This document shows positions 1 through 38,282 of a DNA stretch of 38,282 nucleotides, piece after piece. This DNA is from Candidatus Brocadia sp. WS118 (GTDB lineage: Bacteria; Planctomycetota; Brocadiia; Brocadiales; Brocadiaceae): assembly GCA_007618135.1 (NCBI GenBank), contig PHFX01000016.1:1-38282 (forward strand), given 5' to 3'. The position numbers were made by a program, and so were the translations under genes. Under the pieces are notes generated by a model. The model had not been told where the DNA came from, made no database searches, and worked only from the letters and a program-made list of their open reading frames with translations. How positions within the stretch are numbered: the stretch's first letter is position 1; the number at the start of each line of letters is the position of its first letter.

Positions 1-89
1 CAGCTTGAAGAATTTAATTACCCATTGTGATGAAACAGTATCTTTTGGTCACGACATTGTGATATTTCCTGGGTTTCAGCGGTTTTACT

Positions 90-135
90 GAACGATGTCC
101 TGAACGTTATTTTTGTGAACGATGTCCTGAACGTT
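90..135. repeat. Tandem pair of a dispersed 19-nt repeat
   Basis: The 19-mer GAACGATGTCCTGAACGTT occurs at 90-108 and again at 117-135. A one-base variant lies in inverse orientation near 19729-19755, next to a transposase fragment. The link to an insertion sequence is inference from that second context. The rest of bases 1-188 shows no gene and no clear promoter. Confidence 0.75.
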
Positions 136-188
136 GTCACTTAATAAAACTAATTCCTTAAAAACAATAGACCAAAAAAATACTACAA

Positions 189-1937
189 ATGAAATTAAAA
201 TATTTTAATATTACGCCTAAAATTATAAACTTTAATACCCAGAAGATTTCCAGAATACTTAAACAATCTAGGAGAAAATCTGCTTGGGGAATTGATATAA
301 ATGAATGCTTTTTAAGGGTGGCAAAAATCACTCGGGTATCTAATGAATTAATAATTGACGACCTCAGTATCATTGAAATTCCTCAACTTAAACCCGAAGC
401 AAACATTTCACAATCCGTTTATATCAAAGAGGCTATCCAAACTTTTTTTACAAGGCATTGCATCCATAGAGACGATAAGGTAGTAGTGTCTATTCCCGGA
501 CAGTCTGTGTTGTCCAGGTTCATTAGCATACCTCCTGTAGATAAAAAACAATTGAAAGCTATCGTAAGTTATGAGGCGAAGCAACAAATTCCCTTTGATC
601 TCAAGGACATTGTATGGGATTATCAACAATTAACGGAAAAGGTTATTGACGTAAATAGCATAGAGGTTGGTTTGTTTGCCTCTAAGCGAGTAACACTCGA
701 CCAGTTATTGGCCAATATCTCACCACTTAAGCCTAAGCTAAATGCAATACAGGCAGCACCTCTGGCTATTTACAATCTTATTTCTTTTGACCAACAAATC
801 AATGGTCTAACGATCATTATAAACGCAGAAACAGAAAACACCGATCTAATTATTGTTGATGGTCTATATTTCTGGCTTAGAAGCATCCCTACTTCTAAGG
901 TAGATGCTGACCTTGTTAAAGAAATCCAGAGATCTATGGAATATTACAAATCTTTAATGAAGGAGGCAGCTAATTTTCAGACTATTTTACTCATGGGAAA
1001 TAAATTTAAAGAATCACATAACGTAAAATTTATTACCGATAATTTTGCCTGCGAAGTAAAAATCTTTAAGACCTTAAACAATTTAAAATTGTCAAGCAAT
1101 ATAAATCCTACCTATTTCAACGAAAACATATTACCTTTTGCGTCTGCATTGGGGCTTGCACTCCAGGGAATCGGATTAGGCAGAATAAAAATTAATTTAT
1201 TACCGCCGGAACTGATAAAAGCCGCAGAGATTTCAGAGAAGAAACTATATGTGGTCGCTTCTCTTGGGTGCCTGGCCCTGTCGTTTATTATTCAATATGT
1301 TGGATTATATGCGCGAAATACCCATTTTCAGAATTCAGAAATTCAGTATCAAAAAGTGTTACAAAATATAAAAGAGCTTGAAGGAAAGTATAAAAATGCC
1401 GAAACTCTTGCACAAACAAACAAGTCTGCGCTTGACCTTATCTCCTCCATTGATTCTTTCCGGTTTCTTTGGTTGGAAGGCTTGAATAAATTACTCTCTC
1501 TGATACCGGACAACGTATCTCTTTGCGGTATCCAATCTTCATGGGTAGACGAAGATGCCATAGGTCTGTCGAAACAAACACCACCAGGGGTGGTAGTTCA
1601 GCAGAAAAAAACAGCCACGTCCCCACAACCTGGTGCTTCTAAAAAATTGCTTCTCATGGGAATCAAGGGAGAAAGTCAAGAACCAAGGATGCATTTTATT
1701 GAAGAGAGTATCCTTAAACCTATTCAAAATTTAACCCTTTTTGACAAAAAAGTTGCTGCATTTAAAAATGTAGAAATAGTGCCAGGTTCTTCTCGTCAGG
1801 TAGAGCACAAAGATGGCCTGGGTAATTGCATCAGTTTTGAGATACGATGGATTGTAAAATCAAACAATGAAATACACAGTGAGGAAGATTCATTAGTGTC
1901 AATAAGTGGAACTTCAACGCCGCTCAATAAATCCTAA
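189..1937 (+). CDS. pilM: PilM-like pilus assembly ATPase-fold protein with C-terminal PilN-like extension
   Basis: This is a cytoplasmic actin/FtsA-fold protein of type IV pilus or related secretion systems. PilM normally recruits PilN at the inner membrane. Residues about 34-340 carry PilM hallmarks: WGIDI near the start of the fold, PGQSVLSRF, a YEAKQQIPF segment and VWDYQ. The protein has 582 residues, whereas PilM is usually about 350. A membrane helix at about 352-374 is followed by a coiled-coil-like stretch and a C-terminal domain, as expected of PilN, so I infer a PilM-PilN fusion. It is first in a tight plus-strand run with PilO-like, PilP-like and secretin genes, 26 nt before the next gene. 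No good Shine-Dalgarno sequence precedes ATG 189. The fold assignment is firm; the fusion reading is inference. Confidence 0.82.
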   Translation: MKLKYFNITPKIINFNTQKISRILKQSRRKSAWGIDINECFLRVAKITRVSNELIIDDLSIIEIPQLKPEANISQSVYIKEAIQTFFTRHCIHRDDKVVVSIPGQSVLSRFISIPPVDKKQLKAIVSYEAKQQIPFDLKDIVWDYQQLTEKVIDVNSIEVGLFASKRVTLDQLLANISPLKPKLNAIQAAPLAIYNLISFDQQINGLTIIINAETENTDLIIVDGLYFWLRSIPTSKVDADLVKEIQRSMEYYKSLMKEAANFQTILLMGNKFKESHNVKFITDNFACEVKIFKTLNNLKLSSNINPTYFNENILPFASALGLALQGIGLGRIKINLLPPELIKAAEISEKKLYVVASLGCLALSFIIQYVGLYARNTHFQNSEIQYQKVLQNIKELEGKYKNAETLAQTNKSALDLISSIDSFRFLWLEGLNKLLSLIPDNVSLCGIQSSWVDEDAIGLSKQTPPGVVVQQKKTATSPQPGASKKLLLMGIKGESQEPRMHFIEESILKPIQNLTLFDKKVAAFKNVEIVPGSSRQVEHKDGLGNCISFEIRWIVKSNNEIHSEEDSLVSISGTSTPLNKS

Positions 1938-1963
1938 AGAAAAACGCAGGTTTTATATAATTT

Positions 1964-2869
1964 ATGAATACCATCAAGAATATGAATTTCCTACACATTC
2001 GAAAGATGTACCATAGTATCTTTGCTCGTATACTGAACTTTTGGCTGATCACTGGCATTGGTTTTTTTACCTTGTTGATACTTTTATTTGCATTTATATC
2101 TCCACTTTCAAATCAATATGCCAAGACTTACAAGAATGTGATGAATTTATCAGTTGCATTCGAAAGATATGCTGCAAAAAAAGACCTATATAATGAGTCT
2201 TGGATTGCATCAAAAAGACAAGAGGCTGAACTTTATAATAAAGAAGTTGAAAAGTGCAAGTCTTTTCTTAAAGGGAGAGATGATCATCTGGAATCAGTTT
2301 TTGTGATACAAGACACAGAAAAAAGGCTAATGAAGGTTGAGGATGAAGCTCTCTGGAAGAACGAGTATGGGAAAAGGATTTCTGCATTAGTGGCAAAATT
2401 AGAAGCAAATCACGTTGCCTTAGATAACGGCGCTTTGCCATTTCAAAATTGGGGGGCAGAAATTCCCGTCTGGGACAACATTTTATCAGCTCAAAAAAGA
2501 TTTTGGATTATAGAAGCGATTGTGAATATTATTCTTGATAATAACGGAATTACAAAACTTGAGAAAATCACCTTTAAAGAATCATGCTGTTCATATGACC
2601 TTTCTTTTGCGCACATTTACACCGCAATACCCATTACTATGAAGGTTGAATTGCAGGCAGACCGTATCCAATTTTTGCTACATGATATTTTAGAATCGTC
2701 CATTCCCTTTGTTATAGAGGGTGTCAATATTTCAAGTACCAATAAAATTCTGAACCCCAACTCCTCCATGGAAAATAATAATGCCTCCAGTGCTGAGACA
2801 AACAACAATCTGCCTCATCTTATTACTGACATTACTATTGATGCATATGTCATTGACTACAAAACATAA
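1964..2869 (+). CDS. PilO-like bitopic membrane protein
   Basis: I recognise this mainly from position and topology, not from strong motifs. It has a short cytoplasmic N-terminus, one membrane helix at about 25-46, then a charged helical region (about 50-160) and a mixed C-terminal domain, 301 residues in all. This is the layout of PilO/GspM-type inner-membrane alignment proteins, which pair with PilN below the secretin. It follows the pilM-like gene by 26 nt and precedes the next gene by 14 nt, so co-transcription is likely. The ribosome-binding site is weak (A/T-rich upstream), like the neighbours. It could instead belong to the Amuc_1100-like pilus-associated group, which has the same topology. 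Confidence 0.6.
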   Translation: MNTIKNMNFLHIRKMYHSIFARILNFWLITGIGFFTLLILLFAFISPLSNQYAKTYKNVMNLSVAFERYAAKKDLYNESWIASKRQEAELYNKEVEKCKSFLKGRDDHLESVFVIQDTEKRLMKVEDEALWKNEYGKRISALVAKLEANHVALDNGALPFQNWGAEIPVWDNILSAQKRFWIIEAIVNIILDNNGITKLEKITFKESCCSYDLSFAHIYTAIPITMKVELQADRIQFLLHDILESSIPFVIEGVNISSTNKILNPNSSMENNNASSAETNNNLPHLITDITIDAYVIDYKT

Positions 2870-2883
2870 ATCATTAAAAAAAG

Positions 2884-3684
2884 ATGAATATTAAATATTT
2901 TGTCTTCAAACACTTTGAAAAATTCATCCTTGGTATTATCGTGTGTTACCTTATATATACGGTAATTTGTACCTTTGTTACCGCAAGTTTAAAAATACAT
3001 AATATTGATTCAAAATTGCTGTCACTATCAACCATTATCGACAGAAAGCTTAAAACAGGTGTACCGCCACCGATAAATGCAGACCGAAAAGATGCGGCAC
3101 AATTAGAATTGCGACTTACAACTCCACCCGCTGCAAGTTTTTTATTGCGACCACACCTCTTCAGTAATTTTACATCAGGTGGATCAAATATGGACATTAC
3201 GACCAAGGATTTACTAAAAAAACGAGAAACACAACTTTCCTCCAGCATGGAAGGTAACATCCACGGAACTACAGAGTTTATCCTCAAAGGAGGAACTGCA
3301 GATATGGCATTGATTCAAATCAGGAAATTTTATAAAGACAAATGGTGGGCTGAAAGTTTTACCGTTGGAAAAGGAGAAATAATTGGCGGTGGGAAAAAAA
3401 TCGGTGCGGAAACTGTAGATTTTCACACATACTGTAGATTGACAGAAATTACTCCTCTTGCACCAAAACCATTCTTCACCAAGAAAACTACAGCCCTTCG
3501 GAATGAAAAGGACGAATTTTTAGGTATCTCGATGATAGAAGAAAAGCATATGGTCACAACTTCGCAAGTCTCCTTTGAAAATAAAAAAGGGGAGTCCTAT
3601 AATGTCTGGATAGGAGAGGTGGTTAAATTGGGAACAGAAACTGTTACCGTTTGTCCAATAACTAATACCATGTCAACTCATTAA
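2884..3684 (+). CDS. PilP-like membrane-anchored protein of the secretin operon
   Basis: This 266-residue protein has one N-terminal membrane helix (about 13-35) and a periplasmic part. A low-complexity linker (about 60-85, rich in Pro and Ala) leads to a probably beta-rich C-terminal half. It lies between a PilO-like protein and a secretin, where pil operons encode PilP (the secretin-binding lipoprotein) and T2SS operons encode GspC. Unlike PilP I see no lipobox cysteine, so the anchor would be the N-terminal helix as in GspC. The function is inferred from context; sequence similarity to PilP is not evident by eye. Spacing is 14 nt from the previous gene and 26 nt to the secretin. Confidence 0.5.
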   Translation: MNIKYFVFKHFEKFILGIIVCYLIYTVICTFVTASLKIHNIDSKLLSLSTIIDRKLKTGVPPPINADRKDAAQLELRLTTPPAASFLLRPHLFSNFTSGGSNMDITTKDLLKKRETQLSSSMEGNIHGTTEFILKGGTADMALIQIRKFYKDKWWAESFTVGKGEIIGGGKKIGAETVDFHTYCRLTEITPLAPKPFFTKKTTALRNEKDEFLGISMIEEKHMVTTSQVSFENKKGESYNVWIGEVVKLGTETVTVCPITNTMSTH

Positions 3685-3710
3685 CAATATCTTTTTTAAA
3701 AGAGGTCTGC

Positions 3711-5921
3711 ATGAAAAACATATTTACCCCAATCTTGATCGTTGCCCTGAGTATGCCTTTCCCCGTTTTAATATCATGTCAACTGTTGGCACAAAATAAA
3801 AACGGTTCTGAAGCGAATCTCCCTCCTGCTAATAATTATTACCTAAAGACCGCAAAAATGTACTATGGACAAAATGACTTCACGAAGGCCATTGATACAC
3901 TTGAATTGGCCATTCTCCTTGAGCCTAATAATGCTGAAGCACAAATGTTACTGAAAGAATCCAAGCGACTTTTAGAAGAAAAAAAAGTCCCGCGTGAGGC
4001 AGCAACAGTAGCTGAAGCCAGCTTAACAGAAGAAAGCGCAACGCCAATGGCCCCCAATGACGACATCTCCATTTTATTGCAAGACGCATATGCTGCTATA
4101 GAAGAAGAGCAGTATGATGCTGCCTTAAAAATAATAGAGGCAATACTTACAATAGATCCTATTCATAGAGAGGCATTATATATCAAAGGGAAGGTAAACG
4201 ATATAAAGCATCAAAGGATTACAGAAAACCTACAAACTACTCATGAACAAGAAAAGCTAAAGAGCTATGAATACCTCAGAGACTCAGCTATTCCCCATCA
4301 GGATACCTTAAGGTTTCCTCCCAAAGAGCAATGGAGAGATATTTCAAAGCGTACACTTCCAGAGTTGGACAAGATTGTTGAGGAAAACAAAAGAAAAACA
4401 GAACAACTACGAATGATTCCTAAGCCCGAAAAAGACACAACGCCAAAAATCATAAAAGATGCCCTGAATACGATCATTTCATTCGAATTTTTAGATACGC
4501 CCTTAAAAGACATTATCATATTCATACGAGAAAAAACCAATGTCAACATGATTGTCGATTCAGATGCAGGAAATGTTTCCGTTACCTTAAAGCTGAAAGA
4601 TGTGCCATTACGAACCGCGCTGAAATATATTTTACCGAACGGATATGAATATGTGATTGAAGGAGATATTATTCATGTTTATAAGCAAAAAATGGAACTA
4701 CGAGTCTATGACGTGAGGGACATTCTTATCAATCTCGATGATAAAGAGCCTCTTGAATTTGACATTACCGCAGCCGCCACAAGCCAATTAACCATGCGTA
4801 GGAGACAGAGTGCCAGAACCAAGGATCCCTCTGAGCGAATACAGGATCTGATAGAAATGATTGTAACCACCGTTGAGCCTTTAACCTGGTCACCGCGTGC
4901 CAGTGTTATTGGTTCTACCGGGACCGGTGGTCAGCGACAGATTAATGCTTCCGGTCAGGGTGAAGGAAGTATCATTGCAAGGATGGGACAACCTGGGGAT
5001 CTGGTTATTGTTAACAGCAAATACGTCCATAAGCAAATCGAAGATCTGTTGGCCTCTCTGAGGTCGGCGCAAAATCTCCAGGTGTGTATCGAATCCCGAT
5101 TTATTACCGTTTCAGACAAATTTCTTGAGGATATTGGAAATGAATTGCTTAGCGGTGATATGGAGATTGATACTGGTGCGGAAAATATAGAAGGCAACCT
5201 CGGTAGTCAGAACATTACTGGTCTTAGTTTTAATTATACCATCTTAGGTAACGTGGCAGGCTTTTTACGCGCCGTTCAGGAAAGCAAAGACTCTGAGTTC
5301 CTTACTTCACCCCGCATAACACTTTCTAATACCCAACGGGGAAATATAGCTGTTGTAAAAACCATCAATTACGTCCAAAGCACGTCTGTCTCCGAGGGTA
5401 TTGTTACTCCTGTTATTGGCACAATACCCGAAGGTACTACCTTTGATGTGAGACCAATTGTAAGCGCAGACAGAAGATATGTCCATTTGGAAGTCACCCC
5501 CTCAGTATTCCAGATTGAAGCGATCGATTCTTTTCGGTTTAGCGGGGTTGGCACAGGGACTACCTTCAGTGGAGGTGGTGCATCAACCGCGAACATTCCT
5601 CCTGATCAAATAATCCAGTTACCCCAGGTAAATGTTTCACAGGTGTCTGCAACGGTTTGCGTGCCTGACAAAGGAACGCTCATGATTGGTGGTCTAGGCC
5701 ATATCACCAAAGATCACCTGACATCAGGTATTCCTATCTTGTCCAATATCCCGGTACTGAAAAGATTGTTTACCCGTGACCAGAAGACTCATGATAAAAC
5801 AAATCTGATTATTCTTTTAAAACCAACGATCCTGATTAGAGAGGAACACGAAAAAAATTTATTGAGCAGTCTATCAAACAAAAAACCTAAAGTGATACAC
5901 ACAAATATGAAAAACAAATAG
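3711..5921 (+). CDS. Outer-membrane secretin (PilQ/GspD family) with N-terminal TPR repeats
   Basis: Secretins form the outer-membrane gate of type IV pili and type II secretion systems. The 736-residue protein starts with a hydrophobic signal-like segment (about 1-28). Two TPR-like helical repeats follow (about 41-81 and 117-160). An STN/secretin N-domain lies at about 258-310, and the secretin barrel at about 470-710. Barrel hallmarks are PRITLSN near 534, the VPDKGTLMIGGL segment, and the closing PILSNIPVLKRLF at about 675-687. The start is supported by an AGAGG site 7 nt upstream of ATG 3711. Pil gene order upstream favours PilQ over GspD, but the N-terminal TPR is unusual for PilQ. The assembly ATPase, prepilin peptidase and pilins lie outside the window. 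Confidence 0.88.
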   Translation: MKNIFTPILIVALSMPFPVLISCQLLAQNKNGSEANLPPANNYYLKTAKMYYGQNDFTKAIDTLELAILLEPNNAEAQMLLKESKRLLEEKKVPREAATVAEASLTEESATPMAPNDDISILLQDAYAAIEEEQYDAALKIIEAILTIDPIHREALYIKGKVNDIKHQRITENLQTTHEQEKLKSYEYLRDSAIPHQDTLRFPPKEQWRDISKRTLPELDKIVEENKRKTEQLRMIPKPEKDTTPKIIKDALNTIISFEFLDTPLKDIIIFIREKTNVNMIVDSDAGNVSVTLKLKDVPLRTALKYILPNGYEYVIEGDIIHVYKQKMELRVYDVRDILINLDDKEPLEFDITAAATSQLTMRRRQSARTKDPSERIQDLIEMIVTTVEPLTWSPRASVIGSTGTGGQRQINASGQGEGSIIARMGQPGDLVIVNSKYVHKQIEDLLASLRSAQNLQVCIESRFITVSDKFLEDIGNELLSGDMEIDTGAENIEGNLGSQNITGLSFNYTILGNVAGFLRAVQESKDSEFLTSPRITLSNTQRGNIAVVKTINYVQSTSVSEGIVTPVIGTIPEGTTFDVRPIVSADRRYVHLEVTPSVFQIEAIDSFRFSGVGTGTTFSGGGASTANIPPDQIIQLPQVNVSQVSATVCVPDKGTLMIGGLGHITKDHLTSGIPILSNIPVLKRLFTRDQKTHDKTNLIILLKPTILIREEHEKNLLSSLSNKKPKVIHTNMKNK

Positions 5922-5979
5922 CAAACCTTTGCTATATGCTGATACATGAAATTATTTCATTTGCCTCGGAGGTATCAAT

Positions 5980-6327
5980 ATGCACAAAATGTTTAGTACA
6001 AATACCATCTTCCTGGTTCTCATTGCCTTGCTCGTCATAATGCTGCTCTTTAAGAATACGACGAATTATGTTGTGGCACAAGGAGACGGGAATGCTCGGC
6101 ATGTCTTCGGTGTTGCAGGAGAAAGACAAGGCAACAGACAATCGTTCTATCTTGTAGATACGGCGGAACAAACCATTATGGTATATGAATATTTTCAGGG
6201 AGGCGGATTAGGATTAGTAGCTGCACGGAATTATCAATTTGATAAAAAATTACAAGAGCATGGAAAAAGCTATGGTCTGTCTATTGAAAATGTAAAAGCA
6301 GAACTCTCGAAGGCACAGACAAAATAA
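5980..6327 (+). CDS. Small membrane-anchored protein after the secretin (function unknown)
   Basis: I do not recognise a named family. The 115-residue protein has an N-terminal membrane helix or signal segment (about 8-25) and a short extracytoplasmic domain. That domain contains a YLVDTAEQTIMVYEYF stretch and ends in a charged helix. The start is well supported by GGAGG 8 nt before ATG 5980. It lies 58 nt downstream of the secretin on the same strand, so it may be the last gene of the pilus/secretion operon. It converges with the amidase gene, whose stop is 13 nt away. Confidence 0.7.
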   Translation: MHKMFSTNTIFLVLIALLVIMLLFKNTTNYVVAQGDGNARHVFGVAGERQGNRQSFYLVDTAEQTIMVYEYFQGGGLGLVAARNYQFDKKLQEHGKSYGLSIENVKAELSKAQTK

Positions 6328-6340
6328 TTAGGAAAGAATC

Positions 6341-7063
6341 TTATAATTCCTGAATAAGATTGTTTCTTTTTGATGCGATTTGCAGTAATCTCGTTTTAAC
6401 TTCTGCAAACGGAAAATTTTTACCAGGACATGCCGTACATTTTTGATGTACCTGCTTGTGTTGTAATATATTGGATGAATCAATACTATATTTTCTGGAA
6501 AGATATTGAATTAGCCTTACCAACGACTCAATCTGATTCTCAGTAGGAATATCTGCATTTTCGAAATCACCAACCAGACAAATCCCAATTGCTACACGGT
6601 TACAATCTATATTTGCTGTATGTGCGCCATGAATTTGCCTTTTCCATCGATTACCAACTTCTATCTCTCCATCGCCGGAAAAAGACCCATTACCGATTAC
6701 AAAATGATAGGCAAGCCCGTGCTCCCATTTTCTTTTTTCCCGGTGATAATGATCAAATCGTGCTGCATTTCCCTTCGCAGTGGCACTATGATGAATGACA
6801 ATATACTCCCAAGGTTTGTCATTTACGTCAGTACAACAGAGATGCTCAAGGTTTTGCGCATAAAATGGGTTTTCGGAATTTGCATGCCCGGTAGCCCATT
6901 TAACCTTCGCACCGGGGAAAAAAAGAAGAGAAATGCAGAGGCCTGATGCAATGATAATCATGGATAGCGAAAGACATTGAATTATTCCTTCGCAGGTATG
7001 TCTCGTTCTATTCCCAAAGCCTATTAAGTTCCGCGTCAGTATGGACAATATTTTTCTATACAT
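6341..7063 (-). CDS. N-acetylmuramoyl-L-alanine amidase (Amidase_2 / PGRP fold), membrane-anchored
   Basis: This enzyme would cleave the bond between MurNAc and L-alanine in peptidoglycan. In its 240 residues, a single membrane helix at about 31-50 is followed by the amidase domain (about 82-235). Likely zinc ligands are His91 or His92 in VIHHSAT, His192, and Cys202 in ACPGKNFP; this is the H...H...C pattern of T7-lysozyme-like amidases. The domain is probably periplasmic, tethered to the inner membrane. Upstream on the same strand are a consensus promoter (7269-7296), a GEMM riboswitch and a terminator-like hairpin, so expression is probably set by cyclic di-GMP. The ribosome-binding site is weak (AAGG about 10 nt before ATG). 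Confidence 0.88.
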   Translation of the reverse strand: MYRKILSILTRNLIGFGNRTRHTCEGIIQCLSLSMIIIASGLCISLLFFPGAKVKWATGHANSENPFYAQNLEHLCCTDVNDKPWEYIVIHHSATAKGNAARFDHYHREKRKWEHGLAYHFVIGNGSFSGDGEIEVGNRWKRQIHGAHTANIDCNRVAIGICLVGDFENADIPTENQIESLVRLIQYLSRKYSIDSSNILQHKQVHQKCTACPGKNFPFAEVKTRLLQIASKRNNLIQEL

Positions 7064-7096
7064 AACGATGCTGCCTTAATAAAAATTCTCTAGAAA

Positions 7097-7149
7097 TAAA
7101 AATAACCTTCCTGTGAAAATATTCATACAGAACAAATTCGGCAGGAAGG
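7097..7149 (-). terminator. Hairpin plus U-tract between riboswitch and amidase (expression platform candidate)
   Basis: Read on the minus strand, CCTTCCTG (7142-7149) pairs with CAGGAAGG (7106-7113) across a 28-nt loop and is followed at once by a T-rich run (7095-7105). It lies between the GEMM aptamer and the amidase start, where a ligand-controlled terminator is expected. The loop is long for an intrinsic terminator, so strength is uncertain. Confidence 0.55.
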
Positions 7150-7164
7150 CTATCTTTAAATCCA

Positions 7165-7262
7165 TTGCCGTGGAGAGTTTTTATTTCAGGTGCATGCCAT
7201 CTTAGCGGATTAAAGACCCTTTCCTTTGCGTCCCCCGATCACTCGGGGTTTGCCTTTATCGT
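7165..7262 (-). ncRNA. Cyclic di-GMP-I (GEMM) riboswitch upstream of the amidase
   Basis: On the minus strand the leader contains the GEMM-I core. AAAGGCAAACC is followed by a perfect CCCCGA/UCGGGG stem closed by a GUGA (GNRA) tetraloop, then GACGCAAAGG. The second half has the usual GGGUCU ... AAGAUGGC pair. In Vc2 numbering the ligand-contacting position 20 (the base before CAAACC) is G, which predicts c-di-GMP and not cGAMP. Transcription from the promoter at 7269-7296 would begin at about 7262, right at the aptamer. The 3' edge and outer stem are not clear by eye, so the boundary near 7165 is approximate. Confidence 0.8.
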
Positions 7263-7268
7263 TGCTTT

Positions 7269-7296
7269 ATTATAAATTTTAATTCTGTATTGTCAA
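7269..7296 (-). promoter_or_regulatory. Consensus sigma-70 promoter of the riboswitch-amidase transcript
   Basis: On the minus strand there is a perfect -35 TTGACA (7291-7296), a 16-bp spacer, and a perfect -10 TATAAT (7269-7274). The predicted start near 7262 coincides with the 5' edge of the GEMM aptamer. Confidence 0.8.
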
Positions 7297-7400
7297 TAGA
7301 TAAATTGTTGAACTCATTTTACAATCAATTTACCTGGATCCTAAGATATAAAAAGTAAAGAAAAAAGGATAGCAATATATTGATTTGTTCGAGGCAATTC

Positions 7401-8792
7401 TTATCGGATTTTTATCCTGGCATAGCCCTGGTGTTCGCCAAACTTATCAGACCAGACGATACCAACCTCCCAGATATCGCCCTTTCGCATGATCTTCAGC
7501 AACGCACCCAGTTCTTCAATGTCATTAATTCGATACTGGCCAACATACACCAGCACATGGCCCTCTTTTATCCCTACTTCTGCGGCGGGGCTTTTTTTTT
7601 GTACTCCCGAAATTAATATCCCGCTCTTTACCCACCACAGATTTAATTGTTTTGCAAGTTGGGGGGTTAAATCCTGCACAAACAAACCCAGCTTCTCCAG
7701 GGCAAGCTTCTCTATGGAAGGAAGCGGTGCCTTTTCCAGTTTAACATCGACTTTGTGCTCATTCCCATTACGATTAATATTAATGTACAGCTTATCACCG
7801 GCATTTTTCTTCAGGATGTATTTTTCAAAGTCAAGGATATCAAGGATCTCTTTCGAGTCTATTTTGGTAATGTAGTCTCCTACTTTGATTTGCGCCTTGT
7901 CGGCAGGACTTCCCGGCTCAATGGATGAAACCTTAATTCCCTTTGAACTATCATCCTGCTCCTCGACCTGTGCGCCAAACCATATTTTATTGAGTTCTCT
8001 AAAATTAAAGAGTTTAACGAGGGTCTGTCTTACTTTATCAACAGGGATGGCAAACCCTATCCCCTGCGCTTGATTTACAATGGCGGCATTAATGCCAATA
8101 AGTTCCCCGTCAATATTAATGAGAGGGCCGCCGCTGTTTCCGGGATTAATCAGCGCATCCGTCTGAATAAGACCTTCGTATTTAATGTCTCCGTACTCGC
8201 TATTGAATGTCAAAGTGCGGTTTTTTGCGCTTAATACGCCTGTGGTAATAGAGTTTTCCAGACCAAAGGGGTTGCCCAGCGCTATAACAGACTCACCAAT
8301 CATGAGGTCCTTTGATGTTCCCATCTTAACATAGGGAAGCGGTGTGGGTGAATTGATTTTTAAAACGGCAAGATCGCTGATTGGGTCAGAGCTGATCATG
8401 GAGGCCTCGAAGTCTCTGCCGTCCGATAATCTTACCTTGATCTTTGACGCCCGGCTTATCACATGTTCATTGGTAACGATGTAACCGTCTTCGTCGATAA
8501 TAACACCTGAGCCTAACGGTCTTTCAACCATCTGTTTCTGGCTCTGGCCAAAAAAATCATTGAAAAACTGGTCAAACAGCTCACTTCTCGACCCAAAAAA
8601 CGGGTCTACGTGTCGCACGCTGAGAAGCCTTTCCGTACTGATATTGGCCACGGCAGGTCCCACCTTCTCAACTGCTATAACCGTGGGGGTCCTGCGATTC
8701 GAGGAGGTTTCGCGGGCAGATACCTTATGGGAAAGGAAAGGAATGCAAACAAGCGTTAAAACTATTGAAAAAAAGAAAGGGATTTTTTTCAA
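7401..8792 (-). CDS. htrA: HtrA/DegP-family periplasmic serine protease
   Basis: HtrA proteins degrade or refold damaged envelope proteins. The 463 residues comprise a signal peptide (about 1-26, ending near VSA), a trypsin-like domain (about 40-260) and two PDZ domains (about 270-360 and 375-460). The catalytic triad is visible: His110 in VTNEHV, Asp140 in SDLAVL and Ser220 in NPGNSGGPL. The length is typical of DegP/DegQ. The start codon is TTG (8790-8792) with only a weak upstream purine run. A perfect -10-like TATAAT lies at 8824-8829 (minus) without a clear -35. It follows the DUF4340/Gld operon on the same strand after 222 nt, so it is probably a separate transcript. Confidence 0.93.
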   Translation of the reverse strand: MKKIPFFFSIVLTLVCIPFLSHKVSARETSSNRRTPTVIAVEKVGPAVANISTERLLSVRHVDPFFGSRSELFDQFFNDFFGQSQKQMVERPLGSGVIIDEDGYIVTNEHVISRASKIKVRLSDGRDFEASMISSDPISDLAVLKINSPTPLPYVKMGTSKDLMIGESVIALGNPFGLENSITTGVLSAKNRTLTFNSEYGDIKYEGLIQTDALINPGNSGGPLINIDGELIGINAAIVNQAQGIGFAIPVDKVRQTLVKLFNFRELNKIWFGAQVEEQDDSSKGIKVSSIEPGSPADKAQIKVGDYITKIDSKEILDILDFEKYILKKNAGDKLYININRNGNEHKVDVKLEKAPLPSIEKLALEKLGLFVQDLTPQLAKQLNLWWVKSGILISGVQKKSPAAEVGIKEGHVLVYVGQYRINDIEELGALLKIMRKGDIWEVGIVWSDKFGEHQGYARIKIR

Positions 8793-8823
8793 GTCAGTTT
8801 ATCCAAAAAATCTCATTGTGCTT

Positions 8824-8829
8824 ATTATA
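8824..8829 (-). promoter_or_regulatory. Candidate -10 box for htrA
   Basis: TATAAT on the minus strand lies about 32 nt upstream of the TTG start of htrA. No good -35 hexamer is found at 16-18 bp. A 15-nt palindrome (GTCCTTAATAAGGAC, 8888-8902) lies further upstream and could be an operator; both are weak calls. Confidence 0.35.
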
Positions 8830-8954
8830 TAAGCTTTAGTATGACCTTTCCATCTTATTCTTTGACAAGAGCGCTTCCTTCTTCACCGTCCTTAATAAGG
8901 ACACGCTTTTGCACCTTTTTCACGACCTTTCAGGGTGGCATCATGATGACAAGC

Positions 8955-8972
8955 GGGGACGTTTGTCCTGCC
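8955..8972. repeat. Copy 1 of a short dispersed intergenic repeat
   Basis: GGGGACGTTTGTCCTGCC here matches GGTGACGCTTGTCCTGCC at 22753-22770 at 15 of 18 positions. Both copies lie downstream of minus-strand genes (DUF4340 gene and uvrA). The rest of the 8793-9014 gap shows no gene. Confidence 0.45.
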
Positions 8973-9014
8973 GATAGCGGGAATTTTTTTACGGCTTTGC
9001 TGCACTATGAACTT

Positions 9015-11447
9015 TTAATGAAATCCTCCATGTGGAGAACTTTTGGGGGGCATCCCGTGTGGCGCATGCGGAACGGCACCCGAAGGCATTGCTTTCGTTT
9101 CATCAACAGATGTTTGCGGCGCTATTTCTTGAATAACGGTCGTAAAATCCTCTTCTTTTTTTATCAGGGTAGCAACCGATTCTTTATCAACGACATAAAT
9201 ATAATCAGAATCTTTATTTTTTACATAATAGTTGTTAGTATCTTTCTTCTTTCCAAGATAAAGCACGGCATCGCCGCCTTCCAACCCAATGGTAATCATT
9301 GCCTGTGGTTTATCCAGCGAGAATTGCGTCAGGTTTGTTGCTTTATATTGTTCGATGTAACTGCCTTTTAATTCGTCCAGAGTACGGATAAAGTAATCCA
9401 CCTCCCGTCCCTGAACTTCTTTCTGTTCGTTATTTTTTAACTTCCAGACATTGTTTATTTTTTTTAATGAAACGGTCCTTTCATTGTAGTTCAGCGTCAG
9501 CTCTTTCACGTCAGCTCTTTCAAAATTCAGTATTTTGGTTGGTACTAATTCAGCCTCCAGATTTTTAATCTTGGGCCAGGAAAGTTCAAACACGAGATCG
9601 CTGTCAGCAAACATGCCATATGAGCTCACCTTATCACCATCCTTAAGCTTCTTTCCGATAAGCAACGTCCTTGTTTCGACAACTTTTTCTAAAGGTTCCT
9701 TGGGTTTCACCGCAGAATCAGTCTTTTTCTTATCTTCTTCTTCCGCTATTTGCTCCGGAACCTTTTCATACGTGACAGAAACCCGAAGTCCCGGATTATT
9801 CAATCCAAAGGGTTTAAGATCCTTAGGGGCCTGGGCAGCATAGCTGTCTACCTTTAAAAAAGACATGTCCCATATAATCTGATTTATAGCGTTCGTATCT
9901 GCTGTCGTTTGAACAGGTTTTGAGAGTTCCCACTGAAATTGCCCTTCCGCATCTTTTTTGTTTGTTATATCGCATACAAAGGTGCGGTCTGATTTTTCGA
10001 TCACCAGTTTTTTGACCAAATCCTTGTTAAATTCGCTTACCAGCCTGTCGCGGAATCTCAAAAGCGGATTCTCAATCCTGTCATAGAATTCAGCGGTGGG
10101 GGCAGTGTATACCGGGTCTTCTCCCACGCGTTTCACATAACATTTAGTGCCGTCAGGCAACTTGTTCCCCACATAAAATTTAGCCAGTTCCTTGTCTTCC
10201 TCTTTGGTAACGGAAATCTCAAAAACGGGGTTCTTTAAGCCATATACGGCCAAATCCGTAGGTTTATCTGAAATAAAATCTTCTATCTCAAGGGTCTTTA
10301 TCTTTTCAATGAAGTTCTTCACCGTATCCTGGTCTGCATAAATATTGATTGGTTTTGTGAGCTTCCAATCCAGGTCTAAGGACTTTTCGATAGCGATGAG
10401 ATCGCCCGGAGTTTTGATTTCCAATTTGTTTACCCCATAAGTGCCAATCGATTCAAACCTCACTACCTTCCTGTCTCTCAGGTCATTTGGTCTTTTATTC
10501 AAGTCTGCAAGAATAATATCTTTCAGGAAAAATACCGTAGGCTCATCCGCGCGCTTCACATAGATATTATTGTCCAAGGAGTGCCCAAACATGACAGACT
10601 GAGGAACACCTTTCTCCGTAATCGTAACCGTATAGCGGGGAGCATCCAGGCCGAATTTCACCAAATCACCCGATTCCTCGGTAATAAAATCATTACGGTC
10701 AATTTGCAGATTCTTCAACTTGCCCAGGAGATCCTTGACTTTTTCCAAATCTGCCAAATCGTTAACAGGTTCAGAGATTCTCCAGAAATTGCCCTTCCGG
10801 TTACAAACGATGTTATACTCTGCCGTCTTCACTTCTACCTTTTCTACCGCCTCCTTGTCAAAGGAAAACACCCATTTGCTTCTTAAATCAAGGACATTTT
10901 TCGTAATTTTACCAAGAAGGGTTCCCGGCACGACCACCACCTCATCGCTCGCATCGAGTTTTATATATACGTTGTCGCCTGCAGCAAGCTTTTGACCGAC
11001 AAATACCGTATATTTATCTTTCGGCCCCATTATCTGAATTTTATCAGGTTTTGCTGGAATGTCGGTATACATGGAAATGGAGATCTTTGGGGTGTCGAGT
11101 CCATAATCCTTGAGATCGAACGGCTTATCCCCTTCCTGCTTAAACGAGCCCACCTTATTCATAAATTCAAATTCCGAGAGGATGCTGTTGACCTCTGAAT
11201 TATCTGATCGGAGCTTGAGCGGTTCGATGATATGCCAGTAATTATCTTCGCCTTTTTCCAGGACAACCTTGCCACTTTCGTTGTTCAATTCAATCTTCTT
11301 GATCATCGATGCCTTAAAATCAGGAAGCACCTTTTTTTGCAGCCTTTCCCATTCCTCATGAGGCAGTTGTTTTCTTTCATAAAGGAAGATGTACGAAATA
11401 CCGATAGCTGCAACAATTAAAAGGATAATGGTTGTTTTAAGTTTCAT
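9015..11447 (-). CDS. Large membrane-anchored DUF4340 protein with about five tandem repeats
   Basis: DUF4340 proteins accompany GldG-type ABC systems; their biochemical role is unknown. The 810 residues have one N-terminal membrane helix (about 5-23) and a long extracytoplasmic region. A motif of the form (F/Y)-(G/S)-L-(D/N/K)-x-P occurs five times, near residues 114, 264, 400, 544 and 707. Each is followed by a beta strand and a region with IGKKL- or VGNKL-like turns, which indicates five tandem domains. The C-terminus is rich in Pro, His and Gly. A GGAGGA site lies 13 nt upstream of ATG 11447. It is the last gene of the ATPase-permease-GldG-DUF4340 run, 78 nt after the GldG-like gene. Family assignment is good; function is inference. 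Confidence 0.85.
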   Translation of the reverse strand: MKLKTTIILLIVAAIGISYIFLYERKQLPHEEWERLQKKVLPDFKASMIKKIELNNESGKVVLEKGEDNYWHIIEPLKLRSDNSEVNSILSEFEFMNKVGSFKQEGDKPFDLKDYGLDTPKISISMYTDIPAKPDKIQIMGPKDKYTVFVGQKLAAGDNVYIKLDASDEVVVVPGTLLGKITKNVLDLRSKWVFSFDKEAVEKVEVKTAEYNIVCNRKGNFWRISEPVNDLADLEKVKDLLGKLKNLQIDRNDFITEESGDLVKFGLDAPRYTVTITEKGVPQSVMFGHSLDNNIYVKRADEPTVFFLKDIILADLNKRPNDLRDRKVVRFESIGTYGVNKLEIKTPGDLIAIEKSLDLDWKLTKPINIYADQDTVKNFIEKIKTLEIEDFISDKPTDLAVYGLKNPVFEISVTKEEDKELAKFYVGNKLPDGTKCYVKRVGEDPVYTAPTAEFYDRIENPLLRFRDRLVSEFNKDLVKKLVIEKSDRTFVCDITNKKDAEGQFQWELSKPVQTTADTNAINQIIWDMSFLKVDSYAAQAPKDLKPFGLNNPGLRVSVTYEKVPEQIAEEEDKKKTDSAVKPKEPLEKVVETRTLLIGKKLKDGDKVSSYGMFADSDLVFELSWPKIKNLEAELVPTKILNFERADVKELTLNYNERTVSLKKINNVWKLKNNEQKEVQGREVDYFIRTLDELKGSYIEQYKATNLTQFSLDKPQAMITIGLEGGDAVLYLGKKKDTNNYYVKNKDSDYIYVVDKESVATLIKKEEDFTTVIQEIAPQTSVDETKAMPSGAVPHAPHGMPPKSSPHGGFH

Positions 11448-11525
11448 AGCTTAATTCTTTCCTCCAGCTGAGAATATCATGAAATTGAACCGATGGCAAA
11501 TCTTCATTTGTGTGACACTCCTGAA

Positions 11526-13229
11526 TTAACGGCGTCTCTTCCACCAAACGATGCTGCCAATAATAATGGGTATTACCGGAATGCCCGCAATCGATATCCA
11601 GAAGATCACCTTCATTTGAATGGGGCTGATGGTCGCCTTGCGGAAATCAGGCGGCTTGGCGGATATCCCCAGTTGCGTTTCCTTTTTGGCTAACCAATTA
11701 ATGGAATTGCGAAATAAGTCCGTGTTTCCAGGATTTTCTATATATTCATTCGTGGCAAAATTTACGTCTCCAAAGACCACCAATTGTGCACCCTGCGGTT
11801 TCGCCGCCGGGTCATTCGCCATAGCCGGATGTGACTGGGTAACAGACTTTGGCAATTCCTTTACCCGCGAAGCTACTGCCAGAGACACCGGTCCCTGCAC
11901 ATCGGTGTCTATATTATACTCAGGTTTTTTCCACTGGAGATTTGCAACATCAATCTCCCCCCACGACCCTTCGGGCGCACGCATAAGCACAGTTGCCTGA
12001 TAGGGCATCTGGTCATTTGGCGGTGAAGCGTCTACAGGACACGCCCCAAAGATAATCGTATTATACGTCTTCAGATCATTGGTAATCGGGTGGTCTTCGG
12101 CATATTCATCCTTGCCCACATAGATTTCCGCAACAGTTTGTATACCAAAAAGAGGCATATTAACTTTGTTGTAGACTACAACATCATCACGGACTGCAAT
12201 GCCGTATTCCGGCAAAAGGGTCTTAAATCCCGTGGGGGCATTCGGGCTCAGCGCTGGTTCCAGCATAAGCAAAAGCTTGCCCCTGTTTTCAAGATAGTTG
12301 CGAATAATATTCAATTCTTCCGTCAGATATGCCTTCGTCGGTCCTGCAACCACGAGCACTTCGCAATCATCAGGGATTTTCTTTGCGGTCAGAATATCGA
12401 GGGGAGCCACACGGCAATTGTCCCTTTTGAGGGCATTGGCAATTCCGGAAATTCCCCCGCGGTCAAAATCTTCAAACTGCCGTTCTCCATGGCCGGTAAC
12501 AAAGTAAATGGCCGTCTGCTTCTCCTGGGTAACGTTAAGAATTGCCTCCGTGAACGCCTCTTCTCCCTTAAACTTAAAAGGATACTGTCTTTCTATCACT
12601 TCACTCTGCTGGACATGCTTGCTGTACTCACCACATTCAAACACCACCGTATTGAGTTGAAGATCACTGATATTGAGACGTTTCGCCAGCTCTTCAACCT
12701 TGGTACGATTCCTTAACGGATCGACACTTTCCACTTTAATCTTGTCCGTGTGGTAGGCATATTCCTTCAGGATATCCATGATTTGTTCATAAAACATCTC
12801 ACCCTGATTAAAGAGGGTCGTAATGACAATGGGTTTTTCCAGATTTTTGAGTATGTTTTTGGTTTTGGATGAAAGGGAATATTTGCCGGTAACGGTAAGG
12901 TCGAAACGTTCGTAGTGCCGGTTATTGAGAAATCCGACTACGGCAAAAATGCATGCCGCAAAGATGGACATGATAGCGACATTGGTGCCAACCAGCGCCT
13001 TTCTCTTGGACGCCTCGGTTGAAAACCAATTTTTCCTAACGGCCGCTACAGAACTAAATCCAATAATAACAGCTCCGCCAACACCCATGGGAATAAGAGA
13101 TGAAATCCCCCACGAATCAAAGATCCTTGATACGCCAAAGCCTGCCACAACCGCAATGATTCCGGCCAGGATAATATATCCGCTCACCTGTTCAAACCAA
13201 TCGTTCTTTTTTTTATTCAAAGCGCTCAT
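11526..13229 (-). CDS. GldG-like ABC-system membrane protein (intrinsically associated periplasmic domain)
   Basis: This is the GldG-type partner of an ABC exporter of the kind first described in gliding Bacteroidetes; the substrate is unknown. With the start at 13229 it has 567 residues. There are three membrane helices near the N-terminus (about 14-34, 42-64, 79-100), then a large extracytoplasmic ABC-type-transport-aux domain, and one C-terminal helix (about 542-560) ending in KRRR. I chose ATG 13229 because AGGAG lies 6 nt upstream and the start overlaps the permease stop as ATGA, which indicates translational coupling. The longer frame to 13343 would run deep into the permease gene and has no ribosome-binding site. 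Confidence 0.85.
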   Translation of the reverse strand: MSALNKKKNDWFEQVSGYIILAGIIAVVAGFGVSRIFDSWGISSLIPMGVGGAVIIGFSSVAAVRKNWFSTEASKRKALVGTNVAIMSIFAACIFAVVGFLNNRHYERFDLTVTGKYSLSSKTKNILKNLEKPIVITTLFNQGEMFYEQIMDILKEYAYHTDKIKVESVDPLRNRTKVEELAKRLNISDLQLNTVVFECGEYSKHVQQSEVIERQYPFKFKGEEAFTEAILNVTQEKQTAIYFVTGHGERQFEDFDRGGISGIANALKRDNCRVAPLDILTAKKIPDDCEVLVVAGPTKAYLTEELNIIRNYLENRGKLLLMLEPALSPNAPTGFKTLLPEYGIAVRDDVVVYNKVNMPLFGIQTVAEIYVGKDEYAEDHPITNDLKTYNTIIFGACPVDASPPNDQMPYQATVLMRAPEGSWGEIDVANLQWKKPEYNIDTDVQGPVSLAVASRVKELPKSVTQSHPAMANDPAAKPQGAQLVVFGDVNFATNEYIENPGNTDLFRNSINWLAKKETQLGISAKPPDFRKATISPIQMKVIFWISIAGIPVIPIIIGSIVWWKRRR

Positions 13230-13936
13230 CTCCATCTCCTGCTCTCGACAATGCGTACAACAATAAATATGAGTAATGCAGTAAAGCTGACGTAGTAAAT
13301 TACATCCCTGGTATCGATAATCCCTTTGGTAAAGGTATCCCAATGATCATAGGTGCCAATATATCTGAGTGCATTGTAAAACCATCCTTCATGGTCGGCG
13401 CTTGCCAACCCAATCACCAGCAGGATAAGCAGGGCGACAATTCCGATAACCGCCGCGACAATTTGATTTTTCGTGATGGCAGACACTAGCAAACCAATAG
13501 AAATGAACAGCCCGCCCATTAAGATCAGTCCGGTATAACTGGCGATAATTGCACCGTAATCAGGATTCCCTACCCATGCAAGGAATATGATATAAAAAGC
13601 GGTTGGCGCAATCATGACGTTATACAGCGCCCATGCCGCCAGGAATTTTCCAAACACCACTTCAAAATCGGTAACAGGTGCTGTCATCAGGGGTTCAATT
13701 GTCCCTGTCTTGTTTTCTTCTGCCATTAACCGCATGGTAATAACAGGAGTCAGGATGGATAGAATAAACTGCGTATAGGCAAGACTATACCGCAACGTAG
13801 ATTCCTGGGTTATCCCGAGCATAATGGAAAAGAAATAACCGGAAAAAACCGTAAATACCGCGATAACAACGTATGCAATCGGCGATAGAAAATATGCGTT
13901 AACCTCTCTGTGAAATATGGTACCTACACTCGTCAT
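13226..13936 (-). CDS. ABC-2 type permease (GldF-like)
   Basis: This is the membrane subunit of the ABC system: 236 residues with about six hydrophobic helices. The ABC-2 signature region, RLMAEENKTGTIEPLMTAPV (about 78-97), is typical of GldF/NosY-type permeases. It starts directly after the ATPase stop codon (no intervening base) and its stop overlaps the GldG-like start by 4 nt. The three products almost certainly form one complex. The substrate cannot be deduced from sequence. Confidence 0.9.
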   Translation of the reverse strand: MTSVGTIFHREVNAYFLSPIAYVVIAVFTVFSGYFFSIMLGITQESTLRYSLAYTQFILSILTPVITMRLMAEENKTGTIEPLMTAPVTDFEVVFGKFLAAWALYNVMIAPTAFYIIFLAWVGNPDYGAIIASYTGLILMGGLFISIGLLVSAITKNQIVAAVIGIVALLILLVIGLASADHEGWFYNALRYIGTYDHWDTFTKGIIDTRDVIYYVSFTALLIFIVVRIVESRRWR

Positions 13937-14890
13937 TTATACCGCTACCTCCTGTTCATGGTGTTCCTGCGTAGTAATCTGATGGAATATTTCTTCCAGG
14001 GTAATAGGCGTCTGTTTCATCTCCCGAATAACGCCATTATTTTTTACAATGCTCGTAAAGACATCTTCACGAATGTCCATACCTCTTTCTGCCTCTACGT
14101 TAAAATTGCTCAATTCACCCTTCTCGTGCCATACGACCTTTTTTACGCCTCTGATGCCGGACAGGGCGTTCTTAATTTTTTCACCAGCGCCACGCACCTC
14201 CAGGGTAATATTGTTGCCGCTTCTCAGCTGGACTGCTAAATTCGAAGGCGTGTCCATAGCGACTATTTTGCCCCTGTTAATAATAATGACACGACCGCAG
14301 AGCATTTCGACTTCGGGGAGAATATGGGTAGAAAGCAATATGGTATGTTTTTCACCGAGTTCTTTGATGAGCTGTCTGACTTGTCGGATTTGATTGGGGT
14401 CAAGCCCGATTGTTGGCTCATCGAGAATGAGAATTTTGGGGTCATGGACAAGGGTATCAGCCAGACCCACCCGCTGCCGGTAACCCTTGGATAAGGTGCC
14501 GATAATTTGATTCTGCACATCAGCAATCCTGCATTTCTCAATACATTCGCCAATCTTTACTTTACGTTCACGGTAGGGCAACTTCTTCAGTTTCGCACGG
14601 AAAGAAAGATATTCCTTCACCCGCATTTCAGGATACAAGGGTACGTTTTCCGGCAAATACCCGATGTTCTTTCGGACGCTGATCGAATCACGGAAGACAT
14701 CGTAACCGGCCACGGTGGCAGTCCCGGAAGTCGCCGGCATGTAACAGGTAAGGATGCGCATGGTCGTTGTCTTGCCCGCACCGTTCGGTCCCAGAAGCCC
14801 TAAAATTTCACCCTGTTTTACTTCAAATGAGATGTGATCTACTGCGTATACGTCCGCATAACGTTTTGCTAAATGGTCAACTTTAATCAT
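13937..14890 (-). CDS. ABC transporter ATPase (GldA-like)
   Basis: This is the nucleotide-binding subunit of the same transporter. In 317 residues, Walker A GPNGAGKTTT is at about 34-43, the signature LSKGYRQRVGLA at about 133-144, and Walker B ILILDEPTIGLDP at about 152-164. A C-terminal extension of about 90 residues is typical of ABC-2/GldA ATPases. It is the promoter-proximal gene of a four-gene minus-strand operon. A GGGGGAG stretch lies about 11 nt upstream of ATG 14890. Confidence 0.93.
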   Translation of the reverse strand: MIKVDHLAKRYADVYAVDHISFEVKQGEILGLLGPNGAGKTTTMRILTCYMPATSGTATVAGYDVFRDSISVRKNIGYLPENVPLYPEMRVKEYLSFRAKLKKLPYRERKVKIGECIEKCRIADVQNQIIGTLSKGYRQRVGLADTLVHDPKILILDEPTIGLDPNQIRQVRQLIKELGEKHTILLSTHILPEVEMLCGRVIIINRGKIVAMDTPSNLAVQLRSGNNITLEVRGAGEKIKNALSGIRGVKKVVWHEKGELSNFNVEAERGMDIREDVFTSIVKNNGVIREMKQTPITLEEIFHQITTQEHHEQEVAV

Positions 14891-15243
14891 GTATACAAAA
14901 CTCCCCCTTTTAGAATGATATCTTTTTGTTTTTTACTTTAAGCGAGTTTTAGCCATTTCTCATAAAATAACCTATTCAAAATACCCACATGGTGAATGGA
15001 TTGCAACTCCACTCCCCAAACGTCACCTCTTACCATCCTTACCATCATACATCCATTTGAAAAGTTCTGAAACAGGGAACTGAGGTTTGAGATTTGATGC
15101 AATATTCAAGGCAGGCGGTTGAGCATGCAGGACGGCAAATAAAGATTTTCGTTAACTACAATAATACCCTGACCCGATATAATATATCCCCCTATTTCCA
15201 TATTATAGAGAATTAGCAATAAACAATCTGCACCATAGGCGAC
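14891..15243. other. 353-nt intergenic gap, no gene seen
   Basis: This region lies between the ABC ATPase start and the stop of the omega-subunit gene. No reading frame with coding character, no RNA fold and no matched promoter hexamers were found by eye. It must hold the operon promoter for the ABC genes, but I cannot place it. Confidence 0.4.
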
Positions 15244-15504
15244 TTACGCTTTACCAGCACCCTCCAACGGGCCTTCCGTCTTTTTCGATTCTAAAACTTT
15301 CGTCTCCCGTTCACCGCCTTCACGCAATTTAATCTTCGATTGCATAAGTTCCAAAAATGATATTCTCACAGGGTCATCAGTATCGGCTACAACAAGAACG
15401 GGTGACTTTCTTATGATTTGCCTTGCCCTGCTTATAATCAACGTTGTAAGCCGCAATGAACCACCAACCTGTTTTGCAAGTTCGTCGATATTTTTAAAAA
15501 TCAT
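15244..15504 (-). CDS. rpoZ: RNA polymerase omega subunit-like protein
   Basis: Omega helps RNA polymerase assembly and, in some bacteria, ppGpp sensing. The 86-residue protein begins with an LAKQVGGSLRLTTLIISRAR segment that matches the conserved N-terminal helix pattern of RpoZ (VGGRFKLT-like). A region resembling DPVRISFLELMQSKI follows, and then a charged tail ending in Gly/Ala. AGGTG lies 6 nt upstream of ATG 15504. It stands alone between the ABC operon and cysK. Omega is divergent, so a different small regulator is possible. Confidence 0.7.
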   Translation of the reverse strand: MIFKNIDELAKQVGGSLRLTTLIISRARQIIRKSPVLVVADTDDPVRISFLELMQSKIKLREGGERETKVLESKKTEGPLEGAGKA

Positions 15505-15793
15505 TTTAACACCTACGATAAGAATTATGTTCCCAAAAATAAAAATGATTCCAGAAAGTTGTGTTGCCCAGACTTTCGGGAAGCAATCAAATCATAAAAA
15601 TCATTCTATAGAAAACCCATAAACAAGTATAAACCGAAAATTCATATACTATAGATAAATTCTTCTTTGTCAAGGAAAATTGAACCTTTAAAAATTCCTT
15701 GAGAAATAACTTCTCACTATGATAGTATATGTGCTTTGAATTATGTAACGAAAAAAGACTTGCTTTCTGTCAGAATCTGATTAAGGAGAAATT

Positions 15794-16723
15794 ATGGCAA
15801 GAATATATGAAGATATTACGAAAACGATTGGCGATACTCCCTTGGTTAAGTTAAATAATATCACAAAAGGATTAGGGTCTACCATAGTAGCCAAGATGGA
15901 ATCTTTTAATCCCCTGGGCAGTGTAAAGGACCGCATCGGGATCGCAATGATTGAATCCGCGGAAAAGACGGGTTTGATCGATAAAAATACCACCATTATA
16001 GAACCGACTTCAGGTAACACGGGCATCGCATTGGCATTTGTGGCTGCTGCAAGGGGCTACAAACTGATTTTAACGATGCCGGACACCATGAGTGTAGAAC
16101 GCAGGGACCTGCTGAAGGCATTTGGCGCAGAGATCGTACTGACACCGGGCTCCGAAGGAATGAAGGGCGCCATTAACAAGGCAGAAGAATTACTGAAGAA
16201 TACCCCTAATTCTTTTATGCCGCAACAATTCAAAAATCCTGCAAACCCGGAGATACACCGCAAAACAACGGCCGAGGAGATATGGAATGATACTGATGGT
16301 AAAATCGATATCTTTGTCGGAGGGGTAGGCACGGGTGGAACGATTACCGGTGTTGGCGAGATCATTAAGCAACGGAAGCCCTCACTGAAGGTTATCGCCG
16401 TTGAGCCAGCCGATTCACCGGTGCTTTCCGGCGGGAAACCAGGCCCCCATAAGATTCAGGGACTCGGCGCGGGATTTGTCCCGGACATCCTCAATATGAA
16501 GGTAGTCGATGAAATTATTCCCGTAAAGAATGAAGAGTCGTTTGCTGCATCCAGACAACTGGCCAGGCAGGAAGGAATTCTGGCAGGCATTTCTTCAGGG
16601 GCCGCAACCCACGCTGCGCTCCTGGTAGCAACAAGGCCAGAGAACAAAGGAAAACTCATCGTCGTTGTGCTTCCCGATACGGGGGAACGGTATCTGTCCA
16701 CCGTCTTATTTAAGGAATTTTAA
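15794..16723 (+). CDS. cysK: Cysteine synthase (O-acetylserine sulfhydrylase)
   Basis: It makes L-cysteine from O-acetylserine and sulfide with pyridoxal phosphate. The 309 residues are full length for CysK. Lys45 in NPLGSVKDR is the Schiff-base lysine. EPTSGNTG (about 75) is the substrate loop, [10 protein letters not shown] (about 177) binds the PLP phosphate, and SSGAA lies near 268. An AAGGAGA site 6 nt before ATG 15794 fixes the start. The stop overlaps the cysE start by one base (TAATG), so the two enzymes, which form the cysteine synthase complex in many bacteria, are translationally coupled. Confidence 0.96.
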
Positions 16724-17460
16724 TGTTTGAACGCATGCGTGAGGATATAGATGTCGCCTTTCACAATGACCCGGCTGCACGGAGTAAATTTGAAGTACTG
16801 TTATGTTATCCGGGCATTCACGCTTTATGGCTGCATCGGATATCCCATTACCTCTGGACAATAGGATGGATTATCTTATCGCGTTTCATTTCGCATATAA
16901 ACCGGTTTTTGACGGGAGTTGAAATACATCCTGCCGCCCAGATAGGACGGGGCGTATTCATCGACCACGGTATGGGTGTCGTGATTGGCGAAACAGCGGT
17001 AATCGGCGATGGATGTCTCCTTTACAAAGGGGTTGTCCTCGGTGGCACAACTATTGAAAAGGTAAAAAGGCATCCCAATCTGGGCAAAAAGGTCGTCGTA
17101 GGTTCAAACGCCTGCATTCTAGGAAATATCACGATAGGAGATTACGCACGGATTGGTTCCGGCTCTGTTGTGACCAAAGACGTACCACCTCATGCAACCG
17201 TCGTTGGTGTGCCGGGGCGGATTATAAAACAACGGAAAAAAGAAGAACAAGAAACCATGCTGGATCATGGGCAGCTGCCTGACCCTATTGCCGAGGCAAT
17301 CATGACGGTATTAAAAGAAAATAGTAAACTGAAACTGCGGGTTAAAAAACTGGAAAGCGCGTTAAACCTTTCAAGTGAGGCGGACGACGCTGCTTCCGAA
17401 ACAGAGTCAGAAATAATGACGATATTCATGAAAAATTATAAGGACGGAGACGGAATTTAG
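16723..17460 (+). CDS. cysE: Serine O-acetyltransferase
   Basis: It acetylates L-serine with acetyl-CoA, the step before CysK. The 245-residue protein has an N-terminal helical part with the [16 protein letters not shown] signature (about 30-45), then a left-handed beta-helix of hexapeptide repeats (about 67-170). [10 protein letters not shown] at 81-90 includes the likely catalytic His82. The length fits the short EpsC-type CysE. The C-terminal tail beyond 180 is charged and helical, unlike the short Ile-ending tail of E. coli CysE that docks into CysK, so complex formation is uncertain. Confidence 0.95.
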
Positions 17461-17738
17461 GCTCTTGCCGGTAAAGCTCCCATACGGTATGAAGAGCAGT
17501 CTTGCAATCCCAAATTACAACAAAGAAATGTAAATGCCGGGAAGGGCAATTTGAAATTTATTGGGGATTTGGATTTTGTGGTCTGGAATTTACCTTATAC
17601 ACCGCTTTGGTTCATGTTGTTCCGGGTTATGACATACTCATTCAACCATCAAAAATCTCTGTTTTTTCTGAGAGCCAAGAAAACCTGAGAAGACTATGAG
17701 ATAATTTTCTGCATTTTTTAAAAAGGAGGATAAAAATC
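17461..17738. other. Intergenic region with hairpin and degenerate repeat-like DNA
   Basis: Directly after the cysE stop, GCTCTT (17461-17466) can pair with AAGAGC (17491-17496), with an inner CCGGTA/TACGG match. No T-run follows, so it is a weak terminator at best. The following ~150 nt (about 17530-17600) is rich in repeated GGATTTG/GGAATTT-like words that resemble the heptamer repeats elsewhere in the window. A 65-residue frame here looks non-coding. Confidence 0.35.
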
Positions 17739-18536
17739 GTGGATTGGGGAATAAAAAATCGCTTGTCTCAACTTATTAAGCCAAACGGCCGATGTATGTA
17801 CTTGCCGATAGATCATGGATATTTTCAGGGCCCTACTTCAAAGCTGGAAAGGCCTGGCGAAACGATTAAACCGATCATTGATTATGCCGATGCGCTTTTC
17901 TGCACCCGCGGCGTATTGCGTTCTTGCATAAGTCCCGAAAACAGCAAACCTGTCATCCTCAGGGTATCGGGCGGCACCAGCATGGTGGGCAAAGATCTTG
18001 CCAATGAAGGGCTAACGACCTCTATGGAAGAAGTTATTCGTCTGAATGCATCCGGGGTTGGCATTTCTGTCTTTATTGGCAGCGATTACGAAAAAGAAAC
18101 CCTCCTCAACTTGTCAAAACTGGTTGATGAAGCGGAACGATATGGCATTCCCGTAATGGCCGTTACCGCAGTGGGAAGGGAAATGGAAAAACGGGATGCC
18201 CGCTATCTCGCGCTCTGCTGCCGCATTGCAGCCGAATTGGGCGCCCGCGTAGTAAAGACCTACTGGTGTGAAGATTTTGAAAAGGTCACGAACGGTTGCC
18301 CGGTGCCGGTCGTTATGGCCGGCGGCCCAAAAACAAATTCAGATACGGAGGTGTTTGAGTTTGTTCACGATGGTATGAAAAAAGGTGCAATCGGTGTAAA
18401 CCTGGGCAGAAATATCTGGCAAAACGAAAATCCGGTAGCCATGATCAGGGCATTGCGCGCCATCATCCATGAAAATGCAACCGTGAAACAGGCCAACGAC
18501 CTGTTTACCACCGTAAAGAACGAAAAGAAAAAATAG
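17739..18536 (+). CDS. LsrF-like class I aldolase/thiolase (DhnA family)
   Basis: This TIM-barrel Schiff-base enzyme resembles E. coli LsrF, the 3-hydroxy-5-phosphonooxypentane-2,4-dione thiolase of autoinducer-2 breakdown. Segments shared with LsrF as I remember it are DWG near the start, DHGYFQGPT (25-33), CTRGVLRS (55-62), the Schiff-base Lys173 in VVKTYW, GCPVPVVMAGG and the phosphate-binding GRNIWQ. The start is GTG 17739, fixed by AAGGAGG about 9 nt upstream; with 265 residues it lacks the first ~25 residues of E. coli LsrF. No other lsr gene is nearby; a zinc dehydrogenase follows. The true substrate is uncertain. Confidence 0.85.
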   Translation: MDWGIKNRLSQLIKPNGRCMYLPIDHGYFQGPTSKLERPGETIKPIIDYADALFCTRGVLRSCISPENSKPVILRVSGGTSMVGKDLANEGLTTSMEEVIRLNASGVGISVFIGSDYEKETLLNLSKLVDEAERYGIPVMAVTAVGREMEKRDARYLALCCRIAAELGARVVKTYWCEDFEKVTNGCPVPVVMAGGPKTNSDTEVFEFVHDGMKKGAIGVNLGRNIWQNENPVAMIRALRAIIHENATVKQANDLFTTVKNEKKK

Positions 18537-18680
18537 TTTCAAATTGCGGATAACGCAAAGGAGATGAAAGGGAAAGGTTGGAAATCTCAACTTCTCAGCT
18601 TCTCAATTTCCCAACTTCATGATTCCCGCGCTCTCTGCTGTGAACAAACTTTTACTGAGAATTCAATGGGGAAAAATACT

Positions 18681-19706
18681 ATGCGCGTAGCAAGGTATTA
18701 CAACAACAGTGATGTCAGGATCGAAGAGATGCAAACCCCGCAAATTGGTTCGGGCGAATTGCTGGTGAAGGTGTGGGCAAGCGGTATCTGTGGAAGCGAT
18801 GTCATGGAATGGTATCGCATCAAAAAGGCCCCCTTGGTATTAGGACACGAAATTGCCGGGGAGATCGTTGCGGCGGGTGAAGGTGTTATGCGTTTCAGGG
18901 TAGGAGACCGGGTAACGGTCGCCCATCATGTCCCCTGCAATACTTGCCACTATTGCCTGAACGGGCATTACTCGGTGTGCGACACCTTACGGACAACCAA
19001 TTTTTATCCCGGTGGATTTTCTGAATACCTTCGTATCCCCCAGATCAACGTTGATCGTGGCACCTTTATCCTCCCTGACGAAGTCTCTTTTGAAGAAGGC
19101 ACCTTTGCAGAGCCTCTGGCCTGCACCCTCCTTGGGCAAAAGAAGGCAAATTTCCGTCCGGGACAGAGCCTGCTCGTCATCGGCAGCGGCATATCCGGAT
19201 TACTTCATATCCAGCTTGCACGCGCGTTAGGAGCAGGAAGAATCTTTGCCGTTGACATTACTGAATATCGCCTGAAAATGGCCAGACACGTGGGAGCGGA
19301 TATAGCAATCAATGCAAAAGAAGACGTCCCCGCCTGCATACGGAAGTCCAACAACGGACGCCTGGCAGACCTCGTCATTGTCTGCACGGGGGCTCCTCCA
19401 GCCATTCAACAGGCATTCAACTCTGTGGACCGTGGCGGATCGATCCTCTTTTTTGCCCCGACGGAACCTGCTGCAACAACGCCTATGAATCTCTGGGACC
19501 TCTGGCGCAATTGCAACTCTATTATCATGTCGTATGCCGGTCCCCCGGATGACACGGCAATATCCATCGAATTGATCCGTACCGGTAGGGTACGGGTGCG
19601 CGATTTGATCACCCATCGATTACCACTTGCTGAAACGGCCCTGGGTTTCAAACTCGTAGCCGAGGCAAAGGATTCCATCAAGGTCATTATTGAACCCAAT
19701 AAATAA
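18681..19706 (+). CDS. Zinc-dependent medium-chain alcohol/polyol dehydrogenase
   Basis: This NAD(P)-dependent dehydrogenase of the sorbitol/threonine dehydrogenase type has 341 residues. Catalytic zinc ligands are Cys37 (GICGSD), His56-Glu57 (GHE) and Glu144 (EPLAC). The structural zinc site has four cysteines (86, 89, 92, 100). The Rossmann motif VIGSGISG is at about 166-173. I chose ATG 18681 because GGGG lies 9 nt upstream and the family begins with this MRVARYY-type strand. The longer frame from 18564 reads through A/T-rich repeat-like intergenic DNA. It follows the LsrF-like gene by 144 nt on the same strand, so the two may act in one carbohydrate pathway; the substrate is unknown. Confidence 0.9.
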   Translation: MRVARYYNNSDVRIEEMQTPQIGSGELLVKVWASGICGSDVMEWYRIKKAPLVLGHEIAGEIVAAGEGVMRFRVGDRVTVAHHVPCNTCHYCLNGHYSVCDTLRTTNFYPGGFSEYLRIPQINVDRGTFILPDEVSFEEGTFAEPLACTLLGQKKANFRPGQSLLVIGSGISGLLHIQLARALGAGRIFAVDITEYRLKMARHVGADIAINAKEDVPACIRKSNNGRLADLVIVCTGAPPAIQQAFNSVDRGGSILFFAPTEPAATTPMNLWDLWRNCNSIIMSYAGPPDDTAISIELIRTGRVRVRDLITHRLPLAETALGFKLVAEAKDSIKVIIEPNK

Positions 19707-19728
19707 CGAACGTGGGGAACGCCCCTGG

Positions 19729-19755
19729 TTGACAACGTTCAGGACGTCGTTCAGT
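19729..19755. repeat. Inverse copy of the dispersed GAACGAYGTCCTGAACGTT repeat
   Basis: The reverse complement here reads TACTGAACGACGTCCTGAACGTT-like sequence. It matches the pair at 90-135 with one T/C difference and shares the flanking TTTACT. It sits about 70 nt before a transposase fragment, so it may derive from an insertion-sequence end. Confidence 0.6.
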
Positions 19756-19800
19756 AAACGATCTTTGAAAATCGAATAGCCACAGCAAGCTTTATAATGG

Positions 19801-19824
19801 ACACCTAATTTCTTTAGGAGGTGT
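19801..19824 (+). promoter_or_regulatory. Hairpin covering the transposase ribosome-binding site
   Basis: ACACCT (19801-19806) is complementary to AGGTGT (19819-19824), which contains the AGGAGG site of the following ATG. This could limit translation from read-through transcripts, as is known for transposase genes. A TATAAT lies just upstream at 19793-19798. Confidence 0.4.
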
Positions 19825-20058
19825 TCATGGTAAAGAAGATTCAGAAAGAACGGGCAAATGCAGTGCAAAGATATCTCGCCGGGGAAGCTTCTGAGAGTAT
19901 CTGTGCCTCACTGGCACATCTGTTTCGACCCTGTCAAGAGGTATCAACCTGGCAATCAGTTTTCCTCTGTCGGTAACAAGCAATTCCTCTCCAGCCTTTA
20001 CTTTGACAAGATATTCACTGATAGATGCCTTTAATTCAGAAACAGCCGCAGTTTTCAA
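19825..20058 (-). pseudogene. Phd/YefM-family antitoxin, 3' end cut off by IS remnant
   Basis: The first ~45 residues match Phd/YefM antitoxins: MKTAAVSELKASISEYL, then VKAGEELLVTDRGKLIARLIPL. These antitoxins bind their own promoter and neutralise a toxin (often a PIN or RelE protein) encoded just downstream. Here the frame after about residue 45 is the antisense of a transposase fragment (junction near 19920). The toxin-binding C-terminus and the toxin gene are therefore gone; the next gene is on the other strand. The start codon is TTG (20056-20058) with GAGG 8 nt upstream. The DNA-binding domain may still be made. Confidence 0.8.
19827..19976 (+). pseudogene. Transposase fragment: N-terminal helix-turn-helix only
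   Basis: ATG 19827 has a perfect AGGAGG site and begins a typical transposase helix-turn-helix: MVKKIQKERANAVQRYLAGE, then a SESICASL recognition-helix-like stretch. At about codon 31 (near 19920) the similarity stops. The frame runs into the antisense of an antitoxin gene and ends at 19976. Only about 30 native codons survive, so this is a remnant left by insertion and deletion. The exact IS family cannot be named from so little sequence. Confidence 0.6.
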
Positions 20059-20094
20059 AGTATTATCCTCTCGTACCCTGAGAACTATCTTATA

Positions 20095-20128
20095 TGACTA
20101 ATGTAGTCAGTTTTATCGGCTATGTCAA
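20095..20128 (-). promoter_or_regulatory. Antitoxin promoter with overlapping palindromic operator
   Basis: On the minus strand -35 TTGACA (20123-20128), a 17-bp spacer and -10 TACATT (20100-20105) precede the antitoxin. The perfect palindrome TGACTAATGTAGTCA (20095-20109) covers the -10 box, the usual arrangement for autoregulation by Phd/YefM proteins. Confidence 0.7.
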
Positions 20129-20182
20129 CTATGCAAATGAGTTTCTAAAAAGGGTATTTATAAATTTTATCAACGATTTAAT

Positions 20183-20211
20183 TTGAAATATCTCTCATAG
20201 TACGCTAATAT
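20183..20211 (+). promoter_or_regulatory. Candidate promoter of the M20 peptidase gene
   Basis: TTGAAA (20183-20188), a 17-bp spacer and TAATAT (20206-20211) lie about 60 nt upstream of ATG 20270 on the plus strand. The match is moderate (5/6 and 4/6). Confidence 0.45.
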
Positions 20212-20269
20212 TACCGCAATTTTTGCTTTTGCTTTTTGCCATAAATTTCAGATTTTCCGGGTAACCGCT

Positions 20270-21460
20270 ATGAAATACGACACGCCAAATAATCTTCGTG
20301 AATTTGTTGGTAAATACATGCAGGATGAAGAAAAGGAGATCATTGATCTTGCCTGCAAATTAATCAACGCAAAGACCGAGAATCCTCCGGGAGACGAAAT
20401 CATTGCAGTTCGCATTGTGGAGAACTTTTTTCGATCATTGCAGATTCCTTATAAGATTTTTGAAAAGGCAAAGAACAGGGCAAATATCGTTGGATATATC
20501 GGCAAAGGGCCGTCGTCATTGCTGGTTGCGTGTCATTTAGACGTTGTGCCGGCAGGTGACGACTGGAAACGAAATCCCTTTGAGGCATGGACAGACAACG
20601 GACGCATCTACGGGAGAGGTTCCTCGGACAATAAGGGGCAAATGGCTTCGATGATGGCCGTTGCACGGTTTCTCAAGGAAAATGAATCAAAATTGAAAGG
20701 CCAATTTATTTTGGCAGGGGTTGCCGATGAGGAACGGGGTTCCACGCTGGGCTTAGAATATTTACTGAATGAATGTGGCATCAAAGCTGATTACGCTATT
20801 ATTCCCGATGTCGCACATAATATGCAGTTAATCGATGTAACAGAAAAAGGGGCATTGTTTTTAGAAATCACGTCACACGGCAAACAGGCGCACGGCTCCC
20901 GACCGGAAACGGGGATAAATGCGATATGGAATATGATACACGTGCTGGAGCGCATAAAACAATTAAAGTTCCAAAAAACCTCACATCCACTCCACACCCC
21001 GCCTTCTTTAAATCTTGGATCAATCCACAGCGGAACAGCGCCGAATATCGTGCCTGCCCTCTGCAAGACACAACTGGATATCCGGTATTTGCCTGATGAT
21101 TCATCAGATGACATTATCAACAATCTAACAGGCATCATCAAAGAAGTCGAAATCCAGTATAAGGCGAAGTTTGACTTAAGAGTCATTTCCAACCAGCTAC
21201 CTACTGCCGTCCCTATTGATAATCCTTTGGTAGAGTTGATTTCAAGACACACATTAGCCGTCCTGGGAACAAAACCTCAACCAAAAGGCATGTCCGGTGC
21301 GACGGTAACAAAGCAACTTATCCAAAAGGGTATTATAGCCGTTGGGTTTGGCCCGGGTGATGATACAGAGGCTCATGCAACAAACGAATCGATCAGCATT
21401 AAGGAATTGGTTGATTTTGCCCAAATTATGGCCTTGATTGCCCTTGATATATTATCGTAA
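20270..21460 (+). CDS. M20-family metallopeptidase (ArgE/DapE-like deacylase)
   Basis: This is a cytosolic dinuclear zinc hydrolase of the ArgE/DapE/CPG2 group, which removes acyl groups from amino acids or cleaves dipeptides. In 396 residues, metal ligands are His89 in CHLDVVP (with Asp91), Asp120 in GRGSSDNKG, and Glu155 next to the catalytic Glu154 in ADEERGS. A late His lies in EAHATNE. The dimerisation lid (about 190-300) contains the HGSRPETG-like segment. The ribosome-binding site is weak. Succinyl-diaminopimelate or acetylornithine are possible substrates, but motifs cannot separate them and no biosynthetic neighbour helps. Confidence 0.88.
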   Translation: MKYDTPNNLREFVGKYMQDEEKEIIDLACKLINAKTENPPGDEIIAVRIVENFFRSLQIPYKIFEKAKNRANIVGYIGKGPSSLLVACHLDVVPAGDDWKRNPFEAWTDNGRIYGRGSSDNKGQMASMMAVARFLKENESKLKGQFILAGVADEERGSTLGLEYLLNECGIKADYAIIPDVAHNMQLIDVTEKGALFLEITSHGKQAHGSRPETGINAIWNMIHVLERIKQLKFQKTSHPLHTPPSLNLGSIHSGTAPNIVPALCKTQLDIRYLPDDSSDDIINNLTGIIKEVEIQYKAKFDLRVISNQLPTAVPIDNPLVELISRHTLAVLGTKPQPKGMSGATVTKQLIQKGIIAVGFGPGDDTEAHATNESISIKELVDFAQIMALIALDILS

Positions 21461-21521
21461 CTACTTTAATTTTATGAAATATTCACGCCAACCAATCGGT
21501 ACAATAAGGCATGGAAATTTA

Positions 21522-21637
21522 TCACCCTCTCCTTATCTCTCCCATCTGTCTGCGTGCAGACACGCGCAGGCAGATCGTGGGAGGGGAATAATGCGGGAAG
21601 TTCCCTCTCCCCTTGCGGGAGAGGTTAGGGTGAGGGG
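21522..21637. repeat. Nested palindromic repeat (CACCCTCTCC... type)
   Basis: Outer arms TCACCCTCTCC...CTCTCCC and GGGAGAGGTTAGGGTGAGG are inverted copies. A second palindrome inside (ATCTGTCTGCG ... CGCAGGCAGAT, about 21544-21575) would extend the fold. It lies between the M20 and GT2 genes and ends 9 nt before the GT2 start codon, where its GAGGGG arm may serve as the ribosome-binding site. Confidence 0.75.
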
Positions 21638-21646
21638 TATTTTCAA

Positions 21647-22396
21647 ATGAAAACATACGTAATGATCCCCACGTATAACGAACGGGAAAACATAGAAAAT
21701 TTAATCCGGGAAATTTTGAATCTGAAAGTTCCAGACATCCATATTGTCGTTGTGGATGACAACTCACCCGATGGTACCTCTGAGGCAGTAAAAAGTGCAT
21801 CAAAAGCACACCCGGAAGTCGAACTACTCCTCAGAACAACAGAACGAGGACGGGGTTCCGCCGGTATCGCCGGTTTCAAATATGCCCTTGATCACGGAGC
21901 AGACTTCGTAATCGAAATGGATGCAGATTTCTCTCATCACCCCAAATATATCCCCCCCATGTTGGAGACAATCCAAAACGCCGACATGGTCATTGGTTCC
22001 CGTTTTATAAGCGGGGGCAAAGACGTCAACAGGGGTATAATACGCAAGGTAATTACAATCCTGGCGGGTATCTATGTAAGAGTCCTGTTAGGATTAAAGA
22101 TCAAAGATGTTTCTTCGGGTTACCGTTGCTTCAAACGGAAGGTATTGGAGGCAATTGAGCTGGACTCCATGATTTCGACCGGTCCGTCCATTGTATCTGA
22201 GGTATTCTATCGTGCACACCTGAAGGGATTTTCGAGCAAAGAAATCCCTATTAAATTTGAAGACCGGACACATGGCAAAACGAAGCTGAATTATAAAATC
22301 CTCATAAAAACCCTGCTCATGGTCTTGAAATTCAAACGATTGAATAAAAGGGGATTGTTGTTTAAACCATCCATAGGAAACCAACCCGAAGGTTAA
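21647..22396 (+). CDS. Polyprenol-phosphate mannosyltransferase-like GT2 glycosyltransferase
   Basis: It probably transfers a hexose (mannose in the DPM1 family) from a nucleotide sugar to polyprenyl phosphate on the cytoplasmic membrane face. The 249-residue protein has the GT2 start VMIPTYNERENI, Asp37-Asp38 in VVVDDNSPDG, and the metal-binding DxD as Asp92/Asp94 in EMDADFSHHP. GSRFISGG and a DVSSGYRCF segment typical of DPM synthases follow. There is no C-terminal membrane domain, as in the soluble DPM1 class. The predicted ribosome-binding site comes from the adjacent palindromic repeat. Confidence 0.88.
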   Translation: MKTYVMIPTYNERENIENLIREILNLKVPDIHIVVVDDNSPDGTSEAVKSASKAHPEVELLLRTTERGRGSAGIAGFKYALDHGADFVIEMDADFSHHPKYIPPMLETIQNADMVIGSRFISGGKDVNRGIIRKVITILAGIYVRVLLGLKIKDVSSGYRCFKRKVLEAIELDSMISTGPSIVSEVFYRAHLKGFSSKEIPIKFEDRTHGKTKLNYKILIKTLLMVLKFKRLNKRGLLFKPSIGNQPEG

Positions 22397-22600
22397 ACAT
22401 ACGTATAAAAAATTATTTTTGTGAGGGCATGTTGAATGGCATCGAATATTCACTTCGTACTGAATGATAAGGAAGCATGCACTTCAGAGGTTAGAGGATA
22501 TCGCGGAAATGTGGAAAATTTCCGTGCCTGTCCTTGCTCCTCACTTATTTCATCCATCCCCTGTGTTCAGTATAAATGTGGGGAAAGATGAGTCTGGAAA

Positions 22601-22651
22601 GAGGGGATTAAGGGGTGTGTACACTGCCATAACACCTCCCCCGTCCCTTAT
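22601..22651. repeat. Half copies of the ACACACCCC/GGGGTGTGT palindrome family
   Basis: GAGGGGATTAAGGGGTGTGT (22601-22620) is one arm. AACACCTCCCCCGTCCCTTA (22631-22650) is a degenerate opposite arm in inverted order. It is related to the full elements at 34538-34610 and 36394-36489. Confidence 0.6.
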
Positions 22652-22730
22652 AGTAGGCCGGGAGCCCTCGTCTGGCATTGTAATGACAATGTGGGGACGG
22701 TAACATTTTAGCCGTTTGAAAGATATTATT

Positions 22731-22751
22731 TTCAAAAAACTAAATTGATAC
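22731..22751 (+). repeat. Dispersed TCAAAAAACTAAATTG repeat, copy 1
   Basis: The core TCAAAAAACTAAATTG followed by (A/T)TAC occurs here, at 26992-27012 in the same orientation and at 34458-34478 inverted. Copies are 20-21 of 21 identical and all are intergenic. Confidence 0.65.
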
Positions 22752-22828
22752 TGGTGACGCTTGTCCTGCCACTGAGAGGAGCTTAAAAGCTGCTGCCACT
22801 GTCAGTCTAACTTAAAACATCTGGATAC

Positions 22829-25654
22829 TCAGGAAAAGTATGGTTTTAGGTATCTTCCCGTGTAACTCGTTTCTATGCGTGATATCTCTTCAGGTGTACC
22901 AAAACCGACGACATATCCCCCCGCGCTGCCAGCTTCCGGACCTAGATCGATGATATAATCGGCTGATTTAATGACGTCGAGATTATGCTCTACTACGATG
23001 AGGGAATGTCCGGCCTGAATCAATCCCTGAAAACAGATGAGCAGTTTTTGAACGTCATCCATATGTAATCCGATCGTTGGCTCATCGAAGATAAAAAGCA
23101 TTGCATCAGGATTTTCCTGGGCGATATAGGTGGCAATCTTTAGCCGTTGTGCCTCTCCGCCTGACAAGGTCGTGGCTGGCTGTCCCAACCTCAAATAGCC
23201 TAATCCGGTATCCTGAAGAAATTTCAGTCCTTTCGTGATACGGGGAGAATCATAGAAGAAAACGAAGGCCTCGTTTATTGTCATTTCGAGGACATCGTGG
23301 ATATTTTTATTTTTGTATTTTGCATCGAGTACCTTTTTTGTAAATCGTTTCCCGTCACATTTGTCGCACGTAACATAGATATCTGCAAGAAACTGCATGT
23401 CAACTCTGATGGAACCAGCACCTTCGCACTGCTCGCATCTGCCGCCTGCTACGTTAAATGAAAAGGAACCGCTATTCAAATTTCGTATTCTTGCATCCCG
23501 CGTCGATGCAAAGAGTTTCCGGATTTCATCAAATATTTTTACATACGTAATGGGGTTGGAACGAGGGGTGCGCCCTATGGGTGATTGGTCGACAAGGACA
23601 ACATCGCGAATAAACTGTATGCCTTTGATGTTTTCATGCTTTCCCACGAACCCCGTATATCCTTCCCGCTTTTTTTTAATTGCTCCATACAGGGTGTCCT
23701 GGACGAGGGTGCTTTTGCCTGACCCGGAAACCCCCGTTACACACACCAACATGTTCAGGGGAAAGGTTACCTCTATGTCCTTCAAGTTGTTTTGTGAGGC
23801 GCCCTTTAAAACGAGAGCCCTGTTGCTGGGCGTTCTCCGGCGGGAAGGTGTTTTAATTGCCTTATTACCTTTTAAATACTGCCCCGTGAGCGACCCATTT
23901 CGGGCGGATAAATCCTTAAATGAACCCTGATAAACAACCACGCCGCCATTTTCGCCGGCGCCCGGCCCTAAATCAATGATCTCATCAGCTTTCCTGATAA
24001 TCTCCCGGTCATGTTCCACAACAACGACCGTATTTCCGATATCCCGTAATCGCTCAAGGATCTGGATTAACCGGTCGGTATCCCTTGGATGGAGACCAAT
24101 ACTTGGTTCATCCAGGATATAAAGGGTATTTACCAGGGAAGAACCGAGAGAGGTTGTAAGATTGACCCTTTGGGCTTCTCCGCCGGAAAGCGTGCGAGTC
24201 ATACGGTCCAGGGTAAGATATTCCAGTCCCACTTTTATCATGTAATCCAGCCGTTTTTCTATTTCCTGTAACAACACATGGGCAATATTCTTTTCATATT
24301 CCGTAAGCTGAAGACTTACGAAGAACTGGTATGCCTCATCGATCGTCATAGCGCAAATATCCGCAATGTTTTTTTGGTTAATGGTAACGTTCAGCGCCTG
24401 ATGCTGTAAGCGCTTTCCGTTGCAAACGGGACACAAGGTATATCCCCGGTATTTACTTAAAAATACGCGGACATGCATTTTATATTTTCGCTGTTCTAAC
24501 CAGGCAAAAAAATCTCGAATGCCGCAGAAATCTTCTGTTCCTTCCCAAATCAAATTTGCCTGTTCTTTCGTTAACTTGCGGACGGGAACATCCAGAGGGA
24601 TATGATATCCGGAAGCTGCCTTTTCCAGCGACTCATACAGGGACCGGTACGTGGGCGTATTCCAGGGGGCTACGGCTCCCCCCTTCAGCGTCTTTTCCTT
24701 ATCAGGTATGACACTCTCCATGTCAATCTCAATCGTATATCCAAAGCCCTGGCATTTAGGGCAGGCGCCGATGGGATTGTTAAATGAGAATAAAACGGGG
24801 ACAGGCTCTGGATATTCAAGAGCGCAATAACTGCACAAGAATTGCTTGCTGTATTTGAGTTCAATCCATGGAGAGCCCTGAATAGTCAACGGGTTCCCTT
24901 GGGCATGCATACCGGAATGTACGGAAGAATTCTGGAGATTAAGGAAAACACTTACATGGCCGGAGCCGAAACGATATGCAGTTTCCAGTGCATCGGTAAG
25001 GCGTTCCTTAATCACGTCTTTGACGGTTAGCCGGTCGATGATTCCATAAACAGATGTTGCTTTTCGGATATCCCAGTCATGTGTCGCGGCAGTTATATCA
25101 ACGATGGTATTATCCGCAAGAACCCTTACCAGGCCGCGCTCTTTGAGGAGATCCACCTGCGACTGTCCCGATACCTTCTGGCTAACGGTAATCGGAAAAG
25201 CAACCAGAAACCGTGTGCCTTCCGGCAATGACAGCACGGTATCAACAATATGGGAAACACTGTCGATCTGAACGTGCCGTTTGCAGTTGGCGCAATGGGT
25301 CTTGCCAATCCGTGCAAACAAAAGTCTCAGGTAGTCGTTGATTTCGGTGGCAGTACCAACGGTTGAACGCCGGTTTTTAACGGGGTTTTTCTGCTGGATG
25401 GCTATTGCCGGAGGAATCCCCTCAATGTGGTCTATATCGGGCTTATCCATCCTCTCCAGGAATTGACGCGCATAGGCTGAAAATGATTCTACATACCGCC
25501 TTTGCCCTTCTGCAAAGAGGGTGTCGAACGCAAGGCTGGACTTGCCGGAACCACTGACACCCGTAATTACCACAAACTTTTTATGGGGTATTTCAAGATT
25601 AATATTTTTTAAATTATTTACCCGTATGCCACGGGCAATAATGGATTTTTTCAT
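22829..25654 (-). CDS. uvrA: Excinuclease ABC subunit A
   Basis: This is the DNA-damage recognition ATPase of nucleotide excision repair. It has 941 residues, full length. There are two ABC modules: Walker A GVSGSGKSSL at about 32-41 and GVSGSGKSTL at about 636-645. Each module has an LSGGEAQR signature and a LDEPSIGLH or FDEPTIGLH Walker B. Zinc-binding CxxC pairs lie at about 271-300 (CSYC ... CPKC) and 738-765 (CEQC ... CDKC), plus an N-terminal CANC. The start at ATG 25654 has the canonical MKKSIIARGIRVNNLKN beginning. There is no Shine-Dalgarno sequence; the leader is a pyrimidine tract made of CTCTC-type heptamer repeats. No clear SOS box was found. Confidence 0.97.
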   Translation of the reverse strand: MKKSIIARGIRVNNLKNINLEIPHKKFVVITGVSGSGKSSLAFDTLFAEGQRRYVESFSAYARQFLERMDKPDIDHIEGIPPAIAIQQKNPVKNRRSTVGTATEINDYLRLLFARIGKTHCANCKRHVQIDSVSHIVDTVLSLPEGTRFLVAFPITVSQKVSGQSQVDLLKERGLVRVLADNTIVDITAATHDWDIRKATSVYGIIDRLTVKDVIKERLTDALETAYRFGSGHVSVFLNLQNSSVHSGMHAQGNPLTIQGSPWIELKYSKQFLCSYCALEYPEPVPVLFSFNNPIGACPKCQGFGYTIEIDMESVIPDKEKTLKGGAVAPWNTPTYRSLYESLEKAASGYHIPLDVPVRKLTKEQANLIWEGTEDFCGIRDFFAWLEQRKYKMHVRVFLSKYRGYTLCPVCNGKRLQHQALNVTINQKNIADICAMTIDEAYQFFVSLQLTEYEKNIAHVLLQEIEKRLDYMIKVGLEYLTLDRMTRTLSGGEAQRVNLTTSLGSSLVNTLYILDEPSIGLHPRDTDRLIQILERLRDIGNTVVVVEHDREIIRKADEIIDLGPGAGENGGVVVYQGSFKDLSARNGSLTGQYLKGNKAIKTPSRRRTPSNRALVLKGASQNNLKDIEVTFPLNMLVCVTGVSGSGKSTLVQDTLYGAIKKKREGYTGFVGKHENIKGIQFIRDVVLVDQSPIGRTPRSNPITYVKIFDEIRKLFASTRDARIRNLNSGSFSFNVAGGRCEQCEGAGSIRVDMQFLADIYVTCDKCDGKRFTKKVLDAKYKNKNIHDVLEMTINEAFVFFYDSPRITKGLKFLQDTGLGYLRLGQPATTLSGGEAQRLKIATYIAQENPDAMLFIFDEPTIGLHMDDVQKLLICFQGLIQAGHSLIVVEHNLDVIKSADYIIDLGPEAGSAGGYVVGFGTPEEISRIETSYTGRYLKPYFS

Positions 25655-26065
25655 AGGTGGAAAAAGAGAGACGAGAGACGGGAGAAAAGGGGAGAGAAAA
25701 CAAAATCTGTTTCCTATCGCTTCAGGAGCTAAAACCGCTGTTAATTTCCCTTTACTCTTTATCTCTTCGTCTTTAAATTCTTTAAGACGGAAGAAACATT
25801 GTGATAAATTCTAAACATCCAATATAAGATTTTTATGCTATATTCTCAAGATAATTCTAGGGCACCTGATAATTCTGGAACACCGTTTAATTGCAATGAT
25901 ATCGTCAAAAGAAGATATTTGACTTATGATTACAAAAAAGCATTGAGGGCAGGAATGTAAGTATATTACAATACGGCTTGGGTGAATTGAGAATTCTTTC
26001 CCGGTATCATAATCACCCTCATAAGGTATGTAGTGCCTGTAGCTGGAACAAAAAGGTCAGGATGC
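25655..26065. other. 411-nt gap between uvrA and the ACR3 remnant, with small repeats
   Basis: Next to uvrA is a purine run with GAGAGAC repeated in 7-nt steps (about 25665-25690). An 18-nt tandem duplication (GATAATTCT-based, 25850-25867 and 25868-25885) follows. A 41-codon frame at 25835-25960 spans that duplication; I do not recognise it and give it little weight. Some of this may be decayed coding DNA from the same locus as the ACR3 remnant. Confidence 0.4.
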
Positions 26066-26501
26066 ATGGACAATATAAAGGCCGAGAGAAAACTCAATGT
26101 TTTTGAAAAATATTTAACATTATGGGTATTTCTTACTCATTACCCTTATTCTTCTCTTTTCATTCAAAGGAGAGATCATTCTCACAAAACCTATCACGAT
26201 CCTCTGGATAGCAATACCATTATTTATTCAGACAAATCTTATTTTCTGGATAACGTATGGTCTTGCAAAAGTATGGGACTTTACCTATGAGGATGCGGCT
26301 CCTTCTGCTATGATAGGTGCGAGCAATCATTTTGAAGTTGCAATTGCCACCTCCACCATGATCTTTGGTCTCGCCTCCGGTTCCTCACTTGCAACGGTGG
26401 TGGGTGTCTTGATAGAAGTACCTACCATGCTGTTTCCGGTTCACCTTTGTAAAAAGACAAAAACCTGGTTTCGTTCGCAAAACCCAAAGGTAATAATTTG
26501 A
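26066..26501 (+). pseudogene. ACR3-type arsenite efflux permease remnant (internal deletion and frameshift)
   Basis: ACR3 exports arsenite across the cytoplasmic membrane. The first piece (ATG 26066, beginning [20 protein letters not shown]) matches the ACR3 N-terminus. A second piece in another frame from about 26130 reads [13 protein letters not shown], a membrane helix, then [20 protein letters not shown] and [13 protein letters not shown], the very conserved ACR3 C-terminus, ending at TGA 26501. Roughly 200 residues between them are missing, including the helices with the essential transport cysteine. The joint shows a deletion plus a frame change, so no working transporter can be made. 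No arsR or arsC is recognisable nearby. Confidence 0.85.
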
Positions 26502-26641
26502 GGAATACATTGGATTGTTTCGCAGAGTTTATACTGAACAAAGCGAATGCGCTTGCGATGACAACTTTTCTTTTGCGTTCACCTTATTTTTCCCAGAAGA
26601 CGCCAGCGTGTCTTTCTTACACAATATCTGACAGTTCCCGG

Positions 26642-26818
26642 CTATTTTTTGCGATATACGTTCAGACCGATCTTTTCTTCACGATTGGGAATGGTGACGT
26701 TCCCTTCCGTTGACGCTACAATAATATTTTTGCCCGAAGAAGAGGGGCCGAATTCTTTTGACAGGTCTATCTTTATGCTAAGGATGTTTCCTTCTACAGA
26801 AAATTCTACGTTTTTCAT
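26642..26818 (-). CDS. Small conserved-looking protein, 58 aa
   Basis: I recall similar small proteins in unrelated bacteria but cannot name a family. The 58-residue chain is soluble, with alternating beta-like segments (VEFSVEGNILSIKIDL, then IIVASTEGNVTIP) and ends KIGLNVYRKK. I set the start at ATG 26818 because GAGG lies 8 nt upstream. The longer open frame upstream (to 26971) is only the arm of a palindromic repeat. It lies alone between the ACR3 remnant and the repeat. Confidence 0.7.
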   Translation of the reverse strand: MKNVEFSVEGNILSIKIDLSKEFGPSSSGKNIIVASTEGNVTIPNREEKIGLNVYRKK

Positions 26819-26886
26819 ATACACAACCTCGATTTCATAAGAATGGTTACAAATAGTTTTATAATAAATTCTTTGAACGGACGAAA

Positions 26887-26958
26887 GTAGGGGCGAAGCA
26901 TTTGCCAACTTGGGTATGAATGCTATTATGCCAATTATAGCAAATGCTTCGCCCCTAC
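26887..26958. repeat. MITE-like palindrome with perfect 19-nt arms
   Basis: GTAGGGGCGAAGCATTTGC (26887-26905) is perfectly inverted at 26940-26958, with a 34-nt A/T-rich loop. The arm sequence is a type of small palindrome I have seen scattered in many bacterial genomes. No target-site duplication is evident. It lies upstream of the 58-aa gene and may overlap its promoter. Confidence 0.85.
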
Positions 26959-26991
26959 ACCGTGTGGCCAATATTGCTATTATTGGAATTT

Positions 26992-27012
26992 TTCAAAAAA
27001 CTAAATTGTTAC
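26992..27012 (+). repeat. Dispersed TCAAAAAACTAAATTG repeat, copy 2
   Basis: Same sequence as at 22731-22751 (one base differs) and the inverse of 34458-34478. It lies 33 nt beyond the MITE-like palindrome and about 90 nt from the glyS stop. Confidence 0.65.
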
Positions 27013-27101
27013 AAGAAGCGTAATTTCGATTACCGTATAAGGTAAAAACTTGCTAAAATTTGATGGCTTTTTTGTGCCGTTCCTGTTAATACTTCACCCC
27101 A

Positions 27102-29261
27102 TTACCTTGCAAGAGAACCTTCGCGGGGTTTGCCTCCGGACATTTCCATTTGAGAAAGATCGGCTATCTTGTCGGAGTATAATTCATTAATCGTCCTGAC
27201 CAGTAATAACCTGTTGTTACGAACGTCCTCGTCGTCAACATTCACGTATACCTTATCAAAGAACCTATGGACAGGCTGGGCAAAGACCTCGTAGTACGCC
27301 CGGCAGGCTTCTTCATATCTTTTCTCAACTACCTGTTTTCGAATAGCAGTCTCATTCCCTTTATAAATATCCCACAATTTTCGTTCTTCCGGCTCTGCGA
27401 AGAGACGTTCATCCACGTACCCGCTGCTATTTGCCTTTTTGCCGATATTAAACGTCCTTTCAACGACCGTAACAAGATCGGACCACCAGCTCTCGTGCGA
27501 AGCGCGAGACAAGGCATGTAACCTTTGGAAAAAATCATGGATGTCATGAAATCCGGCACCGGCATTTAAGGTGGCGTTTACCAGGTCATAGCGATGTCCC
27601 CGTTCTACATTTATCTGAAATATCCTGTCCCGGAAAAAGTCCATGACGTCTTGCACTTGTTTATCCTGGTCTATCTGGTGATGATTACGGCCGGGTTTCT
27701 TTTGGAATACGGGAAGCAGGGAAAAAGCCCTGGAAAGCACCTCTTGGATTTCCAGCGTAAACCCACACGCTTCTATGATACGGATAATACCGTAGGCGTG
27801 TCGACGTAAGGAATAAGGGTCCTGCGAACCAGTCGGTATTAAATGCAAGGCAAAACAACTGCATATCGTATCAACCTTGTCGGCCAAACCCACTACAGCG
27901 CCAACCTTAGATGTGGGAATCGCATCGGCGGCAAAGCGAGGCATATAATGTTCGGCTATTGCTAAGGCGACCGCTGGCTCTTCTCCGTCCCATTTGGCAT
28001 ATTCCCGCCCCATAATTCCCTGTAACGACGGGAATTCACCCACCATTTGGGTGAGGAGGTCTGCCTTACACAGAAAGGCGGCACGTTTCGTTAACGCATC
28101 GGCTTCTATCGGCAACTGATTCAACGCAATCAACTGGTGTGACAGATATTCGGAAAGGTGAACAATCCTGTCTGTCCTGTCACGATAATTTCCCAGTTTT
28201 TCAAGGAAGGCGAGGTTTTTCAGGTCGTCCACCCGTTTTTCTAGCGGAATCTTTCTGTCCTCTTTCCAGAAAAATCTGGCATCAGAGAGTCGCGCCTTCA
28301 ATACGCGTTCGTTCCCTTGAACAGCCGTTCGGGCATTGTTTTCGTCGCGGTTTAGCACGGCGATAAATTTATTGGAAAGGTTGCCATCTCTTTTTTTGAT
28401 GGGGAAGTACCGCTGGTGTTCCTTCATAGCCGTTTCGATAACGTCGCCGGGGGTATCCAAAAACTCTTCGTCAAAACCGCATTCAATGGCGTGGGGGTAC
28501 TCCACCAGGTTAGTTACTTCATCCAGCAACTCTTCATCATCAATGGCAGCGCCATAGGGTGTCATAAGTTGTGTGATCTTTGTTCTCAGTGTCTCGCGGC
28601 GCTCATTCATGTCGGCCACGACCTTTTCCTGATTCAGCAACCGCTTGTACAGGTCCCAATCGGCATGAGAAACCTCAATCCTTTTACCGGATAAGAAAGG
28701 ATGTCCGAAGATAAATTTGTCGGCCTTTATTCCGTTCATTTCTACCGGAATAACTTTATCTCCAAAGAGTGCAAGGAGTGAACGTATGGGGCGTGCAAAG
28801 AACATCGCATTCCCTTTCCATTTCATGGATTTGGGGAATGAGATGTTTTTGATAATTTCAGTTAAAATTGCTGGCAAAAGGTGTAACGTCTCCTGCCCTT
28901 CGATCTGCTTGATTACAAAGCAATACTCCCCTTTCGGGGTTTTTTTTATGCAGAGGGTGTTTATCTCTACACCCTGTGATCTGGCAAAACCTAACCCTGC
29001 CTTGGTCGGATTTCCTGCCTTGTCGAAGGCAATTGATGCAGCAGGGCCAGGGATCTCTTCTGTTATACTTTCCTGCCGGGGAGTAAGACCCTTGACAAAC
29101 AAAGTTAGTCTTCTGGGCGTACCCGTACTATAAAGTGAATGCAACTCCAAACGGTGTTTTTTTGTGCGTTCAGCAAACAATAGTTCCATCTGTTTCAGCG
29201 CGGGAGTAAGGTAGCCGGCAGGAATTTCTTCCGTGCCAATTTCAAATAGCAGGTCAGCCAT
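27102..29261 (-). CDS. glyS: Glycyl-tRNA synthetase beta subunit
   Basis: This is the tRNA-binding subunit of the alpha2-beta2 bacterial glycyl-tRNA synthetase. The 719 residues are near the usual ~690. It begins MADLLFEIGTEEIPAGYL, the family signature, and contains TGTPRRLTL (about 46-54), MKEHQRYFP (about 282-290) and GSQDPYSLRRHAYG, all typical GlyS blocks. A C-terminal DALR-like tRNA-binding domain has FFDKVYVN(V)DDEDVRNNRL near its end. The start ATG 29261 lies one base after the stop of the nucleotide-sugar dehydrogenase, so it shares that transcript. The catalytic alpha subunit gene glyQ is not beside it. Confidence 0.95.
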   Translation of the reverse strand: MADLLFEIGTEEIPAGYLTPALKQMELLFAERTKKHRLELHSLYSTGTPRRLTLFVKGLTPRQESITEEIPGPAASIAFDKAGNPTKAGLGFARSQGVEINTLCIKKTPKGEYCFVIKQIEGQETLHLLPAILTEIIKNISFPKSMKWKGNAMFFARPIRSLLALFGDKVIPVEMNGIKADKFIFGHPFLSGKRIEVSHADWDLYKRLLNQEKVVADMNERRETLRTKITQLMTPYGAAIDDEELLDEVTNLVEYPHAIECGFDEEFLDTPGDVIETAMKEHQRYFPIKKRDGNLSNKFIAVLNRDENNARTAVQGNERVLKARLSDARFFWKEDRKIPLEKRVDDLKNLAFLEKLGNYRDRTDRIVHLSEYLSHQLIALNQLPIEADALTKRAAFLCKADLLTQMVGEFPSLQGIMGREYAKWDGEEPAVALAIAEHYMPRFAADAIPTSKVGAVVGLADKVDTICSCFALHLIPTGSQDPYSLRRHAYGIIRIIEACGFTLEIQEVLSRAFSLLPVFQKKPGRNHHQIDQDKQVQDVMDFFRDRIFQINVERGHRYDLVNATLNAGAGFHDIHDFFQRLHALSRASHESWWSDLVTVVERTFNIGKKANSSGYVDERLFAEPEERKLWDIYKGNETAIRKQVVEKRYEEACRAYYEVFAQPVHRFFDKVYVNVDDEDVRNNRLLLVRTINELYSDKIADLSQMEMSGGKPREGSLAR

Positions 29262-29262
29262 G

Positions 29263-30561
29263 TTAGAGTCGCACGATGTGTTTCTTATGGATATTTTTCA
29301 AGGCGTTGCGGGTATCGACAATCAGTTTTGAGCTGGACACAATCAGATTGTAATCAAAGTTACTGTGATCGGTAACAATCACAGCGCAATCAACCTTGGA
29401 TAAGACCTCTTTCGAGAGGGGTTTTGATTTGATACTGAGCTTCTGATAGGTAATCTCCTGGATATACGGATCGGTGTAACTTATCTTGGCGCCCTTTGAT
29501 CGTAAGATATTCATAATTTCAAGGGCTGGTGATTCCCGAAGATCATCCACGTCCTTTTTGTATGCAACACCGAGGATATGGATATTGGATCCCTTTACGC
29601 TTTTTTCTGCATCGTTCAGCGCATCCGTAATCTTCTCCACAACAAATTCCGGCATAGCGCTGTTTATCTGGTCTGCAAGCGCGATAAATCGCAATTCAAA
29701 ACCGTTCTTTTTGGCAACCCAGGAAAGGTACATCGGGTCGATGGGAATACAATGTCCTCCCAGTCCCGGTCCCGGATAAAACGACATGAAGCCAAAGGGC
29801 TTTGTCTTTGCAGCATCAATAACTTCCCATACGTCGATATTCAGGCGTTCCGACATGATCGCAATTTCATTGACCAGGGCAATATTGACGTTCCTGAAAG
29901 TATTTTCAAGGAGTTTTACCATTTCCGCTACCTTCGGAGACGAAACAGGTATAATGGTTTCAATGATATGGCCATACAAACGACTTGCCAGCTCCGTGCA
30001 TTGAGGAGTAACACCGCCGATTACTTTTGGAATATTCTTAACCGAATACTTTTTATTGCCGGGATCAATACGTTCGGGAGAAAAAGCGAGATATACGTCT
30101 TTCCCCACTGTGAAGCCCCCTTCCTCCAACATTGGCAAAACGAGTTCTTCTGTGGTGCCCGGATAGGTGGTGCTTTCCAAGATGAAGAGCTGATCCTTAT
30201 GCATGTAGTTTTTAACTTCCTGACCCACGTTAATAATGTATGACATATCAGGGTCTTTGGTCTTTGTCAACGGCGTTGGAACGCAGATGCTGACGGCATC
30301 AAGCGTTGACAGGGCGCTGACATCATGGGTTACGCACAAGAGCCCTTTTTCAATGAATTGTGTGATATCTTCACTCTTTACATCGATGACATACGACATG
30401 CCTTTGTTTAGGGCATCGACACGTTCTTTGCTTTTATCGATTCCGGTTACGCAGTATCCGTTCCGCACAAATTCAAGGGCAAGGGGCAATCCAACGTAGC
30501 CAAGTCCTATGACACCTATTTTAGCCTTTTTGGATTTAATTTTTTCTAATAATTCTCTCAT
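29263..30561 (-). CDS. Nucleotide-sugar 6-dehydrogenase (UDP-GlcNAc/UDP-Glc dehydrogenase family)
   Basis: It oxidises C6 of a UDP-sugar twice with NAD to give a uronic acid used in surface polysaccharide. In 432 residues, the NAD-binding GLGYVGLPLA is at about 19-28. A central helix bundle contains KLLENTFRNVNIALVNE. The catalytic Cys is near 270 in GPGLGGHCIPIDP, and the C-terminal UDP-binding domain has GVAYKKDVDDLRESPAL. The sequence resembles WbpA-type UDP-N-acetylglucosamine dehydrogenases more than Ugd, but motifs alone do not settle the substrate. A candidate promoter lies at 30613-30641; glyS follows after one base. Confidence 0.92.
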   Translation of the reverse strand: MRELLEKIKSKKAKIGVIGLGYVGLPLALEFVRNGYCVTGIDKSKERVDALNKGMSYVIDVKSEDITQFIEKGLLCVTHDVSALSTLDAVSICVPTPLTKTKDPDMSYIINVGQEVKNYMHKDQLFILESTTYPGTTEELVLPMLEEGGFTVGKDVYLAFSPERIDPGNKKYSVKNIPKVIGGVTPQCTELASRLYGHIIETIIPVSSPKVAEMVKLLENTFRNVNIALVNEIAIMSERLNIDVWEVIDAAKTKPFGFMSFYPGPGLGGHCIPIDPMYLSWVAKKNGFELRFIALADQINSAMPEFVVEKITDALNDAEKSVKGSNIHILGVAYKKDVDDLRESPALEIMNILRSKGAKISYTDPYIQEITYQKLSIKSKPLSKEVLSKVDCAVIVTDHSNFDYNLIVSSSKLIVDTRNALKNIHKKHIVRL

Positions 30562-30612
30562 GTTTACCCTGGCAAACAGTTATTTCTTTGCCCCTTGTAA
30601 AGATTGAACCAA

Positions 30613-30641
30613 ATATTAATCAGTTGATCGTATGATTGCAA
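30613..30641 (-). promoter_or_regulatory. Candidate promoter for the dehydrogenase-glyS operon
   Basis: On the minus strand TTGCAA (30636-30641), a 17-bp spacer and TAATAT (30613-30618) lie about 50 nt upstream of ATG 30561. Each hexamer matches consensus at 4 of 6 bases. It is divergent from, and close to, the promoter of the exoribonuclease gene. Confidence 0.45.
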
Positions 30642-30673
30642 TAAAAAAATGGATGACAATCTGTGTATACTCC

Positions 30674-30702
30674 TTGACATTAGCTCATGAGTTGCGTAGA
30701 AT
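30674..30702 (+). promoter_or_regulatory. Strong promoter giving a leaderless exoribonuclease mRNA
   Basis: TTGACA (30674-30679), a 17-bp spacer and TAGAAT (30697-30702, 5/6) form a near-consensus sigma-70 promoter. The expected start (30708-30711) is at or within three bases of ATG 30711, leaving no room for a ribosome-binding site. Confidence 0.7.
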
Positions 30703-30710
30703 CCGTACAA

Positions 30711-31655
30711 ATGCCCAGAAAATATATTTCGAACCTGAAAACCGGTGAGATTGTTGAAGACGTGTTTCTTGTCCTGAAAAAGGAAATCAGGGAAACTCGC
30801 GAAAAAAAAACGTATCTCAACCTGCAACTGGCCGACAAATCAGGCTCTCTTGAAGCGCGGAAATGGGACGCGACGCCTCAACTGTGTAACAGCTTTAACA
30901 AAGATGAGTTTATAAAGATAAAAGGCGTTGTCGAGACCTTCAACAATACCCTGCAAATCCGCATTACCGAAATAAGTCCCCTTGCAGAAGCACACGTGCA
31001 GATGGGCGAATTCATACCAAGCACGGAAAAAGACGTTTCCGTGATGATGAACGACCTCAAACAGATTATCAAAACAATTCGTGATCCCTATCTTTCAAAG
31101 CTCTTGGATGCATTTTTTGCCGAAGAATCCTTTTGCCGGGTGTTTTCCACGGCGCCGGCCGCTACACAATACCATCATGCCTATTTGGGAGGGTTACTGG
31201 AGCATATCCTTTCTGTCGCCAAGCTGGCAATCAGCTTTTCAAATTTATATCCCCAGATAAAACGGGATTTATTACTCACGGGCGTCATTTTACATGACAT
31301 CGGAAAAACGCGTGAACTGTCCTACGAGCGCAGTTTTCAATATACCGATGAAGGACAACTCACCGGACACCTCATCTCAGGTGTACTGATGATCTATGAA
31401 AAGGCTCAAAAAATCGATGGGTTTCCATCCGATCTCCTCAACGTCCTTTTTCACCTCATATTGAGTCATCACGGGGAGTACGAGTGGGGGTCGCCGGTAA
31501 AGCCGGGCACACCCGAGGCCATAGCCTTGCACCACCTGGACAATCTGGATGCGAAGGTATACGCGGCAACAAAGGCAATAACCGAGCATAAAGACACCAG
31601 CAGCTCGTGGACAGATTACGTGAAGATGTTTGAACGGAGACTTTATAAAAAGTGA
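30711..31655 (+). CDS. YhaM-like 3'-5' exoribonuclease (OB fold plus HD domain)
   Basis: YhaM-family proteins are metal-dependent 3'-5' exonucleases in RNA turnover. With the start at 30711 there are 314 residues. An N-terminal OB-fold nucleic-acid domain (about 10-95) includes a segment resembling LADKSGSLEARKWD. The HD domain (about 150-290) has HHAYLGGLLEH (from about 153), His195-Asp196 in LHDIGKTREL, and a later LSHHGEYEWGSP. A longer frame begins at 30687, but that ATG lies between the -35 and -10 boxes, so I prefer 30711 and a leaderless message. Its neighbour on the same strand is RNase R, beyond an inserted element. Confidence 0.88.
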   Translation: MPRKYISNLKTGEIVEDVFLVLKKEIRETREKKTYLNLQLADKSGSLEARKWDATPQLCNSFNKDEFIKIKGVVETFNNTLQIRITEISPLAEAHVQMGEFIPSTEKDVSVMMNDLKQIIKTIRDPYLSKLLDAFFAEESFCRVFSTAPAATQYHHAYLGGLLEHILSVAKLAISFSNLYPQIKRDLLLTGVILHDIGKTRELSYERSFQYTDEGQLTGHLISGVLMIYEKAQKIDGFPSDLLNVLFHLILSHHGEYEWGSPVKPGTPEAIALHHLDNLDAKVYAATKAITEHKDTSSSWTDYVKMFERRLYKK

Positions 31656-31712
31656 CGATTTATCCGAGGCAGAAGTCAGAAGCCGGAATGAAAAGGCAAC
31701 CAGAAAAAAGTT

Positions 31713-32188
31713 AAAAACTCAATAGAAATAGCTAAACAAGAAATTTAAAATTAACATGATGAAAGGTTCCAACATTTCTGATCGTTTAGTTCAATTTTCT
31801 GTGAGAATTATTCGATTGGTGCACTCATTACGCAGTGATCCCGTCAATAAACATATTTCCCATCAACTACTCAGATCCGGTACTTCACCGGGCGCCAATT
31901 ATGAAGAAGCGCGGGGGGCAGAAAGTACCTTAGATTTCATTCATAAGTTAAAAGTGGTCTTGAAATAGTTACGCGAATCTATTTACTGGTTAAAAGTCAT
32001 CGAGCAAGCAAAAATAATTCCTTCAAAAAGGTTAATCGATATTCTTCGAGAGGCGGAAGAGTTAAGCAATATTATTGGTCAGTCTATTATTACCGCACAA
32101 AAAAATCAAAAACTTAAACTCGTTCCCGATAGAGCATAAAATAATCTTACTTTTTCATTGCTTGTTTAGCTATTTCTAGTGAGTTATT
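31713..32188. mobile_element. Intervening-sequence-like element: inverted repeats around a four-helix-bundle ORF
   Basis: Left arm 31713-31740 and right arm 32161-32188 are inverted copies at about 26 of 28 positions. They include a perfect 17-nt core, AGAAATAGCTAAACAAG, inverted as CTTGTTTAGCTATTTCT. The 420-nt interior holds one ORF of the four-helix-bundle (S23 / 23S rRNA intervening sequence) family. This is the same plan as rRNA intervening sequences (long terminal stem plus this ORF), but it lies between two protein genes. Just outside the left arm, near 31670-31690, is heptamer-like DNA (AGAAGTC AGAAGCC). I see no target duplication or transposase. Confidence 0.7.
31756..32139 (+). pseudogene. 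Four-helix-bundle (S23/IVS) protein gene with in-frame amber stop
   Basis: The 127-codon frame reads SDRLVQFSVRIIRLVHSL, then SHQLLRSGTSPGANYEEARGAES, then LHxLKVVLK-like helices, LRESIYWLKVI and EELSNIIGQSI, the usual four-helix-bundle protein found in 23S rRNA intervening sequences. Codon 71 is TAG (31966-31968) where relatives have Glu (KELRES), a single G-to-T change from GAG. Both sides stay in frame without other damage. It is therefore a recent pseudogene, or the stop is suppressed, which I have no reason to assume. The function of the family is unknown; it resembles the Avd protein of diversity-generating retroelements in fold. Confidence 0.88.
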
Positions 32189-32248
32189 TCATACAGCCGA
32201 ATGCACACTTAAAGGGACATTTTTCAGAGCACATTACGGGAAATTACC

Positions 32249-34441
32249 ATGATCAATCCTATCGATATCCTCAAATTCATCCGCAATAAAAAATACAGTC
32301 CCATAACGGCCGCCGAGCTGGCTGATCATTTTGAGATCAGTGATGTGGAATACCGGAGATTCTGTGACCTTTTACAGGACCTGGAGTTTTCCGGTGAAAT
32401 CGTAAAGATCAAGCAAAAACAATACGCCGACCCGGAAAAGGTGCATTTAGCCGTGGGCACCCTGGAATGCAATCCGCGGGGATTTGGTTTTGTTATCCCG
32501 GCCAGAGCAGATGGGGGCGAAGACATTTATATCCGTGAAACAGACATGGGCTCCGCCATGAATGGAGACCTCGTAGTGGTGAGGCTTTCCTCACCGACCC
32601 AAATCCGCAAAAAAAGGAGAGAGAAAGGAAGAAGTGTGTCGGGGCAGGTTGTTAATGTTTTAAGGCGCGCGAATGAATTAGTCGTGGGTACCTTTGAAAA
32701 AACAAAACGGATGCTCTTTGTTGCCCCTGACGATCCCAGGTTATTCAGGGACATTTACGTTGCGGAAGACGTTTCAAAAGGCGCACAACCTGGCGATAAA
32801 GTGGTCGTTCGAGTCATTGAATGGCCATCACGGCATCTCAACCCGGAGGGAGAGGTTACAGAAATTTTAGGAAAAGAAGGTGACCCAAAGGTTGACCTTC
32901 GTTCTATTATTTATCAATTCAAGCTGCCACACGTCTTTGGTCAAAAAGTGCTAAAAGAAACGAAACAGGTGCCGCATGCCGTCTCAGAAAAAGAAATCCA
33001 GAACCGGCTCGACCTGCGCAACACGCTCATCATCACCATCGACCCGGAAGATGCCAAAGATTTTGATGACGCCGTATCCCTCGAAAAGGATAAAAATGGA
33101 GATTGGCGTTTGGGCGTACACGTAGCAGACGTTTCCTACTACGTAAAACCCGACACAACCATTGATAAGGATGCCCGCTACCGGGGAACCAGTGTTTACC
33201 TGCCCGGCGAAGTTATCCCGATGTTGCCTGAGATACTATCGAATAATATCTGCAGCCTGAGAGAAGGAGAAGATCGCCTCACCAAAAGTGTTTTTATGAC
33301 CATTGATCACAAAGGGTATCTTGTCAAAGCGGAGATCAGGCATTCGGTTATTAACGTTACCAAACGTTTGACATACAAGCAAGCTACCGACATCCTCAAG
33401 AATGAAACCGATATAAACATATCAGACGAAGCGGTAGCCATGCTGTGCAGCACGGCGCAACTTGCTGAATTGCTGTTTAAAAACCGGCTGGCGCGGGGAG
33501 CCCTGGAACTTGACCTCCCGGAAGTATCACTAAAATTAGACGAACACGGCTACGTCAAGGATGTGGAAAAGGTTGAAAGAGACATATCGCATAAATTAAT
33601 AGAGGAGTGTATGCTCCTGGCGAACGAAGCGGTGGCGACGTTCATGTTTGAAAAAAAGATGCCGCTGCTGTGCCGCGTCCATCCCGAACCAGAGGAAGAC
33701 GACATGCGGGAATTTGCGGAGTTTATCCGCGGACTGGAACACACCAGGATAGATCCCTTTAAAAGCAATCACCTGCAGTCGCTGCTCGACAAGGTGCGCG
33801 GACGTCCTGAGGCGTATACGGTGAACCTGGTGCTCCTGAAATCTATGAAACAGGCCGTTTATGCGGCGGGCGAAGGCCGCCATTTTGCCCTTGCGCTGGA
33901 TCATTATACCCATTTCACCTCCCCTATCCGCCGCTACCCCGACTTGCTTGTCCACCGGATCTTAGACCAATATTTCGCAGGTGAGTTGTCATCTCATTTA
34001 GTAAAAGATGCATGGATACATAGCTTATCCGAGTGGACAGGGCACTGCTCCATGACCGAACGCAGGGCAGATGAGGTTGAGCGCGAGATTACCAAACTCA
34101 AATTACTTCGGTTTCTTGAACATGAGGTTGGAAAGATCTTCGAGGGGGTCATTACCGGTGTTCAGGAATTCGGTTTCTTTGTTCAGCTAAACAAATATCT
34201 GTTGGAAGGGCTTGTTCATATCCGCACGCTGTCAGATGATATCTATCAGGTAGACAAGAAAACCATGTCCCTTGTTGGCACCCGTCGCAAGAAGATGTAC
34301 CGGATTGGGGAAGTTGTCAGGGTAAAGATCTATAAGATCGACTTTTTAAAAAGAGAGATTGATTTTATCCACTGTGGTAATCAGGAAGAAAGAACGAAGC
34401 ATAGAAAAACACGGAAGATTGCGGAAGATGATGGAGAATAA
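32249..34441 (+). CDS. rnr: Ribonuclease R
   Basis: This is a processive 3'-5' exoribonuclease that can degrade structured RNA. The 730 residues show an N-terminal winged-helix region (about 1-65), cold-shock domains (about 70-230), and the RNB catalytic domain (about 250-590) with TIDPEDAKDFDDAV at about 262-275 carrying the metal-binding aspartates. HFTSPIRRYPDLLVHR follows, and a C-terminal S1 domain lies at about 628-715 (GVITGVQEFGFFVQL). A short basic tail ends the protein. The start ATG 32249 has only a weak GGGA upstream. The inserted four-helix-bundle element ends 60 nt before it and may have displaced its promoter or an operon link to the YhaM-like gene. Confidence 0.96.
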   Translation: MINPIDILKFIRNKKYSPITAAELADHFEISDVEYRRFCDLLQDLEFSGEIVKIKQKQYADPEKVHLAVGTLECNPRGFGFVIPARADGGEDIYIRETDMGSAMNGDLVVVRLSSPTQIRKKRREKGRSVSGQVVNVLRRANELVVGTFEKTKRMLFVAPDDPRLFRDIYVAEDVSKGAQPGDKVVVRVIEWPSRHLNPEGEVTEILGKEGDPKVDLRSIIYQFKLPHVFGQKVLKETKQVPHAVSEKEIQNRLDLRNTLIITIDPEDAKDFDDAVSLEKDKNGDWRLGVHVADVSYYVKPDTTIDKDARYRGTSVYLPGEVIPMLPEILSNNICSLREGEDRLTKSVFMTIDHKGYLVKAEIRHSVINVTKRLTYKQATDILKNETDINISDEAVAMLCSTAQLAELLFKNRLARGALELDLPEVSLKLDEHGYVKDVEKVERDISHKLIEECMLLANEAVATFMFEKKMPLLCRVHPEPEEDDMREFAEFIRGLEHTRIDPFKSNHLQSLLDKVRGRPEAYTVNLVLLKSMKQAVYAAGEGRHFALALDHYTHFTSPIRRYPDLLVHRILDQYFAGELSSHLVKDAWIHSLSEWTGHCSMTERRADEVEREITKLKLLRFLEHEVGKIFEGVITGVQEFGFFVQLNKYLLEGLVHIRTLSDDIYQVDKKTMSLVGTRRKKMYRIGEVVRVKIYKIDFLKREIDFIHCGNQEERTKHRKTRKIAEDDGE

Positions 34442-34457
34442 ACAGGAATGAAAAATG

Positions 34458-34478
34458 GTAACAATTTAGTTTTTTGAA
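34458..34478 (-). repeat. Dispersed TCAAAAAACTAAATTG repeat, copy 3 (inverted)
   Basis: The reverse complement is identical to the copy at 26992-27012. It lies 16 nt after the RNase R stop. Confidence 0.65.
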
Positions 34479-34537
34479 AAAAAAGATTCAATCTGCTTTT
34501 GGTTTTACGGTAAGGACAAAGTGTTTGACGTTTTCAA

Positions 34538-34610
34538 ACACACCCCCGGCCCCTCTTTTTAGAGGGGAGAACAGAAGTCCCCTCTAAAAAGAGGGGATTT
34601 AGGGGTGTGT
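34538..34610. repeat. Complete ACACACCCC palindromic element upstream of the type IIG gene
   Basis: Arms ACACACCCCCGGCCCCTC (34538-34555) and GAGGGGATTTAGGGGTGTGT (34591-34610) enclose an inner palindrome (CCTCTTTTTAGAGGGG and CCCCTCTAAAAAGAGGGG). The left arm is the exact inverse of the right arm of the element inside the downstream gene (36472-36489). Confidence 0.85.
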
Positions 34611-34670
34611 TTCTCATAGTATGTACCTTGTCCATCGATGATGGTTAAAGCCTTTTTCATTTAAAGCGCT

Positions 34671-37600
34671 ATGATTGTTTCTCCTGAAATGCTTGGGCTG
34701 ATCGAACGATTCGACACCAATCGCGAGGCGTATCGTTCCGGGACATACAATGAAACCCAGCTCCGTCGTGAATTTATCGATCCATTCTTTAAAATTCTGG
34801 GCTGGGATGTTGACAATGAGAAGGGCTATGCCGAGGCGTATAAAGACGTCATCCACGAGGATTCCGTAAAGGTTGGCGGTATGACGAAGGCCCCGGACTA
34901 CTGCTTCCGCATCGGAGGCGTCCGCAAATTCTTCGTGGAAACAAAGAAGCCCTCCGTCAACCTTAAAGATGATGCCGACCCTGCATTTCAACTGCGCCGC
35001 TACGCATGGTCTGCCAAGCTCCCGCTCAGTATTCTCACCGACTTCGAGGAGTTCGTCGTTTACGATTGCAGGATAAAACCCGATAAGTCAGACAAGTCTT
35101 CCACAGCCCGTATCCTCTATCTCAACCACACCGAGTATGCACAGCGCTGGGATGAGATCGCCTCCATCTTCTCACGTGAAGCGGTACTCAAAGGCGCCTT
35201 TGATAAATACGCCGAATCGGGCAAGGGCAAAAAAGGCACCGCATCGGTTGATGATGCCTTTCTGCATGAGATCGAATCCTGGCGCGACACGCTTGCCCGC
35301 AACCTGGCGTTACGGAATCCTGATTTGACCCAGCACGACACGAACTTTGCCGTCCAGCGTATCATCGACCGTATTATCTTCCTGCGTATCTGTGAGGATC
35401 GCGGCATCGAAAAATACGGTCGCCTCATGGCCTTGCAGAACGGTGACCGCGTGTACGCACGCCTCTGCGAAATGTTCCATCGCGCTGATGAACGCTACAA
35501 CTCCGGCTTGTTTCACTTCCAAAAGGAAAAGGGCCGTGCTGAATCGCCAGACACCCTCACCCTAGGCTTGACCATTGACGACAGTGCGCTCAAGGATATC
35601 ATCAAAAACCTGTACTATCCCGACAGCCCCTATGAATTCTCCGTCCTTTCGGCTGACATCCTGGGTCAGGTCTACGAGCAATTCCTGGGCAAGATAATCC
35701 GCCTAACGGCTGGCCATCGTGCTGTGGTAGAGGACAAGCCTGAGGTCAAGAAGGCAGGCGGGGTTTACTACACACCGACGTATATTGTTGACTACATCGT
35801 AAAGAATACCGTTGGTCGCCTGGTTACCCCCCCTTATTCCCCCCGTAAACGTGGGGAAAATATTTCCCTCCCCGTTTACGGGGAGGGCCAGGGTGGGGTT
35901 GCTGCTCACCTTCCCGGGAAAACACGAGGGGGTGATAAACTCTTGTGCAACATTACCCCCAAACAGGTATCCAAACTGAGAATCCTCGACCCTGCCTGCG
36001 GCTCAGGCTCCTTTCTCCTGGGCGCCTATGAATACCTGCTTGACTGGCACCGCGACTGGTACGTGACCAATGGCCCTGAGAAATGGTCAACGGGACGCTC
36101 ACCGGCATTATACCAATCTGGAAAATCCGAAATCCGAAGTCCAAAATCCGAAACAGATAGTTGGCGACTAACCACCGCAGAACGTAAGCGCATCCTGCTC
36201 AACAACATCTACGGTGTGGACATCGACCCGCAGGCCGTGGAGGTAACTAAGCTGTCACTGCTTTTGAAGGTGCTGGAAGGCGAGTCAGAGCAGACGATTG
36301 TAAGACAGCTCAAACTCTTCCACGAACGCGCCCTGCCCGATCTTGGCAATAACATCAAGTGTGGCAACTCACTCATCGGCACGGATTTTTATAACACACC
36401 CTTAACCCCTCCCGTATCGGAGTACGGGACAAGCCTTTTTAGAGAGGAAAAGGCGGACTCCCCTCTAGCAAGAGGGGCCGGGGGTGTGTCAGACGAGGAA
36501 CGATACCGCATCAATCCATTCGACTGGGACAAAGAATTCCCGGAGACCATGCAAGCAGGCGGGTTTGACGTAGTGATCGGAAACCCGCCGTATGTAAGAC
36601 AAGAAGGCTTAGGCGACCTGAAAGAATATCTCCAACGTAAATACACGGTATATCATGGGATGGCAGACCTCTATGCGTATTTTATTGAGAAAGGTGTTTC
36701 GCTGCTCAGGGATAAAGGGCGTTTCGGCTACATCGTTGCAAACAAGTGGATGCGGGCGAATTATGGTGAGCCGCTCAGAAAGTGGTTAAAGCAACAAGGT
36801 ATTGCGCAAATTGTTGATTTTGGGGACCTGCCGGTATTCCAGCAAGCCACAACGTATCCCTGCATCCTCGTCATCGGAAAAGACACATCTCCATCTGCCA
36901 CTCCTGATGGTTCAGCCTTGCAGCCTGAACCAGGTATTTTGATTCAATCGAAGAGGACTGCACCATTAAGATCGGCAAAGAAGCCTATTACCACGCTTTT
37001 CGTGACTCAGGTAAAGACACTTGAATTTGAAAGCCTGGAAGTCTATGTAAAAGGAAACCGCCATGCTGTAAAACTTGCCACCCTTGATGACACGGGCTGG
37101 TCGCTTGCAGACGAACGAAGCGCTGCGCTGCTCAACAAGCTGAAAAAGGCCGGAATTCCTTTGAAAGAATATGTGAAGGGTAAAATCTATCGAGGTGTTT
37201 TAACAGGGCTCAATGAGGCATTTGTAATCGATGCAGAAACAAGGAATCGGCTCATTTCTGAAGACCCTAAAAGCAAAGAGATTATAAAGCCATTCCTGAT
37301 AGGGCGAGACGTTAAACGTTATCAGCCGCCAACGTGCAAGCAATTTTTGATTTTTACCAGACGTGGATTCGATATCCAAAAATATCCTGCCATAGAAAAG
37401 TATTTAAGCCAGTATAAAGAACTGCTTATGCCAAAACCGAAGGACTGGAAGGGTAGTAATTGGAAAGGAAGAAAACCTGGATCCTACAAATGGTATGAAA
37501 TTCAAGATGCAGTTGACTACTATGCTGAGTTTGAAAAACCAAAGATAATTATTCCAACTATTGTGCAAAACGCCTCATATACCTTAGATATTTCAGGTTT

Positions 37601-37994
37601 TTATTCGAATGACAAAACATCTATTATTGGTACAGAAGATTTATACTTGCTTGGAATATTGAATTCAAGAGTGGCCGACTTCGTCATGCATTCGATTTCC
37701 TCTACCAAACAGGGTGGTTATTTTGAATATAAACCCATGTATTTTTCACAAATTCCCATTCATACAATTGACTCATCCAACCCATCGGATAAATCGTGCC
37801 ACTATAGCATGGTTGCTCTTATCAGACAGATGCTCGAACTGCACAAGCAATTATTATCGGCAAAGACGGATCATGACAAGACCGTCATCCGGCGTCAAAT
37901 TGACGCCACCGACCGCCAGATTGACCGGTTGGTGTACGAATTGTACGGATTAACGGAGGAGGAAATTAAAATTGTTGAGGAAGGAACAACATGA
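34671..37994 (+). CDS. Type IIG restriction-modification enzyme (fused nuclease and N6-adenine methyltransferase)
   Basis: One polypeptide of 1107 residues would both cleave and methylate DNA. An N-terminal nuclease domain shows a PD...ExK core: Pro75-Asp76 and Glu90-x-Lys92 (FFVETKKPS). A helical linker precedes the methyltransferase: SAM-binding motif I DPACGSGSF at 440-448 and catalytic motif IV NPPY at 638-641 (gamma-type order, adenine N6). A C-terminal TaqI-like specificity domain covers about 800-1050. Four stretches look like in-frame repeat insertions (about 386-410, 484-495, 575-607, 746-754), all outside catalytic motifs. The frame is intact throughout. The start ATG 34671 has no clear ribosome-binding site. 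No separate restriction or methylase gene is visible beside it. Confidence 0.9.
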   Translation: MIVSPEMLGLIERFDTNREAYRSGTYNETQLRREFIDPFFKILGWDVDNEKGYAEAYKDVIHEDSVKVGGMTKAPDYCFRIGGVRKFFVETKKPSVNLKDDADPAFQLRRYAWSAKLPLSILTDFEEFVVYDCRIKPDKSDKSSTARILYLNHTEYAQRWDEIASIFSREAVLKGAFDKYAESGKGKKGTASVDDAFLHEIESWRDTLARNLALRNPDLTQHDTNFAVQRIIDRIIFLRICEDRGIEKYGRLMALQNGDRVYARLCEMFHRADERYNSGLFHFQKEKGRAESPDTLTLGLTIDDSALKDIIKNLYYPDSPYEFSVLSADILGQVYEQFLGKIIRLTAGHRAVVEDKPEVKKAGGVYYTPTYIVDYIVKNTVGRLVTPPYSPRKRGENISLPVYGEGQGGVAAHLPGKTRGGDKLLCNITPKQVSKLRILDPACGSGSFLLGAYEYLLDWHRDWYVTNGPEKWSTGRSPALYQSGKSEIRSPKSETDSWRLTTAERKRILLNNIYGVDIDPQAVEVTKLSLLLKVLEGESEQTIVRQLKLFHERALPDLGNNIKCGNSLIGTDFYNTPLTPPVSEYGTSLFREEKADSPLARGAGGVSDEERYRINPFDWDKEFPETMQAGGFDVVIGNPPYVRQEGLGDLKEYLQRKYTVYHGMADLYAYFIEKGVSLLRDKGRFGYIVANKWMRANYGEPLRKWLKQQGIAQIVDFGDLPVFQQATTYPCILVIGKDTSPSATPDGSALQPEPGILIQSKRTAPLRSAKKPITTLFVTQVKTLEFESLEVYVKGNRHAVKLATLDDTGWSLADERSAALLNKLKKAGIPLKEYVKGKIYRGVLTGLNEAFVIDAETRNRLISEDPKSKEIIKPFLIGRDVKRYQPPTCKQFLIFTRRGFDIQKYPAIEKYLSQYKELLMPKPKDWKGSNWKGRKPGSYKWYEIQDAVDYYAEFEKPKIIIPTIVQNASYTLDISGFYSNDKTSIIGTEDLYLLGILNSRVADFVMHSISSTKQGGYFEYKPMYFSQIPIHTIDSSNPSDKSCHYSMVALIRQMLELHKQLLSAKTDHDKTVIRRQIDATDRQIDRLVYELYGLTEEEIKIVEEGTT
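35826..35900. repeat. In-frame palindromic insertion A inside the type IIG gene
   Basis: A 75-nt C/G-rich palindrome (core GTAAACG ... CGTTTAC; outer CCCCTTATT ... CCAGGGTGGGG) encodes a PPYSPRKRGENISLPVYGEG-like stretch. The stretch lies between the NTVGRLV segment and the residues leading into motif I. Its length is a multiple of three. It belongs to a CCCTGGCCCTCCCC-type repeat distinct from insertion C. Confidence 0.75.
36121..36155. repeat. In-frame heptamer repeat (CGAAATC)5 inside the type IIG gene
   Basis: Five consecutive 7-nt units (GAAAATC, CGAAATC, CGAAGTC, CAAAATC, CGAAACA) encode GKSEIRSPKSET. They lie in the loop between the YQ of GRSPALYQ and the conserved WRLTTAERKRILLNNIYGVD block. 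Similar heptamer words occur outside the four-helix-bundle element (near 31670) and upstream of uvrA. Confidence 0.7.
36394..36489. repeat. In-frame palindromic insertion C inside the type IIG gene
   Basis: This 96-nt (32-codon) element has arms ACACACCCTTAACCCCTC (36394-36411) and GAGGGGCCGGGGGTGTGT (36472-36489), 16 of 18 complementary. The right arm is the exact inverse of the left arm of the intergenic element at 34538-34555. It adds a Pro/Gly/Ala-rich loop (TPLTPPVSEYG ... LARGAGGV) between the conserved GNSLIGTDFY and RINPFDWDKEFP segments. Confidence 0.85.
36907..36932. repeat. Short palindrome D inside the type IIG gene
   Basis: TGGTTCAG and CTGAACCA enclose CCTTGCAGC. It matches the hairpin just downstream of the gene (38006-38028, GGTTCA...TTGCAGC...TGAACC) at 19 of 23 positions. 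It encodes DGSALQPEPG within a Ser/Pro-rich segment (about 735-770) that looks like added sequence. Confidence 0.6.
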
Positions 37995-38005
37995 AATTTC
38001 AAGTG

Positions 38006-38028
38006 GGTTCAAATTTGCAGCTTGAACC
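38006..38028. repeat. Hairpin repeat just downstream of the type IIG gene
   Basis: GGTTCAA and TTGAACC flank ATTTGCAGC. It is a second copy of palindrome D. No T-run follows, so it is not a clear terminator. Confidence 0.55.
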
Positions 38029-38136
38029 AGAGCTTTAATATACCCACTGGTTTAAATTCCTTAGCGTTGTTAGCTGACAAACTATGGGGTTCTGGTCATA
38101 TACCTGAACTCGCGAATTAATGGAACATCGTGTTTT

Positions 38137-38163
38137 CTCCTCTAAAAAGAGGGGATTAAGGGG
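38137..38163. repeat. Half copy of the ACACACCCC palindrome family
   Basis: A CTCCTCTAAAAAGAGGGGATT-like stretch followed by AAGGGG matches the inner and right part of the element at 34538-34610. The outer GTGTGT end is missing. Confidence 0.6.
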
Positions 38164-38187
38164 CATAAGCGTTAACTTAACAAAGTC

Positions 38188-38282
38188 CTAAATTTTAATT
38201 AAATTTTCCAACAATTGCATCTGCGAAGCTCTTTTTCTTGGATTTTCAGTTAGCATAAATGATATCCACTCCCACTCCTTAA
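38188..38282 (-). CDS. 3' end of an unidentified gene running off the window
   Basis: On the minus strand the last 30 codons before TAG (38188-38190) are open to the window edge. They read as a plausible protein C-terminus: KEWEWISFML, then TENPRKRASQMQLLENLIKI. I do not recognise the family. It is convergent with the type IIG gene and could be part of the same defence locus, but nothing in the visible piece shows this. A 95-nt open frame can occur by chance. Confidence 0.5.
   Translation of the reverse strand, partial: KEWEWISFMLTENPRKRASQMQLLENLIKI

Follow-up and report, generated by a model that had tools for sequence, protein, structure and literature searches.

GEMM riboswitches are found in many copies per genome in Geobacteraceae, where they stand before surface genes. 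For one variant class, c-di-GMP-I-GGC (RF03167), a different ligand was reportedly proposed by Weinberg et al. in 2017. Triplication of GEMM-regulated genes is on record (PMC2996986), and in the pilM riboswitch of Geobacter the ligand prevents formation of a terminator, which turns the gene ON (PMC9262584). In the stretch of 38,282 nucleotides from Candidatus Brocadia sp. WS118 analyzed here (the window), the sole Rfam element reported by cmscan lies at positions 7263-7136 on the minus strand and is matched best by RF03167 (63.8 bits, E 5.7e-13, gathering cut-off 59). The c-di-GMP-I (GEMM-I) model, RF01051, also scores above its cut-off (37.8 bits vs. 35), with a match at 7264-7186 on the same strand that ends at 7186 because of the long P3 loop. 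The GEMM-I core proposed in the initial annotation thus stands insofar as RF01051, the model suggested there for a check with Infernal, scored above its cut-off, but the best Rfam model is RF03167 and not RF01051. Judged by its sequence, the element is an ordinary class I c-di-GMP riboswitch of known type; what is unusual is not the type of switch but the extent of riboswitch copying in the genome, which harbors at least 38 of them.

The covariance-model alignment and the predicted fold agree on a GNRA-capped stem, CCCCGA-GUGA-UCGGGG (7248-7233, minus strand), with the GUGA tetraloop of the first hairpin at 7242-7239 and GACGCAAAG directly after the stem, just as had been annotated; the GNRA loop is retained in nearly all genomic copies. 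An unconstrained P3 loop of about 54 nt (7211-7158, minus strand) appears as an insert in the RF03167 alignment, and nucleotides 7266-7132 on their own fold into an aptamer-like structure that contains both the GNRA stem and P3. The perfect promoter claimed upstream is indeed there: TTGACA-N16-TATAAT at 7296-7269 (minus strand) matches the consensus in 12 of 12 positions and occurs once in the window, vs. 0.01 occurrences expected per window from shuffles. From the -10 box alone we infer a transcription start near 7262, which would leave P1 very short. The promoter hexamers align and are largely retained in the leaders of relatives, being shifted in L033.

The downstream gene (6341-7063, minus strand) encodes an intact Amidase_2 protein of 240 aa (N-acetylmuramoyl-L-alanine amidase; PF01510, E 8e-22, 78.4 bits vs. 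a cut-off of 26). Its nearest solved structures by sequence are the amidases 6SRT and 6SSC (E 1.2e-14 for PDB 6SRT), with which the motifs HHSA (91), HKQ (202) and CPG align, including the catalytic and zinc residues. A hydrophobic peak at residues 31-49 corresponds to an N-terminal anchor, and the earlier description of the product as a membrane-anchored amidase therefore holds. A weak Shine-Dalgarno-like AAGG (7077-7074, minus strand), recognized from sequence only, is retained in most relatives. Amidases 73-90% identical to this one are found in Candidatus Brocadia carolinensis, pituitae, sapporoensis and other Brocadia and anammox MAGs. The aptamer precedes the amidase gene in 8 of 8 Brocadia relatives, so that the proposed riboswitch unit with its own promoter and terminator is a conserved arrangement; in the aligned leaders the promoter, aptamer core and terminator are conserved, while the P3 loop differs in both sequence and size. 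The suggested link to the neighboring PilM/secretin operon is not supported: this operon is convergent and lies on the other strand, which rules out its control by the riboswitch. Elsewhere in the window, an ORF at 34671-37994 (plus strand), annotated by PADLOC as a type IIG restriction-modification protein, appears to hold in-frame stretches of dispersed repeats (35824-35860 and 36123-36153), with similar DNA in loci L069, L041 and L090.

The leader ends in an intrinsic terminator (7157-7098, minus strand), whose 5' arm (7157-7142) and 3' arm (7113-7098) form a 16-bp stem that runs into a U-tract. A hairpin with a U-tract had been annotated after the aptamer; the terminator is real, but instead of lying wholly downstream it reaches into the aptamer, its 5' arm being the aptamer's own P3 3' strand over all 16 bp, and only about 40 nt lie between the end of the aptamer and the end of the terminator. 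Because the P3 3' strand is common to both, the aptamer and terminator folds are mutually exclusive. The full leader folds to -52.3 kcal/mol with the terminator vs. -39.8 kcal/mol with the aptamer helices enforced, and its stability exceeds that of all 200 shuffles (z -3.9). The gap of about 12 kcal/mol in favor of the terminator without ligand predicts that the default state is OFF and that c-di-GMP turns the gene ON, the direction that we also infer by analogy with the Geobacter pilM arrangement. The window terminator leaves C92 itself unpaired, unlike most other copies. Sequence changes among the aligned leaders mostly preserve the terminator stem (UUCCUG/CAGGAA vs. UUACUG/CAGUAA), and the P3 5' strand does not follow these changes. 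Across 24 distinct arm pairs the terminator arms show modest covariation (93.2% paired vs. 91.0% in shuffles, 3 of 1000 shuffles being as good), because the arms hardly vary.

We consider it very probable that this unit is a transcriptional ON riboswitch for c-di-GMP before the amidase, with ligand, direction and physiological role as predicted here. The initial reading is thus essentially right, although it overlooked the ON direction, the strand common to aptamer and terminator, and the presence of at least 38 copies. In the proposed mechanism RNA polymerase would start at the aptamer edge from the strong housekeeping-type promoter. At low c-di-GMP, the downstream strand CAGGAAGGUUAUUUUU would capture the aptamer 3' strand AAAGAUAGCCUUCCUG, and this pairing would constitute the intrinsic terminator that stops the transcript before the amidase. 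If c-di-GMP is bound while the aptamer emerges, the 3' strand would be held within P3 and the junction, so that no terminator could form and the amidase would be transcribed. High c-di-GMP, as in a sessile or aggregated state, would then lead to more peptidoglycan amidase.

Searches of the WS118 genome returned at least 38 RF03167 and at least 37 RF01051 matches, mostly in the same places. The number of riboswitches per genome is at least 22-58 in Brocadia and at least 1-28 in the other genera of the family (all counts from genome searches, in which a limited number of candidates was scored, are lower bounds), and every searched genome has some. In a sample of 392 Planctomycetota genomes, surveyed by scoring up to ten candidates per genome, which makes the Brocadia counts in it lower bounds, genomes outside the order mostly contain 0-3 and at most 5. 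The WS118 assembly (5.0 Mb, 299 contigs) is larger than those of relatives and has an estimated contamination of 3.4%; some few of the copies may therefore come from a second strain. The common platform in this genome comprises a 5' arm AGCCUUACUGC provided by the aptamer, a 3' arm GCAGUAAGGCU and a U-tract. By inspection, about 34 of the 38 copies draw their terminator 5' arm from the aptamer 3' strand, and a pattern likewise gives 34; in shuffled controls such a stem of at least 9 bp occurs in 16 of 760. With adjoining genes defined as ORFs of at least 150 aa, 30 copies have a neighbor in sense, 2 in antisense and 6 neither. The genes downstream include those for subtilases, a caspase-like protease, OmpH, a pilin, cytochrome c', beta-helix, NHL and DUF11 proteins, a polysaccharide-synthesis protein and a sigma-54 regulator, and many switches of the family stand before secreted or surface genes.

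Class I aptamers of a further subtype (GCCAUGGGUC...GCCAGGUUGCC), without the shared-strand terminator, are represented in the WS118 genome by L008 and L005, the latter preceding a type IV pilin gene, and in other anammox genera by L104, L110, L113, L121 and L127. Downstream of several aptamers of this subtype lies a terminator with a 5' arm, AGACCCAAG, that complements the aptamer P3 5' strand, a design that would suggest OFF switches. In L016 and L026 the P3 3' strand occurs once more inside the P3 loop (AAAGAUAGCCUUACUGC), where it could serve as an internal decoy competing for the terminator strand. Tandem or closely spaced class I aptamers are present in B. pituitae (G004, 2195099-2195292) and in another anammox genome, G015 (C3:542961-543390).

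Comparison of the copies within the WS118 genome reveals that similarity generally starts a few bases from the aptamer edge and ends about 40 nt past it, at the U-tract. Even the free P3 loop shows 87-100% identity among several paralogs, whose flanks are unrelated. The P3 loops of L012/L015 are 100% identical, those of L016/L026 95%, L003/L028 92% and L039/L040 92%, and the flanks of these four pairs are no more alike than unrelated flanks. Four of the five loop types tested in this genome are found inside riboswitch units only; independent insertion of small repeats was therefore rejected as the cause of the shared loops. The fifth is a REP-like palindrome (GUAGGGGCGUAUUGC...GCCCCUAC), present in the P3 loop of L018, L023, L024, L025 and L030, with a related one outside riboswitch units at C3:24817; insertion may explain this type. 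At sites shared with B. pituitae the loop is retained in L017/L070 (95%) and L043/L073 (96%) and is of a different type in L023/L074 (49%) and in L028/L077 (48%; orthology of the latter pair is based on the upstream flank only). About half of the WS118 sites lack a clear counterpart among the B. pituitae riboswitch loci. At the L006 site the upstream gene is conserved, and a riboswitch stands after it in WS118 but in 0 of 10 other Brocadia genomes; at the L014 site the upstream gene is conserved and the riboswitch is absent in 7 of 8 other Brocadia genomes. No clean empty site was found at L006 or L014 in these other genomes, because the sequence downstream differs too. The L016 flank was unsuitable as an empty-site test: matches to it break off at a fixed point and are found many times over, as for a mobile element.

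As far as sequence comparison can tell, these patterns support a process confined to the switch unit, either copying or gene conversion. We put at about even the chances that in Brocadia the complete riboswitch, from P1 to the terminator U-tract, has been duplicated or gene-converted like a small dispersed repeat, bringing genes under c-di-GMP control. The window copy itself is an ordinary vertically inherited member outside this turnover: its loop is closer to that of the B. pituitae ortholog (80%) than to that of any paralog in its own genome (at most 64%).

The class of ligand was assessed from individual contact positions, numbered by the Vc2 and Geobacter cGAMP aptamer sequences; every contact residue checked agrees with them, with one constant offset for Vc2. 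By the ligand-contact residues listed in PMC7288161, the G at 7254 (minus strand) occupies the position of Vc2 G20, a guanine contact, in agreement with the initial annotation, the A at 7227 (minus strand) that of A47, and the C at 7141 (minus strand), aligned by eye with C75 of the cGAMP aptamer, that of C92, a Watson-Crick contact to the ligand. The residue at 7227 is a mismatch in the RF03167 alignment, since the consensus GACGCGAAG has G at position 47 where the window GACGCAAAG has A; we take this G, the middle letter of "GGC", to be the variant-defining A47G. RF03167 being the best Rfam model, one could suppose that the aptamer binds a ligand other than c-di-GMP, like the one proposed for the c-di-GMP-I-GGC variants, or else cGAMP. 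However, A47 is found in the window, in the listed copies of its genome and in the sampled anammox genera, A47G being absent, and the GGC ligand class was dropped on this position; the cGAMP (GEMM-Ib) class was dropped on position 20, where the window has G and not the A of cGAMP sensors. Moreover, short-loop copies in the same genome favor RF01051 (e.g. L001, 73.5 bits vs. 70.4 bits for RF03167), which makes the long P3 loop the probable cause of the window copy's preference for RF03167. Another ligand is thus very unlikely, and with G20, A47 and C92 canonical and A47G absent, c-di-GMP is the expected one.

That this c-di-GMP aptamer belongs to an OFF switch, or sits inert beside a constitutive terminator at the amidase, is highly improbable, even though at equilibrium the terminator greatly exceeds the aptamer fold in stability, and L005 and L008, devoid of the shared terminator, resemble the switches of other anammox genera, which use other platforms. 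With one strand common to aptamer and terminator, the ligand can only oppose termination, and the aptamer core is retained in 8 of 8 species while the P3 loop drifts. Among the 32 copies with a recognizable adjoining gene, 30 stand in sense before it; the core and the GNRA loop persist, as does the pairing of the terminator, and the amidase copy is in place in all 8 of 8 species. We therefore regard it as extremely improbable that a selfish dispersed repeat, similar to a riboswitch but devoid of any regulatory role, accounts for the copies, a reading favored by the high copy number, by similarity that stops at the unit edges between unrelated flanks, and by a few copies that have no sense gene or are decayed (L030, L045).

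Anammox bacteria remove nitrogen in treatment plants and in the oceans and work as aggregates, and in anammox granules higher c-di-GMP was correlated with more extracellular polymer (PMC11224092). The 22-58 RNA switches per Brocadia genome, one of them at a peptidoglycan amidase, offer a concrete list of candidate c-di-GMP-ON genes for cells that are hard to grow. On the producer side the WS118 genome has 20 GGDEF-domain matches, and its PilZ domains number 6 vs. at least 38 aptamers. If the complete riboswitch has indeed been copied, the regulon would have been built by the spread of an RNA switch, with RNA receptors (38) outnumbering PilZ domains (6), and spread as a cassette would be an uncommon route to building a bacterial regulon. 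The size of the family and its apparent unit-wise spread in Brocadia are of specialist interest. In a partial search of the literature we found no paper on riboswitches in anammox bacteria, which is weak evidence of novelty, and, for comparison with the GEMM copies of Geobacteraceae, no description of copying limited to the switch itself.

Compared with the known systems, the window copy is like the c-di-GMP-I riboswitches (RF01051) in its core, GNRA stem, G20/A47/C92 and predicted control of a surface or envelope gene, and differs in its P3 loop of about 54 nt, in the terminator built on the P3 3' strand and in belonging to a very large family within one genome. With c-di-GMP-I-GGC (RF03167), the best-scoring model, it has in common the AAAGGCAAACC core and the tolerance of long P3 loops, but it keeps A47 where that family has G. 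The multi-copy GEMM switches of Geobacteraceae, from an unrelated lineage, likewise include many copies of the same class per genome before surface genes. The pilM riboswitch of Geobacter metallireducens differs in sensing cGAMP and controlling pilus genes; it has in common with the window copy a terminator that uses an aptamer strand and is mutually exclusive with the aptamer, an arrangement for which ON switching has been shown in pilM (PMC9262584).

Follow-up and report, generated by a model that had tools for sequence, protein, structure and literature searches.

What kind of unit is a small reading frame held between two inverted arms when it sits between two genes for RNA-degrading enzymes, and not in rRNA? 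The question is raised by a locus in a 38,282-nt stretch of the Candidatus Brocadia sp. WS118 genome (GCA_007618135.1, contig PHFX01000016.1; hereafter the window). A preliminary description, made from the sequence alone, proposed an intervening-sequence-like mobile element defined by its arms, carrying an S23/four-helix-bundle ORF, possibly moved in trans, with a transcript forming one long stem and a possible regulatory link to its RNase neighbors. The features of the locus are the following.

30687 to 31655, plus strand: upstream operon neighbor, a YhaM-like gene, orthologous in sister genomes that carry other elements or none in this spacer.
31713 to 31740, plus strand: left (5') arm, 28-nt core; weaker complementarity extends to 31760.
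31756 to 32139, plus strand: PF05635/TIGR02436 four-helix-bundle (23S IVS/Avd-like) ORF, a pseudogene.
31966 to 31968, plus strand: in-frame TAG at codon 71.
32161 to 32188, plus strand: right (3') arm, 28-nt core; complementarity extends inward to 32141.
32249 to 34441, plus strand: downstream operon neighbor, an RNase R-like gene, orthologous in 34 of 39 genomes searched.

The observation itself holds. The two arms match at 26 of 28 positions, and when extended without gaps they reach 48 nt at 83% identity. Their alignment score of 30.4 compares with a mean of 9.3 (SD 1.4, maximum 15.4) in 400 dinucleotide shuffles, none of which scored as high. In profile searches the ORF exceeds the curated cutoffs of both families (TIGR02436, 79.4 bits against 24, E = 2e-22; PF05635, 54.1 bits against 33.8, E = 2e-14), and the unit fills most of the spacer between yhaM and rnr. 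However, the in-frame TAG was missed in the preliminary description, and this copy is therefore a pseudogene. The closest relatives (loci L087 and L095; L numbers denote the loci compared here) have Glu at this position, in the context KELRE, and the stop lies three codons upstream of the invariant Glu. The arm core is unique in the genome, and a search of 20 genomes at 0–1 mismatches found no other copy. The window arms also differ from those of most family members in showing no clear 7-nt periodicity (lag-7 identity 0.35), although by eye the arm can be aligned with the heptameric arm of the sister lineage, i.e. AATATCG-AATATCG-AACAAGG-AATAATG. No rRNA family hit was found in the window, and no 23S-like motif was found in any locus examined; the same scan reveals a c-di-GMP-I-GGC riboswitch aptamer at 7136–7263 on the minus strand (63.8 bits).

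We asked whether other PF05635 genes carry arms as well. The window genome holds 10 PF05635 copies, and each of the 20 anammox-related Planctomycete genomes searched holds 1–27. For 88 copies with both flanks, the left flank was compared with the reverse complement of its own right flank: the median score is 17.9, compared with 8.7 when flanks of different copies are crossed, and 93% exceed the 95th percentile of the crosses. An alignment of distant members gave no pattern usable for a wider scan, but a narrower alignment did, and produced 80 loci from many phyla, including Bacteroidota, Chloroflexi, Acidobacteria, Proteobacteria, Spirochaetes, Patescibacteria, Firmicutes, and Verrucomicrobia. 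In this second set, in which one locus duplicates a locus of the first, the median is 19.8 compared with 9.0 for other segments of the same loci. At a threshold of 13, 150 of 168 elements (89%) have inverted arms, against 0 of 38 ordinary ORFs in the same loci.

The arms are usually tandem arrays of 7-nt units (sometimes 8–9), with unit sequences that differ from element to element. Identity at lag 7 is 0.51–0.52 in the two sets, compared with 0.27 in controls, with further peaks at lags 14 and 21. Read inward, the arms have about twice as many G as C in both sets (G > C in 133 of 150), and the unit contains AG in 57 of 106 cases, compared with 8 when read outward. Similar arrays also occur alone. 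For example, a solo octamer array (TCTCAACT) lies at window positions 18585–18618 at the start of an ORF, with no PF05635 ORF nearby, and is the same kind of unit as the arms of loci L002 and L003. Likewise, a heptamer array (AAATCCG) at 36123–36153 lies, apparently in frame, inside a restriction/methylase-like gene (34671–37994) that also carries other in-frame repeat peptides (TPPYSPRKRGENISLPVYGEGQGGV, PLTPPVSEYGTSLFREEKADSPLARG) and inverted flanks scoring 21.

Do these units move? Elements 85–93% identical lie at different sites, with homology confined to the ORF plus a few tens of nucleotides and ending near the arms. Specifically, this is the case for L087 and L095 in two genomes (90% over 429 nt), and for L122/L124 (93% over 409 nt) and L123/L125/L126/L046 within one genome. 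The arm of a sister lineage (the DLEERL lineage) occurs at 94 places in 11 of 12 genomes, compared with 0 for a reversed-pattern control, and about two-thirds of the 30 loci inspected have no recognizable ORF; no such dispersed copies exist for the window arms. At the site we call x-radSAM, one genome (G007; G numbers denote genomes of the comparison) retains only a 60-nt hairpin spacer made of the two arms, and locus L130 (G015:C18) holds 2 adjacent PF05635 ORFs about 90% identical over 296 nt, i.e. a tandem pair. By contrast, no clean empty/occupied pair with a target-site duplication was found, the boundaries being visible only against diverged homologs. A search of phages returned no match, and among 32 plasmid records the regions examined gave no near-identical occupied/empty pair, although in one of these (L224, Anabaena sp. 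90 plasmid pANA02) a PF05635 ORF sits between cas6 and cas4 of a type I-D CRISPR operon, on the same strand.

The same spacer can also hold different elements. Between species whose flanks are about 80–95% identical, unrelated lineages (about 30% protein identity or less where measured) with different arms are found in carA-carB, trpF-selA, an efflux operon, x-radSAM, and yhaM-rnr itself. At yhaM-rnr, lineage A is present in G008, G001, G003, G007, and G005, with a remnant in G002, while lineage B is present in the window genome, with a remnant (by eye) in G004; no PF05635 ORF was found in this spacer in the other genera. In G009 (L054), a different insertion (GGATATAGCAGGGGGTGAAGCCCCCTG...) follows what looks like a left-arm remnant of lineage A, and similar sequence occurs in other spacers. 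In selA of G001, G005, G007, G009, G010, and others (L266–L273), matches split near codon 55 with an open frame continuing, as if a short in-frame insert were present. If insertion were random among 1,500–3,000 spacers, sharing 4 sites between 2 genomes would have a probability near 1e-6 to 1e-7 under a rough model, although tandem ancestral elements with differential loss cannot be excluded. The preliminary description had set a condition for its own refutation, namely that no other copy of the arms exists and that sister genomes carry the ORF at this site with diverged flanks. This condition is half fulfilled: no other copy of these arms exists, but sisters carry a different ORF lineage with its own arms, not the same ORF.

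Insertion is almost only in the direction of transcription. Where both neighboring genes lie on one strand, the ORF is in sense in 58 of 59 cases in the first set and 50 of 57 in the second (P = 2e-16 and 4e-9; 108 of 116 together), with gene strands called by longest ORF and counts that are not fully independent owing to orthologous sites. Furthermore, in 14 loci (9 contexts after merging orthologs: three mod methylases, three pglX genes, a histidine kinase, a CoA-enzyme activase, and an integrase) the element lies inside a host gene whose frame is open through both arms and through the IVP gene, always in frame +2 and never antisense. This frame rule is probably partly trivial, because frame +1 of this lineage carries built-in stops. 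Homologs without the insert show that the gene is interrupted in a short variable loop; mod methylases of 2 phyla share one position and BREX pglX of 3 phyla share another, which transfer of the host gene together with the element could explain.

The protein is under purifying selection. dN/dS is 0.06–0.18 in lineage A, at most 0.09 in the carA-carB lineage, and 0.06–0.31 at x-radSAM. In nearly all same-site comparisons the dS of the element is below that of the flanking genes, usually by 2- to 4-fold (the exception, L028/L045, is saturated), without a clear conversion gradient in the flanks. This suggests repeated transfer into the same site, but slower synonymous change in the element is not excluded. 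The solved relatives of the protein are 2rld and 2gsc, and 7 of 11 family members match PHROG 3206 (E = 1.9e-9), the group of Avd, the accessory protein of diversity-generating retroelements, in line with a published remark on PF05635 (PMC10053308).

Taken together, we read the locus, with a probability of roughly 0.6, as a decayed copy of a small (about 0.45–0.6 kb) single-gene, Avd-like, IVS-type mobile element outside rRNA, bounded by inverted arms that in most copies are tandem 7-nt arrays private to the element. What the comparison demonstrates is an arm-bounded unit present at different sites, dispersed deletion derivatives and solo arms, placement in the sense of transcription in operon spacers or in frame inside genes, selection on the protein, and recurrence of unrelated lineages in the same spacer. 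The mechanism, by contrast, is inferred: in this view, the paired arms, as a DNA or RNA hairpin, are the ends recognized by the element's own protein, which would recruit a cellular nuclease or polymerase to copy the unit into transcribed, structurally tolerant gaps, preferring sites that already hold such hairpins. The transcript's stem, or the open host frame, would let the host tolerate the insert, as IVSs are tolerated in 23S rRNA; any movement in trans or RNase III processing likewise rests on inference. The protein core is not strongly basic (mean net charge +1.8), such that nucleic acid binding is not obvious, and no catalytic enzyme is encoded, as only PF05635 was found and arms and ORF fill the unit. 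A single long RNA stem is plausible, but the arms of the one orthologous site tested (x-radSAM) show no covariation above shuffles. The orientation bias could also reflect selection for co-transcription rather than the insertion mechanism. In this reading the window copy was silenced by a nonsense mutation. The interpretation in the preliminary description is thus partly supported, i.e. at the family level for a mobile, arm-bounded unit outside rRNA with the 23S-IVS ORF, but not for a link to RNases.

Among the alternatives, the one that survives best, though we consider it unlikely, is a selfish or addictive gene without a promoter that moves in any orientation by an ordinary transposase in trans, with only sense copies within transcribed units persisting because the protein must be expressed. 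Purifying selection, the sense bias, and a ribosome-binding-like AGGAG between arm and ORF at one site agree with this view. However, the bias is extreme (58:1 in one set), even fragmentary or pseudogene copies, including that of the window, are in sense, and no trans-acting transposase sharing these ends was identified. Less likely still is RNA-level retrohoming, in which the arm-bounded transcript is copied back into DNA by a reverse transcriptase supplied in trans, with the Avd-like protein as its partner. Homology to Avd, the sense insertion, and recurrence at the same sites with low element dS favor it, yet dependence on a reverse transcriptase is not supported: 7 of 20 element-bearing genomes have no RVT_1 match (incomplete assemblies and divergent reverse transcriptases being a caveat), none lies on the window contig or near the elements inspected, and covariation is absent at the site tested. 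An old, immobile operon accessory gene, with heptamer arrays arising nearby by replication slippage and quasi-palindrome correction, is very unlikely; several sites are shared across genera (carA-carB, x-radSAM) and arrays also occur alone, but this reading is contradicted by the copies at multiple sites, unless these prove to be assembly artifacts, as well as by the 94 dispersed arms, the swapping of unrelated lineages at one site, and the lack of arms around ordinary ORFs. Finally, control of, or processing by, YhaM and RNase R rests only on position and strand and can be set aside, because the spacer is empty in many relatives, holds a different lineage in 5 and remnants in others, the family occurs beside unrelated operons, and the window ORF is broken; the RNase neighbors are incidental.

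How does this unit compare with systems already described? Intervening sequences of 23S rRNA with an S23 ORF (Leptospira, Coxiella) share the ORF family and its enclosure by terminal inverted repeats that form a stem; in Coxiella, the stem is 28 bp, the element 428 nt, and the ORF decaying (PMC4990558). The present elements differ in lying outside rRNA, in arms that are usually heptamer arrays, in having many copies per genome, in same-site replacement, and in in-frame insertion into protein genes. With Avd of diversity-generating retroelements there is protein homology only, without a reverse transcriptase or template/variable repeats. Rickettsia palindromic elements are palindromic selfish DNA inserted in frame in protein-coding genes, as are the relatives in mod methylase, pglX, histidine kinase, activase, and integrase genes (but not the window copy); here, however, the elements carry their own conserved gene in another frame and occur across phyla, mostly in operon spacers. 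REP/RAYT and MITE families are also small inverted-repeat units with dispersed ORF-less derivatives, as seen in the sister lineage, but no Y1 or DDE transposase is known to act on the elements studied here, and the arms differ from copy to copy. The elements work like Rickettsia palindromic elements where they sit inside genes, and like MITEs in their derivatives, without belonging to either. Bacterial heptanucleotide arrays are tandem 7-nt units, largely intergenic (PMC4679880, PMC2700814), and a term search of PMC4679880 found no mention of S23 or four-helix ORFs; here the arrays form inverted pairs around a PF05635 ORF. Literature searches found no paper that ties PF05635 ORFs to heptamer arms, sense polarity, or in-frame insertion, although most subscription journals and preprints were outside their scope and novelty is thus provisional.

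A broader reading, which we hold only tentatively, is that PF05635 ORFs with their paired heptamer arms are a distinct, phylum-spanning class of mobile element without a recognizable transposase, integrase, or reverse transcriptase. Such elements would insert with transcription polarity, home to and replace one another at fixed operon spacers and gene loops, and keep the host frame open through an overlapping gene, and the 23S rRNA intervening sequences would be one niche of this class.

Intervening sequences of 23S rRNA have been an orphan curiosity for decades, with a selfish origin suspected and ORF function and mobility unknown (PMC4990558). Our comparison gives them a large non-rRNA family with defined ends, orientation, sites, derivatives, and selection on the protein, which makes the question of mobility directly testable. 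It also suggests where many of the heptamer repeats of bacterial genomes come from, flags a large class of annotated "four helix bundle protein" genes as probable mobile elements, and shows a mobile gene that can sit in frame inside BREX and other DNA methyltransferase genes.

Follow-up and report, generated by a model that had tools for sequence, protein, structure and literature searches.

The 96-nt palindromic element found in frame in a restriction-modification gene is most probably (we put this at about 0.78) a copy of a dispersed palindrome that resides, nearly neutrally, in an unstructured loop of a predicted type IIG enzyme, and the loops of such enzymes would act as landing pads for REPs as well as for whole REP-RAYT-REP units that are read through. 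The preliminary description of this element is sound at its core, and an in-frame palindromic repeat is of a known kind. The whole case is built on sequence data, mostly MAGs; the window denotes the complete stretch of DNA analysed (38,282 nt).

The 96-nt element, its gene and its copies

The window is contig C228 of a genome (G000) of 5.04 Mb, assembled in 299 contigs and 96.3% complete. The gene concerned runs from 34671 to 37994 on the forward strand, and its nearest named relatives in the homologue search belong to Candidatus Brocadia, which are anammox planctomycetes. Its product of 1107 aa is a predicted type IIG restriction-modification enzyme: Pfam finds an endonuclease-like HSDR_N domain, an N6-adenine methyltransferase (Eco57I/N6_Mtase) and a specificity domain (TaqI_C) on a single chain, and PADLOC assigns it to REase_MTase_IIG (PDLC03604, E=7.7e-217). 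The orthologous frames are shifted near residue 990 in Ca. B. pituitae (L062) and near residue 600 in Ca. B. carolinensis (L081); judging from the sequence, the enzyme may be decaying in these relatives.

The element (insert S3, 36394..36489, forward strand) was characterised by genome repeat search, homologue alignment, AlphaFold2 and DNA folding. Its extent of 96 nt and its kept frame are correct as first described, and among the three forward frames the one used is the single one without a stop. The arms, said to match at 16/18 positions, do so if G-T wobble is counted, but strictly the figure is 14/18. Reverse-complemented, the right arm does match the initial 18 nt of an intergenic sister element upstream of the gene (34538..34611) without a mismatch; S3 and this sister are 94% complementary across 32 nt, and sequence comparison also reveals an intergenic half copy downstream of the gene (38131..38163). 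When folded as ssDNA, S3 reaches z = -3.83 (equalled by 0/200 shuffles) and the sister z = -8.59. By plain arm length the S3 hairpin scores weaker (p = 0.098 when compared with segments elsewhere in the gene), the cause being a 24-nt piece within it (36411..36434, forward strand). This piece holds an 18-nt palindrome, and none of the Brocadia-family orthologues aligned here that have the element possesses it. S3 starts with ACACACCC and ends with GGGTGTGT, and neither end of its hairpin bears the GTAG or CGTC tag of a REP.

A search of the own genome with a 103-nt query returned 33 places at E<=10, of which 18 besides S3 itself lie at E<1e-3 (the next best has E=0.01). Seventeen of these clear matches span 31-33 nt of the right half and one spans 54 nt. 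The idea that the 96-mer belongs to a genomic repeat family therefore holds for about a third of its length, repeated at 18 further places, while the full 96-mer is single-copy. Together with the fold against shuffles, the genome copies rule out a chance palindrome. The inner 18-mer was also considered as an abundant repeat of the own genome and rejected: it finds only itself at 0 mismatches, and at 3 mismatches it gains three matches where the reversed control pattern gains one. A copy was counted as genic if an open frame of at least 100 aa reached 60 nt beyond both of its ends, with 30 of the 33 places fetched as loci. 'Protein-invading', as the family had been called, suits the in-frame genic S3 but is too strong for the S3 family alone, as just one of its 19 clear copies, that of the window, is genic. 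Among the weak matches, one of 17 nt (E=0.13) falls in a 102-aa frame and one of 21 nt (E=0.45) overlaps two frames, 113 aa and 558 aa long; the longer may be a genuine gene that was matched by chance. No transposase, RAYT included, was tied to the ACACACCC family of the window in the present analysis. By eye, GTAG-type REPs can be seen inside the hairpin of the ACACACCC element at five loci (L021, L022, L025, L026 and L030), a palindrome within a palindrome.

Alignment against homologues (tblastn) bears out that S3 is an insertion, since most homologues show a short loop at its position. Brocadia sp. AMX1 and G016 have nothing inserted in this loop. Ca. B. pituitae, Brocadia sp. BIN37, G021, Ca. 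B. carolinensis and two Brocadiaceae contigs have the ACACACCC element there, lacking its 24-nt inner piece. The same loop is taken up by a second palindrome in Ca. B. sapporoensis and in MAG_8 (Brocadia sp.) and by a third type in G010; in a homologue from the same order (L188) two GTAG-like hairpins are found there.

Further insert loops in the enzyme and its homologues

Besides S3, which is confirmed, the gene has three more insert loops (S1, S2 and S5), absent from the first description and all on the forward strand. S1 (35826..35951, residues 386-427) belongs to a second palindrome family according to genome repeat search, alignment, AlphaFold2 and DNA folding. S2 (36117..36167) consists of short direct repeats without a hairpin and is common to Ca. 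B. pituitae. S5 (36891..36992, residues 741-774) is common to Ca. B. pituitae and Ca. B. carolinensis and contains a hairpin at 36908-36932 that is notable by arm length (p=0.024); a slightly cut S5 stretch folds no better than shuffles (z=-0.90, 38/200 as good).

The S1 family has at least 44 matches listed in the own genome at E<=1 (40 of 99 first-look candidates scored), two of them being the window copy; 30 loci were fetched, of which two are the window itself. Copies of the family lie within candidate frames of 113-147 aa in L040, L048 and L053. A further one is located within a 241-aa frame without a Pfam match (L032:1254-1976; G000:C114). Another contig of the genome encodes a type III-like DNA methyltransferase (L034/L205, at L205:1075-4911; G000:C58) with an intein-like insert at its DPTC/CGSGTT motif. 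This insert holds a DUF559 domain and an S1-family palindrome in frame, and its intein match (PF14890) scores 26.3 bits, below the Pfam cut-off of 35.8.

We aligned the window enzyme with 76 homologues having open frames of at least 600 aa (L114, L123, L126 and L127 were dropped from 80 loci for their short frames). Long inserts cluster at five loops, S1 (386-427), S2 (about 474-498), S3 (581-606), S4 (628-631) and S5 (741-774), and the window gene has inserts at all of these except S4. Elsewhere inserts are shorter or rarer, and a common one near 925-940 resembles ordinary protein. Counting inserts at least 8 aa above the median in the five loops, 26 of 65 have a hairpin at p<=0.05 relative to segments elsewhere in their gene (S1 9/20, S2 5/23, S3 8/11, S4 2/9, S5 2/2). 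A binomial test gives 2e-17, a value that serves as a guide only because the rows are related and the 65 inserts not independent. Ten archaeal S2 inserts were tried as repeats and rejected, as they form a conserved clade without hairpins.

Inserts of three homologues were searched in five genomes each, own-genome figures being distinct places. The insert of L095 (a deltaproteobacterium according to its record) has 6 further places in its own genome, that of L094 (Nitrospirae) 9 and that of L092 (Planctomycetota) 31. For the L095 type, 10 matches in the own genome compare with 53 in G003, 17 in G002 and one in a third other genome, and three of the four other genomes match the L094 type (5, 1 and 1 times); therefore these repeat families are partly common to genomes and not all independent. 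The L092 repeat found no match in the four other genomes searched. The L092 insert (at S2) is GTAG-like and the L094 insert (at S1) CGTC-like. Loop use goes beyond the tolerated 32-residue loop first proposed: loops of homologues in several phyla hold other palindromes, and all three of those searched are dispersed repeats of their own genomes. Mere variation in loop length is ruled out for S1, S3 and the L092 S2 insert, where dispersed repeats of the respective genomes fill the loops.

S1 is the single insert for which dN/dS was measured. Between the window and Ca. B. pituitae it amounts to 0.94 (a coarse value, from 42 codons), against 0.13 (codons 1-380) and 0.03 (codons 510-570) in the flanks. 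S1 is hence a near-neutral passenger in an enzyme under purifying selection, and the same would apply to S3. An AlphaFold2 model of the window enzyme (mean pLDDT 81.3, 36 sequences) falls below a pLDDT of 50 at residues 184-193, 389-425 (S1), 485-494 (S2), 581-605 (S3) and 740-769 (S5), where it should be noted that inserts present in few alignment rows tend toward low pLDDT regardless. The model agrees with the earlier suggestion that S3 forms a loop, predicted here to be disordered.

Whole RAYTs in frame in methyltransferases, AlaS and FabZ

In-frame, putatively mobile DNA has a wider scope than first described, as other methyltransferases of the same genome hold whole transposases in frame. 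A genome search for the Y1 transposase (PF01797) yielded 12 places, three of which lie inside frames of 1326-1367 aa. On the basis of Pfam and PADLOC the hosts are a type IIG enzyme (A; PDLC03596, E=0), PglX (B; PDLC02528, E=0) and an HmaB-like protein (C; PDLC00661, E=1.2e-108). PF01797 is found in all three fusions (22.6 bits against a cut-off of 23 in the HmaB-like one, which reached 27.1 bits in the genome search), and the aligned NHVH (HUH) motif and catalytic Tyr identify them as RAYT / TnpA_REP. With respect to subclass 2.4, NHVH is present in 3/3, next to WM, WQ and WQ and to YIEDNP, YIGNHG and YTVNNP. Each RAYT is flanked by REP-like hairpins that are also translated, without a stop in frame, and two of these flanking stretches fold at z -5.5 and -6.1. 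The REPs of C are of the GTAG type, with GTAGCGCAGGCTTCCAGCCTGC exact downstream of the RAYT (L204) and one base changed upstream; those of A begin with GTAA or GTAT and those of B with GTTG, which departs from a strict GTAG.

Plasmid-borne homologues of the three hosts lack the RAYT: that of B in Haliscomenobacter (65% identity over the residues aligned), that of A in Nostoc (36%) and that of C in Planktothrix (49%). The alignment gap at the RAYT is clean in B and ragged in A and C. In A, B and a type IIG enzyme of G020 (L257) the RAYT lies between the TP-motif helix and the DPxxGSG motif, which is the S1 interval of the window enzyme. This interval measures 327, 289 and 305 residues in A, B and L257, against 66 in the window, 26 in homologue L063, 54 in the PglX homologue without a RAYT and 64 in the likewise RAYT-free Nostoc protein (counted from a slightly earlier point). 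In a relative of A from G015 (matched to Ca. B. sapporoensis) the RAYT occupies another loop, one that holds a REP in A, and the S1-type loop is filled by a different insert.

With a profile built from the three own-genome RAYTs we obtained matches in 13 of 59 relatives (E<=1e-20) and in 55 of 392 Planctomycetota genomes (E<=1e-25), the own genome being counted in both. Open frames of at least 400 aa occur at no fewer than 24 of the 105 places listed in the larger search (own three included, up to 8 candidates per genome scored), an evenly sampled figure in which the hosts of some long frames are putative. According to Pfam the hosts comprise type IIG enzymes (L257, L259), an N6/N4 methylase (L268), a further Eco57I-type methylase (L270), AlaS (L269, L273), a FabA-like protein that is FabZ by eye (L286), an oxidoreductase with the RAYT between its FAD and FMN domains (L272) and a helicase with the RAYT upstream of the helicase domains (L275). 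Open frames of 1326-1534 aa with host domains on both sides occur among the RAYT fusions. Two RAYT matches were found on plasmids (30% and 38% identity), neither of them in an annotated methyltransferase.

The FabZ and AlaS fusions can be followed across the 16 genomes of another planctomycete family, f29. FabZ carries a RAYT in 10 of them (nine unbroken frames; that of G319 is interrupted by a run of N), and the site is RAYT-free in G194, G130, G277 and G312, with a short REP-like peptide left in G194; no FabZ orthologue was seen in G257 and G208. A FabA-like paralogue (39-48% over about 70 residues) is present in all 16, and therefore the FabZ fusions are no proof of function. AlaS is found at one place per genome in 16/16 at E<=1e-20 (on two contigs in G267). 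It contains a RAYT in an open frame in G130 and G110 and in a broken frame in G179 and G296, and is RAYT-free in 12, including G257, where a short REP-like peptide sits in the same loop. No second AlaS was detected at E<=1e-20 in G130 and G110 (genomes that are 88-90% complete, in which a further AlaS is possible).

A tree was made of 52 RAYT domains, an uneven sample with long frames picked by choice; for five of its seven 'other long' frames (L276, L277, L278, L279, L285) the host is putative. The simple HUH pattern is present in 52/52, and the tyrosine pattern fails in 3, one of which is cut by a contig end. The three AlaS RAYTs are separate, strong branches forcing three label changes among them, and those of FabZ require at least 2 label changes. 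Such scatter would result from repeated arrival at the same loop or from RAYT exchange between hosts. The dN/dS of the RAYT domain within its host is 0.21 for the HmaB-like protein (own genome against G049) and 0.12 and 0.09 for two FabZ pairs, whose dS values of 2.1 and 2.3 are near saturation.

Origin of the inserts and relation to known systems

A copy of a dispersed palindromic repeat came to sit in an unstructured loop of the type IIG enzyme, where a length divisible by three and a frame free of stops allowed it to stay. The loops would act as landing pads which REP-type palindromes enter repeatedly, the recurrence being observed and targeting presumed. A resident REP might then provide a hairpin at which more REPs, or a complete REP-RAYT-REP unit, could enter. 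The RAYT of such a unit (an HUH/Y1 tyrosine transposase) would be read as a domain of the host protein, having no stop of its own and translatable REP ends; we call these 'translation-transparent elements'. What the accessible portions of PMC6006769 report on TnpA_REP suggests that RAYT activity could move them via ssDNA hairpins. It is reasonably probable that translation-transparent REPtrons of this kind exist, i.e. REP-RAYT-REP units that are open frame throughout, in surface loops of DNA methyltransferases, AlaS and FabZ and translated together with these hosts, where REP-seeded loops are the landing pads and both host and transposase are under selection. A common site, the in-frame logic and the GTAG-type REPs in the ACACACCC hairpin would join the window repeat to the RAYT fusions, and one mechanism may underlie both.

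Other explanations for the inserts in the window gene should be considered. The loops could be functional, with inserted peptides kept by selection for stability, partner binding or DNA specificity, as might be argued from the refilling of the same loops across several phyla and from the S3 element staying in frame in several Brocadia-family genomes. Against this stand the dN/dS of S1 (0.94 versus 0.03-0.13 in the flanks), peptides that differ within a loop, the many homologues that are empty and the pLDDT below 50 at the inserts, which together make selection for function improbable. Alternatively, the gene may have been transferred horizontally with the inserts already in place, so that the loops reflect donor genomes. 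A Nitrospinae MAG contig points in this direction: the inner 18-mer recurs there in a similar context (L079:5375-5392), about 3.3 kb from a related gene, 75% identical, whose S3 element is nearly the same as that of Ca. B. sapporoensis. Given that half of S3 has 18 other copies in the genome of the window and that the 24-nt inner piece is missing from the aligned sister orthologues, such a transfer is rather doubtful.

For the RAYT-host frames it might be objected that they are decaying genes or read-through artefacts, in which the RAYT uses an internal start and the host protein is dead. The broken AlaS frames of G179 and G296 fit this objection, as does the HmaB-like frame of G049, which stops after the RAYT; the long open frames with host domains on either side, the purifying selection on both host and RAYT in the measured pairs and the lack of another AlaS at E<=1e-20 in G130 and G110 speak against it, and we regard it as unlikely. 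Post-translational excision of the RAYT inserts in the manner of inteins is very improbable: another methyltransferase of the genome (L205) does have an intein-like insert, but PF14890 is absent from the RAYT fusions scanned with Pfam, in the same scan that reported it in L205.

The insertion of a dispersed palindrome in a loop, as we propose for the window, has partial precedents. The portions of PMC3733652 available describe Rickettsia palindromic elements as small palindromic repeats in frame within genes whose proteins are likely functional, and REPs within genes of several species, many of them for DNA replication/synthesis and repair, with loops suggested as tolerant places. Set against these descriptions, S3 is palindromic, in part repeated and in frame in a gene, while 1/19 clear copies are genic; it differs from the Rickettsia elements in phylum and in starting with ACACACCC instead of the CGTC tag (PMC3733652). 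The L092 S2 (GTAG) and L094 S1 (CGTC) inserts look like the REPs of that paper; unlike the REPs as described in its available portions, homologues here re-use loops of a restriction enzyme and whole RAYTs occur in frame. In the accessible portions of PMC6006769, the RAYT gene is flanked by REPs and has HUH and Tyr motifs, subclass 2.4 is defined by NH[IFV]H, WQ and YIxNNP and has in-frame REP insertions in its own RAYT gene, and REPtrons appear not to move as a unit. The own-genome RAYTs share the position between REPs and the HUH and Tyr motifs with these REPtrons, the difference from that account being that host proteins contain the whole REP-RAYT-REP unit in frame. Like inteins, the RAYT inserts are presumably mobile coding sequence in frame in conserved proteins, methyltransferases included; unlike inteins, they showed no splicing domain in the fusions scanned and lie in variable loops.

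In-frame REPs are thus already known. In the literature searched, mainly open-access and in part accessible as portions of text, we found no report of a methyltransferase, AlaS or FabZ with a REP or RAYT in frame, nor of in-frame whole RAYTs in general; a search for a transposase in AlaS of Planctomycetes gave nothing, and the accessible text of PMC2817692 has no mention of in-frame, fusion/fused, intragenic or planctomycete. The observations bear on three questions, namely how palindromes spread into genes, whether RAYT and REPs move as a unit, and by what route conserved proteins gain new domains. If a RAYT can persist in the sole alanyl-tRNA synthetase of a cell, a mobile element would be expressed from an essential gene at little cost to the host, which would in turn penalise any loss of the frame. 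Long RAYT proteins dismissed as annotation errors may then be real.

Two minor observations concern RAYT genes in other settings. In one candidate (L278:2143-4056) the RAYT is N-terminal and the frame runs on into a stretch that, by eye, resembles a MoeA-type protein. Two further RAYT genes of the window's genome, L207 (G000:C278) and L212 (G000:C256), also have restriction genes as neighbours, HsdS of a type I system directly adjacent and the C-terminal part of a type IIG gene nearby; RAYTs accompany restriction genes in this genome.
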